Below are positions 1-64,000 of a stretch of 64,000 bases of DNA, in pieces. The stretch comes from a virus: the IMG/VR virus record IMGVR_UViG_3300044714_000024, positions 1 through 64,000 of that record; one strand, written 5' to 3'. The notes under the pieces were generated by a model. That model was given only the letters and a program-made list of their open reading frames with translations, was not told the origin of the DNA and did no database searches. The first letter of the stretch is position 1. The number at the start of each line of letters is the position of its first letter. Position numbers and translations under genes: made by a program.

Positions 1-362
1 GCATCGGACAACAGGTCGCAAAGCACCAGCATGACGTGTGGAATAGACTTGTCGAGCAGCGGGTCAATGAACTGAAAAACGACCCACAGCTAGGTGGCAA
101 CCGCATCGAAACCACGCTGGGTAACGCTAAGTACGCTCTGGAAACCATGGTGGGATTGTCGAAAGACGAAGCCACCACTTTGATCGCCGTCATGGACGCG
201 GGTGGGGTTTCTCACCATCGTTTGATGATTAAGGCACTCAATGGAATCTACGAGCTTTTGCGCGAGCCTGAACCCGTTCCCGGAACCCTGCCTCTCAACG
301 CACAGACCTCGAAGGAACCCGGCCAACGCGGCTGGTACGATTCGGTCAACAAGAGCGCGTAG
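1..362 (+). CDS. Scaffolding protein, C-terminal part (5' end outside window)
   Basis: The frame is open from base 3 to the stop at 360-362, giving about 119 residues with no start of its own. It is helical and charged (VWNRLVEQRVNELKNDPQLGG, then NAKYALETMVG), which is typical of the C-terminal half of podophage scaffolding proteins ahead of the capsid gene. It matches the continuation expected for the truncated ORF at 63491-64000, which carries the low-complexity N-terminus and the usual LKLPDTVKLDKERVAKFDEL segment. The major capsid gene follows 30 bp downstream. In the family this protein directs procapsid assembly and is removed on maturation. The role is inferred from context and composition. 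Confidence 0.75.
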   Translation, partial: IGQQVAKHQHDVWNRLVEQRVNELKNDPQLGGNRIETTLGNAKYALETMVGLSKDEATTLIAVMDAGGVSHHRLMIKALNGIYELLREPEPVPGTLPLNAQTSKEPGQRGWYDSVNKSA

Positions 363-392
363 AGAAGGCCAAGTTTGAAAGGCTTCTAGCCC

Positions 393-1427
393 ATGGCTTC
401 CTTGACCCTGGCCGATGTCGGCCGTCGCATGGACCCTGGCGGCAAAATCGCCGACATGGCCGAACTGATGTCTCAATGCAACGAGATCGACGAGGATGCC
501 CCGCTGGTCAAGGGCAATCTCACAACCGGCCACGTTGTCACGCTGCGGACTGCTCTTCCGAAGGGTACGTTGCGCCGCTTCAACCAAGGCGTCGGCTACA
601 CCAAATCCTCGGCCGCGCAGATCACGTTCGGCATGGCGATGCTGGACGCCTACTCGCAGATCGACAAGCGCCTCGCGGATTTGGGTGGAAATACCAACGC
701 CAATCGCGAGAAAGAGGACGTGGCCCACATGGAGGGCATGTCCCAGCAGTGGACCGGCTTCCTCGTTTACGGGAATGCCTGGACGACTCCCGAGCAATTC
801 TCCGGTTTCTCAACGTATTTCTCCGCAATCGCCAATACTCCGAATGGTGTCAACGTGTTCGATGCCGGCGGTACTGGTTCCTCGAATACGTCGATCTGGC
901 TCATCGGCTGGGGCGATCAGACGGTTTACGAGATTTACCCGGATGGCACGAAAGCCGGGCTGATCTTCGAGAACAAGGGCGATGTGGTCCCGGCGTTCAC
1001 GTCGAACGGCACGGCCCGGTACGAAGCCTATACGTCGTACTTCTCGCGCAACGGCGGATTGGCTATCGAGGACTGGCGCTATGTGATTCGCATGGCGAAC
1101 TTTGACACCACGACGGCCGGTCTCGCCGGTCCTACTCCCCCGGACATCTTCGCCATCATGTCGAAGTCGGTTGTTCGTCTCCCGACTGCGGGACGGATGG
1201 TTTCCGGTATCGTCAAGACCGACGCGCCGGATCGCGTCGCTCCCTCGATTCGCCTGAAGTTCTACTGCGACCGTACCGCGCGGGAGTACATGGATATCCA
1301 GGCGATCCGGGACAAAAACGTTCTGCTTCGCCCCGAGGATTACGCCGGACGCCCGATTGTGAACTTCCGCAATATCGCAATCGGCGTGGTCGATCAGATT
1401 CTTGATACCGAAAGCCGCGTGGTCTAA
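393..1427 (+). CDS. Major capsid protein
   Basis: 344 residues, starting MASLTLADVGRRMDPGGK. Length, position directly after the scaffold, and the central WLIGWGDQTVYEIYPDGTK-type and EDWRYVIRMANFDTT segments fit the HK97-fold major capsid proteins of T7-like and BPP-1-like podophages. It would form the capsid shell. The Bbp16-like cement gene follows after 30 bp. The ATG at 393 is chosen because nothing upstream is in frame between the scaffold stop and this codon. Its N-terminal 13 residues recur almost unchanged in the small protein at 6778-7050. Confidence 0.9.
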   Translation: MASLTLADVGRRMDPGGKIADMAELMSQCNEIDEDAPLVKGNLTTGHVVTLRTALPKGTLRRFNQGVGYTKSSAAQITFGMAMLDAYSQIDKRLADLGGNTNANREKEDVAHMEGMSQQWTGFLVYGNAWTTPEQFSGFSTYFSAIANTPNGVNVFDAGGTGSSNTSIWLIGWGDQTVYEIYPDGTKAGLIFENKGDVVPAFTSNGTARYEAYTSYFSRNGGLAIEDWRYVIRMANFDTTTAGLAGPTPPDIFAIMSKSVVRLPTAGRMVSGIVKTDAPDRVAPSIRLKFYCDRTAREYMDIQAIRDKNVLLRPEDYAGRPIVNFRNIAIGVVDQILDTESRVV

Positions 1428-1457
1428 GCGCAACTCAAATCGAAAGGAGAGCACCCG

Positions 1458-2018
1458 ATGGGTATGCTCGATCTCTCTCTACAGTTCTCCAATGCGCAGG
1501 CCATTACGGCTACCGCACAATCGACCAACTTCTACGATCAGTTGACCGGGCAAACTCTGACGACGACTTACACGCCATCGCCCTCGGCAATCTTCTCGGT
1601 CAACGAAACCTACTTCGGCGAGGACTTGGGCATCGGCAAAGGCGAAGGGACGCCGCGTGTCGTGGTCAATGTTGGGACGGTATTCGCAACGCTCACGTCG
1701 TTGCAGATTCAGTTCCAAGGTGCGCCGGAAAATTCCACGTCGCATACGTCCGGGTTACGGTCGGACTTGACGTTCGTTACCTACATTCAGACCGACACGA
1801 TTGCTCTGGCGCTGCTCACGGCCAATACTCGAATCGCCTCGTTCGATTGGCCGATGCGCAAGACCGGCCAGGCACTGCCCCGGTTCTTGCAGTTGAACTA
1901 TGTGGTCGCGGGTTCCAATGCGACGACCGGAACCTTGACCTCGGACGTGACGCTCGGCGACGACGACGCGCAGTCCACGCTTGCGTACTACGGCTCGAAC
2001 TATAAGGTTGCTTCCTAA
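1458..2018 (+). CDS. Bbp16-like capsid cement/decoration protein
   Basis: 186 residues with an AGGAG-type ribosome site (aaaggagagcacccg) before the ATG. The pattern DLSLQFSNAQAITATAQSTN near the N-terminus, then beta-rich sequence with VVVNVGTVFATLTSLQIQF and a C-terminal ALPRFLQLNYVVAG strand, resembles the Bbp16 family that follows the capsid gene in Bordetella phage BPP-1 and relatives. Such proteins stabilise the shell from outside. Gene order (scaffold, capsid, this) supports the call. The family assignment rests on motif memory, not on a search. Confidence 0.75.
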   Translation: MGMLDLSLQFSNAQAITATAQSTNFYDQLTGQTLTTTYTPSPSAIFSVNETYFGEDLGIGKGEGTPRVVVNVGTVFATLTSLQIQFQGAPENSTSHTSGLRSDLTFVTYIQTDTIALALLTANTRIASFDWPMRKTGQALPRFLQLNYVVAGSNATTGTLTSDVTLGDDDAQSTLAYYGSNYKVAS

Positions 2019-2044
2019 CGGCGCGGCCCTCCCCGCGTTGTAAC

Positions 2045-2092
2045 GCGCCGTGCCCATAAAGCCCTTGCAGCAGAGGCCAAAGGGCACGGCGC
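2045..2092 (+). terminator. Stem-loop after capsid genes, possible terminator or processing site
   Basis: Perfect 11-bp inverted repeat GCGCCGTGCCC (2045-2055) / GGGCACGGCGC (2082-2092) with a 26-nt loop, followed within 10 nt by a T-rich stretch (tttctattttt). It lies between the cement gene and the next start at 2128. It could lower read-through or protect the abundant capsid mRNA. Confidence 0.55.
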
Positions 2093-2127
2093 AACCAAGT
2101 TTCTATTTTTCAGGATTGGAGTTAGCG

Positions 2128-2733
2128 ATGAACGAACAACTTCCGGAAAGCTTTGTGTCCGATGACGGACGCAGAGTGGCGGCGCCGACTTACGAGGCGC
2201 TGGCACAGGTTCAATTGATTCTCGCTTCTGCGGAGACCGGCCAAGCTGGGCCTACGCTTCTCGAAGTCGGCGAAATCTTCACCAGCGACGCAATCCCGTC
2301 TCATGCATGGCTTCCGCTCAATCGCGCGGCCGGCGAGCGATTCGAGAATTGGGTGAATTCGCTTCCTCTGGATGGCAAAAACATCCCACAGGAACTCATC
2401 ACGGAAGCGGCGTTCCAGTTGCGCCCACGCGAAGGCGACCCGGAATTCCCGATGGATCAGTGGTGGCCGCACGTGCTTCGGCTTGCCGCAAAGATGGCTG
2501 ACGAAAAGCGTGGCCGTCCGGCTGCGGTGACTCCGGGGTTCCGGCCGATGGCGCCCAATACGCCGCCGATGCCGTTTGCTTCGGTCGGGCCTATCGCTCC
2601 CGATCCGGGTCGTGCTCCCGCGATGCACCAACCGCAGGCTCGGGCAACGATGGATGCTCGCGCTCAGAGACAGCAGCGCCGGCCGCCTATGCCGAATACC
2701 GCGCCGGCCGCGCCCGCGCAGACCACGACCTGA
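2128..2733 (+). CDS. Hypothetical structural-region protein
   Basis: 201 residues. The ATG at 2128 is chosen because it follows a ggattggag ribosome site and the longer frame would start inside the 2045-2092 stem-loop. The first 130 residues are mixed alpha/beta (AFQLRPREGDPEFPMDQWWPHVLRLAAKM). The rest is a Pro/Ala/Gln-rich tail likely to be disordered. It lies between capsid and fibre genes, so a minor head or tail-joining role is possible but unproven. Confidence 0.55.
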   Translation: MNEQLPESFVSDDGRRVAAPTYEALAQVQLILASAETGQAGPTLLEVGEIFTSDAIPSHAWLPLNRAAGERFENWVNSLPLDGKNIPQELITEAAFQLRPREGDPEFPMDQWWPHVLRLAAKMADEKRGRPAAVTPGFRPMAPNTPPMPFASVGPIAPDPGRAPAMHQPQARATMDARAQRQQRRPPMPNTAPAAPAQTTT

Positions 2734-2773
2734 TACTCACATAGGAGCGCCGCAGCAAAACGGCGATAGCACG

Positions 2774-4072
2774 ATGAAATTCCTTTCTCGCTTCCGTGTT
2801 GCGGCGCTCTGCGCTCTGAGTGGTGCTGTTTTGGCGTTGCTCGGCACTGTCGGGCCGGTGCAGAATGCCGTCAGCCAGGGTATGCAGCAGATCACGAATC
2901 TCGCTGGCACCGAGCAAATCTCCCTGAATTACCCATGCACGGTGTCGTGTTTTACCACGTCGCTTTCGCTCGCTGGTCTTAATAACTCGCAGCCCACCCG
3001 CAATAATGTCCTGATCGGCGGTGATGCGACAACCAATCTCTGGCAACGCGCCACGACCGGATCGAGCGTCACCACGACTGTCACCTATGGTGGTCCTGAT
3101 CGTTGGGCCTATTGGTCCGGCGCTTCAACCGCCATGACGGTCTCGCGAGATTCGACAGCAGCCGATTTGCCCGCGAGCGCTTATCAGTACGGCTTCAAGA
3201 TGGCGCGCACGTCGGGTCAAACCGGCGTGGTGCAGGTCTGCATGGCGCAGGAAATCGAATCGGTCAATTCGTATCAGTTGGCTGGATCGACGGTTGAATT
3301 CGATTTTCACGCGACGGCTGGTGCTAATTTCTCCGCAGCCTCAAGCAATATGACGGCGTATATCGTCTATGGCACGAGCACCGACGAAGGCATGGCATCG
3401 CTCGCCAAGGGGTTGAACGGTGGTGGGGGCGGATCGGCGGGATGGACCGGCCAAGCCAATGCCACGGCGGCAGTCATTCCGATTACGACGACCAACGCGC
3501 GCTATGCAGCGATTGCGACTGTTCCCGCGACCGCAACGGAAGTTGGAGTGGCGTTGTGCTTTACGCCAGTGGGTACGGCCGGCACAAATGATTATATCGC
3601 GTTCTCCGGGATTCAGTTGGTGCGCAATAGTGCGCTGGCTTCCAAGGTCTCCGCGACGCTTGGTTACGCTTGCACGACCATCAACTGCACAGGCTTTGAT
3701 CGCCGGCAACAGGGCGATGAGACCGATCTACAATATCGTTACTACTATCAAGTCAACGATAACGTCGCCAACACGGTCCCGATCACGCTGTGTCAGGCGA
3801 CGACAACCTCGGCGGTCGTGTGTCCCATCCCGTTCCCGGTCACCATGCGTACTGCCCCGACCGCAACCGCATCGGCTTCCACGGCGTTTGGCGATACCGC
3901 GACTGCCGGCGCTCCTACGGCCTGTACGGGATTTGCGGTCGTGGCGTCGTCAACTTCGGTACAGACCGGCAAGGTGACATGCACGGCCGGCGCGACGACC
4001 ACGGCGGGCGGCTCATCCCAGCTTGTCGGAGCTAATACAGCAGCCAACGTGAACTTTAGCGCCGAGCTTTAG
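2774..4072 (+). CDS. Secreted tail-fibre-like / carbohydrate-binding protein with signal peptide
   Basis: 432 residues from the ATG at 2774. Residues 1-30 (MKFLSRFRVAALCALSGAVL...) form a classical Sec signal: basic start, hydrophobic core, small residues. The body begins with SQPTRNNVLIGGDATTNLWQRATTG and continues as beta-rich Thr/Ala/Ser sequence with the TTTVTYGGPDRWAYWSG pattern found in phage tail-spike carbohydrate-binding modules. It is the first of four consecutive signal-peptide genes in the virion cluster. A receptor-binding or surface-polymer-binding role is inferred. The export signal is unusual for a fibre protein. Confidence 0.6.
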   Translation: MKFLSRFRVAALCALSGAVLALLGTVGPVQNAVSQGMQQITNLAGTEQISLNYPCTVSCFTTSLSLAGLNNSQPTRNNVLIGGDATTNLWQRATTGSSVTTTVTYGGPDRWAYWSGASTAMTVSRDSTAADLPASAYQYGFKMARTSGQTGVVQVCMAQEIESVNSYQLAGSTVEFDFHATAGANFSAASSNMTAYIVYGTSTDEGMASLAKGLNGGGGGSAGWTGQANATAAVIPITTTNARYAAIATVPATATEVGVALCFTPVGTAGTNDYIAFSGIQLVRNSALASKVSATLGYACTTINCTGFDRRQQGDETDLQYRYYYQVNDNVANTVPITLCQATTTSAVVCPIPFPVTMRTAPTATASASTAFGDTATAGAPTACTGFAVVASSTSVQTGKVTCTAGATTTAGGSSQLVGANTAANVNFSAEL

Positions 4073-4099
4073 TCGTCGGAACAGCGGAGCAACTTCGCC

Positions 4100-4831
4100 A
4101 TGCGAAGGATTCTGTTTGCTGCGATTGCGCTGAGTCTGAGTATACTGCCTGCTTGGGCGCAAAATACGACCGGGCTTGTTGTGGCGACCTGCGGCACCGT
4201 TGTAACGGCGTTCAAGGCTGGTAATCCCGGCCCATTTACCGTCGATGTGAACGGCAACCTCTGCCAGACTGGCGGTGGGGGTGGCGGCTCAGTAACTCAG
4301 GGGACGACGCCTTGGGTCGATAATATCACGCAATGGGCGAGCGTAACGCTTGGCGCCGCGACGGCCTGGGGAACGGCGCCGACCGGCAACGTGCCCGGCG
4401 TGAATGCAAATATTCTTGGCCCGCTCGGGCAGCAACTTTCGGCAGCCTCGATTCCTGTCGTGTTGCCCGCGGCGCAGATCACGACGCTGACGCCACCGAC
4501 AACGGTAACCGCGAACGGCGCGGCCAATGTCACCGCGACCGACTGCTCCGGCACGGTGGCTTCTGGCGGCACCGCACAAAATGCTTTCACCGCGCAGACG
4601 ACGCTGCACGGCTTCACCATCGCCAACATTGACACTACCGAGCCGCTGTGGATTTCGTTCACGACGACGGCGGCAGCGTCTGGCGCCGGGAGTTACCCGC
4701 TGCCGGCCGCGACCGCGACGACGTTTGCGGGGTTCGGCTCATTCACGGCGCCGCCTGGCTTCGGTCTCAATCACGCGCTCTCGGTGATCGCGGCGACGAC
4801 CAGCCATAAGTTTACCTGCACATGGTGGTAA
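4100..4831 (+). CDS. Secreted beta-rich protein with signal peptide
   Basis: 243 residues. MRRILFAAIALSLSILPAWAQ is a clear Sec signal with an AWA-Q cleavage site. The mature part is Ala/Thr/Gly-rich with a Gly-rich linker (GGGGGGS) and beta repeats (TVTANGAANVTATDCSGTVASGG). No enzyme motif is visible. It sits 27 bp after the previous secreted protein and 2 bp before the next, so they are co-transcribed. Probably a surface-binding or fibre-accessory protein. Confidence 0.55.
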   Translation: MRRILFAAIALSLSILPAWAQNTTGLVVATCGTVVTAFKAGNPGPFTVDVNGNLCQTGGGGGGSVTQGTTPWVDNITQWASVTLGAATAWGTAPTGNVPGVNANILGPLGQQLSAASIPVVLPAAQITTLTPPTTVTANGAANVTATDCSGTVASGGTAQNAFTAQTTLHGFTIANIDTTEPLWISFTTTAAASGAGSYPLPAATATTFAGFGSFTAPPGFGLNHALSVIAATTSHKFTCTWW

Positions 4832-4833
4832 TC

Positions 4834-5514
4834 ATGCGCCGATTGGCTCGCACGCTTGCCGCGCTTCTTCTCGCCTCCGCACTGATTTCGCCGAGCGCCG
4901 CGCAATTCGGCGGTTCCGGCAACACCGGATCGTGCAGCGGCGATCTGACCGGCACCTATCCGAACTGTACCGTCGCCAAGGTCAACGGCGGCACGCCGGG
5001 CGGCGCGTGCCCGTCGCATCAGTACATGACCGCAATGTCGTCGGCCGGAACGCCGACCTGCGCGCAGCCCAGCAATGGCGATGTGTCTGGCCTCGGTAGC
5101 ATGGGCACCCAGGCATCGAACAACGTTTCGGTCAGCGGCGGCACGATCGACGGTGCCGCGGTCGGCGGTTCGACACCGGCGGCGGGGAATTTCACCAACG
5201 TCGGCTACTCCGGCGTCGAGATCAATACCGGCTTCAACGTGCAGTCGCCTTCGACCGGATTTAATATCACGGTCGGCGCTGGCATCGGATTGCAACTTTT
5301 GAGCCCAGCAGGAACGCTTTTGGCCGGCACGGTGAAAATGCCGGCCGCGCCTGTGAATGGGCAAGTGCTTCGGATCAAGACCACGCAAGCGATCACGACG
5401 CTTACGCTCAGCCCGAACACAGGGCAGAGTTTGCTCGGCGCCATTCCGACGCTCGCGCTGGGCGGCGGTATCGAGTGCATTTATCAGACCTCGAACACCA
5501 CATGGTATTGCTGA
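4834..5514 (+). CDS. Secreted fibre-like protein with signal peptide
   Basis: 226 residues from the ATG at 4834, just after the previous stop. Signal peptide MRRLARTLAALLLASALISP with cleavage near SAAQ. The mature N-terminus CSGDLTGTYPNCTVAKVNGG follows the G(D/N)(V/L)TGTYPNPTVAK(I/V)NG signature common in phage tail-fibre modules. The following GDVSGLGSMGTQASNNVSVSG is also a standard fibre repeat. The C-terminus is a beta-rich Gly/Thr domain. So the protein combines fibre architecture with an export signal. Confidence 0.65.
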   Translation: MRRLARTLAALLLASALISPSAAQFGGSGNTGSCSGDLTGTYPNCTVAKVNGGTPGGACPSHQYMTAMSSAGTPTCAQPSNGDVSGLGSMGTQASNNVSVSGGTIDGAAVGGSTPAAGNFTNVGYSGVEINTGFNVQSPSTGFNITVGAGIGLQLLSPAGTLLAGTVKMPAAPVNGQVLRIKTTQAITTLTLSPNTGQSLLGAIPTLALGGGIECIYQTSNTTWYC

Positions 5515-5515
5515 T

Positions 5516-6466
5516 ATGCTGCGGCGGGTTGCTCTTGCGCTTTGGCTGACGGCGGCTGTTTCGTTATTTGCTCTGACCGCTCCGCGCGCGCAGTTCAATG
5601 GCTGTTCGGCCGGATTTTGCAGTTCTTCGAGTGTGGGCTATCAAGGACCCGGCGATATTACGTCTGGCGCCATCGCGTTCTTTTCCGCCGGGCGCGCCTA
5701 TAACGCGGCTTACGCCGCGGTCACCGGCAGTCTGGCCGATCTCGTCGCGACGGGAAACGGCGCAGCGGTCTGTACGCTCAAGGCGCTGTTGAGCGGCTAC
5801 GTCAACCTGACGAGTTCAGCGTGTTCTGGTTCAACGCCTGCCGCCGCCTGCGCTGCCGCCAATGGCGGATCGTGTAAGGTCACTAAGCTCTATGACCAGG
5901 CCGGCACTGGCAATCACGTCGTCCAGACAACGCTTGCCAATATGCCGGCGCTGACGTTCGGTGCGCAGAATGGATTGCCGTGTCCGGCGGGGACGGCAAA
6001 TGCTTCGCTGGTCTTGGCAAGCGCAGGGACCATAACCCAAGCGCAGCCATTTACCTTTACGGCGGTCGCGGAACGCACTGGAAGTTTCACCACGGCTCAA
6101 AGAATTTTGAATGTAGGAGCAACTAGTCCAACGCTGGCATTTTCAGCTAATGCTAATCAACCCACTTTCAGCGCTGGTACCGGACTCTTTCTCACAGCGG
6201 CGGATAGCGCGTTCCACGCTTTGCTTGCTGTAGCAAGTCCAACGGCACCTTTATTTGCTGCGGATAGCAGTGCAAACACGACCACAGCGGCTAGCGGAGC
6301 AGGTACGTTGGCAGCGGTAGCATCCTTTATGAACCGTGGGTCAGGTGGGCAAGCAATGCTTGCTGGTTTCGTCTGCGAAGCGGGTATCTGGCCTGCCGAT
6401 CTCAACGCATCCTATCAAGCCATGCTCGCCAATATGCGCAGTGCGACCAATGGGTGGAATTTCTAA
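5516..6466 (+). CDS. Secreted GH54/LamG-like (arabinofuranosidase B-type fold) protein
   Basis: 316 residues. Signal peptide MLRRVALALWLTAAVSLFAL with cleavage near PRAQ. The segment AGRAYNAAYAAVTGSLADL then CKVTKLYDQAGTGNHVVQTT matches the pattern of the alpha-L-arabinofuranosidase B catalytic/LamG-like fold (YDQSGNGNHL motif) found in several phage fibre and depolymerase proteins. Polysaccharide binding or cleavage at the host surface is plausible; I did not identify catalytic acids. The gene ends MRSATNGWNF, and the same ending is repeated in the next small ORF. Confidence 0.6.
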   Translation: MLRRVALALWLTAAVSLFALTAPRAQFNGCSAGFCSSSSVGYQGPGDITSGAIAFFSAGRAYNAAYAAVTGSLADLVATGNGAAVCTLKALLSGYVNLTSSACSGSTPAAACAAANGGSCKVTKLYDQAGTGNHVVQTTLANMPALTFGAQNGLPCPAGTANASLVLASAGTITQAQPFTFTAVAERTGSFTTAQRILNVGATSPTLAFSANANQPTFSAGTGLFLTAADSAFHALLAVASPTAPLFAADSSANTTTAASGAGTLAAVASFMNRGSGGQAMLAGFVCEAGIWPADLNASYQAMLANMRSATNGWNF

Positions 6467-6467
6467 T

Positions 6468-6587
6468 ATGATTACGGAAATCACGAACCTATTTATCGAG
6501 GCTGCCTTTAAAGCGTGGGCGGCCTACTGGATTTCAACGACAATTGGACTGCTTATACGCAGCGCGACGAATGGGTGGAATTTCTAG
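6468..6587 (+). CDS. Small membrane-type ORF ending in a duplicated C-terminus
   Basis: 39 residues, ATG 1 nt after the previous stop. It is hydrophobic (AFKAWAAYWISTTIGLLI) and ends RSATNGWNF, the same as the preceding gene. The DNA at 6437-6466 and 6558-6587 matches in all but a few bases. It may be a real small protein or debris of a tandem duplication of the upstream gene's end. Confidence 0.4.
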   Translation: MITEITNLFIEAAFKAWAAYWISTTIGLLIRSATNGWNF

Positions 6588-6589
6588 TC

Positions 6590-6778
6590 ATGCCCTGGAA
6601 ATCCGGCAAAGCGTTTGCCTCCAAACACAACAAAAAACTGAAAGGCGAAGCCGCGACTACGGCAAAGAATCAGGCTGAGGCGATGATCAAGAAGGGCGTT
6701 CCCGAACGCATTGCCTTGGCCACGGCAAATAAAACCGGGGATAGACTACAATCCCGGCATAAACGGTGGTACGGTTGA
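6590..6778 (+). CDS. Small basic conserved phage protein
   Basis: 62 residues beginning MPWKSGKAFASKHNKKL, then KNQAEAMIKKGVPERIALATANKTGD. This short, Lys-rich, helical type recurs in podophage structural regions. The ATG at 6590 is 2 nt past the previous stop, and the stop overlaps the next start (TGATG). Function unknown. Confidence 0.6.
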   Translation: MPWKSGKAFASKHNKKLKGEAATTAKNQAEAMIKKGVPERIALATANKTGDRLQSRHKRWYG

Positions 6779-7050
6779 TGGCCTCGTTAACGCTCGCCGA
6801 CATGGCAAGACGGATGGTGCCGGGAAATAAGACGGTGGCAAAGAAAAAGTGGATCAAAGGCGCGATCAAGAATCCGGGCGGACTGCACCGTGCGCTCGGC
6901 GTCCCAGAAGGTGACAAGATACCAGCCGATAAATTGGCCTCGGCAAAGAATTCGCGTAACCCGCGTGTGCGCCGCATGGCGGCTTTGGCGGGTACTCTCG
7001 AAAAGATGCACCACAAACCGCGTAGCGAACGCTGGTATGGAAAGGACTGA
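6778..7050 (+). CDS. Small basic protein sharing the capsid protein's N-terminus
   Basis: 90 residues. It opens MASLTLADMARRMVPGNK, nearly the same as the major capsid protein's MASLTLADVGRRMDPGGK, then continues as a different Lys/Arg-rich protein (KKWIKGAIKNPGGLHRALGV, NPRVRRMAALAGTLEKMHHK). That second part resembles small basic proteins found near phage structural genes. The start overlaps the upstream stop. Function unknown; a virion-associated nucleic-acid-binding role is possible. Confidence 0.6.
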   Translation: MASLTLADMARRMVPGNKTVAKKKWIKGAIKNPGGLHRALGVPEGDKIPADKLASAKNSRNPRVRRMAALAGTLEKMHHKPRSERWYGKD

Positions 7051-7053
7051 AAA

Positions 7054-7344
7054 ATGGCCGAACGCAAATGGTACGGCAAAGAGGGCGGCGGCGGGGAGGG
7101 GACTCACGAACGCCACTCCCGCGAGCGCAAAGAAATGCACACGCGCCATTCCAAGATGCGCGATGCCCTCCATAAGCAACACGAGGACGAAATTGGCCAG
7201 ATGGCCGAACGGCAATCGGCCGAGGCTGCGGCTGAGAATCAGGGCGCGCAGGCTGCGGCGCCGGCCGCTGCGGCAGCGCCCGCAGCGGCCCCAGCGGGTC
7301 AGGGAGCCGCAGCGGCGGCAACCGGGGCGGCGGCACCGGCATGA
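7054..7344 (+). CDS. Charged helical protein with Ala/Pro-rich tail
   Basis: 96 residues. The N-terminal half is rich in Lys, Arg, His and Glu (RHSRERKEMHTRHSKMRDAL), likely one long helix. The C-terminal half is Ala/Pro/Gly low complexity. It lies 3 nt after the previous gene and shares the KWYGK/RWYGK(D/E) motif with the ends of its two upstream neighbours. Function unknown. Confidence 0.5.
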   Translation: MAERKWYGKEGGGGEGTHERHSRERKEMHTRHSKMRDALHKQHEDEIGQMAERQSAEAAAENQGAQAAAPAAAAAPAAAPAGQGAAAAATGAAAPA

Positions 7345-7442
7345 ATTTAGGCTACGTCCCAGCTCCCCCTGTTCGGCCGGCGGCCCGCAGGACACGCACC
7401 CGATGCCCGGCGTGGGACGCAGGCGGGGGAAACCTCCCATAG
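7341..7442 (+). CDS. Possible very small ORF
   Basis: 33 residues starting at an ATG that overlaps the preceding stop (ATGA). Arg/Pro-rich. Coding is supported only by the tight overlap, so it may be spurious. The rest of the gap to 7492 shows nothing but a ggaaagga ribosome site for the next gene. Confidence 0.2.
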   Translation: MNLGYVPAPPVRPAARRTRTRCPAWDAGGGNLP

Positions 7443-7491
7443 TTGACGCTTAATCGGGTGAAGCCGCCACTTATTCGGAAAGGAAGATCAG

Positions 7492-7875
7492 ATGGCTCGT
7501 TTTTCGGCGATGGTGGACATGGGAAAAACGGCCGATGAGGTCAAAGAAGAAATTGAGGAACGCAGCGGCGGTCCTGAGGCTTCGACGGCGGTTTATCCTT
7601 ATGGCCTTTGCGTGGCACTGACTGAGGAAGAACTGGAAAAGCTCGGCATTGGCGACGAATTACCGAATCGCGGCGACATGATCCACATCATTGCCATGGC
7701 GAAAGTGACCGCAGTTTCTGAGAACGAGAACGAAATGACAGACGGGTCCAAAAAGGTTCGGCGTCGGGTCGAACTGCAAATTACACATATTGCTCTCGAA
7801 GATGAGGACGATGAAGGCGAAGAAGAAGCGCGCCGCTCCCGCTTCTATGGCTCGAGTGATACCAAAGCCGCGTGA
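7492..7875 (+). CDS. Acidic hypothetical protein
   Basis: 127 residues with a ggaaaggaagatcag ribosome site. It opens MARFSAMVDMGKTADEVKEE and has a beta-rich middle (VAKVTAVSENENEMTDGSKKVRRRVELQITHIALED) that looks like a small OB- or barrel-type domain, then an acidic run (DEDDEGEEEARRS). It lies in the head-tail gene block. Function not recognised. Confidence 0.55.
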   Translation: MARFSAMVDMGKTADEVKEEIEERSGGPEASTAVYPYGLCVALTEEELEKLGIGDELPNRGDMIHIIAMAKVTAVSENENEMTDGSKKVRRRVELQITHIALEDEDDEGEEEARRSRFYGSSDTKAA

Positions 7876-7919
7876 ACCAAAGTATCTGATGATAAGCATG
7901 CCAAGGAAGGAGAATAGCC

Positions 7920-8261
7920 ATGGCAAATTGGGAAAATCGGACCTATCGGGTTTTGCAGACGAGCCACATCAACGGCGCCATTGCCGAAGTGGGCGAAATC
8001 GTCACGATCAAGATTGATCGCGACACATGGCGGCCGGGACCAAATCTGCAAGAAGTCGAGGTTGGCGAACAAAAGCATACGCCCGCGCAGCAGGCCGAAG
8101 GTGACGGCATGGCCGCGCTGACCAAAGAGGCCGCCGACAAACAAGCCGCCAGGGAAGCGAAGCCGGAAGCGGAAGAAAAGTTGCCGCTCGAACCGGAGCC
8201 GCCGCGCGCAGAGACAACGCCAGAAGCGCCGCAGCCGAATCAACCGAGCAATCCGGCGTAA
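7920..8261 (+). CDS. Hypothetical protein with SH3-like N-terminus and disordered tail
   Basis: 113 residues, aaggaggagaat-type ribosome site. The first 45 residues (YRVLQTSHINGAIAEVGEIVTIKI) have the strand pattern of a small beta-barrel. The remainder is Ala/Glu/Pro-rich and probably disordered. It is conserved in position only, as a spacer between head and tail genes. Confidence 0.5.
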   Translation: MANWENRTYRVLQTSHINGAIAEVGEIVTIKIDRDTWRPGPNLQEVEVGEQKHTPAQQAEGDGMAALTKEAADKQAAREAKPEAEEKLPLEPEPPRAETTPEAPQPNQPSNPA

Positions 8262-8296
8262 TTGCCACTTGCCTCATTGAGAAGAAGGAGGTACAA

Positions 8297-8389
8297 ATAG
8301 CGAACCGACGCCGCCCCGGCAAGGGCAAGCATCGGCTCTGGCCACCCCCGAAGGAGACTCGGAAATGGATGCCGCCCAAGATACCCTGA
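8297..8389 (+). CDS. Possible 30-residue ORF whose start position reads ATA
   Basis: A strong ribosome site (aaggagg, 8286-8292) is followed 5 nt later by ATA, then an open frame ANRRRPGKGKHRLWPPPKET ending at 8389, where no ATG or GTG is present. It may be a small basic protein whose ATG mutated to ATA, or one started at a non-standard codon. It overlaps the endonuclease start at 8365. Confidence 0.25.
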   Translation: MANRRRPGKGKHRLWPPPKETRKWMPPKIP

Positions 8390-9042
8390 ATCCGCCCAAA
8401 CTCAAGACCTGTACGGCTTGCGGGATTGCGAAGCCGCTTGTTGAGTTTTTTCAAGATAAGCGCCGCAAGGAACCACGGGCTACCTGTAAAGAATGCGGCA
8501 AGGAGTACTATAGAGCTTGGTATCATCAGCGAGAAAATGCGCTGAACTTGGCTCGGGCTGCACAAAAGAAGAAAAAACAAGACCGGGAGTGGCAGGAAGT
8601 TCTAGATGGCGGTCGGGTTTGTGTTACTTGCGGAGAAAATAAACCAATCACGGAGTTTTTTAAGCATAGCCGTTCGTCGCGAGGATATAAGCGTATCTGT
8701 AAGGCTTGTGAAATAGCGGGACTCAAACGTTGGCGTCACGAAAATCCAGAGGACGCGAGAAAACGCGCAAGAGCGGCCCGCATTCGTATGGATTATGGAA
8801 TGTCTACTCTTGAGTTTCAGGCGATGGTTGAAGCACAAGAAAACTGCTGTAAAATATGTGACAAAGAATTTCACCCGGACGGTGGTTATGCTGGCCCATA
8901 TGTTGACCATAACCACTCGACAGGAAAAGTACGTGAACTTCTTTGTTTCGAGTGTAACAGCGGCTTGGGTCGTTTTAAGGATAATCCAGAATTGCTAAAG
9001 CGCGCAGCGTCCTATTTGGAAAAACATAAATCAGATGGATGA
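8365..9042 (+). CDS. Recombination endonuclease VII-family (HNH-like) nuclease
   Basis: 225 residues. Two N-terminal CxxC-type zinc ribbons (CTACGIAKPLVEFF ... CKECG; CVTCGENKPITEFF ... CKAC) are followed by a basic linker and a C-terminal endonuclease VII signature: CKICDKEF, then VDHNHSTGKVRELLCFECN and GLGRFKDNPELLKRAASYL. The His/Asn residues of DHNHSTG are the expected metal and catalytic residues. Such genes sit between phage structural genes as free-standing, homing-type endonucleases. Its AT content is visibly higher than that of its neighbours, suggesting separate acquisition. It overlaps the next gene by 8 bp. Confidence 0.85.
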   Translation: MDAAQDTLNPPKLKTCTACGIAKPLVEFFQDKRRKEPRATCKECGKEYYRAWYHQRENALNLARAAQKKKKQDREWQEVLDGGRVCVTCGENKPITEFFKHSRSSRGYKRICKACEIAGLKRWRHENPEDARKRARAARIRMDYGMSTLEFQAMVEAQENCCKICDKEFHPDGGYAGPYVDHNHSTGKVRELLCFECNSGLGRFKDNPELLKRAASYLEKHKSDG

Positions 9043-9826
9043 TGTCACGATCAGTAATTTAGCCTTAGACGCCATAGGCGCGCGTTTCAGCCTTACGTCA
9101 CTACAGCCGCCGTTGCCGCCGCCCAATGCAGTAGTGGTCAGCCGGCGCTATCAGGTTACGATGGACAGTCTTTTTAGATCAGCGCATTGGAATTTTGCGA
9201 GATTTCAGCGCCACGGCGTTGTACTGAAAGCCGCGCAAGGAACCCCGGAAAATCCCAACGGTACAACGCTACCAATTCCTCCTTATCCCTGGCAGTATGC
9301 CTATCAATACCCCGCAGATTGTTTGCTCGCGCGTTATTTGCTCTGCAATCAGCCTTTGACGGGGAGTGGCAATCCATTTCCCGCAGGCGTGACGACAACG
9401 CCGCTGTGGCCGTTTGGCAATCCCGGTTATAAATTTGTGGTGGCGAACGATACGGATGTGGCAGGGAATCAAATAAAAGTTATTCTGACCGATCTGGAAT
9501 TCGCGGATATTGTCTATACGGGGCGAGTGACGAACGTCGATCTTTGGGACGCTCACTTTCAGAACGCGGCGATTGCGACTCTTGGGGCGTGGTTGGTCAA
9601 TCCTCTCGCTCGAAATGCAATAGTCCTCAAAGAGCAAATCGAGATCGCAACGTCGGTGGTGCAGTCGGCGCGAATCTCGGATGGCAATGAGGGAATTACT
9701 TCCATAGATCACGTGCCCGATTGGATGGCCGTTCGTGGAATAACCGGCTACGGTCTCGGTTGGGACACGGCAATGTGTTATTACGGTTGGTCAAGTTTGG
9801 GATTTCCTGGGGGCGGGTTTGTGTGA
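9035..9826 (+). CDS. Tail tubular protein A (gp11-like adaptor)
   Basis: 263 residues. The N-terminal ISNLALDAIGARFSLTSLQP and VSRRYQVTMDSLFRSAHWNFA pattern is that of the T7 gp11-type adaptor, which joins the portal to the tail nozzle. WPFGNPGYKFVVANDTD and the C-terminal helix also fit. It is directly followed by the gp12-like gene (adjacent, 0 bp), as in T7-like phages. The start at 9035 overlaps the end of the endonuclease gene. Confidence 0.85.
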   Translation: MDDVTISNLALDAIGARFSLTSLQPPLPPPNAVVVSRRYQVTMDSLFRSAHWNFARFQRHGVVLKAAQGTPENPNGTTLPIPPYPWQYAYQYPADCLLARYLLCNQPLTGSGNPFPAGVTTTPLWPFGNPGYKFVVANDTDVAGNQIKVILTDLEFADIVYTGRVTNVDLWDAHFQNAAIATLGAWLVNPLARNAIVLKEQIEIATSVVQSARISDGNEGITSIDHVPDWMAVRGITGYGLGWDTAMCYYGWSSLGFPGGGFV

Positions 9827-12800
9827 ATGACAACGCCGATCATAAAATCGTCGTTCTCAAGCGGCGAAGTGTCGCCGTCATTATATGGTCGCGTGGATTT
9901 AGCGGGTTGGCATAAAGCCTGCTCCGTATCTCGTAATTTCTTTGTTTCATATAAAGGTGGATTACTGAGTCGCGGCGGCCTCGCTTATGTAGGGGTCTGC
10001 AAGCAAGCCGCTTCCGCAAGCTCCATTCCTCCGCGCAATATCGAATTCACGTTCAATATTTTCCAGTCGTATATCCTGGAATTCGGCGAACTCTATATGC
10101 GTGTGGTCGCCAATGGCGGCTATGTGACCGAGGCTGCGTTTACGGTTACGGGAGCGACGCAGGCCAATCCATGCGTGCTCACGATACCGGGACACAATTT
10201 CGTCGTCGGCGATTGGATTTTTCTTATCGGTCTCGGCGGCATGATTCAGTTGGATGCACGCACAGTCATTGTGCGCAGCGTCGCTGGAAATAATGTGACA
10301 ATCGAGGATGTCTTTGGCGTTCCAATCAATTCTCTTGCCTATAATGCTTACACCGTGGGTGGAACGGCGGCGCGACTCTACACGCTGATCACGCCATATC
10401 ACGCCATCGATCTGCCTTATCTAAAATACGTGCAAAGCGCCGACACGATGTCGCTGACCTGCATCAATCAGGCGACCCAGACCGAATACCAGCCGCAGGA
10501 ATTAAGCCGTCTCGCTGCAAACAATTGGACCATAGCTCCACCAGCTTTTGCTGCGTCCATAGCTGCGCCGGCGACTTGTACGGTCACGGGGACCGCTTAT
10601 TCGGCGGGGCCGGGGCCGGCGGCTTACGGGTATGTCGTTACGGCCATCGACAGCACGACCGGAGACGAAAGCGAGCCGTCTCCGATTGGCGTTGTTACGA
10701 ACGTGGTGGATATTGCCGGGCAGTTCGGCACCAACACGGTCAGTTGGACCGCTGTACCCAATGCCGGGAGTTACAATGTTTATCGTGCCACGCCAGATTA
10801 TACCAACACAGGGAATTTTGCCGGGCAGTTATTTGGTTTTGTCGGTTCCTCCCGGTCGGTCACTTGGCAGGACACCAACATCATTCCCGACTTCACCACG
10901 ACGCCGCCGGAACATCTTAATCCGTTTGCGCCGGGGCAGATCGTCAACGTTGGGACGATACCCGCGACGGGGGTGTTTGCCGCAGCAACTACGACGGCGG
11001 CGATCAACACGACGACGGGATCGCAAGGAATCATCCAACCGATTGTCTCGGGTGGATTCGTGGTAGCGGGCAACGTCCTCAACGGCGGCCAAAAATACAG
11101 CCCCGGCGACACCGTGACGTTCACGGATTCCGGTTCGGGAGATACCGTGGTAGCCCCGCTCATCCTTGGTCCGCAGTCAGGAACTTATCCGGGTGTCACG
11201 GCATACTTTCAACAACGGCGGACTTATGCGTTTTCGCTAATGGCGCCCGACACCTACGAAATGTCGCAGCCGGGATCGTATCTCAATTTCGATTCGGCCG
11301 ATCCTCCCATTGATTCTGATGCGATCACGGGAACGCCGTGGGGCGAGCAGATCAACGGCATTCAGTGGATGCGGCCGATGCCGGGAGGGCTTGTTACGTT
11401 TACGGGCGGTACGACGTGGCAAGTGTCTGGAACGTCCGGGGCTGGCTCGCCCATAACTCCCTCGCAACAGAACGCGCAAGCGCAGGAAGGCATTGGTTCC
11501 TCGCCGACGCTCGCGCCGATCCGAATCCGAAACAATCTGCTCTACGTCGATTCGCTCAATGGGTTCGTGAACGAGATCAATTATAATTTCTATTTCAACA
11601 TCTATACCGGGCAGGACATTACGCTTTTGTCGAGTCATCTGTTCCAGGACACGACTTTGGGGCAGTGGGCGCTTTCATTCAGTCCTTATCGGTTGATCTG
11701 GGTGGTCAGGAACGACGGCAAGATGCTGTCTCTGACTTACATCGCCGAGCAGGAAATGCGCGGTTGGGCGCGGCACGATACGCTCGGGTTGTTTGCGTCT
11801 GTCGCGGTCGCTTCGGAACCTCCGGTCAATGCGGCTTATTTCATCGTCAAGCGGTATGTCTCTGGCAAAGGCCAGTGGGTTTACATGCAAGAGCGCATGG
11901 ACAATCGGTTGTGGCAGAATGTGGAGCAGTCGTATTGCCTCGATAGTGCGCTTTCCCTTCCACAACCTGCGCCGAATGCGAATCTCGTGGCGTCTGCCGC
12001 AAAAGGTCCGGGTGGGGTGAAGCTTGGGGCCGTGATTCTTGGTGGCAATAGTTATTCGGCGACGCCGGCCGGGCAGATCGTCGATGACGCGGGAACCGGC
12101 TCGGGTGCCGTGGTGACGGCGTTCACCGTTGTTGGGGGCGTGATAACCGGCCTAACGATCACGCCCGGCATCAATTACCAGAAGCCGCGAATCATCGTCA
12201 CGGACGCGACGGGATCTGGTGCGGATATCTCCTTGGTGGTCGATAATACCGTGATGTTTACGGCGGATGGCGCCGTGTTCTCAGTGGCCAACAACGGGGC
12301 TGTGCTGCGCACGGGTGGGGGTATCGGAACCAGCGTCTTATACGTCTCCCCGACCCAGATAACCGCACAGGTGGCGCCGCAAGCGGCGATTGCGACCACG
12401 TTGCCGAACGATCCGAACAATATGCCGGCGCCGGCTGTGGCTGGGTCTTGGACTCTCACTCAGCCGATTACGACGGTTCTTGGGCTTGAGCATTTGGAAG
12501 GGATGACGGTCAATGCGCTGTGCGACGGAACGCCGGTCGTGGGGCTTTTGGTGGTCAATGGGTCGGTGACTTTGCCAAATCCGGCGAGCCAGGTGCTTAT
12601 CGGACTTCCTTTCATCGCACAGGCACAGTCGATGCACGCCGACATGCCGGGTGAATTGATCCAGGGCAAGCGCAAGCGGATTCAAGGGGTGGCCGTGAGG
12701 CTCGCGAATTCTCGCGGCATCAAGCTCGGGCAGGATCAGCCTATCGCTGCTCAACAGCCGAATCAGATCGAGATTCCGTGGGATCAGGCGCCGAATCTGA

Positions 12801-13021
12801 TGACGCAACTCACGGAACCGAACGCGCTTGCGGGCGCGGGGAATGCCGTGCAGTTGTTCTCAGGTGACAAATACGTGGTGATCGCGGGGGATTATTCGAC
12901 AACGGATGGTCAGCCGTCGCCGGGCATGGTAGCGGTGGAGCAAGACCTTCCATTGCCTTGTGAAATACTGGCGTTCATTCCCGAACTGGAAGTGGGCGAT
13001 ACTGGCGATTCTCATGCTTAA
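9827..13021 (+). CDS. Tail tubular protein B (gp12-like nozzle)
   Basis: 1064 residues, longer than T7 gp12 (about 790). The opening IIKSSFSSGEVSPSLYGRVD and SVSRNFFVSYKGGLLSRGGL is the gp12 family signature, as are QQRRTYAFSLMAPDTYEMSQ and the WVVRNDGKMLSLTYIAEQE region. Extra length comes from Gly/Thr-rich beta repeats around residues 230-430 and 720-860 (YGYVVTAIDSTTGDESEPSP is fibronectin III-like), which may add surface binding. It forms the tail tube/nozzle through which DNA is ejected. Confidence 0.88.
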   Translation: MTTPIIKSSFSSGEVSPSLYGRVDLAGWHKACSVSRNFFVSYKGGLLSRGGLAYVGVCKQAASASSIPPRNIEFTFNIFQSYILEFGELYMRVVANGGYVTEAAFTVTGATQANPCVLTIPGHNFVVGDWIFLIGLGGMIQLDARTVIVRSVAGNNVTIEDVFGVPINSLAYNAYTVGGTAARLYTLITPYHAIDLPYLKYVQSADTMSLTCINQATQTEYQPQELSRLAANNWTIAPPAFAASIAAPATCTVTGTAYSAGPGPAAYGYVVTAIDSTTGDESEPSPIGVVTNVVDIAGQFGTNTVSWTAVPNAGSYNVYRATPDYTNTGNFAGQLFGFVGSSRSVTWQDTNIIPDFTTTPPEHLNPFAPGQIVNVGTIPATGVFAAATTTAAINTTTGSQGIIQPIVSGGFVVAGNVLNGGQKYSPGDTVTFTDSGSGDTVVAPLILGPQSGTYPGVTAYFQQRRTYAFSLMAPDTYEMSQPGSYLNFDSADPPIDSDAITGTPWGEQINGIQWMRPMPGGLVTFTGGTTWQVSGTSGAGSPITPSQQNAQAQEGIGSSPTLAPIRIRNNLLYVDSLNGFVNEINYNFYFNIYTGQDITLLSSHLFQDTTLGQWALSFSPYRLIWVVRNDGKMLSLTYIAEQEMRGWARHDTLGLFASVAVASEPPVNAAYFIVKRYVSGKGQWVYMQERMDNRLWQNVEQSYCLDSALSLPQPAPNANLVASAAKGPGGVKLGAVILGGNSYSATPAGQIVDDAGTGSGAVVTAFTVVGGVITGLTITPGINYQKPRIIVTDATGSGADISLVVDNTVMFTADGAVFSVANNGAVLRTGGGIGTSVLYVSPTQITAQVAPQAAIATTLPNDPNNMPAPAVAGSWTLTQPITTVLGLEHLEGMTVNALCDGTPVVGLLVVNGSVTLPNPASQVLIGLPFIAQAQSMHADMPGELIQGKRKRIQGVAVRLANSRGIKLGQDQPIAAQQPNQIEIPWDQAPNLMTQLTEPNALAGAGNAVQLFSGDKYVVIAGDYSTTDGQPSPGMVAVEQDLPLPCEILAFIPELEVGDTGDSHA

Positions 13022-13550
13022 CATGAACGGCTATGCTCATACGAAAGTACCGCTGCATCTTGAGCCTGTGCAGCGTGGCTACACTATCGAGCCAACCGAG
13101 GTCGGTCATATCTACCAATTAGCGGAGACTTTGCGCGAGCAAGACCGATTGGAGATTCTGAATCTCGGTTTTGGGGTCAAGAAAGCACTTTGGCGGGCCT
13201 ATCGTAATTCGATCATGTGTAAGACGGCATTGGTGGCTGACAAGGTTGCGGCGATTTGGGGCTTGGGAATCGGTTTGCGTGCGGGTGTTAGTCCTTTGTC
13301 CGATCTTGGAGTCCCGTGGTTGCATACATCGGTTGCTATCGAGTCTGTGCCTTTCTCTTTTGTCCGAGTAGCCAAGGTAGAGTTGGCAGCTATGTTGAAG
13401 CTAAGACCACGACTTGAATCGTTCGTGGCTGCTGACTATGCGCAGGCAATTAAATTTCTTCGGATTTTGGGCTTTGCTGTGGAAAAACCGGAAGTGGTTG
13501 GGCTTGGTGGTGCGCTGTACTGTAGGTTTCACATGGGCTTTGACGCTTAA
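13014..13550 (+). CDS. Gp13-like internal virion/assembly protein (DUF2833-type)
   Basis: 178 residues from the ATG at 13014, which overlaps the upstream stop. VPLHLEPVQRGYTIEPTEVG and the GNAT-like layout (FSFVRVAKVELAAMLKLRPR, then YAQAIKFLRILGFAVEKPE) fit the phage Gp13/DUF2833 family that follows gp12 in T7-like phages and helps virion assembly. It lies between the nozzle and gp14-like genes. The AT content is a little higher than in its neighbours. Confidence 0.65.
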   Translation: MLNMNGYAHTKVPLHLEPVQRGYTIEPTEVGHIYQLAETLREQDRLEILNLGFGVKKALWRAYRNSIMCKTALVADKVAAIWGLGIGLRAGVSPLSDLGVPWLHTSVAIESVPFSFVRVAKVELAAMLKLRPRLESFVAADYAQAIKFLRILGFAVEKPEVVGLGGALYCRFHMGFDA

Positions 13551-13559
13551 AGGATTAAA

Positions 13560-14084
13560 ATGGGTGCGGTGCTCGCTCCGTTAATGTTGGTTGGAGGATT
13601 GGCTGGCGCTGGCCTCAGCGCCGCTGGTTCCTACGGCTCCATGGAGGCATCATCGAGGAATGCGGCCTATCAAGCACAAGTCGCGGCGAATAATGCCACC
13701 ATCGCCATGAAGAACGCCGCAATGGATACGCAGTCGGGGGAGATTGCGGCGGGAAATCAGGGCTTAAAGACGCGTGCTGCGGTCGGTAAGACGCTGGCGC
13801 AGCAAGGGGCTTCGGGAATCGATGTCAATACCGGCTCAGCGCCCAAGGTGCGTGCGGCCGAAAGCGAACTCGGGATGATGGATGCGTTGACGATACGCTC
13901 CAATGCGGCGAAGAAGGCTTACGCGGATACGGTTGCGGCTACAGGGGATACGGCGGAATCGCAGTTGCTTACATCGGAATCGCAACAAGCATCGGCTGCG
14001 GCGCCGGTTTCTGCGCTCGGGACGTTCCTTAGTGGGGCGTCGAGTGCGGGTGGAAGCTACGCGAAGTATCTACAAACGTCGTGA
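13560..14084 (+). CDS. Internal virion protein (gp14-like)
   Basis: 174 residues. Hydrophobic N-terminus (APLMLVGGLAGAGLSAAGSY) followed by Ala/Gln/Asn-rich helix (YQAQVAANNATIAMKNAAMD) and the GKTLAQQGASGIDVNTGSA motif seen in gp14-type internal core proteins, which form part of the ejected channel. Context (Gp13-like before, lysozyme-type internal protein after) agrees. Confidence 0.75.
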   Translation: MGAVLAPLMLVGGLAGAGLSAAGSYGSMEASSRNAAYQAQVAANNATIAMKNAAMDTQSGEIAAGNQGLKTRAAVGKTLAQQGASGIDVNTGSAPKVRAAESELGMMDALTIRSNAAKKAYADTVAATGDTAESQLLTSESQQASAAAPVSALGTFLSGASSAGGSYAKYLQTS

Positions 14085-14093
14085 TGACAATGG

Positions 14094-14137
14094 GTCACGA
14101 TTCTTCCTTCTTGGGATAGGCACCGGATTCGGTCAAC
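14094..14137 (+). repeat. Repeat family B, copy 1, abutting a start codon
   Basis: GTCACG at the left end and ACCGGATTCGGTCAAC at the right end, ending exactly at the ATG of the next gene. The conserved right end can fold as a small hairpin (ACCG-gatt-CGGT). Related copies: 27620-27663, 28907-28955, 29250-29298 (inverted), 43955-43999 and 47152-47199. Confidence 0.6.
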
Positions 14138-16357
14138 ATGGCGCCGCAGATTCTTAACGTGGAATTTCCTGAAATAAATCCCTCGGGTGCCCCGTCCGAC
14201 GATTACGAGCGCATTCCGTCGTCGCCTAATATGTTCGGTGCATTTGGCGCGGAGGCTGCAAAGCAGACAGGCGAAGGATTGGTCAAGGCGGCGGACACTG
14301 GCCTTTCCTATCTGACCCAACAGAACGAATACAACAATCAGATTCACGCCAGCGAATTGCATTCGTGGTTTTCCGATCAAGCAGGCGATCTGGTCTCCAA
14401 GCACTCCGAGTTGCAGGGCCGTGCAGCGCTCGATGATCTTCCTAACCTGAAAACAAAAATTGCCGACCTGCAAACGCAGGCTGAATCGCAGGCCGGGAAC
14501 CTCCCGACAAAGGCTCTTGTCGCCGGCAATACGCGCCGGACGATGGATTGGCTTATCGGGGCCGCTACGCACCATGCCGACGCCCAGCATACCGCATGGG
14601 CCACAAAGACGGCGGCGGATAATATTGTCTCGGCGTCGAATATCGGCGGCCTCGCGATTCAGACGGGGGACTTCAACAAGCTCGATCAACAATTCGATAT
14701 TATTGGCAAGGAGGCTCACAACTATTTCGATCCGATGGGCTATGACGCGCAGACGTTGGATGTCGAAGTCTCCAAGTACCGAGGGAATGCGGTCAAGAAT
14801 TGGGTTGAAACGGCGGCCACAAATCAGAATGACCCCGATGCTCTCACTCATGCAGTACAGATTTATCAGAAATACGCATCCGACATCGATCCGGCAAGCC
14901 GGCTTACGATTTCCAGGGAATTGAATACGAAAGTGTTTAATCGCACGGTCGATAGGCTGTCGAATTATTATATAAGTGGTTCAGTCGCAGGACTCAATCC
15001 AAGTTTTGTTGCCGGGCTCAAACAATCCGAAGGCTATAAGGACAAACCATATTGGGATGTCAATCATTGGAGCGTCGGCTACGGCACGCCAGCTTCTGGG
15101 CCAGATGAAAAAGCCGACAGATTCACTCTTGAGGGCAGGTTTGAAGATAAAGTGACTGAGGCGGCAAGCGTTGTCGATTTGGTCAATCCACATCTTGATC
15201 CAGGAACCCGCGCGGCCCTCACATCGCTGACGTTCAATACTGGACAAAAGTGGGTGAATTCCGGGCTGGGCGACGCCATCCGTAATGGCGATCTAATGAA
15301 AGCGCAGGAGCTTTTCCGGCAATATAATCAGGTCGGCGGTAAGTTCGATCAGTCCATAGCCGACAGGCGCAATCGCGAAGCGGAATGGTTCGGGCGCCAG
15401 GATGCGCAGGGCGTACCTAAGCCCGATCCCGCTGCGCTGATTCAACGAGTGCGAACCGATCCGGCTTTCGAAAATAGACCGGAACTGCAAAAGGCGGTGG
15501 AGCAGAATATTCTGTCCAAGACCGCGATGCAGGAGCGCGCCGACGTACTACAGGCCAAGCAACAAAAGGAAACATCCGACGCGACCGAATGGGAAGTGTT
15601 CAAGAATATCCATTCCGACAAGCCATCGGTCACGATGGACATGATCGATAAACTTCCGCTCACGGTCGAAGCAAAGAAACGGATGGTCGAACAGTTAGAT
15701 AAAGTCACGGGATCGAATGAGAAGGCGGAAAAAACTTACGGTGCAGGTTTTTACGATATGTACCGTCGTATTCATCTGCCCGAAGGCGATCCCGATAGAG
15801 TGACTGACGGCGGGCAACTCTATGGGCACGTTGGGCCGCAGGGCGATTTGACTGTCGCGGGTGTCGATAAGCTTGTTACCGAAATCCAAGCAAGAAAATC
15901 CCCCGAAGGCGTTGCCGAATCCGAAATGAAAGCGCAGTTTTTGAAGAACGCGCGGGCACAGATCACAGGAACGGATGAGGGTCTGCACATCAAAGACCCG
16001 AAAGGCGATGAACTTTATTTGAAGTTTCTGGCGCAAGTGCTGCCGATGTACGATGCCGCGCGCAAAGAGGGGAAATCCGCGCCGACATTGTTCAATCCCG
16101 ATAGTCCCGATTATCTCGGCAAAGCCATTGCGGGATTCCGCCGGCCAATGGATCAGTGGTATGCCGACACGATTCACGATCAGGCATCGCCCTCAACTTT
16201 CGACGTAACCAAAGTCAAATCGCTTGACGATTTAGTTACGGCGTATCGCGCCGGGAACGTCGATAAGGCGACCGCCGATGCTACCGCGATTGCGCATGGT
16301 TGGGCAATGCGCAAGCCTTCTCCCATGCCGATGCCGACCGTTCCGATGAGTCAGTGA
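14138..16357 (+). CDS. Internal virion protein with GH24-type lysozyme domain
   Basis: 739 residues. Residues about 281-425 form a T4-type lysozyme domain: Glu298 in KQSEGYKD is the catalytic acid, Asp307 in YWDVNHWSVGYG is the second, with Ser at the usual Thr position; then LTSLTFNTGQKWVNSGLGDA and DRRNREAEWF. The flanks are long helical regions (QTQAESQAGNLPTKALVAGN; EVFKNIHSDKPSVTMDMIDK). In T7-like and related phages, internal proteins of this layout open peptidoglycan during DNA ejection. A family B repeat directly precedes the ATG. The stop overlaps the next start (TGATG). Confidence 0.8.
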   Translation: MAPQILNVEFPEINPSGAPSDDYERIPSSPNMFGAFGAEAAKQTGEGLVKAADTGLSYLTQQNEYNNQIHASELHSWFSDQAGDLVSKHSELQGRAALDDLPNLKTKIADLQTQAESQAGNLPTKALVAGNTRRTMDWLIGAATHHADAQHTAWATKTAADNIVSASNIGGLAIQTGDFNKLDQQFDIIGKEAHNYFDPMGYDAQTLDVEVSKYRGNAVKNWVETAATNQNDPDALTHAVQIYQKYASDIDPASRLTISRELNTKVFNRTVDRLSNYYISGSVAGLNPSFVAGLKQSEGYKDKPYWDVNHWSVGYGTPASGPDEKADRFTLEGRFEDKVTEAASVVDLVNPHLDPGTRAALTSLTFNTGQKWVNSGLGDAIRNGDLMKAQELFRQYNQVGGKFDQSIADRRNREAEWFGRQDAQGVPKPDPAALIQRVRTDPAFENRPELQKAVEQNILSKTAMQERADVLQAKQQKETSDATEWEVFKNIHSDKPSVTMDMIDKLPLTVEAKKRMVEQLDKVTGSNEKAEKTYGAGFYDMYRRIHLPEGDPDRVTDGGQLYGHVGPQGDLTVAGVDKLVTEIQARKSPEGVAESEMKAQFLKNARAQITGTDEGLHIKDPKGDELYLKFLAQVLPMYDAARKEGKSAPTLFNPDSPDYLGKAIAGFRRPMDQWYADTIHDQASPSTFDVTKVKSLDDLVTAYRAGNVDKATADATAIAHGWAMRKPSPMPMPTVPMSQ

Positions 16358-19300
16358 TGCAGGACGTTCCAGCACAACAGCCCACGGCCGCGCCTGTCCC
16401 GCAGGACGTGGATACTTTGTTCCCGGAGAAGGGTGGGGCGCAGGATGTTGATTCGCTGTTTCCATCTTCTATCGAGGCGGATAGGAAAGCGAAGGCCGCT
16501 GGTATCTCTCATTCGCCGATCAACGATTTGATCTTCGGCGACAAGACGGTGAACCCGGTTGCGCGGATATTGGATTCGTTCGAGCAGGGATTTGAACAGG
16601 GGTGGGGTACGGACCGGTTGGGATTGTCCGATGAAAGTACCGAGTACCTGAAAAAGATTGGTATTTTCAATGATTATCAGAAGGGCCAAGCGAGTCTCGT
16701 AAAGACCGCAAATGAAGTTCTGTTGCGGCCTGCGGCGGTTGTACTTGACGCGGTAATCCGACGTGGCTTGCCAGCGATGTTCCGGGGCGGTCAGGCGGTT
16801 GTGCAACAAGTCGGCGAGGAAGTCGGGGCGCCAAATCTTGCTCGCGAAATAGCGGCGCTCCCGGAAGCATTTCCAACGGGACTGCATGGGCCAGTGAGCG
16901 GAATGCCGATACCCGGCCTTGGGCTTGGCGAAAGCATCAGAAACACTCCCGGATTGGTCGAGGCCGCGCGCAACATGAGAGTCATCGGTGCTGGCGAGCG
17001 TGGATGGGCCGGCACTGGACCTGTCGAAGCACCTAAGACTGAGCCGGTTAAGATTGAGACCGTGCCGCAGCCCGTCAGCGGAAAACCTGAGCAGCCATCG
17101 CCAATGACGCCGCCGCCTCCGGTCACGGCGATTGAGCCGGAAATCATTACACCGGATATTCATACGGCAGCACGCCAGGCCGCACCCGATGTTTTTGCGC
17201 GCTACGACACGTTGAAGCAGCAGCAAGACGGTTTGCAAAAATGGCTCGCCGAGCGCGAGGCACAAGGCCAGTCCGAGCCGGGAGTGAAGGCTTATCTAGA
17301 CGGCGTAAATAAGGAACTTGACGAACTCTCGCCACAGGTCAAGGCGGCCTATCAGCAAGCGGCGGAAACTACGAACGCCGCAACAGTGCTGCCGCCCGTG
17401 TCGCAATCGTGGGGCATGTTTCCGCCGCCGGAAGTGACGGGGGCGCCAGCGAAGATCGACGCGACGCATACGGTTCTCTCGGGCGCAAACTCGACGGTGG
17501 ATGGCACAGTCGTTGTTGATCGCAGTATCCCGGAATTCTCGCCGACGCTCAAAACGAGTGTTGGCGAGTCGGCTCCGCTACATGAGTTTCTTGCGGAGCA
17601 TGAGACTACCGAAGCGGCGTTGATGAAAGACGGAATGCCCTACGATCAGGCGCATATCCGCGCGACGGCCGCCGAGCGTGCGAAAGTCGAAGCGGCCGGC
17701 GTGGATTGGACTGCCTACACGCATGAGATTGACGGCTATCTCAACCATGTAGAACACGAGCCAAACACCAATCCACCGACCGAGCCTTTGCATATCGATC
17801 CGCAAACGGCGATTGGGCACCACAAGTCGGAGAACAAGGAGGGAATTGCTGCCGCGCCCGCTACACATCCAATCGAGGCGCAGCGGGATTTCATCGTCAA
17901 CGATGTAAAGCGCCAGTTGATCGCGGCGGGGCGACCGGAAGCGGAAGCGCAGGCGGCCGGACAGCTTGTCGCTGCACGGTACGAGGCGCGAGCCGCAAGG
18001 CTTGGCGGGGCGCGTGGCAGCGCGGAGGAACTTTACAAGGCCGAGGGCGCGCAGATACGTGGGCCGAGCGGGACAGCGGCGCCAGCGCCCACAGGAGCGC
18101 CGGCAATCGCCCCGATGCCAGCGGCAGAGGCAATCCCAGAGGACGAACTTACAACCATCCATATAGGCCATAGAGCGCCACGCGGCCCGCGCGCCGTGCC
18201 GCAAGAACGCTGGTCGCTCTTACAATTCATCGCCGATAGGGGTGGCATCAAAGCCGACGACAAGAACATCGGCGACGTGAGAACGATCTTCGGCAAGGAC
18301 CAGAAGTGGATTCCTGGATTTGGACCGCTGATTCGCAAAGATGGCATGGAGATAGACCGCGCCCGCGAGGCGGCGGTCGAAGCGGGTTATATCCAGGATC
18401 ACGGCCAAAGCGGTGTGAGTTCCGGGGAGGCCACGTCCAACATCGACACGCTCTTGCAGGCGATGGACCGCGAGGAACGCGGCAACAAGGTTTATCGCCA
18501 AGGTATCGAACCTACGGAAGCCAGCGAGCGTGTCCCCGACGCCGCCGAATTGGAACAGCACAGAGCCATCCAGGCGGAACTCGATACCCGCATAGCGGAT
18601 TATCTCAAAGAAGTTGGGATCAAACCCAACGAAATCGAACCATCTATCTTCGCACGAATGCGCGAATTGATGGACAGACAAAGACTGGAACCCGACATCG
18701 CTCATGAAAGAGCGGTAATGGAGGCAGACGATCATGCCGTCGAAACCGAAAACGCTCCCGAACGCACCGAGTATATCCCCGGATGGGATGTACCTGATGA
18801 CACCGGAGCAGCACAGGAAGCGCGCGGCGCAACTGCGCAAGGCGAAGAAAGACCATCTGGCGCTGGCCCACGAACAGATCGCGACGGCGATAGAGAAAAG
18901 GCTTGGACGGAGTTCTACCAGCGGAAACGCGAACGCGACTTGATCGCGGAGCGCGAGGTAGAAGGGCAGCAACAGATTCCGGGCGCGGAGAAAATCACAG
19001 ACGCCGAACTCGCGCAGCGCAGAGCAAACGAACCGCTCAAGCGGACGGCCGAACAGAAGCCGATGGATGTTGGTTTGTTCGGTGATGAAAAGGATCAGCA
19101 AGAGTTATTCCAGCAAGCACGCGGCGGCATCGTCCTCAACCCCAACGCCGTCCCCGGCCACGACTACATCGGCATGGAGAACGTCCGCCCGCTAATGAGA
19201 CTGACCGTAGAGGCCAACGCCTCGACGTTTTTTCACGAATCCGGCCATCATTGGCTTGCGGAACTTGTCCGGGATGCCGCCCACGAAGCCGCCCCCGCAG

Positions 19301-22300
19301 ACCTCAAGGCTGACGCAAAGACGGTCATGGATTGGCTCGGACTGAAAGGGCCACAGGACTTAGCCCTGGGTTCGGATGCCTCACGGGCGGCCAAGATCAA
19401 GGCAACCAAGGCCCACGAGAAGTTTGCCAGGGGATTCGAGCAATATCTAAGAGAAGGCGTCGCGCCCTCTCCGCAGCTTGCCGGGGTATTCGCCAAGGTA
19501 AAGCAATGGATGCTCAATATCTATCAGACAATCAAAGGCTTAGGTGCTCCGATCAATGACGATATTCGGGCCGTTTTCGATCGGATGCTTGCGGAAGAAC
19601 CTCAACGTACCGTGATCGCGCCTGAGATTGTCAAACGGCCTGATTTGCAGGATATTCATGAGTCGGACGCCGTTCTGACCGAGCCACACGAAGCGGAACG
19701 GGCAGCAGACCGCATTCAAAGTGAGGATGCCCGTGCACGAGCCGAACTCCCCAAGGATATAGCGGATGAGCATCGAGGAAGTGCAGAGAAAATTGGAACT
19801 AGCCCAAGCGAACCAATCCCATTGGGAGAAGATCGCGGCCGACCCGACACTATCGGTCCGGGCGGCGCTGGCAGCGCGCAACTCGGCACGGAGCCACCGG
19901 GCGGCGGCCACATTGTACCGCAAGGCGCTGGGCTACGAACACTTGAAGGCGGCGCAGGCACAATAGAGCCACTGCCGATTGGTCCTCACGTTCCGCTGGA
20001 TGCTTTACCGGCGGCGAAGATGGATAAGGTCGGCAATATCCGGCTGGAAAATCTCGATAGTCCCGCCGCCGTCAACGATGCAATCCGAACGCTCTACCAC
20101 GAAAACAGCGCGCAACTGGACGCCGCCACCCGAGGCGTCATGTCCGATCAATCCATCATGGATTTGGCGGACGCAATGGGCGTCGATCCGCGAATCGTCG
20201 CAAATAACATGGACCGTCTGCGGCAGATGTCCGTGGAGGATGGAGTCCCGTTGGCTGCGCGTATCTGGTTGATGCGCGACACGTTCACAAAGCTCGCCGC
20301 CGAAGTCAGCCGGACCATGCAAGGCACGGATGAAGTCGCCTACGCGGAAGCGCGGCAGCGATTTTTGATGGCACACGAAACGCTGTCCGGCATCACGGCG
20401 GAAATGGGCCGTGGGCTTCGCGCATTTAGGACTATGAAGGGAGCGACACAGAGCGCGGAAGAGCTTGCGGCGGTTTTGAAGGATGCGACCGGCAAGACGT
20501 TGTTTCAGTTGCAGCAGGAAATGACGTTGGGGCGCGCCGCGAATACTCCCGCTCAAATCGCGCGCATGGTGCAACAGGCGCAATTGTCGTGGTGGCAGAG
20601 AGTAAGATCGGGGGTTATCTCCTACGTCATCAACAATCTGATTTCCGGGCCGATCACTCACTTGGGATATTCCATTGGTAACGAGGTTTTGCAGTTATGG
20701 AAGGCCGTTCCTGAGACTGCGGCATCGGCGGCCGTCGGCGCAATCCGCGAACGCTTTGGAACTGCCGAACCGGGCGAGCGCGTGTATTTCGGCGAAATCG
20801 GAGCGCGTCTCTACGGCATGATGTATGGTGCAAGGGATGGAATTATGCCGTCCTACAGCGCACTTAAAACCGGCGTGTCAGTGATGAAGGGCGACGCTTC
20901 TGGGGTTGATCTTTTTAACTCAGAAATCGCTTACCGGCCGCAACAGATTCCCGGCAGGGTCGGTTACGTGTTGGAAACGCCATCGCGCCTTGTGGCGGCG
21001 ATTCATACGATGCACTACGCCATGAACTACGAGGCGGAAATCTCCGCAATGGCGTTCCGCGATGCGATGAAGGAGGGATTTGATCTAGGCAGTGCGGAAT
21101 TCAACCAGCATATGGCGGAATTCCGGTCCAATCCTCCCGCGAACGCGATGCAAGAGGCGCACGACAATGCACTCGAAATGGTGCTGATGAAGCGTCCGAC
21201 GTTCGGTTCGGCGCAATATCACTTGCAGAAAGCCGTCAACGGAAATCTTTTCGCCAAGCTCGTAATGCCGTTCCTGCAAATAGGAACGAACATTCTTCGG
21301 GAGGGTTATGTCGAGCGCACTCCGTTTGGTGCGCTGGTCTCTCAGGACATCCGAGATAATCTGTACGGCAAAAACGGCGAGGTTGCGCGGCAGACGCAAA
21401 TGGGCAAGATCGCGCTCGGAACCGGACTCGCTACAACGGTTATCGGACTGACGGCGCAAGGCATTCTGACCGATGGAGGGCCGTCCGATCCGAAACAGCG
21501 CGAAGTCTTGGAAATGACGGGATGGAAGCCGTACAGCATCAAGGTCGGCAGCGAGTACATTCCCTATCGAAAATATATGAGCGCGCTCGGGCCTCTGGTC
21601 GCAGGCGTGTCGGATATGTATGCGGTCGGGCATCATCTGAGTGAGGAAGGCTTGACCAAAGGTGCCGCCGCCGCGCTGTTCGGATTTGCCGAAGTGGTTG
21701 CCGATGAAACATGGATGCGAGGACTTGCGGACTTTATCGACGCGGCGCGGCATTGGGACCGTGACGGGGGAAAATTCTTGCGGAATTTCTCGATGAACTT
21801 TATTCCGTTCTCTGTCGGGCTTCGACAAGTCGCCTCCATGACCGATCCCGTATGGCGCAGCGTGCGCTCGGAAATGGACGCCTTGCGCGCTCATATTCCC
21901 GGCATGAGCCAAACGCTTCATCCCATTCGCGACATATGGGGCGAACCAATGCGCGGCGGCACGATGATGTCTTGGTCGCCGGCCGTGAACGATCCGGCAA
22001 CAATCGCGCTACAGAAAGCCGAATACTACCCTGCGCGGCTTCCGAGAAAGATTCGCGGCGTCGAATTGACCGATCAGCAGTACGATGACTTCACGCGAAT
22101 CGCAGGCCGTGACGCCAAGATGCGTGTCAATGCCATGATATCGAATCCTGGCTTTAATCTCATCCCGCAGCAGCACCGCCAAGAAATGTTGCGCGACGTT
22201 TTTGCGGGGAAAAGTAGTTCAAAAGAGATGGCGGAAACCGTCATTATGATGCACTCTGCCGGTACGCCTAACGATATAATGAAGCAGGCGAACGATGCTA

Positions 22301-22335
22301 AGGAGGCTATCATGCAGAAAAGAACCGCCCCCTGA
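16357..22335 (+). CDS. Giant polyvalent internal virion protein with metallopeptidase motif
   Basis: 1992 residues from the ATG overlapping the previous stop. The N-terminus carries two DVD(T/S)LFP repeats. Residues about 200-600 are Pro/Glu/Ala-rich linker. A FIADRGGIKADDKNIGDVR-type segment near residue 630 resembles the small domains of phage polyvalent proteins. STFFHESGHHWLAEL contains a zinc-protease HExxH at about 960-964. The C-terminal third has hydrophobic stretches (YVINNLISGPITHLGYSIGN near 1416; TGLATTVIGLTAQGI near 1683). Such proteins take the gp16 place in the ejection core and enter the host with the DNA. It is not N4-type RNA polymerase: no polymerase motifs were seen. Confidence 0.75.
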   Translation: MQDVPAQQPTAAPVPQDVDTLFPEKGGAQDVDSLFPSSIEADRKAKAAGISHSPINDLIFGDKTVNPVARILDSFEQGFEQGWGTDRLGLSDESTEYLKKIGIFNDYQKGQASLVKTANEVLLRPAAVVLDAVIRRGLPAMFRGGQAVVQQVGEEVGAPNLAREIAALPEAFPTGLHGPVSGMPIPGLGLGESIRNTPGLVEAARNMRVIGAGERGWAGTGPVEAPKTEPVKIETVPQPVSGKPEQPSPMTPPPPVTAIEPEIITPDIHTAARQAAPDVFARYDTLKQQQDGLQKWLAEREAQGQSEPGVKAYLDGVNKELDELSPQVKAAYQQAAETTNAATVLPPVSQSWGMFPPPEVTGAPAKIDATHTVLSGANSTVDGTVVVDRSIPEFSPTLKTSVGESAPLHEFLAEHETTEAALMKDGMPYDQAHIRATAAERAKVEAAGVDWTAYTHEIDGYLNHVEHEPNTNPPTEPLHIDPQTAIGHHKSENKEGIAAAPATHPIEAQRDFIVNDVKRQLIAAGRPEAEAQAAGQLVAARYEARAARLGGARGSAEELYKAEGAQIRGPSGTAAPAPTGAPAIAPMPAAEAIPEDELTTIHIGHRAPRGPRAVPQERWSLLQFIADRGGIKADDKNIGDVRTIFGKDQKWIPGFGPLIRKDGMEIDRAREAAVEAGYIQDHGQSGVSSGEATSNIDTLLQAMDREERGNKVYRQGIEPTEASERVPDAAELEQHRAIQAELDTRIADYLKEVGIKPNEIEPSIFARMRELMDRQRLEPDIAHERAVMEADDHAVETENAPERTEYIPGWDVPDDTGAAQEARGATAQGEERPSGAGPRTDRDGDREKAWTEFYQRKRERDLIAEREVEGQQQIPGAEKITDAELAQRRANEPLKRTAEQKPMDVGLFGDEKDQQELFQQARGGIVLNPNAVPGHDYIGMENVRPLMRLTVEANASTFFHESGHHWLAELVRDAAHEAAPADLKADAKTVMDWLGLKGPQDLALGSDASRAAKIKATKAHEKFARGFEQYLREGVAPSPQLAGVFAKVKQWMLNIYQTIKGLGAPINDDIRAVFDRMLAEEPQRTVIAPEIVKRPDLQDIHESDAVLTEPHEAERAADRIQSEDARARAELPKDIADEHRGSAEKIGTSPSEPIPLGEDRGRPDTIGPGGAGSAQLGTEPPGGGHIVPQGAGLRTLEGGAGTIEPLPIGPHVPLDALPAAKMDKVGNIRLENLDSPAAVNDAIRTLYHENSAQLDAATRGVMSDQSIMDLADAMGVDPRIVANNMDRLRQMSVEDGVPLAARIWLMRDTFTKLAAEVSRTMQGTDEVAYAEARQRFLMAHETLSGITAEMGRGLRAFRTMKGATQSAEELAAVLKDATGKTLFQLQQEMTLGRAANTPAQIARMVQQAQLSWWQRVRSGVISYVINNLISGPITHLGYSIGNEVLQLWKAVPETAASAAVGAIRERFGTAEPGERVYFGEIGARLYGMMYGARDGIMPSYSALKTGVSVMKGDASGVDLFNSEIAYRPQQIPGRVGYVLETPSRLVAAIHTMHYAMNYEAEISAMAFRDAMKEGFDLGSAEFNQHMAEFRSNPPANAMQEAHDNALEMVLMKRPTFGSAQYHLQKAVNGNLFAKLVMPFLQIGTNILREGYVERTPFGALVSQDIRDNLYGKNGEVARQTQMGKIALGTGLATTVIGLTAQGILTDGGPSDPKQREVLEMTGWKPYSIKVGSEYIPYRKYMSALGPLVAGVSDMYAVGHHLSEEGLTKGAAAALFGFAEVVADETWMRGLADFIDAARHWDRDGGKFLRNFSMNFIPFSVGLRQVASMTDPVWRSVRSEMDALRAHIPGMSQTLHPIRDIWGEPMRGGTMMSWSPAVNDPATIALQKAEYYPARLPRKIRGVELTDQQYDDFTRIAGRDAKMRVNAMISNPGFNLIPQQHRQEMLRDVFAGKSSSKEMAETVIMMHSAGTPNDIMKQANDAKEAIMQKRTAP

Positions 22336-22502
22336 TGGCTGAAATTCGCCCGCCGATCACGCCAAGGAACGCGCCAGCCAAGACGCGACCGAGAGTGCGC
22401 CCGCTGCGGAAAGTAAAGGCGCCGTTTCTGCCGACCGAAAAACATCCCCACGGTTGGCTTGCTCATCATCGGATGAAGGCTGAGACTGGAAAGACCGAAT
22501 GA
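22335..22502 (+). CDS. Small basic hypothetical protein
   Basis: 55 residues, MAEIRPPITPRNAPAKTRPR then RKVKAPFLPTEKHPHGWLAH. Its start overlaps the stop of the giant protein (TGATG), and its stop overlaps the tail-fibre start. Pro/Arg/Lys-rich, probably disordered. Coding is supported by the overlaps on both sides. Function unknown. Confidence 0.55.
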   Translation: MAEIRPPITPRNAPAKTRPRVRPLRKVKAPFLPTEKHPHGWLAHHRMKAETGKTE

Positions 22503-24478
22503 AAAAAGCCGCCGGCCTCCTGCTCGCATTCCTCGGCCTTCTCATTTTAGGTGAGATCGTCGATCTGGCGTGGCTGGGTTATGTTCGCGCCACGGTGACG
22601 AGCGCGCAATCGTCCGTGGTGATCGGCGGCAACGGCTCTGTCACGAATTTCACATTCCCGTTTATTGGCGTCGCCTCCAACGACATTACGGTGATGTACA
22701 CGGACGCGAACGGCAATCAAACGACGCTCACGCCGAACACACAATACACGCTCACTCTCACTGCACCATTACCCGGAGCAATCTGGGGCCTCGGCGGCTC
22801 GGTCACATATCCCCTCGTTGGGTCTCCCATCGCGTCGGGGACCACGATTACCATCGCGCGGACGCTGCCCTATCTGCAAACCGTAAGCTCGAATCAGGGG
22901 CAGGCTTTCCCAACCGCGGTCGAAGCGGCGCTTGATCTACTGGCGATGCAGATTCAACAGGTCGATGCGTTGTTTGGGCGTGGGATTGCGATCCCGGTTT
23001 CCGATAGCTGCGGCAATCTTGCGGCTTTGCCGGCGGCGGCACAACGAGCGAATCAGGTATTAGGCTTCGATGCGACTGGCTGCATCCCGGTCGCGGTTTC
23101 ATCTTTGCCGGCAGGTACGGTTTCCTCGGCGATGCAGCCCGTGGTTAACGCGCCTACGATTGTGGCGGCGCGAGCAGGCCTTGGGCTAGGAAGCGCCGCG
23201 ACGGAAAACGTCGGCTCTTATGGACTCGCTGACGATGGAGCAGGAAATTTAAGGCAGACTTTTATAACAGTTTCGGATTCAGGCTCCCAAAGCGTCACGT
23301 CGGCATTTCAACTCAATCAAAGAATCTGCTCCGGGCCGATCACCTATACCTTGCCGCGAGCAAATACATTGTGGAATGGATTTGGGTTCTGGATTTACTC
23401 CATTTCAGGAATCTGCACGATCACGCCAAATGCTGCGGATAACTTTCCGGGCGTAGCTTCCGGTACGGCAATTACGATTGCCGCAGGCTCGTGGGCCTGG
23501 ATCAGCACCAACGCGGCATCGACGGGAACGTGGTGGCTCGATGCTCATGGACCGTCGAATGGAAGTCTCGCAGCGGTTGCGAGCGGTAATGCTTTGACGA
23601 TCACATATTCGGGTGGACCGCTGCGATTCCGCGACAACACGCTGGCGAACGGCGATTCATTGTGGGCCATCCCGACAGGGGCGCTCGGCATCACTATCCC
23701 GCAAGGAGCAACGCTTGGAACATCAAGCAGCAATGTGCCATTTCGTATCTGGATATTTGCGGCGTACAATAGCGGCACGCCTATCCTGGGGGTAGCAACT
23801 TGTTCCTCTGCGACGCAGATTTATCCGTGCAAGGTATGGATGACACAGCGCAAGACCGGAACGGCAATTACCGCAGGAGCGACAAGCCCTGGAACGCTCT
23901 ACACATCTGCGGCGGATTCAAACGATAGCATTATCATCTTAGGTTATGCCGATTATGCGTCCGGGCTCGGAACGGCAGGAACATATGCCACTGCGCCCAC
24001 CACGTTGCAATCTTTTGTGGTCGGAGTTCCGGGTCCGGGAGAGGTCGTACAGACTATCGCGCCAGCGCCAATCACAACCACAACGTCATGCCAGACAACA
24101 CAAACCCAAACGACAATTACCGCCGCGATTAGTCTGCAAGGTCCCAACCTCGTAAGACTTCACGCGGGTGTTGCGGGTGTGATTGGTTCTGGACACAATA
24201 TTTCGTTACGCTTTTCAAGGGGCGCTGGCCCCACGCTGTTCGGTGCGGCTCCTTTGCTCTCTATAGCATCTGGGGCTTTTACCTTTTTTACGTTTTTTGA
24301 AGCCATGGATGCGCCGCCGAGTGGTGGCACGCTCACGTACTATGTCTATTGCGCATCGGATGTAAACTCGGCGGCGACGGCAGGCGGCTCAAATGGCAGT
24401 TCGCTTATAATTGAAGAAATCATGGGAATGCTTGAACCCACAAACGACAATGAACTTTCTCTAACGAAAGTCGGATGA
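22499..24478 (+). CDS. Tail fibre with T7 gp17-like N-terminal domain behind a hydrophobic leader
   Basis: 659 residues. After a basic-hydrophobic leader (MKKAAGLLLAFLGLLILGEI) comes the T7-type fibre attachment domain: VVIGGNGSVTNFTFPFIGVA, NDITVMYTDANGNQ, TPNTQYTLTL, then SGTTITIARTLPYLQTVS and AALDLLAMQIQQVD. The rest is beta-rich shaft and head (QPVVNAPTIVAARAGLGLGS; TITPNAADNFPGVASGTAIT). The N-terminal domain normally docks on the tail. A membrane-targeting leader in front of it is unexpected and is seen in several other genes here. Confidence 0.75.
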   Translation: MKKAAGLLLAFLGLLILGEIVDLAWLGYVRATVTSAQSSVVIGGNGSVTNFTFPFIGVASNDITVMYTDANGNQTTLTPNTQYTLTLTAPLPGAIWGLGGSVTYPLVGSPIASGTTITIARTLPYLQTVSSNQGQAFPTAVEAALDLLAMQIQQVDALFGRGIAIPVSDSCGNLAALPAAAQRANQVLGFDATGCIPVAVSSLPAGTVSSAMQPVVNAPTIVAARAGLGLGSAATENVGSYGLADDGAGNLRQTFITVSDSGSQSVTSAFQLNQRICSGPITYTLPRANTLWNGFGFWIYSISGICTITPNAADNFPGVASGTAITIAAGSWAWISTNAASTGTWWLDAHGPSNGSLAAVASGNALTITYSGGPLRFRDNTLANGDSLWAIPTGALGITIPQGATLGTSSSNVPFRIWIFAAYNSGTPILGVATCSSATQIYPCKVWMTQRKTGTAITAGATSPGTLYTSAADSNDSIIILGYADYASGLGTAGTYATAPTTLQSFVVGVPGPGEVVQTIAPAPITTTTSCQTTQTQTTITAAISLQGPNLVRLHAGVAGVIGSGHNISLRFSRGAGPTLFGAAPLLSIASGAFTFFTFFEAMDAPPSGGTLTYYVYCASDVNSAATAGGSNGSSLIIEEIMGMLEPTNDNELSLTKVG

Positions 24479-24801
24479 CGATGCCCGAACCCTTGATCCA
24501 GCAAAACCAGATTATCCCGATTGCTAGTCCGGTTTTTACGTCGGTCGCTCTGACCGGGGCGAACAGTCCGAGTGTCATCGGTCCGAACGCACAGCGACGC
24601 GGGATCACGTTTGCAAATCCCTCCGCGACACAGACGATATATATTGCGCCTGCGGGCAGTCCGATTGCCGTGGGGCAAGGTATTCCGCTCTTTCCGGGAG
24701 CAACATATTCGGTGATGGCGCAGGGTAACTTTCAGATCAATTGCGGATGGCAGGCTATCGCAAGCGGCGCGTGCAATCTCAGCATTCTGGAATTTGTCTG
24801 A
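24475..24801 (+). CDS. Small beta-barrel hypothetical protein of the fibre cluster
   Basis: 108 residues. The ATG at 24475 overlaps the fibre stop (ATGA), and the stop overlaps the next start. Pattern: VFTSVALTGANSPSVIGPNA, RRGITFANPSATQTIYIAPAG, GQGIPLFPGATYSVM. This is a single beta domain that recurs in phage genomes beside fibre genes and may be a capping or fibre-accessory module. No enzyme motif. Confidence 0.6.
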   Translation: MTMPEPLIQQNQIIPIASPVFTSVALTGANSPSVIGPNAQRRGITFANPSATQTIYIAPAGSPIAVGQGIPLFPGATYSVMAQGNFQINCGWQAIASGACNLSILEFV

Positions 24802-26561
24802 TGAAGAAGATTCTGCTAGTCTTGGCATTTCTGTTTGCTGCGGCAGTCCCGGCGGCAGCGCAGGGATGTGGTCCGCAGAATCCGAATTGCATTGTACCGA
24901 CTGCGCCGCCAGGGACGAGCGATAATCGCGCGGCTTCTACGGCGTTCGTGGAGAATGCCGTAACGGCGGCGCCGATAACCTCAGCGCAACTTGATGCCAT
25001 CTGTTCTACCAATAACGAGTTTTTGATTCGCGTTACAGGCACTTGGCAGTGCGGCACATTCAGCGGTCAATTCAGCGTTGGCAGCACGCTCAGTATTGCA
25101 AGCTTGGCGTGGAGTCTGATCACCGGCACGCCTACAACGCTCGCAGGCTACGGCATCACGAATGCCCGCCCCCAACTTTCAAATGCGCTGACCATCTATG
25201 TCAACGGGAATAGCACGTCAGCGACATGCCAACCCAGTAGTGCAACGCCGGCAACTTGTGCTGCCGGGAACGATAGCAACAATTGCCTGACGCCAGCGAC
25301 GGCGTGCTTGACTCTGGCGCGGGGCCTCATCGCGGCTCGAAGCGTCGACGAGGCGGGATTTCAAATCACCATCGTCCTTGCCTATACGACGGCGGGGAGC
25401 GCTGGCGCACTGAATTATGGCGGCACGTTTGCTCTTGGCCCGGCCATCGGAGCGCAAGGCCCCGGCGGCAATGCATTGTTCATTACAGGCGATCTTAATT
25501 CGCCCGCATCCGTCAGCATAACGGCGCCGAATACTGGGCTGCTCGATGGCATCTACGCCAGCGACGGATTCGTAGGACGCTTGTCATACGTTCAACTTGA
25601 TAATCAAAGCGCCGCGTCGGACGGCCTTCGCGTCGGGCAGATGGCCATTGTTGACCTTCTTGGTGTGACGTGCGGAGCGTCCTGGACGGGCACTGCGGGC
25701 TCCTGCCTTTACTTGGAGAAGGGCGGCGTTATGAACGGCGCCGGCTCCCCGATGCTGACCTTGGCCGGATGTGGTGCATTTGCTCTGCAAATGACGGGCG
25801 GCATTTTCAACGCCGCCGACATATCCAATCCCGGCACGCCCAGGACCATAGCCATTCCGTCAGCTATTGCGTGTGGTGTTTCAACCGTTGTGGCGACGGG
25901 CAATTCGGAACTTCTCGGCTTTACCAACAATACCTTCACGGGCTCTGGTGTTGCAGGAACGACGGGCACGCGCGCCATTCTCGCGGGCGCGGCCTATGTG
26001 AATTATTCCGGCGCAAGCTCCGTCAACTCGATCTTTCCCGGCAATGTCAATGCAACAATTCAGGACGCGGCGACAACAAATCACGCGGGCGACACGCGAA
26101 CTGTGCCACTTCCGGTAGCGAGCGGTGGCACCGGCGTCTCGACTACTCCCGGTATTCAAGCCATCGCCGCTGGGGAGTTCATCAATTTTATAGCTAGCGG
26201 CGTCAACTTCAACTCAGCAAACACCGACACGGCTATCCCTATAACACTGCCGACTGGCTATACCCGTTATATTGTTTTCCAGGTACAGATAAGCGGCGCC
26301 AGTGCGTCAATCAGCACGGCGACCTTTGGTGTTTTCTCAGCAGCGGGCGGGACCGGTACGGCTTGGGTTGCGAGCGGCACGGCCATTTCCGTGGTAAGTG
26401 CTAGTGATGCAACCACGAATAATTATCAGTCAACGAATGCGTCAGCAGGTTCAGCGAGTTTTTTGGTCGCTAATACGCCTAACATTTACTTCCGGGTCGT
26501 GGGAGCACAGGGATCACCGGCGACCGCCAACGTAATCATTAGTGTAAAGCCGTCGCCGTAG
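24801..26561 (+). CDS. Secreted tail-spike-like protein with beta-helix pattern and signal peptide
   Basis: 586 residues from the ATG at 24801. Signal peptide MKKILLVLAFLFAAAVPAAA, cleavage before QGCGPQNPNC. Then TAPPGTSDNRAASTAFVENA and WSLITGTPTTLAGYGITNAR, standard phage fibre modules, and a Gly/Ser/Thr-rich region with repeated short strands (about residues 150-420) of the right-handed beta-helix type. PLPVASGGTGVSTTPGIQAI is another fibre junction motif. A receptor-binding or depolymerase role is likely. Confidence 0.65.
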   Translation: MKKILLVLAFLFAAAVPAAAQGCGPQNPNCIVPTAPPGTSDNRAASTAFVENAVTAAPITSAQLDAICSTNNEFLIRVTGTWQCGTFSGQFSVGSTLSIASLAWSLITGTPTTLAGYGITNARPQLSNALTIYVNGNSTSATCQPSSATPATCAAGNDSNNCLTPATACLTLARGLIAARSVDEAGFQITIVLAYTTAGSAGALNYGGTFALGPAIGAQGPGGNALFITGDLNSPASVSITAPNTGLLDGIYASDGFVGRLSYVQLDNQSAASDGLRVGQMAIVDLLGVTCGASWTGTAGSCLYLEKGGVMNGAGSPMLTLAGCGAFALQMTGGIFNAADISNPGTPRTIAIPSAIACGVSTVVATGNSELLGFTNNTFTGSGVAGTTGTRAILAGAAYVNYSGASSVNSIFPGNVNATIQDAATTNHAGDTRTVPLPVASGGTGVSTTPGIQAIAAGEFINFIASGVNFNSANTDTAIPITLPTGYTRYIVFQVQISGASASISTATFGVFSAAGGTGTAWVASGTAISVVSASDATTNNYQSTNASAGSASFLVANTPNIYFRVVGAQGSPATANVIISVKPSP

Positions 26562-26608
26562 CAACAGCGCTGATTGTGACGCCACGACGACTCAGGCATG
26601 GTGAGGGC

Positions 26609-26692
26609 ATGGGTGATCCCATTCTCGCTGCGGTCTTTCTGGCGCTTGTCGTGAGTGCCGCTATAATTATCACAAGGAATGCGATGCGATGA
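26609..26692 (+). CDS. Possible 27-residue single-span membrane peptide
   Basis: MGDPILAAVFLALVVSAAII then ITRNAMR, a short hydrophobic span with a basic C-terminus. Its stop overlaps the endolysin ATG at 26689, and gtgagg sits just upstream. It could be a small lysis-associated peptide. Evidence is composition and overlap only. Confidence 0.35.
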   Translation: MGDPILAAVFLALVVSAAIIITRNAMR

Positions 26693-27241
26693 CCGATGCA
26701 ACAACTGCCCTGGCCGATCCGCACTTCGCTGCCTGTTGGCCCTTTACTTTAATCCAGGAACGCCCGCTGCCGAACGATTGGAGCAACCGGCGAAATTTCT
26801 CCAATGACGCGCACGATCCCGGCGGCGAAACGATGTGCGGCATCATTCAACGGGAATATGATCAGTACCGCAAAAGCAAAGGACTACCGCTGCAAGACGT
26901 GAGCAAGATCAGCCGCGATGAAGGCGCCGACATCTACTACAATTCATATTGGTTGCCGGAATGCGCGAAGCTACCGCCGGGTCTCGATTTGCAGTTTTTC
27001 GATGAAGCTGTGAACGCCGGGCCCGGCGCGGCCACGCTGATCCTACAACGCGCGCTCGGTATCACGGCCGATCGGATGTGGGGATCGATCTGAAACCGAT
27101 GCCGCAGTTAAGGGCATCACAAACATCGCTGGCACTATCAACGCCTTCACCAATAATCGCGAGGCGTACTATCGCGGGCTGCGCGTCTTCCAATACTTCG
27201 GCAAAGATTTGATTAGGCGCTCGGCCGCCCCAAGCATTTGA
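26689..27241 (+). pseudogene. GH108-type endolysin, frameshifted
   Basis: The first frame (26689-27093) encodes NRRNFSNDAHDPGGETMCGI, the glycosyl hydrolase 108 (N-acetylmuramidase) signature, then YYNSYWLPECAKLPPGLDLQ and ALGITADRMWGSI, where it meets TGA at 27091. The missing family C-terminus (ETDAAVKGITNIAGTINAFT, NNREAYYRGLRVFQYFGKD) continues in the next frame from 27092 to the stop at 27239. The usual catalytic Glu region near the N-terminus is also altered (no EGGYS before NDP). Either a decayed gene, a programmed frameshift or a sequencing error. An intact second endolysin lies just downstream. Confidence 0.75.
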
Positions 27242-27379
27242 ATTTATTGTCGTCGGGATAAATCCAAAATAACCCGCCAGTATTCCAAAACAAAAGATGG
27301 AAAACACCAATGTGAGTGAGGTTGACTGAGGATTGGATTGGAGTCAGGGTCGCTCCCATCAAAGAATCAGGACAACGCC

Positions 27380-27607
27380 ATGATCCTTTCCGTCGAAGAA
27401 ATCTGGGTCGGCTTCATGGAAGGTGTCGAAGGCGTCTGTGTCGTGGTAAATAAGGGCACCCAAACGGAAACCATCCTGTCAATTCAGATGTGGACGGCGC
27501 TCAACGCTGGGTTGGAATTGACGCGGAGAGGGGCTATTCTGATTTCCGATAGTTGCTCGACGGTGCCGAAAGTGACGCCGCAGGAAATTCGGAGAATGGA
27601 TTCGTGA
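27380..27607 (+). CDS. Small hypothetical protein in lysis region
   Basis: 75 residues from the ATG at 27380 (MILSVEEIWVGFMEGVEGVC). Alpha/beta composition with no recognised family. Its stop overlaps the next gene's GTG start. The 27242-27379 stretch upstream shows no convincing gene. Confidence 0.45.
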   Translation: MILSVEEIWVGFMEGVEGVCVVVNKGTQTETILSIQMWTALNAGLELTRRGAILISDSCSTVPKVTPQEIRRMDS

Positions 27608-27786
27608 GCAGAAATTTTGGTCACGCGAGGGCAACGCGAACTGAAAGACCGGACTCGGTCAACGATCCGCTTGAGGGGAAGTTAACGCCGTTTCAGCGTT
27701 TTATTTTGCTTGTCGGATGTGCGGCGAGTTTGGTCCTGAGTGTGTCGGTTGCTCATGGTTATTATCTTTGGTTTTTGAAGCCATGA
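27604..27786 (+). CDS. Small membrane protein containing a family B repeat in its coding region
   Basis: 60 residues from a GTG that overlaps the previous stop. Residues 6-20 (GHARATRTERPDSVN) are encoded by a family B repeat copy, followed by one membrane span (FILLVGCAASLVLSVSVAHG). The stop overlaps the endolysin ATG. The position is suitable for a lysis accessory protein. The repeat could instead be regulatory, with translation starting elsewhere. Confidence 0.45.
   Translation: MSRNFGHARATRTERPDSVNDPLEGKLTPFQRFILLVGCAASLVLSVSVAHGYYLWFLKP
27620..27663 (+). repeat. Repeat family B, copy 2
   Basis: Same order of blocks as the copy at 28907-28955: GTCACG, then ACGCGAACTGA, then AGACCGGACTCGGTCAAC, with four base differences over 44. 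The right end forms the hairpin GACCG-gact-CGGTC. Unlike the other copies it lies inside a predicted coding frame. Confidence 0.6.
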
Positions 27787-28373
27787 CCAATATCCCCGCG
27801 CTCAAAGCTGCCAACGCGGCGCGATGGAAGGCGATGCACACAATAGCGTCGCTTGGCCCGACGTTGGACGCTGTAGCTCATCGACTTATCGCTCCAACCG
27901 CCAAGGCTCAGTATCAGGTTGTCAGCGCGACAACGCATGTGCCGTGGTTCGTGATTGCCGTCATCCATGAACGGGAAGCCTCGCAAAGCTGGCTTGCTGG
28001 GCTGGCACAAGGCGATCCCTGGAATAGAGTCTCAATTCATGTGCCGCGCGGCATCGGGCCGTTTGCATCGTGGGAAGACGCGGCAGTCTATGCCCTCGAA
28101 AAAGCCCCGCCGTTCGCAGCGCGCTGGACCGATTGGACAATCGGTGGACTGCTCACACTTTTGGAGGAATACAATGGTCTGGGGTACGCCGCTCGCGGCG
28201 TGCCATCCCCATACGTTTGGGCCAGTACCGATCAATACCATTCGGGCAAATATATAGCCGATGGTCACTATGACCCGAATGCTATCGATCATCAACTTGG
28301 GTGTGCGGCGCTTTTGAGCCGGATGGCGCTTGCGGATAATTCAATCGTTTTCGACATAGGAGCATCGGTATGA
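27783..28373 (+). CDS. Lysozyme-family endolysin (intact)
   Basis: 196 residues. ATTHVPWFVIAVIHEREASQ then GDPWNRVSIHVPRGIGPFAS, WEDAAVYALEK, WTDWTIGGLLTLLEEYNGLG and HSGKYIADGHYDPNAIDHQL match the phage 'lysozyme family protein' group, in which HE of IHEREAS and the EEYNG segment belong to the active cleft. It would cut peptidoglycan at the end of infection. It lies in the order membrane peptide, endolysin, holin, with 4-nt overlaps throughout. No signal peptide is seen, so release depends on the holin. Confidence 0.85.
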   Translation: MTNIPALKAANAARWKAMHTIASLGPTLDAVAHRLIAPTAKAQYQVVSATTHVPWFVIAVIHEREASQSWLAGLAQGDPWNRVSIHVPRGIGPFASWEDAAVYALEKAPPFAARWTDWTIGGLLTLLEEYNGLGYAARGVPSPYVWASTDQYHSGKYIADGHYDPNAIDHQLGCAALLSRMALADNSIVFDIGASV

Positions 28374-28753
28374 CCCAAGACGAATTTTTCTCAACTCTAC
28401 GCAGCGGTTCAGTGTTCATAGCGGGCGCTGCGACGGTTATGGGCCTCAACGCCATATCGGCGACTGACCTTCAAACCGATTTTGACCACATGATAAACGG
28501 GGCTAAGGAGTTTTGGCTTGGCGCCGGTCCTCTTGTCGGGCTTGCAATCGCGTGGTGGGGGAAGAACAAGGCCAGTCTTACCTCTCAGAAAGCATCGGTT
28601 GCGGCGAGCGGTGCTCTTGTCGTGCAGCCTAGCTCGCCATCAGCAACAGTTGCGATTGCAAACGCGATTGCGGCCATTCCGCAGATTGACAAGGTAGTTG
28701 CCACGGCGCCAGTGGCACAAGCGACGCCGAGCAATAAAGTGGTGGCATCATGA
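28370..28753 (+). CDS. Holin-like membrane protein
   Basis: 127 residues, overlapping the endolysin stop. Two hydrophobic segments (SGSVFIAGAATVMGLNAI; WLGAGPLVGLAIAWWGKNKA) separated by an acidic turn, then a Ser/Ala/Val-rich tail. The pattern DFDHMINGAKEFWLGAGPLV is shared by holin-family proteins of rhizobial phages. It would form membrane lesions that release the endolysin. Confidence 0.7.
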   Translation: MTQDEFFSTLRSGSVFIAGAATVMGLNAISATDLQTDFDHMINGAKEFWLGAGPLVGLAIAWWGKNKASLTSQKASVAASGALVVQPSSPSATVAIANAIAAIPQIDKVVATAPVAQATPSNKVVAS

Positions 28754-28902
28754 ACCCAGAGCTTATCGCCGAACTCGCCGCGAAGAACAGCGCGGACCTC
28801 GAAGCCATCATCGCTAAGATCGGGATTGCAACGCTGTTGGCGCTGGCACCGAACTTCATGAATATCGTCAAGACGGTGCAGGCGCATCAGCCGACCAAAT
28901 AG
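28750..28902 (+). CDS. Small hydrophobic protein after the holin
   Basis: 50 residues, MNPELIAELAAKNSADLEAI then IAKIGIATLLALAPNFMNIV. One amphipathic/hydrophobic helix. The ATG overlaps the holin stop (ATGA). Small proteins of this type often accompany holins and may modulate lysis timing. Confidence 0.5.
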   Translation: MNPELIAELAAKNSADLEAIIAKIGIATLLALAPNFMNIVKTVQAHQPTK

Positions 28903-28906
28903 AGTT

Positions 28907-28955
28907 TTTGTGTCACGAGAGGCTAACGCGAACTGAGAGACCGGACTCGGTCAAC
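28907..28955 (+). repeat. Repeat family B, copy 3, left arm of a gene-flanking inverted repeat
   Basis: 49 bp matching the reverse complement of 29250-29298 at 48 of 49 positions. Contains GTCACGAGAGGCTAACGCG and GACCGGACTCGGTCAAC. It starts 4 nt after the previous stop and ends 22 nt before the next ATG. Confidence 0.75.
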
Positions 28956-28977
28956 CAACCATCAGGAGAGAAATAGA

Positions 28978-29241
28978 ATGGCTTATCAGAACGAAACGAA
29001 AAGTACCGCAATTGAAATGCCGTCGCTTGTGGGCGATGGAGAGAGACTCAATGGGCGCTTAAACGATATGGCGATGCGTGTTGCGAAAATCGCCGATACT
29101 TTGCACGGCACCGCGCCGCGGGATGCGTCAGCAAAGCCCGGTGCGCCCGTTGCCAGTTCCGTTCGGCGCAATGTAGATACTGCTTTCGAAATCGTGGCGG
29201 ATATCGAAACTGAATTACAGCGCATCGAAAGTCGCCTCTAA
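28978..29241 (+). CDS. Small helical protein inside an inverted-repeat cassette
   Basis: 87 residues with aggagagaaatag before the ATG. Helical and charged (LNGRLNDMAMRVAKIADTLH; FEIVADIETELQRIESRL). No family recognised. It is enclosed by 49-bp inverted repeats (28907-28955 and 29250-29298), so it may move as a unit or be controlled by them. Confidence 0.55.
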   Translation: MAYQNETKSTAIEMPSLVGDGERLNGRLNDMAMRVAKIADTLHGTAPRDASAKPGAPVASSVRRNVDTAFEIVADIETELQRIESRL

Positions 29242-29249
29242 GGCGCCCC

Positions 29250-29298
29250 GTTGACCGAGTCCGGTCTCTCAGTTCGCGTTAGCCTCGCGTGACACAAA
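29250..29298 (-). repeat. Repeat family B, copy 4, right arm of a gene-flanking inverted repeat
   Basis: Inverted copy of 28907-28955 (one mismatch in 49). In this orientation it lies 88 bp upstream of the outer-membrane protein gene. The following 29300-29370 stretch is AT-rich compared with its surroundings and may hold a promoter. Confidence 0.75.
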
Positions 29299-29386
29299 GC
29301 AGACTCAATCTAAAACTGTGATGTTGTAATTTAGTCACGACTTTATCTGCTAGGCGTATGGCGTAACTTCAACATTGGAGAGACTC

Positions 29387-30196
29387 ATGCGCAAACTGTT
29401 TCTGGGGACTGTGGCGCTTATTGCGCTTTCTGTTCCTGCATATGCGGCAGATATGGCTCTGAAGGCCACTCCCCCGCCTGCCCCTGCCGGTTCCGGCTGG
29501 TTCGTCGGTATTCTCACTGAGGCCGATGTCGCTCAATCGAATGTCAGCGGTACGAACGTCTTTGCTACAAGCCTCGCCAGCGGCAATCTGACGGCCACTG
29601 GTGGCTCTGTCGGCGGTCGCGTTGGCTTTATCGGCGGCGGCCAACTCGGTTGGTACAGAGGGCTCCTGACCGGCGCTTGGGCCAATATCTCCGGTAACAA
29701 CAGCGTTGGCGCGACGGCAACCACAAGTGCCGCAAGCGCGGCCATCGCCAGCCGATGGAGCTCGACCCAGGAATTCGATATTGGCGTCGAGTGGTTGCAA
29801 CGCATCACTGCGGCTCTGCCGACGTTGGGCAACATCAATCTGTTCCCGGCCATCACACCGATCACCCCGACCGTTCCTGTTGGGGCACCAAAGCAATACA
29901 TCGGCGTTGGCCTCAAGGAAGCCGGGATCAGTGGGTCATTCGGTGCGGCGTCGGGTACGCAAGTCGGCATCTATCCGATAGTCACTGGTGGCTTCATCTG
30001 GCCCACGCTCGGCGCCAATGGTTTGCCCAATGGGGGCGCCATCGATGCCTCTGCCGGTGTCGCGTTTCCCGTGAAAGGTTTCACGATGAATAACGCCTTC
30101 GCCACCAACGGTGCTCCGCTCACGTTCGGCGCCGGTGCAAATCTCGGAACGCAGTATTGGACGCGGCTGAGCTACGATTTTGCCGTGAGTAAGTAA
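29387..30196 (+). CDS. Outer-membrane beta-barrel (porin-family-like) protein
   Basis: 269 residues; ATG with ttggagaga upstream. Signal peptide MRKLFLGTVALIALSVPAYA, cleavage before ADMALKATPPPAPAGSGWFV. That proline-rich mature N-terminus followed by W(F/T)xG is characteristic of Bradyrhizobium-type outer-membrane proteins. The rest alternates hydrophobic strands with Gly/Asn turns (GGSVGGRVGFIGGGQLGWYR; GTQYWTRLSYDFAVSK). It probably inserts in the host outer membrane. A plausible role is blocking superinfection or altering uptake. It resembles a captured host gene and is followed by a terminator. Confidence 0.65.
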   Translation: MRKLFLGTVALIALSVPAYAADMALKATPPPAPAGSGWFVGILTEADVAQSNVSGTNVFATSLASGNLTATGGSVGGRVGFIGGGQLGWYRGLLTGAWANISGNNSVGATATTSAASAAIASRWSSTQEFDIGVEWLQRITAALPTLGNINLFPAITPITPTVPVGAPKQYIGVGLKEAGISGSFGAASGTQVGIYPIVTGGFIWPTLGANGLPNGGAIDASAGVAFPVKGFTMNNAFATNGAPLTFGAGANLGTQYWTRLSYDFAVSK

Positions 30197-30230
30197 CCCG
30201 TGCGTGCGTAACCCTCCCAATTGTGACTTG

Positions 30231-30256
30231 ATGGGGCGCAAATGCCCCATACTTTC
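30231..30256 (+). terminator. Rho-independent-like terminator
   Basis: Perfect 7-bp stem ATGGGGC/GCCCCAT with loop gcaaat, followed by actttc. It is 34 bp after the outer-membrane protein stop. The U-tract is weak. Confidence 0.6.
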
Positions 30257-30388
30257 GTCCTAGGCCCAAGACTTTCGTACCAGTACGTCAGAATGAATAG
30301 CGCGTGGAACCGAAGGACCATAGTATGATTTGCCATGTGGGAGGCCGCTTCGTTGACTGCCGCCGTCTTTATGGAGGAATGGCTTAAC

Positions 30389-30817
30389 ATGCCGCGCCGT
30401 CCGCTCCCGCGAAATGGAAGGGGTGCACTGACCCCCGCGACGCAAATCTCATTGACGGTCGTCCAGTTCATTGCCGTTCTCGCCATCGTCAGTCTAGCAG
30501 TCGGAGGTTATTGGTGGTTGGAATCGAACGTCACGACCGCGGCCGCCAAAGTCGATACGTTTAGCGCCAAGTTGGATCAGGCGGTCAAAGCCAATACGGA
30601 TCAGTTCAAGGACCAGGATAACAAGCGCGAGCAATTGGGCAAGGATTTTCTCGCCAGTCAACAGCAGATCGTCGCAAAAGTTTCAGAACTCAATACCGCC
30701 GTCACAGTGCAGCAGCACGACACAAAGACGATTGCCGATACGCTATCAAAGATCAGCGACCAATTGAGCGCGGTGTCCGTCAGTCCAGCAGGGAAGCCGT
30801 GTGTTGGCCGGTGTTAG
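30389..30817 (+). CDS. Membrane-anchored coiled-coil protein
   Basis: 142 residues from the ATG at 30389 (ggagg 11 nt upstream; earlier in-frame ATG at 30371). One membrane span (SLTVVQFIAVLAIVSLAVGG) and a long coiled coil (AKVDTFSAKLDQAVKANTDQ; LASQQQIVAKVSELNTAVTV). The layout is like haemolysin XhlA or signal-anchor spanin-type phage proteins. Directly followed (0 bp) by a protein of the same layout. Confidence 0.5.
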   Translation: MPRRPLPRNGRGALTPATQISLTVVQFIAVLAIVSLAVGGYWWLESNVTTAAAKVDTFSAKLDQAVKANTDQFKDQDNKREQLGKDFLASQQQIVAKVSELNTAVTVQQHDTKTIADTLSKISDQLSAVSVSPAGKPCVGRC

Positions 30818-31336
30818 ATGGCTGACGGCAAGGGCGATATTCAACTTTCGTGGGTGACTATCGTTGGGGCCGCTACCGTCGTGGGGCTAATGGCTGCCGC
30901 CGGCTGGACGATCTTTCAGAATGAATTTGCCAACGTCAAGGAAACTGCCGCCGAAGATCGCAGGCAATCGGCACTTTATTACAACACCAATCGGGACGAT
31001 TTGATCCGCCGAGAGACGGAAATCAAAGCGACCTTCAATCTCTATCTGACAAAGGACGAGCACAGAGCGTTTCTGGACGGCGTGACCAGGGATATGGCCA
31101 CCTTAAAAGACCGGGTGGATACGATCCAGCGCATTCAAGAATCGCGGTCCTCCAAATTGGCGCGCGATCCGGTCGAGCAAAAAACCATCGATGCGATCAA
31201 TCAGGCGATCGATAAGCGGATTGATTTGATCCAAACACAAATTACCGACATCAATCGGCAGATCGCGGCGGCACTGATCATCATCGACAATAATAATTTA
31301 GGACCGAGGAAGAATCCGCCTGGGCTTCCTCCATAA
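30818..31336 (+). CDS. Membrane-anchored coiled-coil protein
   Basis: 172 residues. N-terminal span (WVTIVGAATVVGLMAAAGWT), then charged helix (DRVDTIQRIQESRSSKLARD; QAIDKRIDLIQTQITDINRQ) and a Pro-rich end. It starts one base after the previous stop. The pair may work together at the inner membrane late in infection. Function unproven. A 6-bp stem (AGAGCG/CGCTCT) just after the stop could end the late transcript. Confidence 0.5.
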   Translation: MADGKGDIQLSWVTIVGAATVVGLMAAAGWTIFQNEFANVKETAAEDRRQSALYYNTNRDDLIRRETEIKATFNLYLTKDEHRAFLDGVTRDMATLKDRVDTIQRIQESRSSKLARDPVEQKTIDAINQAIDKRIDLIQTQITDINRQIAAALIIIDNNNLGPRKNPPGLPP

Positions 31337-31515
31337 AGTAAGAGCGCCGTTCCGCTCTAGAAACGACGCCCCTTCGTGACAGTTCTTCCAAAAAGTACGG
31401 GTCGCTATGTGATGAGTGATCCTACATGCAGGTATTCTCCGCACAAGGTTTAGTTGCGGGGTGAGTGTGGTCTGGTATCCACAGGTTGTCAACACTTTGT
31501 GGAAGGAAGAAAAGA

Positions 31516-31570
31516 TGCTGACTCATTCCTGATCATGGGGTGCGGAGACGGCACGGAAATTCACACGACC
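31516..31570 (-). repeat. Repeat family A, copy 1 (inverted relative to 48939-48993)
   Basis: The reverse complement matches 48939-48993 at 53 of 55 positions, including GTGTGAATTTCCGTGCCGTC and TGATCAGGAATGAGTCAGCA. It begins immediately beyond the 3' end of the tRNA-Thr gene. Relatives: 46331-46377, 46879-46930 and 47944-47996. The rest of 31337-31515 shows no gene. Confidence 0.75.
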
Positions 31571-31575
31571 GTTTG

Positions 31576-31650
31576 TGGTGCCCAAGGAAGGATTCGAACC
31601 CACGACCAACGGTTTACAAAACCGCTGCTCTACCGCTGAGCTACTCGGGC
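31576..31650 (-). tRNA. tRNA-Thr(TGT)
   Basis: Complete cloverleaf on the minus strand: acceptor GCCCGAG/CTTGGGC, D-arm GCTC...GAGC, anticodon loop TTTGTAA (anticodon TGT), T-arm GTGGG-TTCGAAT-CC. The 3' CCA is encoded. Confidence 0.88.
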
Positions 31651-31661
31651 GTTCCACAAAA

Positions 31662-31738
31662 TGGTCGGAGAACTACGATTCGAACGTAGAACCCTCTGCT
31701 CCCAAAGCAGATGCTCTACCAGGTTGAGCTATTCTCCG
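31662..31738 (-). tRNA. tRNA-Pro(GGG)
   Basis: Cloverleaf on the minus strand: acceptor CGGAGAA/TTCTCCG, anticodon stem CTGCT/... with loop TTGGGAG (anticodon GGG), T-arm CTACG-TTCGAAT-CGTAG. CCA is encoded. The closest relatives of this pattern are proline tRNAs. Confidence 0.88.
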
Positions 31739-31758
31739 AAACTCATTCAACTCCTATT

Positions 31759-31836
31759 TGGTCGGGGCTAACTGGATTTGAACCAGCGACCTTCGGCTCT
31801 GCAAGCCGACGCTCTACCGGACTGAGCTAAGCCCCT
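31759..31836 (-). tRNA. tRNA-Cys(GCA)
   Basis: Minus-strand cloverleaf with anticodon stem TCGGC/GCCGA and loop TTGCAGA (anticodon GCA), T-arm GCTGG-TTCAAAT-CCAGT and encoded CCA. The acceptor stem is imperfect (six clear pairs, GGGGCT/AGCCCC, and an extra base on the 3' side), so function is a little less certain. Confidence 0.78.
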
Positions 31837-31843
31837 ATCTCGT

Positions 31844-33472
31844 TTAGTCCCACCGATCGATGCGATAGGTAGTCCATGAAGCGCCCGCAAGCGTGCGCAG
31901 TAAACAATCCGCCGCGCCCTTACGAATGTCGTAGCCGCACGCACTAGCTTGATCTTGGCCGGCCATTGGCGCGGAGCGCGAATAGGCTTCGATCACCGCG
32001 CGTGCGCCGTGAATGTCATCCCGCAGACATTCCGGAAAAAGCGCGTTGCCCTGGCCGGTGCGGATATCCGCGGCACCGTCGATGATCAGAATCACGCCGT
32101 CGCTAAGAAACGGCATCGGTCGCGTGCCCCATAGATTCGGGAATGGCGTTATGGCGTTCACCTTGGCCCATGTGCCGGCCGTCAAACGCCATTGGCTTGC
32201 TTCGCTGCCGTTGTTATAGCAGTACCAAGCAACCGGATTGCGCTCATCCTCGCGATCCCATTTGAGAATAGGAGGCGCGTCGGAGTGAGCGGCCGTGGTC
32301 ATGGCGATAAAACGCCCGCGGTATGGGACGTGGATTTCGAGTTGCTGGATATCCGGCAGGATGATCCGCATAAACTTGTCCCATGTCATCGTGATAGACG
32401 GCATATCGACTGGGCGCACAGTCCCGGCGTCGTCTTTTGGCTTGATATGGCCGAACACGCCGCCAGCCTTCATTGCTTCGCGGCGCGCGGGTGGAAGCCA
32501 TGTTGCGCGGATATCATCCAAGCACGCGAAGCGGCGTTCCAGTGATGGGGCGATGCCAAGCTTGGCGACCAATTCTTCGGCCGCACGGATATTGGCCGCA
32601 GCCGGCGCGGCCTGTGGCCGCTGGTAAGCCAGAGGGTGCATCTTTGCATCAAACCGCGCCTTGATTTCTGCGAACGGGAGACCCGCTACAATGTCATCCA
32701 AGAGGGGGCCGATAACCGAGGCCTTCGGATGGCAATAACCTTCGGGCGCCGTGGCGATGGCAAGCCACAGGATATTCTCGCCGAGTTTTCCTTTCGGGCG
32801 GTCATGAAGAGTGCGAAGCCATTTGACCGGGCCGATGAACTTTTCGCTGCGCGCCAGCGTGGCCGCCTGCAACAGCCGCAATGCTTCATCGAGCATTGCG
32901 GGCTTGAATTCAGTCAGGGCGGTAGCGACGGTGCGGAAGTTTTCTTTCGCCGCCGCCATGGCTTGGCCAGCGGACAGCGCTCGTTCGCGGTAGACCATCG
33001 CCGCTGGCGGTTGAACGGAAATGTGCGACCAATCTCCCGTGACTGGATTGCCCCACGTTGTTTGTTTGGTCAGAAAGATCGAAGTCACGCGAGCCTTTTT
33101 CACGCGCGCGTACATCGCCGCGAAAGCCGTGCGGTAAAATTCGGGAACGCCGTCAGGATTCCACATGGCCGGAGTCGTTGTGCCGTCGTCGGCAATCATG
33201 ACCAGCAATCCGTAAGTCTCGATAAATCGACGGCAGCACGAACAATTGTGAACCTGCCGTTCGCTCGGCAATGAATCCAGATAGAGCGTGTTAAGATTTT
33301 CCGCGTTGGTCTGAAACAACTTGGCGCCGCTCGCGGCGATGGCCGTAAAGGAATGCCGGACACCAAGCAAAAGCGCGCTGTAGTCGTGTTCATGAGTGGG
33401 GCGCGTGGCGCGGGCTCGCGGCGCGGCCGAAATCGCCGCCTTGCGGCGGCTGCGGTTGGGGTGATTGATCAT
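31844..33472 (-). CDS. Large conserved hypothetical phage protein
   Basis: 542 residues. The N-terminus is basic (NHPNRSRRKAAISAAPRARA). A CSCCRRFIETYGLLV segment near residue 75 has clustered cysteines. The rest is mixed alpha/beta with GHIKPKDDAGTVRPVDMPSI and MTWDKFMRIILPDIQQLEIH. I do not recognise the family. It is the last and largest gene of the leftward block, so it may be an early takeover or DNA-metabolism protein. It starts 200 bp from the divergent gene at 33672. Confidence 0.6.
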   Translation of the reverse strand: MINHPNRSRRKAAISAAPRARATRPTHEHDYSALLLGVRHSFTAIAASGAKLFQTNAENLNTLYLDSLPSERQVHNCSCCRRFIETYGLLVMIADDGTTTPAMWNPDGVPEFYRTAFAAMYARVKKARVTSIFLTKQTTWGNPVTGDWSHISVQPPAAMVYRERALSAGQAMAAAKENFRTVATALTEFKPAMLDEALRLLQAATLARSEKFIGPVKWLRTLHDRPKGKLGENILWLAIATAPEGYCHPKASVIGPLLDDIVAGLPFAEIKARFDAKMHPLAYQRPQAAPAAANIRAAEELVAKLGIAPSLERRFACLDDIRATWLPPARREAMKAGGVFGHIKPKDDAGTVRPVDMPSITMTWDKFMRIILPDIQQLEIHVPYRGRFIAMTTAAHSDAPPILKWDREDERNPVAWYCYNNGSEASQWRLTAGTWAKVNAITPFPNLWGTRPMPFLSDGVILIIDGAADIRTGQGNALFPECLRDDIHGARAVIEAYSRSAPMAGQDQASACGYDIRKGAADCLLRTLAGASWTTYRIDRWD

Positions 33473-33671
33473 TTTCGGGCTCGCCCCTGAAATCCCCGAG
33501 GCGCAGGCAACCCCTCGTATGAATCAACTTTTACGGCCTGTCAACTGCTAAAATCGCCGGTTGAACGCGACATCCAATCCGCTCACGTCCATCAAGAATG
33601 ACCCAGCACTTAACCTTGCCTACCTTCTTTCCTTCGTCTATCGTCCCCAACTCAACAGGAGGGCTAACACA

Positions 33672-34025
33672 ATGAGCGAAGATAACCGCGATGAGGCTGT
33701 CCAATTGGCCGGCGCGCTACAGGTCAAGGTGGACGATATCTTTGCGCGTAATGACCAGCTTGAGGCGGAAAATGATTCTCTCAGGGTTGGCTTTGAAGCC
33801 GTGTCAGCCGAAAATACCGCACTGCGTTCCGCGCTCGATAAGCGCACCCGCCAACGTGACGCCGCCGCCCGCGAAGCGGATTTGCTCAAGGTTCAAATCC
33901 AAAAAATCTATTCGACCGCGGCCGAGACAATGCGGGCCATTCGACCGGAGCGCGGTGATCGATTGCCGCCGGCTGAGACTGCGGGAAACTTGGCGTTCCT
34001 CAAGAGGTCAGTCGCTAGCGGCTAA
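33672..34025 (+). CDS. Coiled-coil hypothetical protein on the opposite strand to its block
   Basis: 117 residues from the ATG at 33672 (aacaggagggctaacaca upstream is a strong ribosome site). Heptad-rich (QLEAENDSLRVGFEAVSAEN; LRSALDKRTRQRDAAAREAD). It is the only well-supported rightward gene within the leftward block. Function unknown. 34026-34158 holds nothing recognisable. Confidence 0.55.
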   Translation: MSEDNRDEAVQLAGALQVKVDDIFARNDQLEAENDSLRVGFEAVSAENTALRSALDKRTRQRDAAAREADLLKVQIQKIYSTAAETMRAIRPERGDRLPPAETAGNLAFLKRSVASG

Positions 34026-34158
34026 CTTGTCTACTGTCGGGGGACTCGCCACTCTCGGCCGCATACGTCGCATGTCCAACTATATTTCAAATGAAGATGC
34101 TGGCGCCAGTGAAATAGCAGACACCAAAAATCTCCGAAGGTTTTTGGCGAATAGAGTT

Positions 34159-34392
34159 TCATTCCGACATACTCTTGTTTAGCCGTCCCAATATTGTCCG
34201 ACGTGCCTTTCGAGTTGCCGTCACCAAGCGCCGCGCTTTGAAGTGTATCACGCCGTGCTTGTTTATGTGAAAGACAAACTCATGGACGAGTCCGCAATCG
34301 CAGCAACGTATTTTGTGGCGGCGTGCGGCCGGAATCCATTTGGTCCAGCCGGAACCGTTGACTTCGTGCTTGCAAAAATATCCCCGCGCCAT
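34159..34392 (-). CDS. Small basic protein with zinc-binding pattern
   Basis: 77 residues. Lys/Arg/His-rich with CCDCGLVHEFVFHINKHGV, a pattern common in small phage proteins of the 'HxxCxxCCDCGL' type. Probably zinc-stabilised. Role unknown. Confidence 0.55.
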   Translation of the reverse strand: MARGYFCKHEVNGSGWTKWIPAARRHKIRCCDCGLVHEFVFHINKHGVIHFKARRLVTATRKARRTILGRLNKSMSE

Positions 34393-34404
34393 GCTGATCT
34401 CTTG

Positions 34405-34617
34405 TTACTCGGCAGGTGCTCGCCAGCGCCAAGCACCATCGTCAAATTCATAGTATCCGTCTTGCACGGTTGGCTTAGCGTTGGGCATGTAATCTGGCGC
34501 GGTAGGATCGGGAATTGGATCGCGTAAGAGCGGCACCGTAACCATCGTCCGATAATGGGATAGCTGTCTGCCAGCCCATGGTCCGCCGTCGCACCATCCT
34601 TCGACTTTGAATCTCAT
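34405..34617 (-). CDS. Small hypothetical protein
   Basis: 70 residues, MRFKVEGWCDGGPWAGRQLS and DGYYEFDDGAWRWRAPAE. Overlaps its upstream neighbour by 4 nt (ATGA). Trp/Tyr-rich. No family recognised. Confidence 0.5.
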   Translation of the reverse strand: MRFKVEGWCDGGPWAGRQLSHYRTMVTVPLLRDPIPDPTAPDYMPNAKPTVQDGYYEFDDGAWRWRAPAE

Positions 34618-34808
34618 GACTTGCCTGCTTGTTGGCCATCAGCCGCTACTTTGACCTGGCACTTCGGTTTCTTCCGGTCGCCGTCAAATGTAGACGCCCC
34701 GCAGTGACCGCAATGCCATATCCATCGCTTCGGATGTCCGGCCGCGCCAAGACATTTGATCTGACACTCGAAGTCAGGAGCGATGAAGTCTGTTAGAGCA
34801 AGGGTCAT
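34614..34808 (-). CDS. Small zinc-ribbon-like protein
   Basis: 64 residues with several cysteines (FECQIKCLG; WHCGHCGASTFDGDRKKPKC), spaced like a zinc ribbon. Translationally coupled to the next gene by a 4-nt overlap. Function unknown. Confidence 0.5.
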   Translation of the reverse strand: MTLALTDFIAPDFECQIKCLGAAGHPKRWIWHCGHCGASTFDGDRKKPKCQVKVAADGQQAGKS

Positions 34809-34817
34809 GCTAATCGC

Positions 34818-35042
34818 TTATCTGTCGGCGCTTACGTGCATGAAGCCCACCCGAAATTCATCCGCCCCGCAGCTACAGCGGCCGCCTTTATGCCAAGAAC
34901 AATCCGAATCGTGCTCTGAAAGTGCGGCTCTAAGATTATTCAATTGCTCGCGGGCTGTAAGGGGGCGGCCGCGCACTTTATTTCCGGCCGCAATTGCTTC
35001 GTTCAATCGACGGCGCATATCCGCCGAACTCGTGATACTCAT
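34818..35042 (-). CDS. Small hypothetical protein with Cys/His cluster
   Basis: 74 residues. Helical N-terminus (MRRRLNEAIAAGNKVRGRPL) and a C-terminal cluster (CSWHKGGRCSCGADEFRVGF). Overlaps the preceding gene by 4 nt. Function unknown. Confidence 0.5.
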   Translation of the reverse strand: MSITSSADMRRRLNEAIAAGNKVRGRPLTAREQLNNLRAALSEHDSDCSWHKGGRCSCGADEFRVGFMHVSADR

Positions 35043-35308
35043 TTGTTTTCCCCTACTGTCTGCTCATCGGCGCCCGCGCGAATTACGCGCACGGTTTCAG
35101 CTAGTATATTTTGTTCATTCGGATGCCCCATCCAACGGCTACCGATGATGTCGGCAAGCCGGTCAGGATTAAGTGCCTCCCTCAACTCCGCGATCGTCCT
35201 CGCATCGGATTCGATCTTGTCGGCCATGCATAGCGGGCACATCCCATCAGCGTGGGCGGCCACATCTATCTCGGCGGCATGATGCAAACACAGTCTCGCG
35301 TGACTCAT
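35039..35308 (-). CDS. Small hypothetical protein with Cys/His motif
   Basis: 89 residues, RLCLHHAAEIDVAAHADGMC then PLCMADKIESDARTIAELRE. The Cys/His spacing suggests a metal site, followed by a helix. Part of the overlapping leftward operon. Confidence 0.5.
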   Translation of the reverse strand: MSHARLCLHHAAEIDVAAHADGMCPLCMADKIESDARTIAELREALNPDRLADIIGSRWMGHPNEQNILAETVRVIRAGADEQTVGENK

Positions 35309-35323
35309 GGTTTTGCCTGCTTG

Positions 35324-35677
35324 TCAGGGACTAGTCGGCCGTTGGCCGTCGTCGCGGCAATTGCGTAAAGCCGGATCATTTGGTTTCACTCCATTCGCTA
35401 TCGCCATCTCTCGATAGGTCAAGAACATCGGGAAGGGCGATGAGACATCGAACGCTTGCCGCGCCATCCGGCAAGAGAGATTGTGGGAAGATGACTGCAA
35501 GAGGAAGCCTGCGCAGGCAAACTCCCCACCTTCCAGCGATTTGTGGCAGGCAAAAATGCTGCGTGCCATATCCTCAGCGCATGGCGCTAGGATGCGGAAC
35601 CGCTCGGCGGTGAAGCGACCTGGCGCAACGTCAGTGCGCCACGGGCACTCGTTGCATGGTGTCTTTATGTATTTCAC
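35324..35677 (-). CDS. DUF6283-like protein
   Basis: 117 residues. TPCNECPWRTDVAPGRFTAE, then FACHKSLEGGEFACAGFLLQ and NLSCRMARQAFDVSSPF match the CxxCPWR...CHK...CAGF pattern of the DUF6283 family, found in phages and actinobacteria. Conserved cysteines suggest metal binding. Function unknown. Overlaps its upstream neighbour by 4 nt. Confidence 0.65.
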   Translation of the reverse strand: MKYIKTPCNECPWRTDVAPGRFTAERFRILAPCAEDMARSIFACHKSLEGGEFACAGFLLQSSSHNLSCRMARQAFDVSSPFPMFLTYREMAIANGVKPNDPALRNCRDDGQRPTSP

Positions 35678-35868
35678 GGCTGCTCAGTCTTTCCGACTAT
35701 CTCGGCGCATGTGCGGGCGCGTTCAATCCAGCAAGGGAACCCTGTTTCCTTTTCAAGCTCAGCAAGCAATATCTCGCCGATCCAGAACAGATCGCCGCGC
35801 GTGTTATCGATGATTGCCTGGCGCAATCTGCCGAGCGCATTCACGTTGTCGTTTGCCTGCTCTGTCAT
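35674..35868 (-). CDS. Small hypothetical protein
   Basis: 64 residues, MTEQANDNVNALGRLRQAII then EILLAELEKETGFPCWIERA. Helical. 4-nt overlaps on both sides. Function unknown. Confidence 0.45.
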   Translation of the reverse strand: MTEQANDNVNALGRLRQAIIDNTRGDLFWIGEILLAELEKETGFPCWIERARTCAEIVGKTEQP

Positions 35869-36062
35869 CGTATATGCCCGAATGCGATGAGCGCCTTAAC
35901 CTGTTTGGGTGACAGAAGCACTCGGTCTTTGACCGTATCGCCATCGAACTGAGTGATGCCGAGATATTTGTTCTCGGTGAGATCGAAGCGGACTTCACAA
36001 TTATAGTTGCCTTTGTCGCCAGCAATTTTGTCGCTGTATTTGGTCTCTGTTGGAGCACCCAT
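35865..36062 (-). CDS. Small hypothetical protein
   Basis: 65 residues, MGAPTETKYSDKIAGDKGNY then ENKYLGITQFDGDTVKDRVL. Beta-rich start and a C-terminal helix. Overlaps the downstream gene by 4 nt. Function unknown. Confidence 0.5.
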   Translation of the reverse strand: MGAPTETKYSDKIAGDKGNYNCEVRFDLTENKYLGITQFDGDTVKDRVLLSPKQVKALIAFGHIR

Positions 36063-36085
36063 AGAGGCTTCTTGCTGTTGGGGGT

Positions 36086-36289
36086 TTAATGCACGACTGC
36101 GATAACTTCGACCATTTGGCGATCAAGATTATAGGTGACATCGCTCACGCGCCACGACTTCTGCCCAAACACAATGGTTTCGCCGACGCGCGGGACCTGC
36201 ATTCTTTCGTAGTTCCGAAATATGTCCGGCTCGCCGCGCTGGTGAAAAAGGAACTGAACCTCTAGATTCTCGGCCATCGGGTTCTCCAA
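36086..36289 (-). CDS. Small beta-barrel-like hypothetical protein
   Basis: 67 residues, VQFLFHQRGEPDIFRNYERM, QVPRVGETIVFGQKSWRVSD, VTYNLDRQMVEVIAVVH. The strand order is like a small SH3 or 'phage head-closure' barrel. No context for a specific function. Confidence 0.5.
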   Translation of the reverse strand: MENPMAENLEVQFLFHQRGEPDIFRNYERMQVPRVGETIVFGQKSWRVSDVTYNLDRQMVEVIAVVH

Positions 36290-36301
36290 AGCAATGTGAT
36301 G

Positions 36302-36643
36302 TTAAGCCGTTCCTTGCGGCGCGATATGATCGAGCATTTCAGGCGGTAAGATACCGTCGCGGTTCTTTTGCTCGGCTTCCGTCGCGAGATTTCGTAGCTC
36401 CGGCGCGATCCATTCAAGGCCGGTGGTTTTGCCTAAATATGCTGGGGACTTGTGATGCTTGTCGTAGATGTCTGCCAGTCCACGCGCCTCCTTTGGCCCA
36501 ACGTGAAGCATCGAGGTATGGATCATCATCATTACGCGCCAGCCTTTAGTCTCGATCCACGTTAATCCAACGGTCAGCGTCGCGCCTTCGGGCGCCGACA
36601 TGGCAGCATCACCAAACTTCCGAAACGCCTTGTTCGGATTCAT
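36302..36643 (-). CDS. Hypothetical protein
   Basis: 113 residues from the ATG at 36643. Mixed alpha/beta (EGATLTVGLTWIETKGWRVM; LHVGPKEARGLADIYDKHHK). No family recognised. Confidence 0.5.
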   Translation of the reverse strand: MNPNKAFRKFGDAAMSAPEGATLTVGLTWIETKGWRVMMMIHTSMLHVGPKEARGLADIYDKHHKSPAYLGKTTGLEWIAPELRNLATEAEQKNRDGILPPEMLDHIAPQGTA

Positions 36644-36657
36644 GGAGTGACTACTGA

Positions 36658-36972
36658 TTAGCCGGTCGCGGTGCGTTTGGTCTGCATGTACCATCGCATC
36701 CGGTCGTGCTTTCGTTCCTGCGCCGCCACTTCGATTTGCGGATTATATAAGTCCAGGTCTCTCACCATCGTCAGAAGATAGCGCAGGTCGCCAATCTCGT
36801 TGGCGAGGATTTCAGTATTAGGTCTGCCGTCAGGTTCCGGTCTATTCTCTTTTCCAAATCGCAGGAGCTTGCTCGCGGCTTGCGTTACCTCCGCACATTC
36901 CTCCATGAGGACGGTGAGGACTTCGCGTTCGTAGTCCGTGAGCGGCGTGCCGTTAGGCTGATACTGTGCCAT
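36658..36972 (-). CDS. MazG-like nucleotide pyrophosphohydrolase
   Basis: 104 residues. MEECAEVTQAASKLLRFGKE supplies the ExxE pair (Glu25, Glu28), and NEIGDLRYLLTMV supplies ExxD (Glu59, Asp62). These are the magnesium ligands of the all-alpha NTP pyrophosphatase (MazG) fold. Phage MazG-like enzymes clean up non-standard dNTPs or alter alarmone levels. Single-domain length fits. Confidence 0.75.
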   Translation of the reverse strand: MAQYQPNGTPLTDYEREVLTVLMEECAEVTQAASKLLRFGKENRPEPDGRPNTEILANEIGDLRYLLTMVRDLDLYNPQIEVAAQERKHDRMRWYMQTKRTATG

Positions 36973-36998
36973 GTTTGCTCCTGGCGACTAGGGACGGG

Positions 36999-37256
36999 TC
37001 AGTCGGCAACTGCGCGAGCGTAGAAGTCTTTGGAAAATTCGACGGTGATGTCGAACGTGGTGATCATGCCGCCGGCATCTTTGACTAGACAGCGTTCCGA
37101 TCCTCTGCCGTCGCGCAAGAGTTCACCGCCAGAGCCATCGTCCAGCTTCTCAGCGTACTTGGATGCCGCAAATTCTGCGCAATAGGCCATGACCTCGATC
37201 CATTCGTCGTCGCCGTCATAGCCAATCATCCGACAGTGAAAGGGAACTTGGGCCAT
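36999..37256 (-). CDS. Small hypothetical protein
   Basis: 85 residues, MAQVPFHCRMIGYDGDDEWI then LLRDGRGSERCLVKDAGGMI and FDITVEFSKDFYARAVAD. Beta-rich and acidic. No family recognised. Confidence 0.5.
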   Translation of the reverse strand: MAQVPFHCRMIGYDGDDEWIEVMAYCAEFAASKYAEKLDDGSGGELLRDGRGSERCLVKDAGGMITTFDITVEFSKDFYARAVAD

Positions 37257-37297
37257 AGTGGTCTCCTAGCGGTTCTTCGGCGGTTAGTGCCTATTTC

Positions 37298-37399
37298 TCA
37301 GTTTCCATTGCAACGCGGACAGATTTCAACGCATACCCATGAGCAGACGTGTTCCAATTCAGTGTTGCACGCTGGGCATCTGGCCGCCCCGTTCGTCAA
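37298..37399 (-). CDS. Possible zinc-ribbon peptide, start uncertain
   Basis: In the frame overlapping the 37359-37559 gene, the sequence ARCPACNTELEHVCSWVCVE then ICPRCNGN has two CxxC pairs of a zinc ribbon. No ATG is well placed; a TTG at 37399 is a possible start. It could be a real overlapping small gene. Confidence 0.3.
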   Translation of the reverse strand: MTNGAARCPACNTELEHVCSWVCVEICPRCNGN

Positions 37400-37559
37400 A
37401 TTCGGTGTAGCGTCCCCACGCGGCTTCCGCCCGAAGATTGACGAGATAGCCAAGGTCAAGTTCTTTCCTTGATAGTTTAAGTGCATCGTCAATCTCCCGA
37501 ATGAAGCGAGCAACGTGATTGTCCGAATTGTCGCCGCCCCAAACATCCATCACCACCAT
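37359..37559 (-). CDS. Small hypothetical protein
   Basis: 66 residues. MDVWGGDNSDNHVARFIREI, then LKLSRKELDLGYLVNLRAEA. Helical; a gggaga ribosome site lies upstream. Start could be 37559 or 37550. Function unknown. Confidence 0.5.
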   Translation of the reverse strand: MVVMDVWGGDNSDNHVARFIREIDDALKLSRKELDLGYLVNLRAEAAWGRYTEFDERGGQMPSVQH

Positions 37560-37591
37560 CACAGTTCATTCTCCCGACATACGTCCTGTTA

Positions 37592-37936
37592 TTAGCCGAA
37601 GTCGATACCATTCTTTTCTCGCACGCGCTCGACCAATACGGTCGCTAAGTCGAAACCGTGCAAATTTGCGAAACGAATTGCCGCAGTTGCCAAGTCCGCA
37701 GTGGCGGCCGCTATCGCCGCCTTATCTGTGTTGTTCGGCGGCCTGCCCGAATGATCGAGCATTTCGTAAACGGCAGCGATTTTCCCTAGTGACTTTGCGG
37801 CGTGTAGAACGCAATGGCTCCCTAGAATATGGGGCACCGCCGTTTCCGACGCCTGCACAATCTGCGGGCTATAGGGAACAGTCCACGGCTGATTTGCCTG
37901 TGCCTGCCGAAACGTCAGTTTTAGTGGATCGGTCAT
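37592..37936 (-). CDS. Helical protein, possibly MazG-type fold
   Basis: 114 residues from the ATG at 37936. The long helices HCVLHAAKSLGKIAAVYEML and AAIAAATADLATAAIRFANL then GFDLATVLVERVREKNGIDF resemble the all-alpha pyrophosphatase layout, but the acidic motif is weak. Function uncertain. Confidence 0.45.
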   Translation of the reverse strand: MTDPLKLTFRQAQANQPWTVPYSPQIVQASETAVPHILGSHCVLHAAKSLGKIAAVYEMLDHSGRPPNNTDKAAIAAATADLATAAIRFANLHGFDLATVLVERVREKNGIDFG

Positions 37937-37981
37937 TTTCCCTCTCAAAGTTGGACGTTAACCCCGTGTATGTGCCCGATT

Positions 37982-38245
37982 TCACGCGGCGGCTTTTTCT
38001 TCGGCGTCAATCTCTTTCGCGTGCTCTAGGAGAGCGTCCGCCATCGCCTTCGTAAGCGGAGACAGATTGACTTGCGCTACCCGGCGCGTTCCGTCGTGTT
38101 CGACCAGGAAGGTCATGACGGATTGAAAGATGCCGAACTTGCGACCTTTGCCACCATTCAGGTCGGCAACATGCTCACGTAGGAACATGCGTCCTTGGGT
38201 TTTCCAGTCGTATAGTTCGACTTCGACTTCAAGTTTGATTTTCAC
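37982..38245 (-). CDS. Small hypothetical protein
   Basis: 87 residues, MKIKLEVEVELYDWKTQGRM then GIFQSVMTFLVEHDGTRRVA. Beta strands followed by a C-terminal charged helix. Overlaps the upstream gene by 4 nt. Function unknown. Confidence 0.5.
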   Translation of the reverse strand: MKIKLEVEVELYDWKTQGRMFLREHVADLNGGKGRKFGIFQSVMTFLVEHDGTRRVAQVNLSPLTKAMADALLEHAKEIDAEEKAAA

Positions 38246-38451
38246 GACGGTTGCTCCTTATGATCCCGGACTACCTGGGACAACATCTTGCGGGCTTGGC
38301 GGGCAGCGTGGCGACCTTCCGCGCAAGATCGGCACATGCCAAAAACTTTCGTTCGGTCGAGCGGCTTGCCGCAATCGCAGCAAGTATCGCCGTGACCGCA
38401 GTTCATGCAGGCCCCTCTCAAAAGGAAGGGTCGCTCACAGCAGTCGCTCAT
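38242..38451 (-). CDS. Small Cys-rich zinc-binding protein
   Basis: 69 residues from the ATG at 38451, which overlaps the preceding stop. CCERPFLLRGACMNCGHGDT, CCDCGKPLDRTK and GMCRSCAEGRHAARQARKML give at least two CxxC pairs of a treble-clef or zinc-ribbon fold. Function unknown; a regulator or adaptor is possible. Confidence 0.5.
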   Translation of the reverse strand: MSDCCERPFLLRGACMNCGHGDTCCDCGKPLDRTKVFGMCRSCAEGRHAARQARKMLSQVVRDHKEQPS

Positions 38452-38618
38452 GGTCGGCACCTTTGATCGTGGCGGCGGATCAGCCTTAGGCAAATCAAAC
38501 ACAGGTGGCCGCGCTGGCCGGTGCAGTGTTTCGGGATCACGAAGTCCTTGCCTTCCACCTTGCCAACGGCTCGGAGCTTCTTGGCCTGTTTCTTACTGAC
38601 ATAGGGGCGTGGGTCCAT
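38448..38618 (-). CDS. Small basic protein with Cys pairs
   Basis: 56 residues, MDPRPYVSKKQAKKLRAVGK then PKHCTGQRGHLCLICLRLIR. Lys/Arg-rich with a likely zinc site. Linked by a 4-nt overlap to the next gene. Function unknown. Confidence 0.45.
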   Translation of the reverse strand: MDPRPYVSKKQAKKLRAVGKVEGKDFVIPKHCTGQRGHLCLICLRLIRRHDQRCRP

Positions 38619-38636
38619 TTGGGCACTAACGACGCA

Positions 38637-39041
38637 TTAGCCGAGTGAGATTGCGCGCGAACGCAACCACTTCTCGTCAGGCCGCCATTGTTCCTCGCGG
38701 TTCATTCCAGTTCCGACTATGCGGCTAGTCCATCCCCACTTTTTGAGAATGTCCGGCATGTCGAAAAGTGGCTCAACAATAATTGGCGTCAAGCCGTGAT
38801 AAGCGATCTCTCCAATGAGCCGCCGCAGCGCGCCTTTACCGCGCTCTTTGGCTTTGATGGCCACGATACGTACCTCGCGGCCTTTCACCGAGACTACGAC
38901 ATCATCAGGCCAGTCATATTTTGAGAACCACGGAACGTCGCCTGGGCATACCGGCATGAAGCCAGCCGCGCGCTCATCTTCTTTCATGGCCGCGACAGGG
39001 CCAATGCGCACTAACCGTTCCATCACTTCGTTTAAGTCCAT
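38637..39041 (-). CDS. Hypothetical protein, weakly GNAT-like
   Basis: 134 residues from the ATG at 39041. VVVSVKGREVRIVAIKAKER, GKGALRRLIGEIAYHGLTPI and DILKKWGWTSRIVGTGMNRE follow the strand-(R)GKG-helix-strand order of acetyltransferase-like folds. The signature is partial, so the function is only a suggestion. Confidence 0.45.
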   Translation of the reverse strand: MDLNEVMERLVRIGPVAAMKEDERAAGFMPVCPGDVPWFSKYDWPDDVVVSVKGREVRIVAIKAKERGKGALRRLIGEIAYHGLTPIIVEPLFDMPDILKKWGWTSRIVGTGMNREEQWRPDEKWLRSRAISLG

Positions 39042-39322
39042 CACGCCACCTTCTCGCTGCTCTTTTCCATCCGCGCTATTTCAGCGGCTAAAATATTTTC
39101 TGCCAAAGCCACACAGCGCTTTTTTGTCCGGCACCACGAAATGCCATGAGATGAGTTCAAATTTTTGTGGTCCGACAAGCGCAAGGCAGACAATCCAAAG
39201 CCGGCATCGCTCGCATGGTAAATATAGAACCGAATGCCAGCAACCTCGGCCTGATATTCACTTTTATGATATTCACTTTTATCGCGACCGGGGAGCCACT
39301 TGATTTTGTTTTCTGTGCTCAT
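39041..39322 (-). CDS. Small hypothetical protein
   Basis: 93 residues. Contains a short direct repeat KSEYHKSEY, encoded by a tandem 15-bp duplication (near 39250-39285). Then RFYIYHASDAGFGLSALRLS and CRTKKRCVALAENILAAEI. No family recognised. Confidence 0.45.
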   Translation of the reverse strand: MSTENKIKWLPGRDKSEYHKSEYQAEVAGIRFYIYHASDAGFGLSALRLSDHKNLNSSHGISWCRTKKRCVALAENILAAEIARMEKSSEKVA

Positions 39323-39380
39323 GCCACTTTGCTCTTTTCCATCCGCATCCGCTGCACGGTATGGGTGTTCTCCCGATTAT

Positions 39381-40085
39381 CTAAACTGCCTCACCTAAGA
39401 TTTCTCGACTGAGCGCACCAAACTTTTCGGCATCACCAACCACCTGTCCTCTGAGGGCAACAATCCACCATCGCTCGCCTTGCCACTTCGGCGGGATAAG
39501 GGTTGCGTGAAGTGTGCCAGCGGAGCAAAGATTGAGCGGTCCCGATGCGGTATGAATAACTCCGGGATATGCGGGCGGAATCTTGCCACCGCCGTTGGCC
39601 GGGAGTGCTTGTTTGTTTGATCGCCAGAACGCGATGGTGGCGCCTTCCTTCCGAAGCGCCGCAAGGCGCTTCTGCAAAGTGTCTGGCCAGGTGGATGCGA
39701 AAGCATCCACCGTTGCCAGCCAATATTCTTTAGAGCCATCGCCATAGCCATAGCCATCGCCATAGCCATAGCCATCGCCATCGCCATCGCCATCGCCATC
39801 GCCATAGCCATCGCCATAGCCATAGCCATAGCCATAGCCATCGCCATCGCCATAGCCATAGCCATAGCCATCGCCATCGCCATAGCCATCGCCATCGCCA
39901 TCGCCATCGCCATAGCCATAGCCATCGCCATAGCCATAGCCATAGCCATCGCCATCGCCATCGCCATAGCCATAGCCATCGCCATCGCCATCGCCATAGC
40001 CATAGCCATAGCCATCGCCATAGCCATCGCCATCGCCAAGCCACGCTGGCAGGCTTCCGGCGGTCAAGGATGCTACTTGCGCCAT
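39381..40085 (-). CDS. Protein with long (Asp/Tyr)-Gly repeat and conserved C-terminal domain
   Basis: 234 residues from the ATG at 40085 (MAQVASLTAGSLPAWLG). Residues about 17-118 are an uninterrupted run of GDG/GYG dipeptide repeats encoded by a hexanucleotide tract. The C-terminal domain (YWLATVDAFASTWPDTLQKR; GATIAFWRSN; GTLHATLIPPKWQGERWWIV; FGALSREILGEAV) is a recurring but uncharacterised phage/proteobacterial domain. Repeat number changes would alter length without breaking the frame. The start overlaps the end of the preceding gene. Confidence 0.6.
   Translation of the reverse strand: MAQVASLTAGSLPAWLGDGDGYGDGYGYGYGDGDGDGYGYGDGDGDGYGYGYGDGYGYGDGDGDGDGYGDGDGYGYGYGDGDGYGYGYGYGDGYGDGDGDGDGDGYGYGDGYGYGDGSKEYWLATVDAFASTWPDTLQKRLAALRKEGATIAFWRSNKQALPANGGGKIPPAYPGVIHTASGPLNLCSAGTLHATLIPPKWQGERWWIVALRGQVVGDAEKFGALSREILGEAV
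39735..40038. repeat. Hexanucleotide tandem repeat (GCCATA/GCCATC)
   Basis: About 50 perfect units of six bases, each differing only at the last base (A or C). On the minus strand they encode GY or GD pairs. All three reading frames on this strand stay open across it, which produces spurious ORFs. Confidence 0.95.
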
Positions 40086-40375
40086 GGGGCACTCTCCCAA
40101 GCCGCGATGGCTTCCGGCGTACAGTCGGCCACGCCAGTTACGTTGCGAGCGTCGAAAAGAGTAGCGGCGGGGCCAATCCGGCAATTCGCATTCGGTCCTG
40201 TCGCGGCAAGATCAAGGAATCCCTTGAGGCTGCGCCATTGAATGCAATTCCGCGCGTTCCTAAGAACGATGTTCGGGCCACTGGTATCGGTCGCGTAGCC
40301 GAAGAAAACGCCACGATTGCCGGTAGTGACAAGCACAGCGCGTTCGGTCTTTTTTCGGTTCGGGTGGTTTACCAC
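40073..40375 (-). CDS. DUF6948-like protein
   Basis: 100 residues if the GTG at 40375 is used (ggagag 6 nt upstream); an upstream in-frame ATG at 40432 exists. ERAVLVTTGNRGVFFGYATD, NIVLRNARNCIQWRSLKGFL, LAATGPNANCRIGPAA and ADCTPEAIAAWESAPWRK match a small family (DUF6948-type) that recurs in phages. Function unknown. Its end overlaps the start of the repeat-containing gene. Confidence 0.6.
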   Translation of the reverse strand: MVNHPNRKKTERAVLVTTGNRGVFFGYATDTSGPNIVLRNARNCIQWRSLKGFLDLAATGPNANCRIGPAATLFDARNVTGVADCTPEAIAAWESAPWRK

Positions 40376-40435
40376 GTTCGTCTCTCCTGCCCCTGTGACC
40401 CGAGGCGCGGTTGGCAGCATGTGCAGCCGCATTCA

Positions 40436-40639
40436 TCAAGATTGCCCAATATGTTGCTTGTACCCCGCCATAAACGCCTCATGGTCCGCAGCCGACCTAA
40501 ACTTCATGCCTTCCAGCCATTGCCAAGCGCGATAGGCGAGGACTTGCAGTTCTCCGGGCCATTGCGGGCAGGCGGCATCGGCCCATTTCCGAAATGACGG
40601 GGCGTCGGTTGGGATTTTGTCGGCGGGGAGGATGGTCAC
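40436..40639 (-). CDS. Small hypothetical protein
   Basis: 67 residues from a GTG overlapping the upstream stop (GTGA). VTILPADKIPTDAPSFRKWA then LQVLAYRAWQWLEGMKFRSA. Helical. Function unknown. Confidence 0.5.
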   Translation of the reverse strand: MTILPADKIPTDAPSFRKWADAACPQWPGELQVLAYRAWQWLEGMKFRSAADHEAFMAGYKQHIGQS

Positions 40640-40824
40640 GGCAGGCTCCCGCCGGGGATATGGTTGGCCTGACCGTCCCGCGCTTGTCGCCGACGAATAT
40701 ATTCTTCTAGCGTTGGCAGTGGACCGCAGTACATAGAATAATCGCGCTGGTAGTCTTCTCGATAACGGGCAAGATCGCCTGCGGTAACGTGAACGGCCGG
40801 TTCTTCGATAATTTTGATTGTCAT
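40636..40824 (-). CDS. Small hypothetical protein
   Basis: 62 residues, MTIKIIEEPAVHVTAGDLAR then LPTLEEYIRRRQARDGQ. The ATG overlaps the previous stop by 4 nt. Function unknown. Confidence 0.5.
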   Translation of the reverse strand: MTIKIIEEPAVHVTAGDLARYREDYQRDYSMYCGPLPTLEEYIRRRQARDGQANHIPGGSLP

Positions 40825-40919
40825 CGCTCAACTCCATAGCGCCGCGTGCAATATTCGAGCTTGTAGAAACCCGATATTGGGTCGCTGCGGTAGGTGGACA
40901 TGAGGGTGCGGAGGTTCAT
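40821..40919 (-). CDS. Very small ORF
   Basis: 32 residues, MNLRTLMSTYRSDPISGFYK then LEYCTRRYGVER. Supported by 4-nt overlaps with both neighbours (ATGA each side). Function unknown. Confidence 0.45.
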   Translation of the reverse strand: MNLRTLMSTYRSDPISGFYKLEYCTRRYGVER

Positions 40920-41089
40920 GACGCTTCCCGTTCCTGTTGCAACGCGCGTTCGACGTAGTAGAGAATTTGGCCGTTGATGCTCCGATGATCGCGGGCCGCA
41001 GACTGTTCAAGCCGTCGCTTCTGCGCTGGCGTCATATAGATATGAGCCTCGACACTACGCTCGACATCCTTGCGCGGCTTGCTGCTCAT
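40916..41089 (-). CDS. Ribbon-helix-helix (Arc-type) DNA-binding protein
   Basis: 57 residues from the ATG at 41089. KDVERSVEAHIYMTPAQKRR then LEQSAARDHRSINGQILYYV and ERALQQ fit the RHH fold: one strand (SVEAHIYM) and two helices, with the S(I/L)NGQI turn typical of Arc. It is likely a dimeric repressor. The 4-nt overlaps show it is co-expressed with its neighbours. Confidence 0.75.
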   Translation of the reverse strand: MSSKPRKDVERSVEAHIYMTPAQKRRLEQSAARDHRSINGQILYYVERALQQEREAS

Positions 41090-41316
41090 CGTCGCACGTC
41101 CTGGCCGTTGACGGTCTCGATATTGGACAGCGCCACCATGATCGTTGTGGCTTCGAGCCCAGCGAGGCGATTGCACCATACCGGGACATGGGTGGTCATA
41201 GGCTCCCCGTTGATAAAGCCATCCCAAAGACTCGGGGGTGTGCCCTTGTAATGAATGCCGGTAATCTCAGTTCCGCTCGGCCGGAAGCCTATCCGGTCGC
41301 CTTGTTTCAGTTTCAC
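41086..41316 (-). CDS. Small hypothetical protein, first gene after a strong promoter
   Basis: 76 residues, MKLKQGDRIGFRPSGTEITG, a beta-barrel-like start, then WCNRLAGLEATTIMVALSNI. Preceded by a sigma70-type promoter (41346-41374). Function unknown. Confidence 0.55.
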   Translation of the reverse strand: MKLKQGDRIGFRPSGTEITGIHYKGTPPSLWDGFINGEPMTTHVPVWCNRLAGLEATTIMVALSNIETVNGQDVRR

Positions 41317-41345
41317 GGCTATCTCCCATCTGCCTTAATAATCCA

Positions 41346-41374
41346 AACATATCCTATGATGGGATGGTTGTCAA
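41346..41374 (-). promoter_or_regulatory. Sigma70-type promoter for the 41.3-31.8 kb leftward genes
   Basis: On the minus strand: TTGACA (-35, 41369-41374), 17-bp spacer, TATGTT (-10, 41346-41351), about 30 bp before the ATG at 41316. The -35 is a perfect consensus, implying use of host RNA polymerase. Confidence 0.65.
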
Positions 41375-41411
41375 GTGCCCTGTGGATAAGGCTTTCCCGA
41401 CATAACCTCAG

Positions 41412-41663
41412 TTAGTCGCTAGGTGTTGCCTGCCCTGTTCGCATAGCGACGCCTTCCTCTTTGGTGACGGTCGGAAGCGTGTCGAGCGCGTCAATTTCAG
41501 GTGGCTCTGGTGCGGCGGCAAGCATAGCCTTGTAAATCGTGTATGGATTGAAGCCGCCAATCCGCTTGAACTCAGCTTTGCCAGCCTCGAACATTTCGTA
41601 GGGCAGGGAGCCGATGCCATCCGGTACCAGCTTCCATCCCTTCGGAACTTCAAATTTTGCCAT
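41412..41663 (-). CDS. Small hypothetical protein
   Basis: 83 residues from the ATG at 41663. FEVPKGWKLVPDGIGSLPYE then AGKAEFKRIGGFNPYTIYKA and MLAAAPEPP. The VPxGWKLVP...YKAMLAAAP pattern is common in short phage ORFs next to nucleases. Function unknown. Confidence 0.55.
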   Translation of the reverse strand: MAKFEVPKGWKLVPDGIGSLPYEMFEAGKAEFKRIGGFNPYTIYKAMLAAAPEPPEIDALDTLPTVTKEEGVAMRTGQATPSD

Positions 41664-41665
41664 GT

Positions 41666-41896
41666 CTAACGGTCCCAAAGTTTTTCTTTTAGTTCCAAAA
41701 ACCACATGATCGGCGCGACCACCACAACACAGATCATGATACCCAGAACGGCTAGCGTTGCCGCCGCTATCCAGAGCGGCCCGCTAATCGGCAGCGTTAC
41801 AAAAAACACGCGCCTCCAAAACAGCGGCCACGCCGTAGGCATCGACCAATGCGGCTTGTCCGCTCGCTCAGCCATTGTTGCCATTTCGATCCCCAT
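41666..41896 (-). CDS. Small membrane protein
   Basis: 76 residues. Two hydrophobic segments (WRRVFFVTLPISGPLWI; AAATLAVLGIMICVVVVAPI) after a polar N-terminus. Internal ATGs leave the exact start open. Function unknown. Confidence 0.5.
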   Translation of the reverse strand: MGIEMATMAERADKPHWSMPTAWPLFWRRVFFVTLPISGPLWIAAATLAVLGIMICVVVVAPIMWFLELKEKLWDR

Positions 41897-41908
41897 GCTA
41901 AGCAGAAG

Positions 41909-42469
41909 TTAGCATCCGTTTGCGAGTTGGTGTTCTGTCTTGCGATAGATCGCAAAGAGGCGGATCCGTTTCTGCGGGCCGTTCATCACACCGATGATGC
42001 CAAGCAGTTTCACGGGCAGTTTTCGCTTGCCGCCCGTCGGCGGGATAAACTCGTGCAGCAGCCCGATTTTGCCGCCGGTCTTCGTCACCCGCGCCATTTC
42101 GGCGATGATCTTGGTAGCCGAGATATAGGGCAGGCCGTACCGCTCCGAATCCTTTGGCGAGTAGGGAGGATCCGCGAACGAGGCGTCGAACGTCCCCTCA
42201 GCAAACGGCAGCGTGGATCCGAGAGACACCACGGAAGGCTTCCCAGCGGGGTTGCCGTCAACGGTGGTGATGCCCTCCTCGGGAGCTATCGTACCGCTGA
42301 ACCAATGAAGCATCGAACCCCAGGGCCGCAGGACTTGCTTGGCGCGCGGCCAAAATGATTGCGGGAAGGCGCCATAATATTTCGCGGTCGGACGCCCGCA
42401 AAACCACGTGCCGTGGATGTAGCCGTTTTCCAAAACCGTGTAGGGCGGAAGATCCGTCATTGCGTCCAT
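41909..42469 (-). CDS. DNA methyltransferase (DPPY motif)
   Basis: 186 residues. The catalytic motif is FADPPYSPKDSERYGL at about residue 97, and LHEFIPPTGGK-type residues follow. An upstream GSTLPFAEGTFDASFADPP loop resembles a class I methyltransferase fold (acidic strand, DPPY). It is short and lacks a clear glycine-rich FxGxG motif, so it may be a minimal N6-adenine or N4-cytosine enzyme. It would protect phage DNA from host restriction, and is one of two methyltransferase-type genes in the window. Confidence 0.65.
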   Translation of the reverse strand: MDAMTDLPPYTVLENGYIHGTWFCGRPTAKYYGAFPQSFWPRAKQVLRPWGSMLHWFSGTIAPEEGITTVDGNPAGKPSVVSLGSTLPFAEGTFDASFADPPYSPKDSERYGLPYISATKIIAEMARVTKTGGKIGLLHEFIPPTGGKRKLPVKLLGIIGVMNGPQKRIRLFAIYRKTEHQLANGC

Positions 42470-42491
42470 GTTTTTCCCGGCTGTTCTGTCA

Positions 42492-42893
42492 TTAACCGGC
42501 TTGTCTTCGAGCGGACGGCGACATAAATTTTCCCGCCGCCCAAATCGAAATAGAAATAATTACTGCGCCGAGAAGCAAAAAATCACCCACGCTTGAACCT
42601 CCCCAAAAACGGTCGCAGAGATATGGGAGTGCGTTATCTGACGTTAGAGGAATGTACTCACTTCTAAACGGAGTACCATCGTCAATTGCTGGCATGAAGC
42701 CACCGTTGAAAATAGTGGCAAGAGCATTGCAGGTGCACCCAGGAGTAAATAGCCATCCCCGCACGACCGTAAAGTTGAACAAGATCATTGCTAGCCAAAA
42801 AATACAGCAAGTGAATAATCCAGGATATGCCCTCCAAATGAAGGCCATCGGAATCCCTACCAAAAGGCACAGCAAACTCATTCCCGATTTCAT
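42492..42893 (-). CDS. Membrane protein of unknown function
   Basis: 133 residues with three hydrophobic segments (SLLCLLVGIPMAFIW; FTCCIFWLAMILFNFTVV; GDFLLLGAVIISISIWAAGK) and several Cys. It lies in a stretch (42.5-43.3 kb) that is clearly more AT-rich than the rest of the block, suggesting recent acquisition. Could be an exclusion-type protein. Function unknown. Confidence 0.5.
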   Translation of the reverse strand: MKSGMSLLCLLVGIPMAFIWRAYPGLFTCCIFWLAMILFNFTVVRGWLFTPGCTCNALATIFNGGFMPAIDDGTPFRSEYIPLTSDNALPYLCDRFWGGSSVGDFLLLGAVIISISIWAAGKFMSPSARRQAG

Positions 42894-42916
42894 TTTTTGC
42901 TCCTGTTAATTCCGTA

Positions 42917-43267
42917 TCAACTGCCAAACCCGAAAGACATTGGAGAGCAGGCCCATCGGATTTGCTGTTTTTCTTTGACTTCCGGTTCGTCTTTTGGGCA
43001 TGGATAATTTTTATTACCTTCAATCGCGCAGCCAAATTGGCGTGCTGATTTTTTATCTTCTTCGGCACGAGAGGCAACACAGACCCTACCTATATTCATA
43101 CATTCGATTGAACGGGGTCCTGTGACTTTGCAGCGGTAGTTTTCGACTTCTATTGAACTTCCTGTGGGTGAGATAGGCCCAAGTGGCGGCTCTACCCACG
43201 ATTTCCAATCCTCGGCGGCGGCCGGCGTTGCCAGTAAAAATAAAATAGCAATCAATTTCAAGTTCAT
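42917..43267 (-). CDS. Secreted Cys-rich protein with signal peptide
   Basis: 116 residues from the ATG at 43267. Signal peptide MNLKLIAILFLLATPAAAED. The mature part has six cysteines (YRCKV, IECMN, RVCVA, FGCAIE, NYPCPK, RWACSP), consistent with three disulphides in the periplasm. AT-rich region. No family recognised. A secreted protein in the early region suggests action on the cell envelope. Confidence 0.5.
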   Translation of the reverse strand: MNLKLIAILFLLATPAAAEDWKSWVEPPLGPISPTGSSIEVENYRCKVTGPRSIECMNIGRVCVASRAEEDKKSARQFGCAIEGNKNYPCPKDEPEVKEKQQIRWACSPMSFGFGS

Positions 43268-43278
43268 AATGTCACCTA

Positions 43279-43485
43279 TTAACTTGTTGACTGTGCCCGT
43301 TTGCGCGGCTTGCGAAGTTTTTTCGTTTGCGTACGCCACAGTTCGTCTTTCTCGCCCTTCCAGTAGCCGCCGCCTAAGTGCGGCGCCTCGTCTGGCGTGA
43401 CCCAGCCTGAGGGACGATCAACGGCAGCAACGCCGGGCTTGCGCCATTGCTTTTCCGCTAATGTCTTTATCTGTTCTGGCTGCAT
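43279..43485 (-). CDS. Small hypothetical protein
   Basis: 68 residues, MQPEQIKTLAEKQWRKPGVA then GWVTPDEAPHLGGGYWKGEK, with a basic C-terminus. Function unknown. Confidence 0.45.
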   Translation of the reverse strand: MQPEQIKTLAEKQWRKPGVAAVDRPSGWVTPDEAPHLGGGYWKGEKDELWRTQTKKLRKPRKRAQSTS

Positions 43486-43510
43486 CTGGCGGTTAACCTG
43501 TCGTTATCGC

Positions 43511-43939
43511 CTATACCAACATTCCCGCGCGTGCGGCGAAGATAACGTCTCTCATCTTAACCAAATCCCCGCGCGCTGCATAGAGTCGTTCGGCGAGCAA
43601 AAGCGGATTTACACCGACCATAGACCAGAACGCGCGCTCACCTATTCTGTGTTGCTCTCGGTGGCAGTCGCGGCAGAGTGGAACGGCCCATTTATCGTGT
43701 GGCTTCTTGCTCATGCCGCCGTGTTTGTTGTGCGCGCCAGACTGCATTCGCACATGCGCGGCTTCGCTAGGTTCGTCGTTGCAGCCTAGACACGGCAGCA
43801 TTCTGATTTGTGCCAGATAAACCGGATCGGAATCGCCGACGACTTTCAGCTTGATCCGCTGCGCTATGGCGAAGGCGCGTTTGAGTAGGGCGCCGGGTTG
43901 CGCGGGTGGGGTAAGGCGTTGGGGTTGGGTGGGCTTCAT
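43511..43939 (-). CDS. HNH/DUF968-type nuclease-like protein
   Basis: 142 residues. LPCLGCNDEPSEAAHVRMQS, GAHNKHGGMSKKPHDKWAVP and LCRDCHREQHRIGERAFWSM supply the CxxC...AH...CxxCHxxxH zinc and active-site residues of the DUF968-like HNH group. These proteins occur in phage recombination regions near SSB and exonuclease genes, as here. It may cleave branched DNA. A family B repeat lies upstream of its ATG. Confidence 0.7.
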   Translation of the reverse strand: MKPTQPQRLTPPAQPGALLKRAFAIAQRIKLKVVGDSDPVYLAQIRMLPCLGCNDEPSEAAHVRMQSGAHNKHGGMSKKPHDKWAVPLCRDCHREQHRIGERAFWSMVGVNPLLLAERLYAARGDLVKMRDVIFAARAGMLV

Positions 43940-43954
43940 GGCTGTTCAAGATTC

Positions 43955-43999
43955 TGTGTCACGAGAGTTTGTTAGTTTGCGCTACCGGATTCGGTCATC
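43955..43999 (-). repeat. Repeat family B, copy 5
   Basis: TGTGTCACGAGAG at the left end and ACCGGATTCGGTCATC at the right end. On the minus strand it lies 15 bp upstream of the ATG at 43939 and overlaps the end of the exonuclease gene. Confidence 0.55.
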
Positions 44000-44610
44000 A
44001 TTGCGCTTACCGGACGTTTCTTCGCATAGTTGACGCTCGGCTCCGGACAACGGCCAAGTTCTTTCAGCTTGCGGAAAAGTTCCAGTGCAGACCGCGCGTC
44101 GCCGCCGGCAGAATGGGCGCCGTGCTGTTCGATCTTGAAATGCGCCATTGCCTCGGAAAGTTTCGGAAACTTGTAGCCCTTCCCATTCGCTTTCGGAATT
44201 TTGCAGATATCGGTGAGCGGGCGCATGACACAGATATTGGGCGTGCGCTCGAAACTATCATCCATGCCGGCGCGGCGAAGTTCTCCGCGCATCACTTTCA
44301 AATCGAACTGGGAGTTGAAGGCGACAACGATTAAACCGCGATCAACCGCGTCAGTGTACGCTTGCAGAACGTGCGCGACCGGCAATCCCTTCTCCATCAA
44401 AAACTCTTGCGGCAAGTGATTGATCGCGGCGACCTCTGGCGGCATCGTCCATCTGTCCGGATGCACCAGCAAATCAACGATGCTTTCCTCTTGTAGATTT
44501 TCATCCACAAAAATCATCGCCAGGTGTGCGAGGCGCGGCTGGCCTTCGGCATCGGCGGGCAGCGCGAAATTAAAGAGGCCGCTCGTTTCCGTATCCAGAA
44601 CTACGTACAT
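43972..44610 (-). CDS. DEDDh-type 3'-5' exonuclease
   Basis: 212 residues. VVLDTETSG gives Asp6 and Glu8, FNSQFDLKVM gives Asp103, and HSAGGDARSAL gives His166 and Asp171. Together these are the four metal ligands plus the general base of the DnaQ-like DEDDh family. It would remove 3' nucleotides from DNA or RNA. It lies with the SSB-like and HNH-like genes in a recombination/DNA-metabolism cluster. Confidence 0.85.
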   Translation of the reverse strand: MYVVLDTETSGLFNFALPADAEGQPRLAHLAMIFVDENLQEESIVDLLVHPDRWTMPPEVAAINHLPQEFLMEKGLPVAHVLQAYTDAVDRGLIVVAFNSQFDLKVMRGELRRAGMDDSFERTPNICVMRPLTDICKIPKANGKGYKFPKLSEAMAHFKIEQHGAHSAGGDARSALELFRKLKELGRCPEPSVNYAKKRPVSAMMTESGSAN

Positions 44611-44613
44611 GGT

Positions 44614-44778
44614 CTATGCCTTCTCCGGTATCGGATGGTTGAGCACAAGATCGTCAATTGCAGCCTGTTCGGTCGGACCATATCCGGTCGGTCCTTCCGG
44701 ATCGTCGTAGTGCGCCAGCCAATCGAACTGCCGCGACGGGATTGGCGGGAATATATTATTGGTTACGATCTTACGCAT
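44614..44778 (-). CDS. Small hypothetical protein
   Basis: 54 residues, MRKIVTNNIFPPIPSRQFDW then DDPEGPTGYGPTEQAAIDDL. This WxAxxDDPEGPxGYGxTExxAIxDL pattern recurs as a short ORF in many phages and proteobacteria. The start overlaps the SSB-like stop. Function unknown. Confidence 0.6.
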   Translation of the reverse strand: MRKIVTNNIFPPIPSRQFDWLAHYDDPEGPTGYGPTEQAAIDDLVLNHPIPEKA

Positions 44779-45283
44779 CGTCTTGGCCAAAGGTTTCCTG
44801 CCACACCTTGCGCAAAACCTCGACGCGGGCTTTCAGTTCGTTGCCCTCGCATTCACAGCGCCCGGTTTCGATGAAAGCGTTGAGCAGCGAGCAAACAAAC
44901 ATGCGCTCGGCATCGCGTGGTGCGGTCGGGCGGTGCTGGTAGTATTGCTGCGCCTGCGGCTTGGTCTGTGCCGGCGCTGCCGTCGTGAGCGTGGCGCCAT
45001 TGCGCTGCGGTTCCCGGATTTCCACGCCCTCGGTGCGTCCTGTCGGCCGCTGCGTATAATTCACCTGCTCGGCCTGCGGAGCAACCCGCTTGACCCCGAT
45101 GATATTCTTGAAGCCGTTGGGCGCCTCGGTGTACGCGACCTCATAGGTATTGTCGGCCTGGAATTCCTTGATCCGATCCGCCTTGACCGGAAAGGTGGAA
45201 TTGTCGGCGCCCTTGATGAAGCCGTATTGCTTGCCCTCTTTCGGGGGGCCGACGTAGGTTACTTCGATGGTTGCGGTCTGCAT
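44771..45283 (-). CDS. Single-stranded DNA-binding-like protein
   Basis: 170 residues from the ATG at 45283. An N-terminal small barrel (IEVTYVGPPKEGKQYGFIKG; STFPVKADRIKEF) is followed by a Gln/Thr/Pro-rich linker and a C-terminal conserved segment (RMFVCSLLNAFIETGRCECE). It sits beside a coiled-coil partner and an exonuclease, the usual place for phage SSB/recombination mediators. The OB-fold call is inferred from pattern. Confidence 0.5.
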   Translation of the reverse strand: MQTATIEVTYVGPPKEGKQYGFIKGADNSTFPVKADRIKEFQADNTYEVAYTEAPNGFKNIIGVKRVAPQAEQVNYTQRPTGRTEGVEIREPQRNGATLTTAAPAQTKPQAQQYYQHRPTAPRDAERMFVCSLLNAFIETGRCECEGNELKARVEVLRKVWQETFGQDDA

Positions 45284-45284
45284 G

Positions 45285-46067
45285 TCACAGGCTCCTTTGA
45301 TACTCTGATTTGACACCATCCGGCAGTTCGCCAGTAGCTTCGCGGAAGCGCTTTGCGTCCTTAATAATCTGTTTCTTAAGATCATCCGAGCATCCCATGA
45401 TGGTGATGGCTGCACAGGCATCCTCCACGGTGAAGACTTCGGTGGTCCGCATAGAGAGAGACTTGCCACCCATGACCGAGGCAATGCGAACCGGCACGTT
45501 GCGCTCGGCGGTGGCGGCGGCGCGGTCGGCTTTCTGAAAGCCTTTGAAGGCTTGGTCGGCCTCAACAATGGCGCCGCCGGCGTCCGTCAGTTCGCCTTGC
45601 TCGGCATTGTGGATGGCCTCTTGCTCGCGCGCCTCGGCTTCGCGGGCCTCGCGTTCCTGCCGCTCGGCTTTCTCGCGTAGTCTCTGTGCTTCCTTGAGCC
45701 GCGCGGCTTCGACGGCGTTGTTGAATTTGGTCAGTCGCGACTTGGCGAGTTCGTAGAGTTTTTCGAGCGGCTGACGGACCAGGCGGTAAGGCTTGTTGAT
45801 CCGTTCAAGCTCAGCGTTCAGTGGGTCAACGAGAGGTTTCCTTTGGTCCTCCACCGCCTGCAAAGCAACGCGCGTGCGCTCGATCCAGGCAGCGTATTGC
45901 TTGGCACCGTCGAAGTTTTCGATGACGGGATTATTCTCGGTGAATGCCGAAAGCTCTTGCATCGCTTCCTTGGCGCTTTCGATTGGTCCGGGCGGATTGT
46001 TGCCGCCGATGGCAAGCCGGCCATTTGTTTGCTCGGCAACGCGATTGTGGTCGGTTTTGTCCAACAT
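45285..46067 (-). CDS. Coiled-coil protein of the DNA-metabolism cluster
   Basis: 260 residues. Long helices rich in Glu/Arg/Ala (AQRLREKAERQEREAREAEA) in the middle, and a C-terminal domain (RTTEVFTVEDACAAITIMGC; KQIIKDAKRFREATGELPDG). Proteins of this layout are common beside phage SSB genes. Probable partner of the neighbouring SSB-like protein. Function unproven. Confidence 0.55.
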   Translation of the reverse strand: MLDKTDHNRVAEQTNGRLAIGGNNPPGPIESAKEAMQELSAFTENNPVIENFDGAKQYAAWIERTRVALQAVEDQRKPLVDPLNAELERINKPYRLVRQPLEKLYELAKSRLTKFNNAVEAARLKEAQRLREKAERQEREAREAEAREQEAIHNAEQGELTDAGGAIVEADQAFKGFQKADRAAATAERNVPVRIASVMGGKSLSMRTTEVFTVEDACAAITIMGCSDDLKKQIIKDAKRFREATGELPDGVKSEYQRSL

Positions 46068-46071
46068 GCTC

Positions 46072-46314
46072 CTACTCCATTTCCGGCGCTTCTGCGCTGC
46101 CGTGGTAACGTTCGCCGCAGATGTTGCAAACGAACGCGCGGGCACAACATTGATAGCTGGGCGTGTCTCGGCCACATCCAAACTCTTCGCACTCCTCCAC
46201 GGTCGCATCGACACGTTCAGCGTAGCCGCCGCATTTACATTTGATGGCGTCTGCGAGCCTCCAAAGGCCCCAGAAGGTATTTGGCCTATCAGTGCTCCAA
46301 TTAATTTTGTCCAC
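46072..46314 (-). CDS. Small Cys-rich zinc-binding protein
   Basis: 80 residues if GTG at 46314 is used (ttggagagc upstream, same spacing as at 46860). A GTG at 46356 would extend it into the family A repeat. ADAIKCKCGGYAERVDATVE, CEEFGCGRDTPSYQCCARAF and VCNICGERYHG hold nine cysteines in CxC/CxxC pairs, as in double zinc-ribbon proteins. Confidence 0.5.
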   Translation of the reverse strand: MDKINWSTDRPNTFWGLWRLADAIKCKCGGYAERVDATVEECEEFGCGRDTPSYQCCARAFVCNICGERYHGSAEAPEME

Positions 46315-46330
46315 AACGCTCTCCAACGTC

Positions 46331-46377
46331 CGTATGAATTTCCGTGTCGCCAACACACCCCTGATCAGGAATGACCC
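46331..46377 (-). repeat. Repeat family A, copy 2
   Basis: CGTATGAATTTCCGTG at the left and CCTGATCAGGAATGACCC at the right. On the minus strand it lies just before the 46314 start. It contains the palindrome CCTGATCAGG. Confidence 0.65.
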
Positions 46378-46380
46378 AAC

Positions 46381-46860
46381 CTAATCCGCCGCCCGACGAT
46401 CCTCATAATCATAGTCAGGATCGAAGCCCTCGTATTCGTCATACTCCGCTTGCAATCCCTCGGCGCATTTCTCAAGCTCAAAGAGAGCGTATCCATCAAT
46501 GGTCGATTGAAACTGTCCATCAAACAAACCGACGTTGACATTCTCGCACGAATTCGCCTTGGCTTCCTCGCCGACGATCTTCAACACGCGATCCGCAATC
46601 TTCGCCCAATGAGTAAGGAAGTCCGCCATGTCGCGGAATTGATCGGGAGAAGGAGAAACATCAAGCCTCGGAATGTACAGTCTCGCCAACGCCTGCACGG
46701 CCTCCCGATGCACGGTGGCAATCGCGTTGTGCCTCGAACCGGGCGCGCGACGTAGTGTTTCGACCAGGGCTTGCAGAGGATCGTTGCGCTTAGGCTCAGT
46801 GAAAACCTCGAACTCGCCTCGGATGATATCGTCGCTGTCGTCTTTGTGTGTCTTTGCCAT
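46381..46860 (-). CDS. Hypothetical protein
   Basis: 159 residues, acidic. ALVETLRRAPGSRHNAIATV, then DFLTHWAKIADRVLKIVGEE and an acidic Tyr/Asp-rich C-terminus (YDEYEGFDPDYDYEDRRAAD). Preceded by a family A repeat and a ggagag-type ribosome site. Function unknown. Confidence 0.55.
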   Translation of the reverse strand: MAKTHKDDSDDIIRGEFEVFTEPKRNDPLQALVETLRRAPGSRHNAIATVHREAVQALARLYIPRLDVSPSPDQFRDMADFLTHWAKIADRVLKIVGEEAKANSCENVNVGLFDGQFQSTIDGYALFELEKCAEGLQAEYDEYEGFDPDYDYEDRRAAD

Positions 46861-46878
46861 TTCACTCTCCCAAAGCCC

Positions 46879-46930
46879 GTGTGAATTTCCGTGTCAGTGC
46901 GCCAGCCCGTGATCCAGAATGAGACAAACC
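46879..46930 (-). repeat. Repeat family A, copy 3
   Basis: CGTGTGAATTTCCGTGTCAG at the left and GATCCAGAATGAGACAAACC at the right. On the minus strand it lies 19 bp before the ATG at 46860. It overlaps the 3' end of the 46894-47148 gene. Confidence 0.65.
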
Positions 46931-47148
46931 CCTTGCTGATCCAACACGAACCAAACAATGATGCCGACGCTGATCGCCAACAGACCCGCCAGCGCCAAGA
47001 CGATATGCTCGTATCTGCGTTCCAGTTGTTCCCTCCGAAGCTCCGCGCCTAACAGTTTAGCGTGGCTCATCATCGGGTCGGAGTGATGAGCTAAGGCGGC
47101 GGCGTTGAGGCCGGTTGTGTTGTCGCGAGAAAGGAGGGATTTAAGCAT
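46894..47148 (-). CDS. Small membrane protein
   Basis: 84 residues from the ATG at 47148. A charged helix (HAKLLGAELRREQLERRYEH) then one hydrophobic span (IVLALAGLLAISVGIIVWFV). The ATG lies 3 bp from a family B repeat, and the 3' end runs into a family A repeat. Function unknown. Confidence 0.5.
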   Translation of the reverse strand: MLKSLLSRDNTTGLNAAALAHHSDPMMSHAKLLGAELRREQLERRYEHIVLALAGLLAISVGIIVWFVLDQQGVCLILDHGLAH

Positions 47149-47151
47149 GGC

Positions 47152-47199
47152 TGTCTCACGAGAGGTTGGAGTGTTCTTTGCCGCCGGATGCCGGTCAAC
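47152..47199 (-). repeat. Repeat family B, copy 6
   Basis: Divergent copy: TGTCTCACGAGAGGTTGGAG and CCGGATGCCGGTCAAC. On the minus strand it ends 3 nt before the ATG at 47148 and overlaps the 3' end of the next upstream gene. Its right part forms CCGG-at-gCCGG-type pairing. Confidence 0.5.
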
Positions 47200-47428
47200 C
47201 GGCGATCTCAATGGCGCGGCGGATGGCCTGCGGTGCGAGAAAGGCGCCGTGGACCACGCTGATGCGGCCACCGACCGGATCAAGTTTGACTGCCTTCGCT
47301 TTGCGGAAAGTCGTCAGCGCCTTGAACGCTTCATCCTTGGTGCAGCCAGCGATGACCACGAGCGCGTTAGTGAAAGCCTCTTCGGCGTTGATGATGCGCT
47401 GGGCGATGGCTTTGTAAGGGTTAGGCAT
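47195..47428 (-). CDS. First gene of the leftward block; small hypothetical protein
   Basis: 77 residues, MPNPYKAIAQRIINAEEAFT, then IAGCTKDEAFKALTTFRKAK and GRISVVHGAFLAPQAIRRAI. Helical, and resembles winged-helix or HTH-like small phage proteins. It is divergent from the HTH gene at 47523 across the control region, the usual place for a Cro-like or early regulator. Function unproven. Confidence 0.5.
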   Translation of the reverse strand: MPNPYKAIAQRIINAEEAFTNALVVIAGCTKDEAFKALTTFRKAKAVKLDPVGGRISVVHGAFLAPQAIRRAIEIAG

Positions 47429-47450
47429 GGTTTAGTCCCCTGTGTTCGAT

Positions 47451-47485
47451 AGTCATCTTATGACATGCCAGATTATGACTGTCAA
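47451..47485. promoter_or_regulatory. Divergent promoter/operator region
   Basis: Between the divergent genes at 47428(-) and 47523(+). On the minus strand TTGACA (47480-47485) lies 16 bp from TCATAA (47458-47463). Two TTATGAC copies start at 47458 and 47473, 15 bp apart, and AGTCAT (47451-47456) pairs with ATGACT (47475-47480). They overlap the minus-strand promoter, as expected for a repressor operator. Confidence 0.5.
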
Positions 47486-47522
47486 GCGTTGACGAAAGAT
47501 TTTTTTTCGGCTATGAGGGACC

Positions 47523-47726
47523 ATGATCACGGCCACAGACCTAAAGCGTGCCCGTACCCGCCGGGGGGAAACCCAAGAGCAGTTTGCCGCCCATTTTGGG
47601 GTTGGGAGGACTACAATCCTCAATTGGGAGACCAAAGGTCCGCCAGCGACCGGTACGGCGCCTCACTTTATCGCTCAGGTTTTGGCCAAATTGCGCGACA
47701 AAGCGCCGCAGGAGGCCGCAGAATGA
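47523..47726 (+). CDS. Cro/CI-family HTH regulator
   Basis: 67 residues. LKRARTRRGETQEQFAAHFG then VGRTTILNWETKG is the helix-turn-helix of the XRE family. It is small and Cro-sized, and probably binds the operator in the divergent region just upstream. No integrase is present, so it may act in timing early transcription or maintaining a plasmid-like state. Confidence 0.8.
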   Translation: MITATDLKRARTRRGETQEQFAAHFGVGRTTILNWETKGPPATGTAPHFIAQVLAKLRDKAPQEAAE

Positions 47727-47734
47727 GGGTTTAG

Positions 47735-47943
47735 ACCGCTGGGACGGGGTTGCCTAGCTTCCCCGGTATAAGGTCTCGGGCAAGACGACTACAACAGGAA
47801 TTGCTTGCCCCGCGATTGTGCCGTGAATCTGCTTGCCGGGAAGCTACAGCACAAAGCCGGCGAGTGCTCGGACGTAAGCGGGCCGAAGTACAAGGCAGCG
47901 CACCGGGCATCAAGGGGGTGGAAACCCCTGCTTTACTGAGTTT
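47735..47943 (+). ncRNA. Candidate structured leader or small RNA
   Basis: Gap between the two HTH genes with several strong pairings: GGGCAAG (47778-47784)/CTTGCCC (47804-47810); TTGTGC (47816-47821)/GCACAA (47849-47854); TAGCTTCCCCGG (47755-47766) with CCGGGAAGCTA (47836-47846), one bulged base; and a GGGGT-ggaa-ACCCC hairpin near 47920. The second and third cross, so they are a pseudoknot or alternatives. No known RNA family recognised. Confidence 0.35.
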
Positions 47944-47996
47944 GTATGACCCCGATGAGCCAACGCCCACTCGGCCAAGAATGAGACAACCCCTTG
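47944..47996 (+). repeat. Repeat family A, divergent copy
   Basis: GTATGA at the left and AGAATGAGACAACCCCTTG at the right, the latter nearly identical to the end of the copy at 46879-46930. The middle forms CCGA..GAG/CTC.GG pairing. It ends at the TTG start of the next gene. Confidence 0.45.
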
Positions 47997-48713
47997 AAAC
48001 CCCTAAGCCCCCGCGAACGCCTAGCCCAAGCCCTCGATACCATCGGGGATTACGCCCAACTTGCCCATAAAGCCGGGGTTACGCCACGGGATTTCCTCAA
48101 TGCGCAGTCGGGGCGAATCTGCCCTACCGTACCATTTCTGAGGATTTGTGTTGCGGTGCGGCACGATCCGATGCCGGAACTGGTTCACATCATGCCGGAA
48201 AAGCCCTCAGATTTTGACTTTGGCTTTTTTTCCATGGCGTTTCAGATGAAACAGGCTATGCGGGGCGATACCGATGCCGCCGCTGCACGACATATGGGCT
48301 TCATGCCTGCGACTATTCGCCGCATAGAACGAGGCGACGCGCTGCTGATTGGAGTTATCCTAACGGTCTGTAAGTACATAGAAATGCACCCTTTTGGCTA
48401 TCTTTCTGTGTCCGAGACGCCATCCCGTCCTATCGAAAAACCTAAACCGGCTCGTGTTTCACGTGAAACATTGGCGCCAATCGAACCTTCTCCGCTCCAT
48501 ATCCTCTTGAAAACACGCGCAAAAACGCAACGGCAAGTCGATATGCTCGGCAAAGCACTAGAACGGCTTGAGGGCAAGAAGGACTATGCGGATGTTTTCA
48601 CGCGGCATCAGCGGTATTTGGCGGCGCTGGCCGAACAAACGCTGGCGATTGAGGCGGTTAGGTTGCTGGAAGGCAAGGAAGTGAAGGTTTTTGGGTCATT
48701 AGGGGCCGTGTGA
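47994..48713 (+). CDS. HTH-containing regulator-like protein carrying a parS site
   Basis: 239 residues from a TTG start. Two HTH-like segments: residues 8-36 (ERLAQALDTIGDYAQLAHKA, VTPRDFLNAQSG) and about 92-115 (DTDAAAARHMGFMPATIRRI, ERGD). The C-terminus is helical and charged (LKTRAKTQRQVDMLGKALER). The codons for RVSRETL contain an exact 16-bp parS (48455-48470). Probably a DNA-binding regulator working with the 47523 gene. It is preceded by a structured gap and a family A-like repeat. Confidence 0.5.
   Translation: MKPLSPRERLAQALDTIGDYAQLAHKAGVTPRDFLNAQSGRICPTVPFLRICVAVRHDPMPELVHIMPEKPSDFDFGFFSMAFQMKQAMRGDTDAAAARHMGFMPATIRRIERGDALLIGVILTVCKYIEMHPFGYLSVSETPSRPIEKPKPARVSRETLAPIEPSPLHILLKTRAKTQRQVDMLGKALERLEGKKDYADVFTRHQRYLAALAEQTLAIEAVRLLEGKEVKVFGSLGAV
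48455..48470. promoter_or_regulatory. Perfect bacterial parS centromere site
   Basis: TGTTTCACGTGAAACA, a 16-bp palindrome identical to the conserved chromosomal ParB-binding consensus (TGTTnCACGTGAAACA). It lies inside the 47994-48713 gene. No parA or parB gene is seen here, so host ParB would be the binding protein. Confidence 0.8.
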
Positions 48714-48750
48714 GCGGCGATGATCTCGCGTTCAACCGTTGGAGCGAACA

Positions 48751-48948
48751 ATGAATCAGGAAGAAAGAATCGAGATTGCGGCCGAGGCCATGTGGCGACA
48801 TCGTGCATCGAATACCAATGAGACGGATTGGGGTCGAATGACGTGGGATTCGTTCAACGCGCTCAAACCCGACATCGCGGCAATTTATCGGGAGAATGCG
48901 ACAGTCGCAGTACGCGCTCTTGATCAGGGCGCCATGGCGGTCGTGTGA
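48751..48948 (+). CDS. Small hypothetical protein
   Basis: 65 residues from the ATG at 48751 (a TTG at 48739 is also open). MNQEERIEIAAEAMWRHRAS, then WDSFNALKPDIAAIYRENAT. The EExxexAAeamW pattern recurs in small phage proteins. The stop lies within the family A repeat. Confidence 0.5.
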   Translation: MNQEERIEIAAEAMWRHRASNTNETDWGRMTWDSFNALKPDIAAIYRENATVAVRALDQGAMAVV

Positions 48949-48993
48949 ATTTCCGTGCCGTCTCCGCTCCCCGTGATCAGGAATGAGTCAGCA
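48939..48993 (+). repeat. Repeat family A, copy 4
   Basis: 55 bp that match the reverse complement of 31516-31570 at 53 positions. It ends exactly where the target-site duplication of the inserted IS begins (48994). Confidence 0.75.
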
Positions 48994-49077
48994 ACTAAAG
49001 AGGCGATTATCTGCCTCTTGACTGGTCTGTGTCTCATGGGGTATTTCATGCTCCGACAGGCTGACGCTTATGAGGGG

Positions 49078-49830
49078 TTAAGTGATCCGGTTGCCGGTGT
49101 CGTAACTCGCCATCGCTTCGCGGTCGATCATGTCTCGCGTGCAGAACAGCAAGTAGTCAGTCTCGCGGGACTTCCCGAAAGCGTCCGTGTAGCGAATTTC
49201 GCCTATGACATAGAGTGCGTGGCTTCCTCGCTGAATGCCGACAATCGTGGCCACGTTAAGAGCTTGGTTGATGCCCGTATTGACTATGAATGTGGCGTCC
49301 GGCGCCAATGGGCGCGGCGGCAACATTCGGTCTCTGCGAGGGAGGGGGCCAGTGAGCGGGAAAGTGGAAAAGCCCATTGCCGCCCAGTGCGTGAGATTTG
49401 TAGCGGGGGTTTGCCCAGAGTTTTTAATCGTGATTACGGCCTCTGGGTGGCCACCAATGGCCAAGTTAAGGAGATGAACCGAATCCACCATGACGTAAGC
49501 GCGCAATTGCCGTTCCGAATGGCGTTCGCCAGAGAGCCAGAGGAGTCGGGTGGAACGCCAGAGCGTCCAAGTGAAAATTGCGATGACCACCGCAGCGGCG
49601 GCGCTGACGTTGTCATGCGTAACGTAACCCCAACTGAAAGCCAAAAACCGCATGATCCCTTCATGGAGGGTGGCGCAGGTTTGATAGCCGGGCTGATTAT
49701 TGGTGCCCTGATACTGGCTTACGACTATGCAAGCAGGCCAGCGTGATGTTTCCCAACTCAGAACCTCTGCGAACGCAATATATCCCGCCGCAAGATAGGC
49801 CAAAAACCACTTGTCGGCGCGACTTAACAT
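49078..49830 (-). CDS. Passenger gene of the IS: membrane-anchored protein
   Basis: 250 residues. N-terminal spans at residues about 7-25 (KWFLAYLAAGYIAFAEVLSW) and 78-95 (SAAAAVVIAIFTWTLW), then a soluble beta-rich domain (AYVMVDSVHLLNLAIGGHPE; VITIKNSGQTPATNLTHWAA; SHALYVIGEIRYTDAFGKSR). The soluble part is of the kind found in uncharacterised proteins of soil proteobacteria. It starts within the transposase 3' end, so the two are co-transcribed. IS1595-family members are known to carry passengers. Function unknown. Confidence 0.7.
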   Translation of the reverse strand: MLSRADKWFLAYLAAGYIAFAEVLSWETSRWPACIVVSQYQGTNNQPGYQTCATLHEGIMRFLAFSWGYVTHDNVSAAAAVVIAIFTWTLWRSTRLLWLSGERHSERQLRAYVMVDSVHLLNLAIGGHPEAVITIKNSGQTPATNLTHWAAMGFSTFPLTGPLPRRDRMLPPRPLAPDATFIVNTGINQALNVATIVGIQRGSHALYVIGEIRYTDAFGKSRETDYLLFCTRDMIDREAMASYDTGNRIT

Positions 49831-50726
49831 CCGCCGATTGCCGTTCCGAAGATGTCGGAATTGAAGCGGTTATTATAGCGGAACTGAAATTCCGCAACGT
49901 ACAGCGGCATGTATTTGGCGCTGACTTTGTGGAAACTGCCAACGATGCCGCGCTTGAAGATGCTCCAAAAGCCTTCAATCGTGTTCGTGTGGACCGCGCC
50001 GAACACGTATTGCCCGGCATGGTGGTCAACGGTCTGGTGCGGGTAGCCGCTCAGAGAGTGATAGACGTTGCTCTGGTCAGTCGCGAGCAAGCTAACCTTA
50101 TTGGAGACAACCTCGCGGACGAAATCCTGTGCGCTTTCCTTTGTGACTTTAGCCAGCACGCGGGTAACGACGTTGCCCTTGCGTTCGACCGCGCCGATGA
50201 TCGGAGTTTTGCTCTTGTGCCCGCCACGCTCGCCGCTGCGCTTGCCGTGCTTATTGATGGCCTTTCCGCCGATGAAAGTTTCGTCAACCTCGACAATGCC
50301 GCCAAGTTGGGTTTCCGGCTCGATCAGCGCCGCGCGGATTTTATGGGTCATGTGCAGCGCGGTTTCATAGGAACCGAAGCCCATTTGCCGCTGAATTTGC
50401 AGGGAGCTAATTCCCTTTTTGCTGCACAGCATCAAATGCACGACCTTGAACCACTGGCGAAGCGGCTTGTTCGTGTTCTCAAAAATGGTGCCCGCGATAT
50501 GGGAAAATCTGTAACCCGCGCCCTTGACCGTCTCACACTGATAGCACTGCCATTTGAAGGCCATGGAGCGGACAGGGAAAACCTTGGGGTTGCCGCACCT
50601 GGGGCACACAACGCCGTTCGGCCAGCGCCGCGCTACGAGGTAAACCGCACAGGCTTCCTCGTTCGTAAAGCGCGCCTCAAACTGGCTTTCCGTCATCTGG
50701 TGGACTGGCTTAGGACGCTTGGCCAT
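49824..50726 (-). CDS. IS1595-family (ISXO2-like) transposase
   Basis: 300 residues from the ATG at 50726 (MAKRPKPVHQMTESQFEARF). Zinc ribbon CPRCGNPKVFPVRSMAFKWQ ... CYQC, then the RNase H-like core: VDETFIGGK (first Asp), LLATDQSNVYHS (second Asp) and VHTNTIEGFWSIFKRGIVGS with the N...E/K end of the family motif. It would cut and join the 27-bp ends and make the 8-bp target duplication seen here. Confidence 0.92.
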   Translation of the reverse strand: MAKRPKPVHQMTESQFEARFTNEEACAVYLVARRWPNGVVCPRCGNPKVFPVRSMAFKWQCYQCETVKGAGYRFSHIAGTIFENTNKPLRQWFKVVHLMLCSKKGISSLQIQRQMGFGSYETALHMTHKIRAALIEPETQLGGIVEVDETFIGGKAINKHGKRSGERGGHKSKTPIIGAVERKGNVVTRVLAKVTKESAQDFVREVVSNKVSLLATDQSNVYHSLSGYPHQTVDHHAGQYVFGAVHTNTIEGFWSIFKRGIVGSFHKVSAKYMPLYVAEFQFRYNNRFNSDIFGTAIGGC

Positions 50727-50796
50727 GACGGCCTCCCTGCTTATGGAGGCCAATATGGCAGATAATTCTAGACCAGTCAAGAGGCAGATAATCGCC

Positions 50797-51012
50797 ACTA
50801 AAGACAGGTTGCAAATAGAGGACGAACAAATAACCTCCATCGTCACCAAGGCAATACGAGACTTCAATTTGCTATCGCCTTACCAAAGACGACGCGCGAG
50901 ACAAATAACGAGACGATGGTTTGTTGGTGGTGGAGCTAATGCGGTAAGACCTGCGGGCGATGAAGAAGGTTTCGAAACGTCATACGATAATCTCGACTTT
51001 CAAGGAGGATGA
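50797..51012 (+). pseudogene. Gene disrupted at its 5' end by the IS
   Basis: The open frame ATKDRLQIEDEQITSIVTKA then NLLSPYQRRRARQITRRWFV runs to the stop at 51010. Joining 48955-49001 directly to 50805 restores a continuous frame with a start (GTG 48955 or 48973) in or next to the family A repeat. So the IS split an original gene of about 85 residues. An ATG inside the IS (50719 or 50755) could now start a fusion product. Confidence 0.6.
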
Positions 51013-51015
51013 AAA

Positions 51016-51471
51016 GTGGCCGAAACACTGCGTTATCTCGCAAGTCCGTACACGGCCTACAAAGGCGGGATGGAGCAAGCCTTCATCGACGTAGCAATCC
51101 TCGCCGGTCGTTTGTTTGCTATCGGCATCCCGACGTTCTCCCCAATCGCGCACGCTTTCCCTTACGTCAAATACGGCAATCTCGATCCTCTGGATTATCC
51201 GGCATGGAAGCCAGTCCAGGAACGATTGATGGATGCGTGCGACTCACTCATCGTCGCACACATGGACGGTTGGGAGAAAAGCGTGGGGATTGCATATGAA
51301 GTTTCTTACTTCGAACGCAGCAATAAACCTATCTTCGATCTTGATATCGTTGCGCTGACAATGGTGGAGCGCCACAAACATTTCGACGAACGAATGCAGC
51401 TAGGCATCAAGGATATGCCCAGCTATCGCGGCGAGTTGAAGCCGCTGGCGATGCCAGATTCGAAGGGCTAA
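51016..51471 (+). CDS. DUF1937-type (nucleoside 2-deoxyribosyltransferase-like) protein
   Basis: 151 residues from a GTG with aaggagg upstream. RYLASPYTAYKGGMEQAFID, PTFSPIAHAFPYV, DYPAWKPVQERLMDACDSLI and VAHMDGWEKSVGIAYEVSYF match the DUF1937/DUF4406 family, whose fold is that of nucleoside 2-deoxyribosyltransferases. The YLASPYT and GxxxSxGixyEv motifs correspond to substrate-binding regions. Possibly acts in base salvage or modification. Confidence 0.75.
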   Translation: MAETLRYLASPYTAYKGGMEQAFIDVAILAGRLFAIGIPTFSPIAHAFPYVKYGNLDPLDYPAWKPVQERLMDACDSLIVAHMDGWEKSVGIAYEVSYFERSNKPIFDLDIVALTMVERHKHFDERMQLGIKDMPSYRGELKPLAMPDSKG

Positions 51472-51475
51472 TGAC

Positions 51476-51787
51476 ATGCCGCGAGAAACCGACGCCTACG
51501 ATATGTTCGCCCCACGCGAGCGCGGGCGATTCGGGGAGAATGAGGAACAGCATCGGCTAGGTCGCGGCCCGCGCTTTACTGGCGCCTCCGATCCTATCGA
51601 CCTGACGGTATGGTTGATGATGGACAACCCCGACAAGAAAGCGATTGCGGTTTCCGACCCGGCGAAAAAGGGTAAGCCGCAGTGGATTTGGCTTCCCCGG
51701 TCGCAGGTTGAGTATGTCAAGGCTGAGGGCGGCGCGATTCTCTTAACTTTGCCGTACTGGCTGGCGAAGGATAAGGGGCTGATATGA
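51476..51787 (+). CDS. Small hypothetical protein
   Basis: 103 residues, PIDLTVWLMMDNPDKKAIAV then KPQWIWLPRSQVEYVKAEGG and LLTLPYWLAKDKGLI. This WLPxSQ(V/I)E pattern recurs in short phage proteins next to methyltransferase or replication genes. The stop overlaps the next ATG. Confidence 0.55.
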   Translation: MPRETDAYDMFAPRERGRFGENEEQHRLGRGPRFTGASDPIDLTVWLMMDNPDKKAIAVSDPAKKGKPQWIWLPRSQVEYVKAEGGAILLTLPYWLAKDKGLI

Positions 51788-53163
51788 ACGCGCTGGCCAA
51801 ATACGATGCAGCCTGCCGCGCTCTTGCTGAGGCTGTCACCGCCGATGAGGTCATGAATATTCGCCTCGAAGCGAAGGCTATCGAAGCCGTTGGGCGCGTG
51901 GCCAAGAATATCGACCTGGAAATAGCGGCGCGCACTCTGCGAATACGTGCGGAAGCGCGACTCGGTGTAATGATTCGGGAGGGAGAAGAACAGGGCATCA
52001 TCGCCTCGCACGGTGGTCGCCGCAAAGGTCAAGATTCCGACTCCGAAACTTGCTCGGCTGCGACGCTCAAGGAAATGGGTATCGACCCGAAGTTGTCGGC
52101 TCAATCGCGCAAGCTGGCAGCCATCGGCCCCGATGGGGTAGACGATTTATTGCAGGCATTTGAAAAGACAAGCAAAGATAGCGGAACTTTGGCGACTTTC
52201 GTTATCACCGCCGCAACCGCCAAACGCAATGCCGAAAGCCGCCGCAACTTAGCCCAAACCCTCTCCGATGCCACAGCCCTTCAACCGACCGGCCGCAAGT
52301 TCCCCGTAATCTACGCCGACCCCGCATGGCGAAGGAAGGCAGGCATCGGCAATCGCGCCTATGAAAACCACTACACGACCGAAACGTGGGATGAAATTCT
52401 CGCCATGCCGGTGGCGAATCGCACCCTCCACGACGCTTGGTTATTCCTCTGGATACCGCGCGCCCACCTTTTGGCGCTGCACCCAACCGAAATCGATACG
52501 CCGCTGGGCCGATGCAAGGTCAAACTTCCGCTCGCCTATGCGGTCGCGCAAGCTTGGGGCTTCGATGCCTATTCGACGTGCTTTGTATGGACCAAGACCG
52601 ACGAGGATTGCCCAGAAGATCACGGCCTTGGGCTAATCGTTTGGGATCAAGACGAAATTCTGTGCCTGTTCAAGCGCGGGCGCGGCCTTCCCAAGCCTGA
52701 TACCGATGTCAAAGTCGGATCGAATCACCGCGAGCGCGCCGGCAAGCACTCCGCAAAACCTTTCTACTATCGCGACATGATAAACGCGATGACGGACAAT
52801 CTCCCTGTCCTCGAATTGTTTGCTCGCGAAGATGAAAAAAATTGGCTACCTCCAAACTTTTATACATGGGGCAATCAATCCCTGAATACGGCGGAACGAA
52901 TCACTGACGACTCAGGAACGAATCACCAACCCGAATCTGTTCATGATTCGGTTGACACTGACGCCCGCCCCCCAGCTACAGCGTCAGTGTCCGAACCCGC
53001 GTCCGCCGATCCTCAGCCCTCATCTGCCCCGGTGGACGCGGGTTCACCTTCTTTTTCTGAATCCGATCTTCCTGAGATAATCCTTCCGGGGAAGTGGGCT
53101 ACGTTTGAGCATGTTGCGGGGTTTGTTGATCTGACATCAGAAGTTGCGGGGCGTGCCTCTTAG
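51784..53163 (+). CDS. MT-A70-family adenine DNA methyltransferase
   Basis: 459 residues. The N-terminal 150 residues are helical (YDAACRALAEAVTADEVMNI; RTLRIRAEARLGVMIREGEE), the usual partner region of phage MT-A70 enzymes. The catalytic domain begins FPVIYADPAWRR with the D-P-A-W motif near residue 179, followed by HDAWLFLWIPRAHLLAL, YSTCFVWTKTDEDCPED and HSAKPFYYRDMINAMTDNLP. It would methylate N6 of adenine to evade restriction. The C-terminal 80 residues are disordered and Ser/Pro-rich, and are encoded by DNA with three perfect stem-loops. Confidence 0.88.
   Translation: MNALAKYDAACRALAEAVTADEVMNIRLEAKAIEAVGRVAKNIDLEIAARTLRIRAEARLGVMIREGEEQGIIASHGGRRKGQDSDSETCSAATLKEMGIDPKLSAQSRKLAAIGPDGVDDLLQAFEKTSKDSGTLATFVITAATAKRNAESRRNLAQTLSDATALQPTGRKFPVIYADPAWRRKAGIGNRAYENHYTTETWDEILAMPVANRTLHDAWLFLWIPRAHLLALHPTEIDTPLGRCKVKLPLAYAVAQAWGFDAYSTCFVWTKTDEDCPEDHGLGLIVWDQDEILCLFKRGRGLPKPDTDVKVGSNHRERAGKHSAKPFYYRDMINAMTDNLPVLELFAREDEKNWLPPNFYTWGNQSLNTAERITDDSGTNHQPESVHDSVDTDARPPATASVSEPASADPQPSSAPVDAGSPSFSESDLPEIILPGKWATFEHVAGFVDLTSEVAGRAS
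52931..53045 (+). repeat. Three consecutive perfect stem-loops within the methyltransferase 3' end
   Basis: CCGAATC/GATTCGG (52931-52937/52945-52951), GACACTGACGC/GCGTCAGTGTC (52954-52964/52981-52991) and GAACCCGCGTCC/GGACGCGGGTTC (52993-53004/53034-53045). Stems are 7, 11 and 12 bp with no mismatches, following one another almost without gaps. Confidence 0.85.
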
Positions 53164-53230
53164 TTGTTTGTTTGGTTAGACTGGCTACCTTGGCGTGCGA
53201 TTATTCTGTGAGATTCTTACGGCCATAGAG
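53164..53230 (+). repeat. Left arm of long inverted repeat around the DUF5131 gene
   Basis: Matches the reverse complement of 53976-54037 at about 49 of 62 aligned positions, with identical blocks TGGCTACCTTGG and TTACGGCCATAGAG. One 5-nt gap. Ends 14 bp before the gene's start. Confidence 0.75.
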
Positions 53231-53244
53231 GGTGGATAAATAGG

Positions 53245-54021
53245 GTGGGCGCGAATAGCAAAATCGAATGGACCGTACACACTTGGAACCCGTGGATCGG
53301 GTGCACTCAGGTCAGCCCGGCGTGTGATCGCTGCTATGCCATGGTCATGATGGACCATCGTTACGGTCGCGTGACTTGGGGCGCGGGAGAAGATCGCGCT
53401 CGCACGTCGGAGCAGAACTGGAAAATGCCGCTGCGCTGGGATAAGGCCGCAGCCGCAGCCGAACGGATTGATACGGTTTTCTGTCTCTCGCTAGGAGATT
53501 TTTGGGACAACGAAATCAATCCAGGCTGGCGCCGGGAGGCGAAGGCCGTAATGCAGGCTACGCCGAATTTGCTCTATCTCATTCTCTCGAAACGCATCGG
53601 CAACGCCATCAAAATGTGCGACCCCATGGCGGCCAACAGCCCGCTTCCTGACAATGCCGCACTTGGGTCAACGATGGTTACTCAGGAAGAATGGGACCGC
53701 GACTTCCCAAAGCTCAAAGAGGCCGGTCGCGTGCTTGGCGCGCGCTTCACGTTTGCCAGCGTCGAGCCGATGTTGGAACGGATTAGACCAAAGCAATTCC
53801 CTGACTGGGTAATCGTCGGTGGCGAGAGTGGCCGCGACCCGCGCTATATGCACCCCGATTGGGCGCGCTACATGCGCGATGATTGCGCGAAGGCTGGCGT
53901 CCCATTTTTCATGAAACAGATGACCGCGAAGGTGCCGATTCCGCCCGACTTGTTGGTGCGCCAGTTTCCGCAAGACTCTATGGCCGTAAAACCCAAGCAG
54001 AACAATCGACAACCAAGGTAG
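53245..54021 (+). CDS. DUF5131 (phage Gp37/Gp68) family protein
   Basis: 258 residues from a GTG (aggg upstream). IEWTVHTWNPWIGCTQVSPA then CDRCYAM gives Cys20, Cys27 and Cys30; FCLSLGDFWDNE, NLLYLILSKRIGN, FTFASVEPMLERI, WVIVGGESGRDPRYMHPDWA and CAKAGVPFFMKQM are the family blocks. The clustered Cys suggest a radical-SAM-like iron-sulphur site. The reaction is unknown. The gene is enclosed in a long inverted repeat, whose right arm encodes its last residues. Confidence 0.85.
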   Translation: MGANSKIEWTVHTWNPWIGCTQVSPACDRCYAMVMMDHRYGRVTWGAGEDRARTSEQNWKMPLRWDKAAAAAERIDTVFCLSLGDFWDNEINPGWRREAKAVMQATPNLLYLILSKRIGNAIKMCDPMAANSPLPDNAALGSTMVTQEEWDRDFPKLKEAGRVLGARFTFASVEPMLERIRPKQFPDWVIVGGESGRDPRYMHPDWARYMRDDCAKAGVPFFMKQMTAKVPIPPDLLVRQFPQDSMAVKPKQNNRQPR

Positions 54022-54037
54022 CCAAGCTAACAAACAA
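53976..54037 (-). repeat. Right arm of long inverted repeat around the DUF5131 gene
   Basis: Inverted partner of 53164-53230. It covers the gene's last 15 codons and stop (54019-54021), so arm and coding sequence overlap. Confidence 0.75.
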
Positions 54038-54066
54038 ATCTTTCATCTGATAAACGGGCCTTCGAC

Positions 54067-54378
54067 ATGCACACTCCACCACCAGATAATCCAATCGACC
54101 AAACAATCGGTTTCTTCGACCGCCAAGAATGTATCTCCATGAATCTCGCATTCTTCAAAGCCATGAAAGCCGCAGTTCAAAGTGGCGGCGAATTAAAAAG
54201 CAATTTTACTTATGGTCCCAGAGTCGATCACACTCCCTTGGTCGGAGCTTATATCGACAGACAATTGCGCCACTCCCCGATGTCGTCCAGCGCCAACGCG
54301 TGCCTCAATATGACGCTCGATACGTCGCGGCCGGCGCCGATGACCTCAGTGACGTTGGGGCCGGGAGGGCGAAGGTGA
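54067..54378 (+). CDS. Hypothetical protein
   Basis: 103 residues. DNPIDQTIGFFDRQECISMN then LAFFKAMKAAVQSGGELKSN. Its stop overlaps the next GTG (GTGA). No family recognised. Confidence 0.45.
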   Translation: MHTPPPDNPIDQTIGFFDRQECISMNLAFFKAMKAAVQSGGELKSNFTYGPRVDHTPLVGAYIDRQLRHSPMSSSANACLNMTLDTSRPAPMTSVTLGPGGRR

Positions 54379-54714
54379 CTGATCTTGTCGGGACATGCCC
54401 GAAAGACTTTTGGGAGGAATGGATTGCGGAAGGCGATGCCGCTGGTGATCCTGAGTCTGGCGAAGAATGGGGCTGGTTCACAGAACACAGCTTCAAATCC
54501 CTCGCAAAGCCCGGCGACCGCTTCTACGTCGTGGCGCACGGCAGGCTTCGCGGCTGGGCGCCTGTCACCGGAATTTGGGGGGGGCGCGATTGTGCGTAAG
54601 GGCAACGCCGTCGCGTGTACAATCGATGAGCCTATTCCGGGTTTTCGTGGATTGCGTAAGCGTTGGTGGTCGCGTGATATTGAGAAACCTTTTCCGAATT
54701 GGAAAGATCGATGA
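54375..54714 (+). pseudogene. Hypothetical phage protein interrupted at a G8 tract
   Basis: From the GTG at 54375: VTDLVGTCPKDFWEEWIAEG, then RFYVVAHGRLRGWAPVTG, where the frame meets TAA at 54597 after the run of eight G (54577-54584). With one G fewer the frame continues AIVRKGNAVACTIDEPIPGF then RGLRKRWWSRDIEKPFPNWK to the stop at 54712, giving the full length expected of this recurring phage protein. It overlaps the next gene's ATG. Possibly slippage-controlled, a mutation, or a sequencing error. Confidence 0.7.
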
Positions 54715-55469
54715 GCCACCTTCCCTACCGCCCCGAACACAACAACGACGCCAGCGCCAACACCGAGGAACTGACGAACGAGGAACTCGGCGCGTTCGTG
54801 AGGCTACAGCGGGCTTTGTGGCGGTCAGGTGGTTACCTACCCGACGATCAAAAAAAACTCGCCAGATACGCCCGCGCCGGCAGCAGATGGGGAATCATCG
54901 CGCCGGCCATCATGGGCAAGCTCAACGCCATCGGCGGCAAAGTCTCATGCCCGACGATCCTCATGACCATTTTTCTGGTCGAACAGCGCCGCGCCAAGGC
55001 CGCGAAAGCTGCCGCGCAGAGGTTTGGCAAAGCTGACCCGCCTCTGACTTCGCGTAACCCATTGGACTCGTTAGAGTCGAACATTACCCAAGCATCAACC
55101 GAGCATATGCTTGGACGCTCCAATCAAAATCAAAACAAGAATCTTGATTCTAAGACTCTTAGTGGGCGCGGCATGTCCTCAAGGAGTCAGGCAAACAACA
55201 CATTCTACGAATTGAGCACGGAATTTCTGATCAAGCGCGTCGGTATCCGCGCCCTCGCAGCACGCTCGCAGGTCGCAAAGTGGCTTAGCGCGGTAGAAGG
55301 GAACGAATCGGAACTGCAAACGATTATGGATGCTGCCGGCGCCGAGAACCTCCAAGGCGCCCGACTGATAGCCGTCATCGACCAGCGCGTGGGGAACCGC
55401 AAGACCGAGCGAAAGCAAGGCCCTCCCCTTCCCTTTCCACCGAATCTTGTGGTAAACAGCGACAAATGA
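54711..55469 (+). CDS. DUF1376/YdaU-like replication protein
   Basis: 252 residues. LPYRPEHNNDASANTEELTN, then EELGAFVRLQRALWRSGGYL and ARYARAGSRWGIIAPAIMGK follow the DUF1376 (YdaU) winged-helix domain, found in phage replication proteins that recruit host replication enzymes. The middle is a Ser/Asn/Gln linker, and the C-terminal region (FLIKRVGIRALAARSQVAKW) is helical. It is the only replication-type gene recognised, supporting dependence on the host replisome. Confidence 0.7.
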   Translation: MSHLPYRPEHNNDASANTEELTNEELGAFVRLQRALWRSGGYLPDDQKKLARYARAGSRWGIIAPAIMGKLNAIGGKVSCPTILMTIFLVEQRRAKAAKAAAQRFGKADPPLTSRNPLDSLESNITQASTEHMLGRSNQNQNKNLDSKTLSGRGMSSRSQANNTFYELSTEFLIKRVGIRALAARSQVAKWLSAVEGNESELQTIMDAAGAENLQGARLIAVIDQRVGNRKTERKQGPPLPFPPNLVVNSDK

Positions 55470-55660
55470 ATCGATACGCCCCAGCCACGCCCTACACCCA
55501 AGCCGAACGCGACGCCGACCGCCGCGAGCGCACCAACGCGCTGAGAACTATCCACAACCGCCGCAAATCAACGCCAAGCGGCCAAAACTACAACATTCCC
55601 GGCGATAAAGCGTCGAAAGCCAAGTCACAGCGCATCCTCGGCGAGCGCGAAGCCTCTTGA
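55466..55660 (+). CDS. Small basic protein
   Basis: 64 residues, MNRYAPATPYTQAERDADRR then IHNRRKSTPSGQNYNIPGDK. Overlaps the previous stop by 4 nt. Disordered and Arg-rich. Function unknown. Confidence 0.45.
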   Translation: MNRYAPATPYTQAERDADRRERTNALRTIHNRRKSTPSGQNYNIPGDKASKAKSQRILGEREAS

Positions 55661-55729
55661 CGGAAGGGCATTGAATCGGGATGATGCCGTTGCATGGTTC
55701 TTCCTCCCGGAAAACCCTGTGTTGTTTGT

Positions 55730-55747
55730 TGTACAGCCCCCTGTACA
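55730..55747. promoter_or_regulatory. Operator-like palindrome
   Basis: TGTACAG-cccc-CTGTACA, a perfect 7-bp inverted repeat with 4-bp spacer, in the 140-bp gap before the ribbon-helix-helix gene at 55800. It could be a dimer-binding site for that protein. Confidence 0.45.
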
Positions 55748-55751
55748 GAAG

Positions 55752-55778
55752 CGACCGCGTGGGGCAACTTGCGCGGTC
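55752..55778 (+). terminator. Stem-loop before the RHH/terminase genes
   Basis: GACCGCG/CGCGGTC 7-bp stem with a 13-nt loop, followed by gtttcg. Could be an attenuator or weak terminator between accessory and packaging genes. Confidence 0.35.
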
Positions 55779-55799
55779 GTTTCGCCCTCACAGGACAGC

Positions 55800-56207
55800 A
55801 TGAGTGGCGACTTAACCAAGCGAATCATGGTCCGCGTCACGGACGAACAACTCGCCTGGATCGGCGAAATGGCGGCCGATGAGGGCATGGATAACGCAAC
55901 ATTCGTGCGCGTGGTGCTTGATCGGTTGAGCAAGGGCAGAGCGCCGCTGATCGGGATGATGCAGCCGACGACTCAGGCGCTCAGTCTGCCAGTGGGCTTC
56001 GACCATCGGCCCGGCGCTGCTAACTATACCGAAAGCCTCGACGACGGCGCTGTGCCGCAAACCCTCGACATCCTCGCTCAACGCGCCGCCGAGGCCGAGG
56101 CCAACTTGCCGCCTCCCCAAGACGCCGAATCAGACCATCCCGAGGAATCCGCCGCCATCCCCTTGCGCCGAGTAGCGCGGGAACGATATAATCCGGGGCG
56201 ACAATGA
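55800..56207 (+). CDS. Ribbon-helix-helix-like protein ahead of terminase
   Basis: 135 residues from the ATG at 55800. TKRIMVRVTDEQLAWIGEMA then ADEGMDNATFVRVVLDRLSK resembles an RHH domain. The C-terminal half is acidic and Pro-rich. The stop overlaps the small terminase start. It may bind the palindrome at 55730-55747 or assist packaging. Confidence 0.5.
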   Translation: MSGDLTKRIMVRVTDEQLAWIGEMAADEGMDNATFVRVVLDRLSKGRAPLIGMMQPTTQALSLPVGFDHRPGAANYTESLDDGAVPQTLDILAQRAAEAEANLPPPQDAESDHPEESAAIPLRRVARERYNPGRQ

Positions 56208-56887
56208 GGCAAATCGGACTCGAAACGAATCAGCGTCATGGTGCACTGCACAATCCAGCGCATGAGATTTTTGCGCGAGAGGTCGTCGAAGCTCTGCTGA
56301 GTTCCGACCCAAATGTGCGCCGTAATGCCCGGAAAGTAGGCTACGAGCGCGCCGGCTATCCAGGCAACAAGCACAACGCGCGCCGGCTGGCAAATTCTCC
56401 GGTCGTCAAGAAGCGCATCAAACATCTGTTCGAGGAAGCAATCGCCTTCCGCGACGTGCGCTTGGCAACCGTCGTCATGCGAATCGACCGAGTGGGCAAG
56501 GCTCGGCTCCCCGACTACTTCGAGCCCGTGCTTGACCAAGACGGCAACCGCACCGGCCGCTACACCCTCAAAGACATCACGGCGCTGCCGTCGGAACTGA
56601 GCGAAGCCCTGGCCTCAATTGAGTGGGACGACGAAGGGCGACCCAAGATCAAGCTGCACGACAAGAATCAGGCGAATTTCACGCTCTTGAAGAATCTCGG
56701 CGGCTTGCCGCAAGATGATGAACCCGATAAAGTTCCAGCGACGACGAACAATTACAATTTCTTCGCGGGTCTCAGTGTCGAAGATCAACGCACTCTTGCC
56801 GATGCTCTCGACGCTCTCCCCGGAGGGCCGGAAACTATTGAGCACGAAGCTGCGCGAGAACATAGCGAAGCAGGCGCCGTTCCGTAA
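56204..56887 (+). CDS. Terminase small subunit-like protein
   Basis: 227 residues. FAREVVEALLSSDPNVRRNA, RKVGYERAGYPGNKHNARRL and ANSPVVKKRIKHLFEEAIAF form the helix-rich DNA-recognition domain (NA.RL..PvV..RI) of small terminases. The C-terminus has an oligomerisation helix (EDQRTLADALDALPGG). It overlaps the large-subunit start. It would select phage DNA for packaging. Confidence 0.8.
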   Translation: MRQIGLETNQRHGALHNPAHEIFAREVVEALLSSDPNVRRNARKVGYERAGYPGNKHNARRLANSPVVKKRIKHLFEEAIAFRDVRLATVVMRIDRVGKARLPDYFEPVLDQDGNRTGRYTLKDITALPSELSEALASIEWDDEGRPKIKLHDKNQANFTLLKNLGGLPQDDEPDKVPATTNNYNFFAGLSVEDQRTLADALDALPGGPETIEHEAAREHSEAGAVP

Positions 56888-57596
56888 GCTGTATTCGTTT
56901 TACCCGGACAAAGGACCGCTGAGGCGGGAGCTTTACGACCGTCACATGGCGTTCTTTTGTGCTGGCGGTCAGCACGATCCAATCGAGACTTGGTGCCCCG
57001 AGGAATGCGACGGCTCGCCGCATCGTGAGCGCCTTGCGCTGTGCGCCAATCGAATAGGCAAGAGCATGGGCATGGGCGGCTACGAACTGGCGATTCACGC
57101 AACTGGCCGCTATCCGTCGTGGTGGCCAGGTTATAGGTTCGACCATCCGATTGAAGCGTGGGCTGCAGGTAAGACCAACGAGACGACGCGCGATATTATT
57201 CAGCGTGAGGTTTTGTTTGGTCCGGTCAAATGGAACGGGCGATCAAAGACTGTCGCTGGCACCGGGTTAATACCAGCCGAAGATATTGGAGATATTACTT
57301 GGAAGCGCGGTATTCCTGATTTCATCGATACTGTGCAGGTCAAGTCGCAATTCGGTGGGTGGTCGTCAATCGGTCTCAAGAGCTACGAGCAAGGGCGCGG
57401 CGCTTTCGAGGGAACCGCAAAAGATTTGGCGTGGCTGGATGAGGAACCACCACTCGATATTTACACGGAATGCTCGATCCGCTTGATGACGCGGCGTGGC
57501 TTGGCTATGATGACATTCACGCCGTTGGAAGGTATGTCGGACGTGGTGCAGGCGTTCTTGCCTGGTGGACGTTTGCCTGGTGACGCGGAATTTTAG
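56802..57596 (+). CDS. Large terminase, ATPase part (split gene)
   Basis: 264 residues from the ATG at 56802 (overlaps the small subunit by 86 bp). RKLYSFYPDKGPLRRELYDR is the standard start. CANRIGKSMG (81-88) is the Walker A variant, LAWLDEE (209-215) is Walker B, and MMTFTPLEG (236-244) is motif III. The protein ends GGRLPGDAEF at a TAG exactly where the nuclease domain should follow; that domain is encoded separately at 57904-58713. It powers DNA translocation into the head. Confidence 0.88.
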   Translation: MLSTLSPEGRKLLSTKLRENIAKQAPFRKLYSFYPDKGPLRRELYDRHMAFFCAGGQHDPIETWCPEECDGSPHRERLALCANRIGKSMGMGGYELAIHATGRYPSWWPGYRFDHPIEAWAAGKTNETTRDIIQREVLFGPVKWNGRSKTVAGTGLIPAEDIGDITWKRGIPDFIDTVQVKSQFGGWSSIGLKSYEQGRGAFEGTAKDLAWLDEEPPLDIYTECSIRLMTRRGLAMMTFTPLEGMSDVVQAFLPGGRLPGDAEF

Positions 57597-57896
57597 ATGA
57601 TCGAACGCTTTCTCCCACGAAAATATCACTGGGCAATAATCTGGAACGATATCGTGCGGACAACTCCGATGCCGAAAAAGCCGAACGTCCGACTTTTGGA
57701 ACTGCGCGCCAAAGCATTAAAATTGAGCGGATGGCCGTTCGCGATTTTTCGCGTGCCATGTGTAGAGCCAGTAAAACGCAAACATGGCAACGGTTCGCAG
57801 TGGATTGCTCATCGCTTCCCAATCAAGAGTGGGATCACTTGGTGCGATGTGATGCTGATCGAGGCATCTAGGCCGAATCCTTTTATTGTAAGGTGA
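57597..57896 (+). CDS. ORF inserted between the two terminase halves
   Basis: 99 residues starting one base after the terminase stop (TAGATG). Basic, with KPNVRLLELRAKALKLSGWP then GNGSQWIAHRFPIKSGITWC. It has no homing-endonuclease motif I can recognise (no LAGLIDADG, GIY-YIG or HNH). Slightly AT-richer than the flanks. It may be an insertion that split the gene, or a linker protein joining the two halves. Confidence 0.55.
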   Translation: MIERFLPRKYHWAIIWNDIVRTTPMPKKPNVRLLELRAKALKLSGWPFAIFRVPCVEPVKRKHGNGSQWIAHRFPIKSGITWCDVMLIEASRPNPFIVR

Positions 57897-57903
57897 CTGC
57901 GAC

Positions 57904-58713
57904 GTGAGCGAACCACCCTCCCTATCGTCTGGCTCCCCCGAAGAAGTCATAGCGAAGCGTTCGCGTTTTGTGGTCATGGCCGGTTGGAGTAATGCGCCTC
58001 ACTTAACCCCAGAAATGATAGCGGAAGAAAAATCCCGCATCCCGCCCCACGAATTCGAAGCACGCTCGCTCGGCAAACCATCGTTAGGTCAAGGTGCGGT
58101 CTATCCAGTTCCAGAATCCGAAATTCTCTGCGATCCCTTCGTCATTCCCGATTGGATGCCGCAGTGCTATGCGCTCGACGTGGGTTGGAAACGAACCGCT
58201 GCGCTATGGGGCGCATGGGACCGCGATAACGATGTGGTCTATCTTTACGGCGAACACTATCGAGGGCAAGCGGAGCCTCCTATTCATGCCGCTGCGATTC
58301 GCGCTCGGGGCTTGTGGATTCCCGGCGTGATCGATCCCGCAGCGCGGGGGCGCGGTCAGAAAGACGGTGCACAACTGCTCACGATCTACCAAAATGATCT
58401 TGGCCTTAATCTCACCCAAGCCGATAATGCGCTCGAAGCCGGTATAGTTGCGGTCTGGCAACGGCTCACGACGGGACGGCTGAAAGTGTTTCGGTCGCTG
58501 GTCAATTGGATCAAGGAATATCGATTCTACCAGCGTGACGAACACGGGCGAATCAAGGACGGACAAGCCGACCACTTGATGGACGACACGAGATACCTCA
58601 TCATGTCCGGGTTGAGCGTTGCGTGTGTGCGGCCGGCGGATCAGTGGACTACAGGTAAATCACAAGTCGCATGGCAAGCCGAGTATGACCCCCTCGCCTA
58701 CCAACAACGATAG
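57904..58713 (+). CDS. Large terminase, nuclease part (split gene)
   Basis: 269 residues from a GTG with aaggtg 8 nt upstream. SRFVVMAGWSNAPHLTPEMI and LGKPSLGQGAVYPV continue the terminase sequence; the RNase H-like nuclease acids are Asp92 (YALDVGW), Asp144 (VIDPAARG) and Asp227/228 (HLMDDTRY). It cuts concatemers at packaging. With its own ribosome site and start it is made as a separate polypeptide. Confidence 0.88.
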   Translation: MSEPPSLSSGSPEEVIAKRSRFVVMAGWSNAPHLTPEMIAEEKSRIPPHEFEARSLGKPSLGQGAVYPVPESEILCDPFVIPDWMPQCYALDVGWKRTAALWGAWDRDNDVVYLYGEHYRGQAEPPIHAAAIRARGLWIPGVIDPAARGRGQKDGAQLLTIYQNDLGLNLTQADNALEAGIVAVWQRLTTGRLKVFRSLVNWIKEYRFYQRDEHGRIKDGQADHLMDDTRYLIMSGLSVACVRPADQWTTGKSQVAWQAEYDPLAYQQR

Positions 58714-58834
58714 TAAATGCTGTGCGCCCTCGAAACACAGGTGGGCGATTATTGGTCGCCGTGTGCTTTTTACGTTGCGTTTTATAATCCGCCGTTGCAC
58801 CAAATGCGGCGCAGAAATCAGCGACCTTGAATGA
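58685..58834 (+). CDS. Small basic protein with CxxC
   Basis: 49 residues from the ATG at 58685, overlapping the terminase 3' end. HRWAIIGRRVLFTLRFIIRR then CTKCGAEISDLE. It overlaps the next gene by 4 nt. Function unknown. Confidence 0.4.
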   Translation: MTPSPTNNDSKCCAPSKHRWAIIGRRVLFTLRFIIRRCTKCGAEISDLE

Positions 58835-59040
58835 TCGCGGCGCTCGCCCAACGTCCCGATGACGATCAAGAACGGCGCGAGCGCGCGATTGCGTATATCA
58901 TGCGGCGCGATCATGTGAGTCGCGAGAGTGCTTCGAAAGCGTTGCAGAGGTTGAACGGGCCGGAATTATGGATGCTCGAACAGGCGATGAAGCCGCGCGT
59001 GCCGATGTTCGTTTCCGATTATGATCCATTGGGGAGGTAG
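58831..59040 (+). CDS. Small helical protein
   Basis: 69 residues, ERRERAIAYIMRRDHVSRES then ASKALQRLNGPELWMLEQAM, an HTH-like helical pair. 4-nt overlap with the previous gene. Function unknown. Confidence 0.5.
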   Translation: MIAALAQRPDDDQERRERAIAYIMRRDHVSRESASKALQRLNGPELWMLEQAMKPRVPMFVSDYDPLGR

Positions 59041-59041
59041 C

Positions 59042-59248
59042 ATGAAGTTTCGCGCAGTCCAGGCGCCCGACGCCAACGGCAATGACTTTGAAGCTTATGT
59101 CGCCCACACTAGGTCTGGCGAGCCAGTCTATGTTGATCGTGCGCTTGCAGATTTGGCGCAGGCGCTTCACGATAAACTTGGCAGGGGACCTACTCGCGCA
59201 AAATTAATTGCTGCCGAAGTCGACGCGGTAGAACGGAGTGGGGCTTGA
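59042..59248 (+). CDS. Small hypothetical protein
   Basis: 68 residues from the ATG at 59042 (ggggaggtagc upstream). FRAVQAPDANGNDFEAYVAH, then LADLAQALHDKLGRGPTRAK. Function unknown. Confidence 0.5.
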   Translation: MKFRAVQAPDANGNDFEAYVAHTRSGEPVYVDRALADLAQALHDKLGRGPTRAKLIAAEVDAVERSGA

Positions 59249-59249
59249 T

Positions 59250-59468
59250 ATGGGCAGTTTGTTTTCACCTTCGACACCGACGCCACCCCCGCCGCCTCCA
59301 ATCCCGCCTGCGGCTATCCCTCCAACCATGGCGAGTCCTGGCGTGCAGGCGGCCGGTAAGACCCAGATCGGGAAAGCCGGCGCGCTCGCCGACCCTACGG
59401 TCAAGACGAGCCCGGAGGGCGATCTTGTGAAGCCGGCGACGACAAGTTCATCGTTGCTTGGCGGTTGA
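59250..59468 (+). CDS. Pro/Ala-rich small protein before portal
   Basis: 72 residues, MGSLFSPSTPTPPPPPPIPP, then KTSPEGDLVKPATTSSSLLG. Short Pro-rich proteins of this kind with a C-terminal 'LLGG' are common just before or near the portal in podophages. Function unknown. Confidence 0.5.
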   Translation: MGSLFSPSTPTPPPPPPIPPAAIPPTMASPGVQAAGKTQIGKAGALADPTVKTSPEGDLVKPATTSSSLLGG

Positions 59469-59469
59469 T

Positions 59470-61314
59470 ATGGCGCTGACCGCCGAACGCGCCGAAGTCT
59501 ATTACGAGAACGCAAGCGCGTCTCTACTTGCTTTGACTCCTGCGATCATAGACGGCAAGACCTGGCAATCGAACCAGGATTGGGAGGACTTTCGGAATTA
59601 TCTGGAACAAGTCCTCCTGGGAATGCGCAACTGGCGCACGCCGTGGTGGATGCATTGGGGCGAGATTGCCGCGCAGATGCTTCCGAGGCGTTACTATTGG
59701 GTCATCACGCCGAACAATATGACGCGCGGATTACCGATCAATCAGAATGTGGTCGATTCAACAACCACACAAGCGATTGGCGTGTGTGCGGCCGGCATGA
59801 TGGACGGCTTATCGTCGCCGACGAAAATCTGGTTCAAGTTCGAGGCGCCCGAAGGCGTAGAGTTAGACACCGCTGGAAAACGCTGGCTCAATGATTTTCA
59901 GAAGGACACTTACGATGTAATCGCCGGATCGAACTATTATGACAGGAAGCATCAGTATTACGAGGATCAGATAACTTTCGGTACGGCGCCGATGCTGATC
60001 TACGAGAATCGCGAGCGGATCATCAATTGCGAAGTGCCGTGCGCGGGGGAATATTTCGGGGCGTGCGGATCGGACAATTCCATCGAGACCTTCGATCGGG
60101 AATTTGTTCTGACCTGTCGTCAGATCGTGCAGCGGTTTGGCCCCAAGGCCGTTGCCGGGACCAATGTCGCGGAACTCTGGAACACGAAGGGCGCGAACCT
60201 CGAAACCGAATTCATCGTCGCACATTCCATCGAGCCGAACTTTCCTGCGAATCAATATGGACAGAAGCCGAGGCTCGGCGTCATTCCAGGCGGTTATGCC
60301 TATCGCGAAACCTATTGGTTGCGCGGCCTCAATACACCGCAGCCATTATCGGTGCGGGGCTATCGCGAAAAGCCGTTCATGTATGCGCCGTGGACGCAAC
60401 GCTCGAACGATGCTTACGGGCGCGGCCTTGGCATGGATGCGCTGCCGGATTGTAGTCAGTTGAATCAGATGACACGGAGAGAGGCCGAGGCCATCGACAA
60501 GGGCGTGCGGCCTCCGATGCTCGCGGATGCGACGTTGAAGAACGAGCCTGCCTCGACGCTTCCCGGAAAAGTCACATACGTTCCGAACCTCGCACAGAAC
60601 GCCGGCATGAAAGCGGCTTACACGGTCGATCCTCGTTTTGTCGAGTTTATCGAGCAGAAAATCGTCACGTTGCAGAAACGCATCGAGCGATGGTTTGCCA
60701 ACGATGTGTTTGAAATGATCTCGCAGATGGAAGGCGTTCAGCCCCGTAATGAACTGGAATTGCAGGAACGCCGCGGCGAGAAACTGTTGCGGCTTGGGCC
60801 GGTGATAGAGCGCAATCTTCGCGAGGATGCCGTAGGCTTGACGCGCATCGTGTCGATCATGAATCGGCGCGGATTGATTCCCCCCAAGCCGCAGTCGCTC
60901 GCGGGCGTGCCGATCCAGCTTAAATTCGTGTCAAAGCTCGCGCTGATCCAGCAGGCGGCAAAGACGGCGGGCATGGAGCGTACTATCGTCATGGGCGGTC
61001 GCATGGAAGCCGTTCGCCCTGGCACGCTCGACGAAATCAACTTCCCGAAATACCTGCGGGACTATGGCGAAGCAGTCGAGTTTCCGCCTGAGGATTGGAA
61101 TACCGACGCGGAAAAAAAGGCATTGCAGGCCGCGAGGGCGCAGCAGCAACAGCAGGTTGCCCAGATGCACACGGCGGAAAAGGTCACGCCGGCTCTTGCG
61201 TCCGCCGCACAAAACCTGTCACAAACCGATACGGGCGGCGGCATGAACGCGCTGCAAATGCTGTTGGGTGGCGGTGGCACAGGTGCGCCGCCGACAGCGG
61301 GAGGCGGACAGTGA
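59470..61314 (+). CDS. Portal (head-to-tail connecting) protein
   Basis: 614 residues from the ATG at 59470. WEDFRNYLEQVLLGMRNWRT, NVVDSTTTQAIGVCAAGMMD, GLSSPTKIWFKF, YEDQITFGTAPMLIYENRER, GRGLGMDALPDCSQLNQMTR and VPNLAQNAGMKAAYTVDPRF are the blocks of the podophage head-to-tail connector family. The C-terminus is Gln/Gly-rich. Twelve copies would form the DNA entry ring. The stop overlaps the next GTG. Confidence 0.9.
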   Translation: MALTAERAEVYYENASASLLALTPAIIDGKTWQSNQDWEDFRNYLEQVLLGMRNWRTPWWMHWGEIAAQMLPRRYYWVITPNNMTRGLPINQNVVDSTTTQAIGVCAAGMMDGLSSPTKIWFKFEAPEGVELDTAGKRWLNDFQKDTYDVIAGSNYYDRKHQYYEDQITFGTAPMLIYENRERIINCEVPCAGEYFGACGSDNSIETFDREFVLTCRQIVQRFGPKAVAGTNVAELWNTKGANLETEFIVAHSIEPNFPANQYGQKPRLGVIPGGYAYRETYWLRGLNTPQPLSVRGYREKPFMYAPWTQRSNDAYGRGLGMDALPDCSQLNQMTRREAEAIDKGVRPPMLADATLKNEPASTLPGKVTYVPNLAQNAGMKAAYTVDPRFVEFIEQKIVTLQKRIERWFANDVFEMISQMEGVQPRNELELQERRGEKLLRLGPVIERNLREDAVGLTRIVSIMNRRGLIPPKPQSLAGVPIQLKFVSKLALIQQAAKTAGMERTIVMGGRMEAVRPGTLDEINFPKYLRDYGEAVEFPPEDWNTDAEKKALQAARAQQQQQVAQMHTAEKVTPALASAAQNLSQTDTGGGMNALQMLLGGGGTGAPPTAGGGQ

Positions 61315-61520
61315 ACCAGATAAGCCCAATCACGGCACTCTTGCTTGATCGCACGGTCGCGATGCTGATGACGTGTCCGAACGAGGATAAGCGTCCGCAC
61401 AAGCATTTCGTTGTTATCAGCGGCAAGATGATCGGGACGCGGAGTCCAAACCTTGAGCGCGTGATGCTGACGCAGGTTGAGTTTTTGGAGATGTTTGGGC
61501 CGCAGAGTGTTGTGCAATGA
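61311..61520 (+). CDS. Small hypothetical protein after portal
   Basis: 69 residues from the GTG overlapping the portal stop. LLLDRTVAMLMTCPNEDKRP, then KMIGTRSPNLERVMLTQVEF. The stop overlaps the next ATG. Function unknown. Confidence 0.5.
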   Translation: MNQISPITALLLDRTVAMLMTCPNEDKRPHKHFVVISGKMIGTRSPNLERVMLTQVEFLEMFGPQSVVQ

Positions 61521-61756
61521 GCGAAGATTTAAAGCAGCAACCCGCGAAAGAGTTGGCCGCGTCAGTCACCTACATTCGCAATGAGCGCGAACGCGCCGCT
61601 GAAATTCGCGACAGCATAAAAGCACTCATGGGCGAAGTCGGCCATTGGATGGATCAGGCCAACGCACAAGGAATGCGCGTTGAGTTTCAGATGGTCATCG
61701 ACGGATTCGGCAAGAACGTGATCGGCCGATTGGATGTCACGAAGTCGCTGTTATGA
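61517..61756 (+). CDS. Small helical protein
   Basis: 79 residues. NERERAAEIRDSIKALMGEV and GHWMDQANAQGMRVEFQMVI then DGFGKNVIGRLDVTKSLL. 4-nt overlaps on both sides. Function unknown. Confidence 0.5.
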   Translation: MSEDLKQQPAKELAASVTYIRNERERAAEIRDSIKALMGEVGHWMDQANAQGMRVEFQMVIDGFGKNVIGRLDVTKSLL

Positions 61757-62298
61757 ACGAAGAAATAAAAACCTACGAGGCCGACGACCCGCAGAACCCG
61801 AACAATCTTGTTATTCGGGGCCGCGACGGCGATCCGATTCCGCATCCGACTAGCACGGCCATGATCGAGAAGGAATCGTATGAGCGCGTGGTGGAGGGTT
61901 TAAAGATGGCCAGCGATGCTTGCGTACATCTTGCCAAGCGTGAGCCGCTGACCGCCTCGGTATGGAACGAGATAGCGCAGATGCTCGACAAGATACGCTG
62001 CGATGCCGTGGCTCTAGGTGGCGTCGATCTGGTCATGAAACAACAAGAGACCGAAGCGGTGCGCGGCGAGCCACTGTCCTGGCGCGCGGCGCGCGAAAAG
62101 TTTCTCGACGGCATCAAACAAACAACCGGCGGAATGCGTCAATTGGCGACATGCTTTCGCGGGGACTATATGTGGTCGATGATGGCGCAGCGGCTTGAGA
62201 GGCAGGAAAAGACGTTCCGGGGATTGTTGCTTGGGCGCGTGGTGGAGAGTAGAAAGGGGACGCCTTTGATTCTGCCGCCTGGTTTTGCCAGGAACTGA
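61753..62298 (+). CDS. Hypothetical head-region protein
   Basis: 181 residues. YERVVEGLKMASDACVHLAK, MLDKIRCDAVALGGVDLVMK, REKFLDGIKQTTGGMRQLAT and FRGDYMWSMMAQRLERQEKT. Helical. It lies between portal and scaffold, so a minor head role is possible. Confidence 0.5.
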   Translation: MNEEIKTYEADDPQNPNNLVIRGRDGDPIPHPTSTAMIEKESYERVVEGLKMASDACVHLAKREPLTASVWNEIAQMLDKIRCDAVALGGVDLVMKQQETEAVRGEPLSWRAAREKFLDGIKQTTGGMRQLATCFRGDYMWSMMAQRLERQEKTFRGLLLGRVVESRKGTPLILPPGFARN

Positions 62299-62310
62299 AA
62301 GGAGGCTTCC

Positions 62311-62505
62311 ATGCCTATCGGACTTTTGTTCTGGGTACTTTTCATCCTGTGGATCATCTTCGGCGGCGTGTGGTGGCGCAATGGCGCCGGCTGGGCTTAT
62401 GGCTGGGGCGGCAACATGCTGCTCGTTATGGTGCTGCTATTTCTCTTGGGCTGGAATGATTTCGGCTTCATCTTGCAAGGAGGCAGAGTAAGCCCTTTTC
62501 ACTGA
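62311..62505 (+). CDS. Small membrane protein
   Basis: 64 residues with ggaggc upstream. Two hydrophobic segments (GLLFWVLFILWIIFGGVWW; MLLVMVLLFLLGWNDFGFIL). This FWxLxILWxIFGG...WG pattern recurs as a small membrane ORF in rhizobial podophage head regions. Function unknown. Confidence 0.6.
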   Translation: MPIGLLFWVLFILWIIFGGVWWRNGAGWAYGWGGNMLLVMVLLFLLGWNDFGFILQGGRVSPFH

Positions 62506-62566
62506 ATGAGAGTGAAATAGCGCCCATTCCGCCCGATCTGCGAGAAACGCCGTCAATCTGCCGGGG

Positions 62567-62995
62567 ATGCTGATGCAGCCGAAGAAAGCGATGACCGATC
62601 TACCGCTTGGGGTAAATATCTCCGCATTCGTGAAGGGTGGTCAAAGCCATATCCGCAAGGATGTGGACGAAAGATTCCGCAAGATACTGACCGAGGCTGC
62701 GGCGCGATTAGCGAACTTCGCGGCGCGGTTTCACATCAACAATGCGCTGCACAACGGGCCGTCGCGTGGGGGCGCGGCCGAATCGATCAAGTTCTTTGGT
62801 GTCGAACTTGACGTGAAACTCGCACTGACCGCTGAAATCGTCGATGCCCTCGAAATCTCTGCCCCTGGATTCAAGAAGTGGTTGGAATTGACTGGCTTTG
62901 CTAACGACAAGACGATGATCCGAGGCTTTGTCGAATGGGCAGAGTTCAAGAACGGTCGCGGTCGGGTGATGACTAATCTCGCGGACATCAATTAA
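62567..62995 (+). CDS. Hypothetical protein
   Basis: 142 residues (an internal ATG at 62591 is an alternative start). FRKILTEAAARLANFAARFH, VELDVKLALTAEIVDALEIS and FKKWLELTGFANDKTMIRGF. Helical. The stop overlaps the next ATG. Function unknown. Confidence 0.45.
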   Translation: MLMQPKKAMTDLPLGVNISAFVKGGQSHIRKDVDERFRKILTEAAARLANFAARFHINNALHNGPSRGGAAESIKFFGVELDVKLALTAEIVDALEISAPGFKKWLELTGFANDKTMIRGFVEWAEFKNGRGRVMTNLADIN

Positions 62996-63108
62996 TGGCG
63001 GACATCAACTTTGTCGTTACAGCCAATCCAACGGCAATCTATACAACGATTGGCGTGCTGCACCTGTTCTTAATGTTGCTGATTCTTATCGCCGTGAGTC
63101 GCCGCTAA
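62995..63108 (+). CDS. 37-residue single-span membrane peptide
   Basis: MADINFVVTANPTAIYTTIG then VLHLFLMLLILIAVSRR. Start overlaps the previous stop (TAATG) and the stop abuts the next ATG, so it is well supported as coding despite its size. Confidence 0.55.
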   Translation: MADINFVVTANPTAIYTTIGVLHLFLMLLILIAVSRR

Positions 63109-63498
63109 ATGCCCGAACGCCAAGGCATCTACGACTCAACCGACCCTGCGGCCATCGACGCCGCGGCTAGCGCAGCCGCGCGCCGCGACCACGACGACGA
63201 CGAAACAATCCGGGTTTGGATGAATCACCCCAAAGGGCGCGATCTTCTGTACCGCCATGTTTACGAGACTTGCCACCTTGGACGGACCTTTGTTGCCGTC
63301 GATGAAAACGGCCATTCCGACACGCACCGGACGTATCTGGACCTCGGCGAAAGAAATATCGGTGCATGGTGGGATGAAAGGCTTCGCAGGCACGCAGAAC
63401 TCTATATGCTGATGCTCAAGGAACAGGAAATCGACCGGCAAGCGCACAACGCGCAACTTCTAAAGCAGAACGAGAAGCAAGACAGCGATAATGGCTGA
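63109..63498 (+). CDS. Hypothetical protein before scaffold
   Basis: 129 residues. DHDDDETIRVWMNHPKGRDL, LYRHVYETCHLGRTFVAVDE and LRRHAELYMLMLKEQEIDRQ. The pattern (internal helix LLxxxYExCHxxxT) is shared by proteins just before the scaffold in related podophages. It overlaps the scaffold start by 8 bp. Function unknown. Confidence 0.6.
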   Translation: MPERQGIYDSTDPAAIDAAASAAARRDHDDDETIRVWMNHPKGRDLLYRHVYETCHLGRTFVAVDENGHSDTHRTYLDLGERNIGAWWDERLRRHAELYMLMLKEQEIDRQAHNAQLLKQNEKQDSDNG

Positions 63499-64000
63499 TA
63501 AAGACGCAAAACCTGAGCCTGTTGTCGCTGTTCCTGCGGAGACGAAAGCTGCCGATTCGCCGGTACTTCCCGCGTCGCCTCTAGCCACAGCCGATTCAAC
63601 CAAGCACGAAGGTGCGGCGCCCGCAGCCGAAGTCAGGCCCGATCCGAAGGCTAACGGTCACGATACATCCGCAGCCGCCACTCCCGAAGCGAAGCCGGCG
63701 ACAGAGGCCAAAGCCGAAACAAAGCCCGAGACCAAACTAGATTCAGCGTCGGAGACTAAGGCCGATGCAACGAAGTCCGCTACGGAAAGTGGCGAGACCA
63801 AGCCGCCCGCAGAAGTGAAGGTTGAGGCCAAGCCCGAAGGCGAAGCCAAACCCGAGACGAAGCCGGCGGATACCAAGGAAGCCCCGGAAGCAACGCCGCA
63901 GGCCCCTCCTGTTTACGAAGCGTTGAAACTCCCCGACACGGTGAAGTTGGACAAGGAGCGCGTCGCGAAATTCGACGAGCTTATCGGCAAAACCGAACTG
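63491..64000 (+). CDS. Scaffolding protein, N-terminal part (3' end outside window)
   Basis: 170 codons open to the last base. The first 140 residues are Ala/Pro/Glu/Lys low complexity (EAKPATEAKAETKPETKLDS), then YEALKLPDTVKLDKERVAKF, the usual start of the structured part of podophage scaffolding proteins. The continuation expected downstream is present at bases 3-362 of this window. It assembles the procapsid with the protein at 393-1427. Confidence 0.8.
   Translation, partial: MADKDAKPEPVVAVPAETKAADSPVLPASPLATADSTKHEGAAPAAEVRPDPKANGHDTSAAATPEAKPATEAKAETKPETKLDSASETKADATKSATESGETKPPAEVKVEAKPEGEAKPETKPADTKEAPEATPQAPPVYEALKLPDTVKLDKERVAKFDELIGKTEL

Follow-up and report, generated by a model that had tools for sequence, protein, structure and literature searches.

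The question raised by this locus is why a phage genome should carry an exact copy of a bacterial centromere site. The DNA analysed, here called the window, is a stretch of 64,000 nucleotides and comprises nearly the whole of a 64,203-base virus record. At positions 48455-48470 it contains TGTTTCACGTGAAACA, the sole perfect 16-bp palindrome in the window, which conforms exactly (0 mismatches) to the chromosomal parS consensus. The number of copies expected in the window from base composition is 7.7e-6 (~8e-6). The palindrome is translated in frame as VSRET within the plus-strand ORF 47994-48713. Thus an earlier note on this DNA was right that an exact 16-bp parS is present, that a 16-base match in 64 kb goes beyond chance and that the site lies within coding sequence (RVSRETL). 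Another palindrome-like stretch, at 48238 and with 3 mismatches, was rejected, as relatives do not keep it.

The ORF starts with TTG, encodes a 239-aa protein and is the second plus-strand gene after a gap between divergent genes (47429-47522), which is presumed to be the early control region. The gap is flanked by a minus-strand ORF (47195-47428), the first gene of the leftward operon, encoding 77 aa with coding-like codon use and no family match, and by a plus-strand ORF (47523-47726), the first gene of the rightward operon, encoding a 67-aa Cro-like HTH regulator (PF01381, E = 5.7e-5; PHROG transcriptional regulators). The parS lies early in the rightward operon, ~0.73 kb past the cro-like gene. 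The earlier description of the site as adjoining the divergent control region needs qualifying, as the two are about 0.93 kb apart. Its assignment to an HTH gene is weaker, as the PF13560 match in the centre of the 239-aa protein (residues 94-116, away from the site; E = 0.012) falls short of the cut-off, and the better-supported HTH protein is the 67-aa regulator. The structure model of the 239-aa protein is of low confidence (pLDDT 39.8), with the site in a low-confidence linker and a helical domain at the C-terminus. The part encoding this domain (48474-48713, plus strand; KALERLEGKK...) gave tblastn matches on its own and is a separate ORF directly 3' of the site in four other loci (G049, G050, L332 and L335). 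The whole protein had no match among INPHARED phages.

The record is that of a ~64-kb podovirus: its portal is akin to the portals of BPP-1-like podoviruses, and terminase-like, capsid and internal virion genes are also present. Six-frame searches of this record and of the relatives G001 and G003 gave no ParB (TIGR00180, PF02195), no ParA (PF13614), no serine recombinase (PF00239) and no tyrosine integrase (PF00589; G049, G050 and G056 were outside this search), although profile searches could overlook a strongly diverged ParB-like protein. The statement that the window has no parA or parB was therefore upheld, and both of the genes that a type I partition system of the phage-plasmid ParABS kind has in cis were missing from all six frames. 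No plasmid replication initiator was recognised among the genes scanned. With the 239-aa gene and the portal as queries, no prophages or homologues were found in genomes from 84,980 species of bacteria and archaea.

Several other features of the record can be listed here. An IS1595-type (ISXO2-like) transposase gene lies in the early region (49824-50867, minus strand), with similar genes in other clade members, and the gene at 39381-40184 (minus strand), which matches TrAA12 (PF22807), may have an auxiliary metabolic role. The minus strand also carries, at 31576-31835, a cluster of three tRNA genes: Thr(tgt), Pro(tgg) and Cys(gca). A recombination endonuclease VII gene (PF02945; 8365-9042, plus strand) is placed within the structural region and had no match in the ten relatives compared. 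The protein encoded at 29375-30196 (plus strand) has a signal-peptide-like start and no Pfam match; we take it to resemble Hyphomicrobiales outer-membrane proteins, and a comparison with plasmids gave no match.

Two opposite patterns had been anticipated for relatives: conservation of the DNA beyond codon constraint, or a protein kept while the palindrome varies at synonymous sites. The first was found, the DNA being retained while protein, frame and gene change. In G001, G002 and G003, the protein is 72-74% identical to the 239-aa protein and the exact 16-mer sits in a linker ridden with indels (the G002 protein sequence equals that of G003 here). G003 and G001, the latter probably complete since it has a 127-bp direct terminal repeat, match the window in the early region and in a few further genes, but not in the main structural genes. 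The VSRET peptide and its codons are both identical in three relatives, yet 53% of comparable codons (invariant, degenerate) are identical anyway, and codon identity was rejected as too weak a statistic to serve as sole evidence. G050 and G049 have structural genes in common with the window and the 239-aa gene replaced. The G050 site has one mismatch and forms the 3' end of a different ORF (NVSRETLLDSGLE-stop), the G049 site has two and lies just past the stop of that different ORF, and each retains one perfect half-site.

Two further loci, L332 and L335, were found regardless of the site, through a conserved neighbouring 103-aa gene (51476-51787, plus strand; 70-90% identical in seven contigs). 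In L332 the exact site stands at the beginning of a third ORF and is read in another frame (FHVKH); in L335 the corresponding syntenic position holds a remnant with 3 mismatches. Across these syntenic loci, identity is 89% in the site and 28% in the 40-bp flanks. In the distant relative G056 (portal 67%), the 239-aa gene has no counterpart and the single exact site lies within a virion ORF, while the site is absent from G058 (48 kb, incomplete) and from shorter fragments. It is thus the site, rather than the protein, that is the conserved element. G050 and L335 demonstrate that the site is able to decay, and the imperfect G050 and G049 sites together with the L335 remnant suggest weak constraint in some relatives.

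The 16-mer was found in at least 120 IMG/VR stretches, a non-random sample, compared with none for a control palindrome of the same letters and one for a near-neighbour control. Among the matches listed, the sites are in VSRET, in FHVK or in no long ORF, on contigs of 27-72% GC. When 48 of the larger site-bearing records, the present clade included, were searched with TIGR00180, 43 had no match and none had a match above the cut-off. Some of the contigs in IMG/VR may derive from hosts. The record of locus L087 (G034; 117 kb, GC-rich), with 24 parS-like sites, mostly TGTTTCACGTGGAACA, is possibly a host chromosome misclassed as virus.

One group, making up most of 34 of the 120 loci listed, has a TerL like those of the pelagiphages HTVC023P and HTVC027P. 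To remove selection on the site, 80 loci of the marine podovirus family (L252-L331) were fetched by TerL. The exact parS was present in 47 of the 80, 32-92 bp upstream of the TerL start, and about 300 control palindromes gave a mean of 0.003 sites. About 40% had no site in the sequence examined, so the distribution is patchy. Two of the terL loci have TGTTCCACGTGGAACA beside the exact site. A packaging or promoter role is another possible reason for the place of the site beside terL. Separately, five exact copies are clustered beside terL in each of two related contigs (L017, 2657-3444; L044, 10535-11462). Among 18 cultured phages checked, 17 had no site at ≤2 mismatches; the exception was HTVC027P, with a near-site of one mismatch that may be coincidental, as it appears to read FHVKH in an unannotated open frame.

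The near-copies vary in the way that ParB tolerates. Of the 24 substitutions in phage near-sites with one or two mismatches, 22 affect position 1 or 5 of the half-site; these near-sites come from the loci retrieved with the 16-mer, five multi-site or GC-rich loci excluded. The core change in G050 is an exception to this rule. Chromosomal parS sites vary likewise at positions 1 and 5 (PMC7022226, PMC4368675); the B. subtilis parS, TGTTNCACGTGAAACA (PMC7022226), and the perfect P. aeruginosa parS, TGTTCCACGTGGAACA (PMC4368675), are both position-5 variants. Asymmetric sites with one perfect half are bound by P. aeruginosa ParB in a graded manner, with lower affinity (PMC4368675).

In our view the 16-mer is likely to be a true bacterial parS without a ParB of its own, an orphan site that would load host ParB onto phage DNA. 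Since an exact parS is carried and no ParB gene is detectable, the window virus, like many unrelated ones, very probably borrows the chromosome-segregation machinery of its host. ParB binding at the phage parS and all the steps that follow are what we infer from sequence. After DNA entry, host ParB-CTP would load at the phage parS and the loaded clamps would slide outward, so that the ParB-marked genome would present host ParA and the other partners of ParB with a second centromere. In Caulobacter, ParB nucleates at parS, spreads about 2 kb and contacts ParA and MipZ; plasmid-borne parS is bound and harmful, reducing viability up to about 1000-fold, a loss explained as plasmids being segregated in the chromosome's place (PMC5815017). 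The likeliest use, put forward tentatively, is that the host centromere machinery is hijacked during infection, either positioning phage DNA or competing with the chromosome and disturbing its segregation. A lone phage site, competing with several host sites, may recruit little ParB. It is also conceivable, at a similarly tentative level, that a ParB-less host centromere is a recurrent strategy of several unrelated lineages, in which host ParB clamps loaded during infection position phage DNA and usurp chromosome segregation and division. If so, phage and host would meet at an interface so far unrecorded, in the core of chromosome segregation, which a 16-bp signature could predict. VSRET and FHVK, as encoded in unrelated phage genes, would then be peptide traces left by a DNA signal and not motifs of the proteins.

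Recruitment of host ParB would also be the first step in the next likeliest use, in which an unintegrated, plasmid-like prophage would be partitioned by host ParABS. We regard this as possible but doubtful. It would suit a phage that has Cro-like regulators and a divergent region though the window record, G001 and G003 gave no integrase or serine recombinase. Plasmids that are otherwise unstable become stable with a single parS and its Par proteins (PMC7022226, PMC4368675), and SGI1 is stabilised through borrowed ParABS (PMC10954446). However, no replication initiator was recognised, the site also occurs in the terL-linked family related to cultured pelagiphages, and Caulobacter is strongly harmed by plasmid-borne parS (PMC5815017). 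With the site upstream of terL in that other family and in a virion gene of G056, a role in the lytic phase is no less likely than plasmid-like maintenance. Of the earlier interpretation, then, host ParB recruitment gains strong comparative evidence, while the proposed maintenance or decision module is not established. Hijacking and partition may co-exist, as they do for SGI1.

A regulatory use, in which ParB at the site would act on the early operon as a roadblock or silence it at long range, appears improbable. The location early in the rightward operon would be apt, and an excess of ParB keeps parS plasmids from replicating in E. coli (PMC4368675), but the position varies across phage families, from upstream of terL to the virion ORF of G056. 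More improbable still is an operator for a phage-encoded regulator that resembles parS by coincidence or convergence. Such an operator might be expected in a regulator-rich early region with HTH genes adjacent; against this, the site is retained where the neighbouring regulators differ (a phrog_35-type repressor in G050) and in G056, which is without the 239-aa gene, many unrelated phages have the identical 16-mer, and the tolerance pattern fits that of ParB. Chance, codon constraint on VSRET, or misbinned or acquired host DNA is hardly credible, for while the shared VSRET codons (at the 53% background) and the presence of host DNA such as perhaps L087 in IMG/VR give it some footing, it is contradicted by the minute expected copy number, the near absence of control palindromes, the phage genes surrounding the sites and the constancy of the DNA as frame and gene change.

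The preferred reading, an orphan parS that would be served by host ParB, can be compared with three known systems. Chromosomal parS has the exact 16-bp sequence, varies at the same tolerated positions and, in Caulobacter, is likewise found within genes (PMC5815017). It differs in being near the origin and usually in several copies, whereas the phage site is viral, usually single and has no adjoining parAB. Phage-plasmids with ParABS, such as P1 (parABS) and actinophages (reviewed in PMC11652158), also have a centromere on a phage genome, but each of them brings genes for its own ParA and ParB along with a dedicated centromere, and neither gene was found here. In the full-text literature searched (preprints and most subscription papers were outside the search), no phage lacking ParB was reported to use the ParB of its host, and for an orphan parS aimed at the ParB of the host chromosome we found no phage precedent. 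The nearest parallel would be SGI1, which hijacks the ParABS of IncC plasmids: it carries copies of the IncC parS, by which SGI1 is stabilised and the plasmid expelled (PMC10954446). Both are mobile elements that have the parS of another replicon and no ParAB of their own, the partner in the phage case presumably being the host chromosome, and the functional likeness is hypothetical. The target of SGI1 is a helper plasmid, and SGI1 makes the Sci protein as well, whereas the phage would target the partition system of the host chromosome itself.
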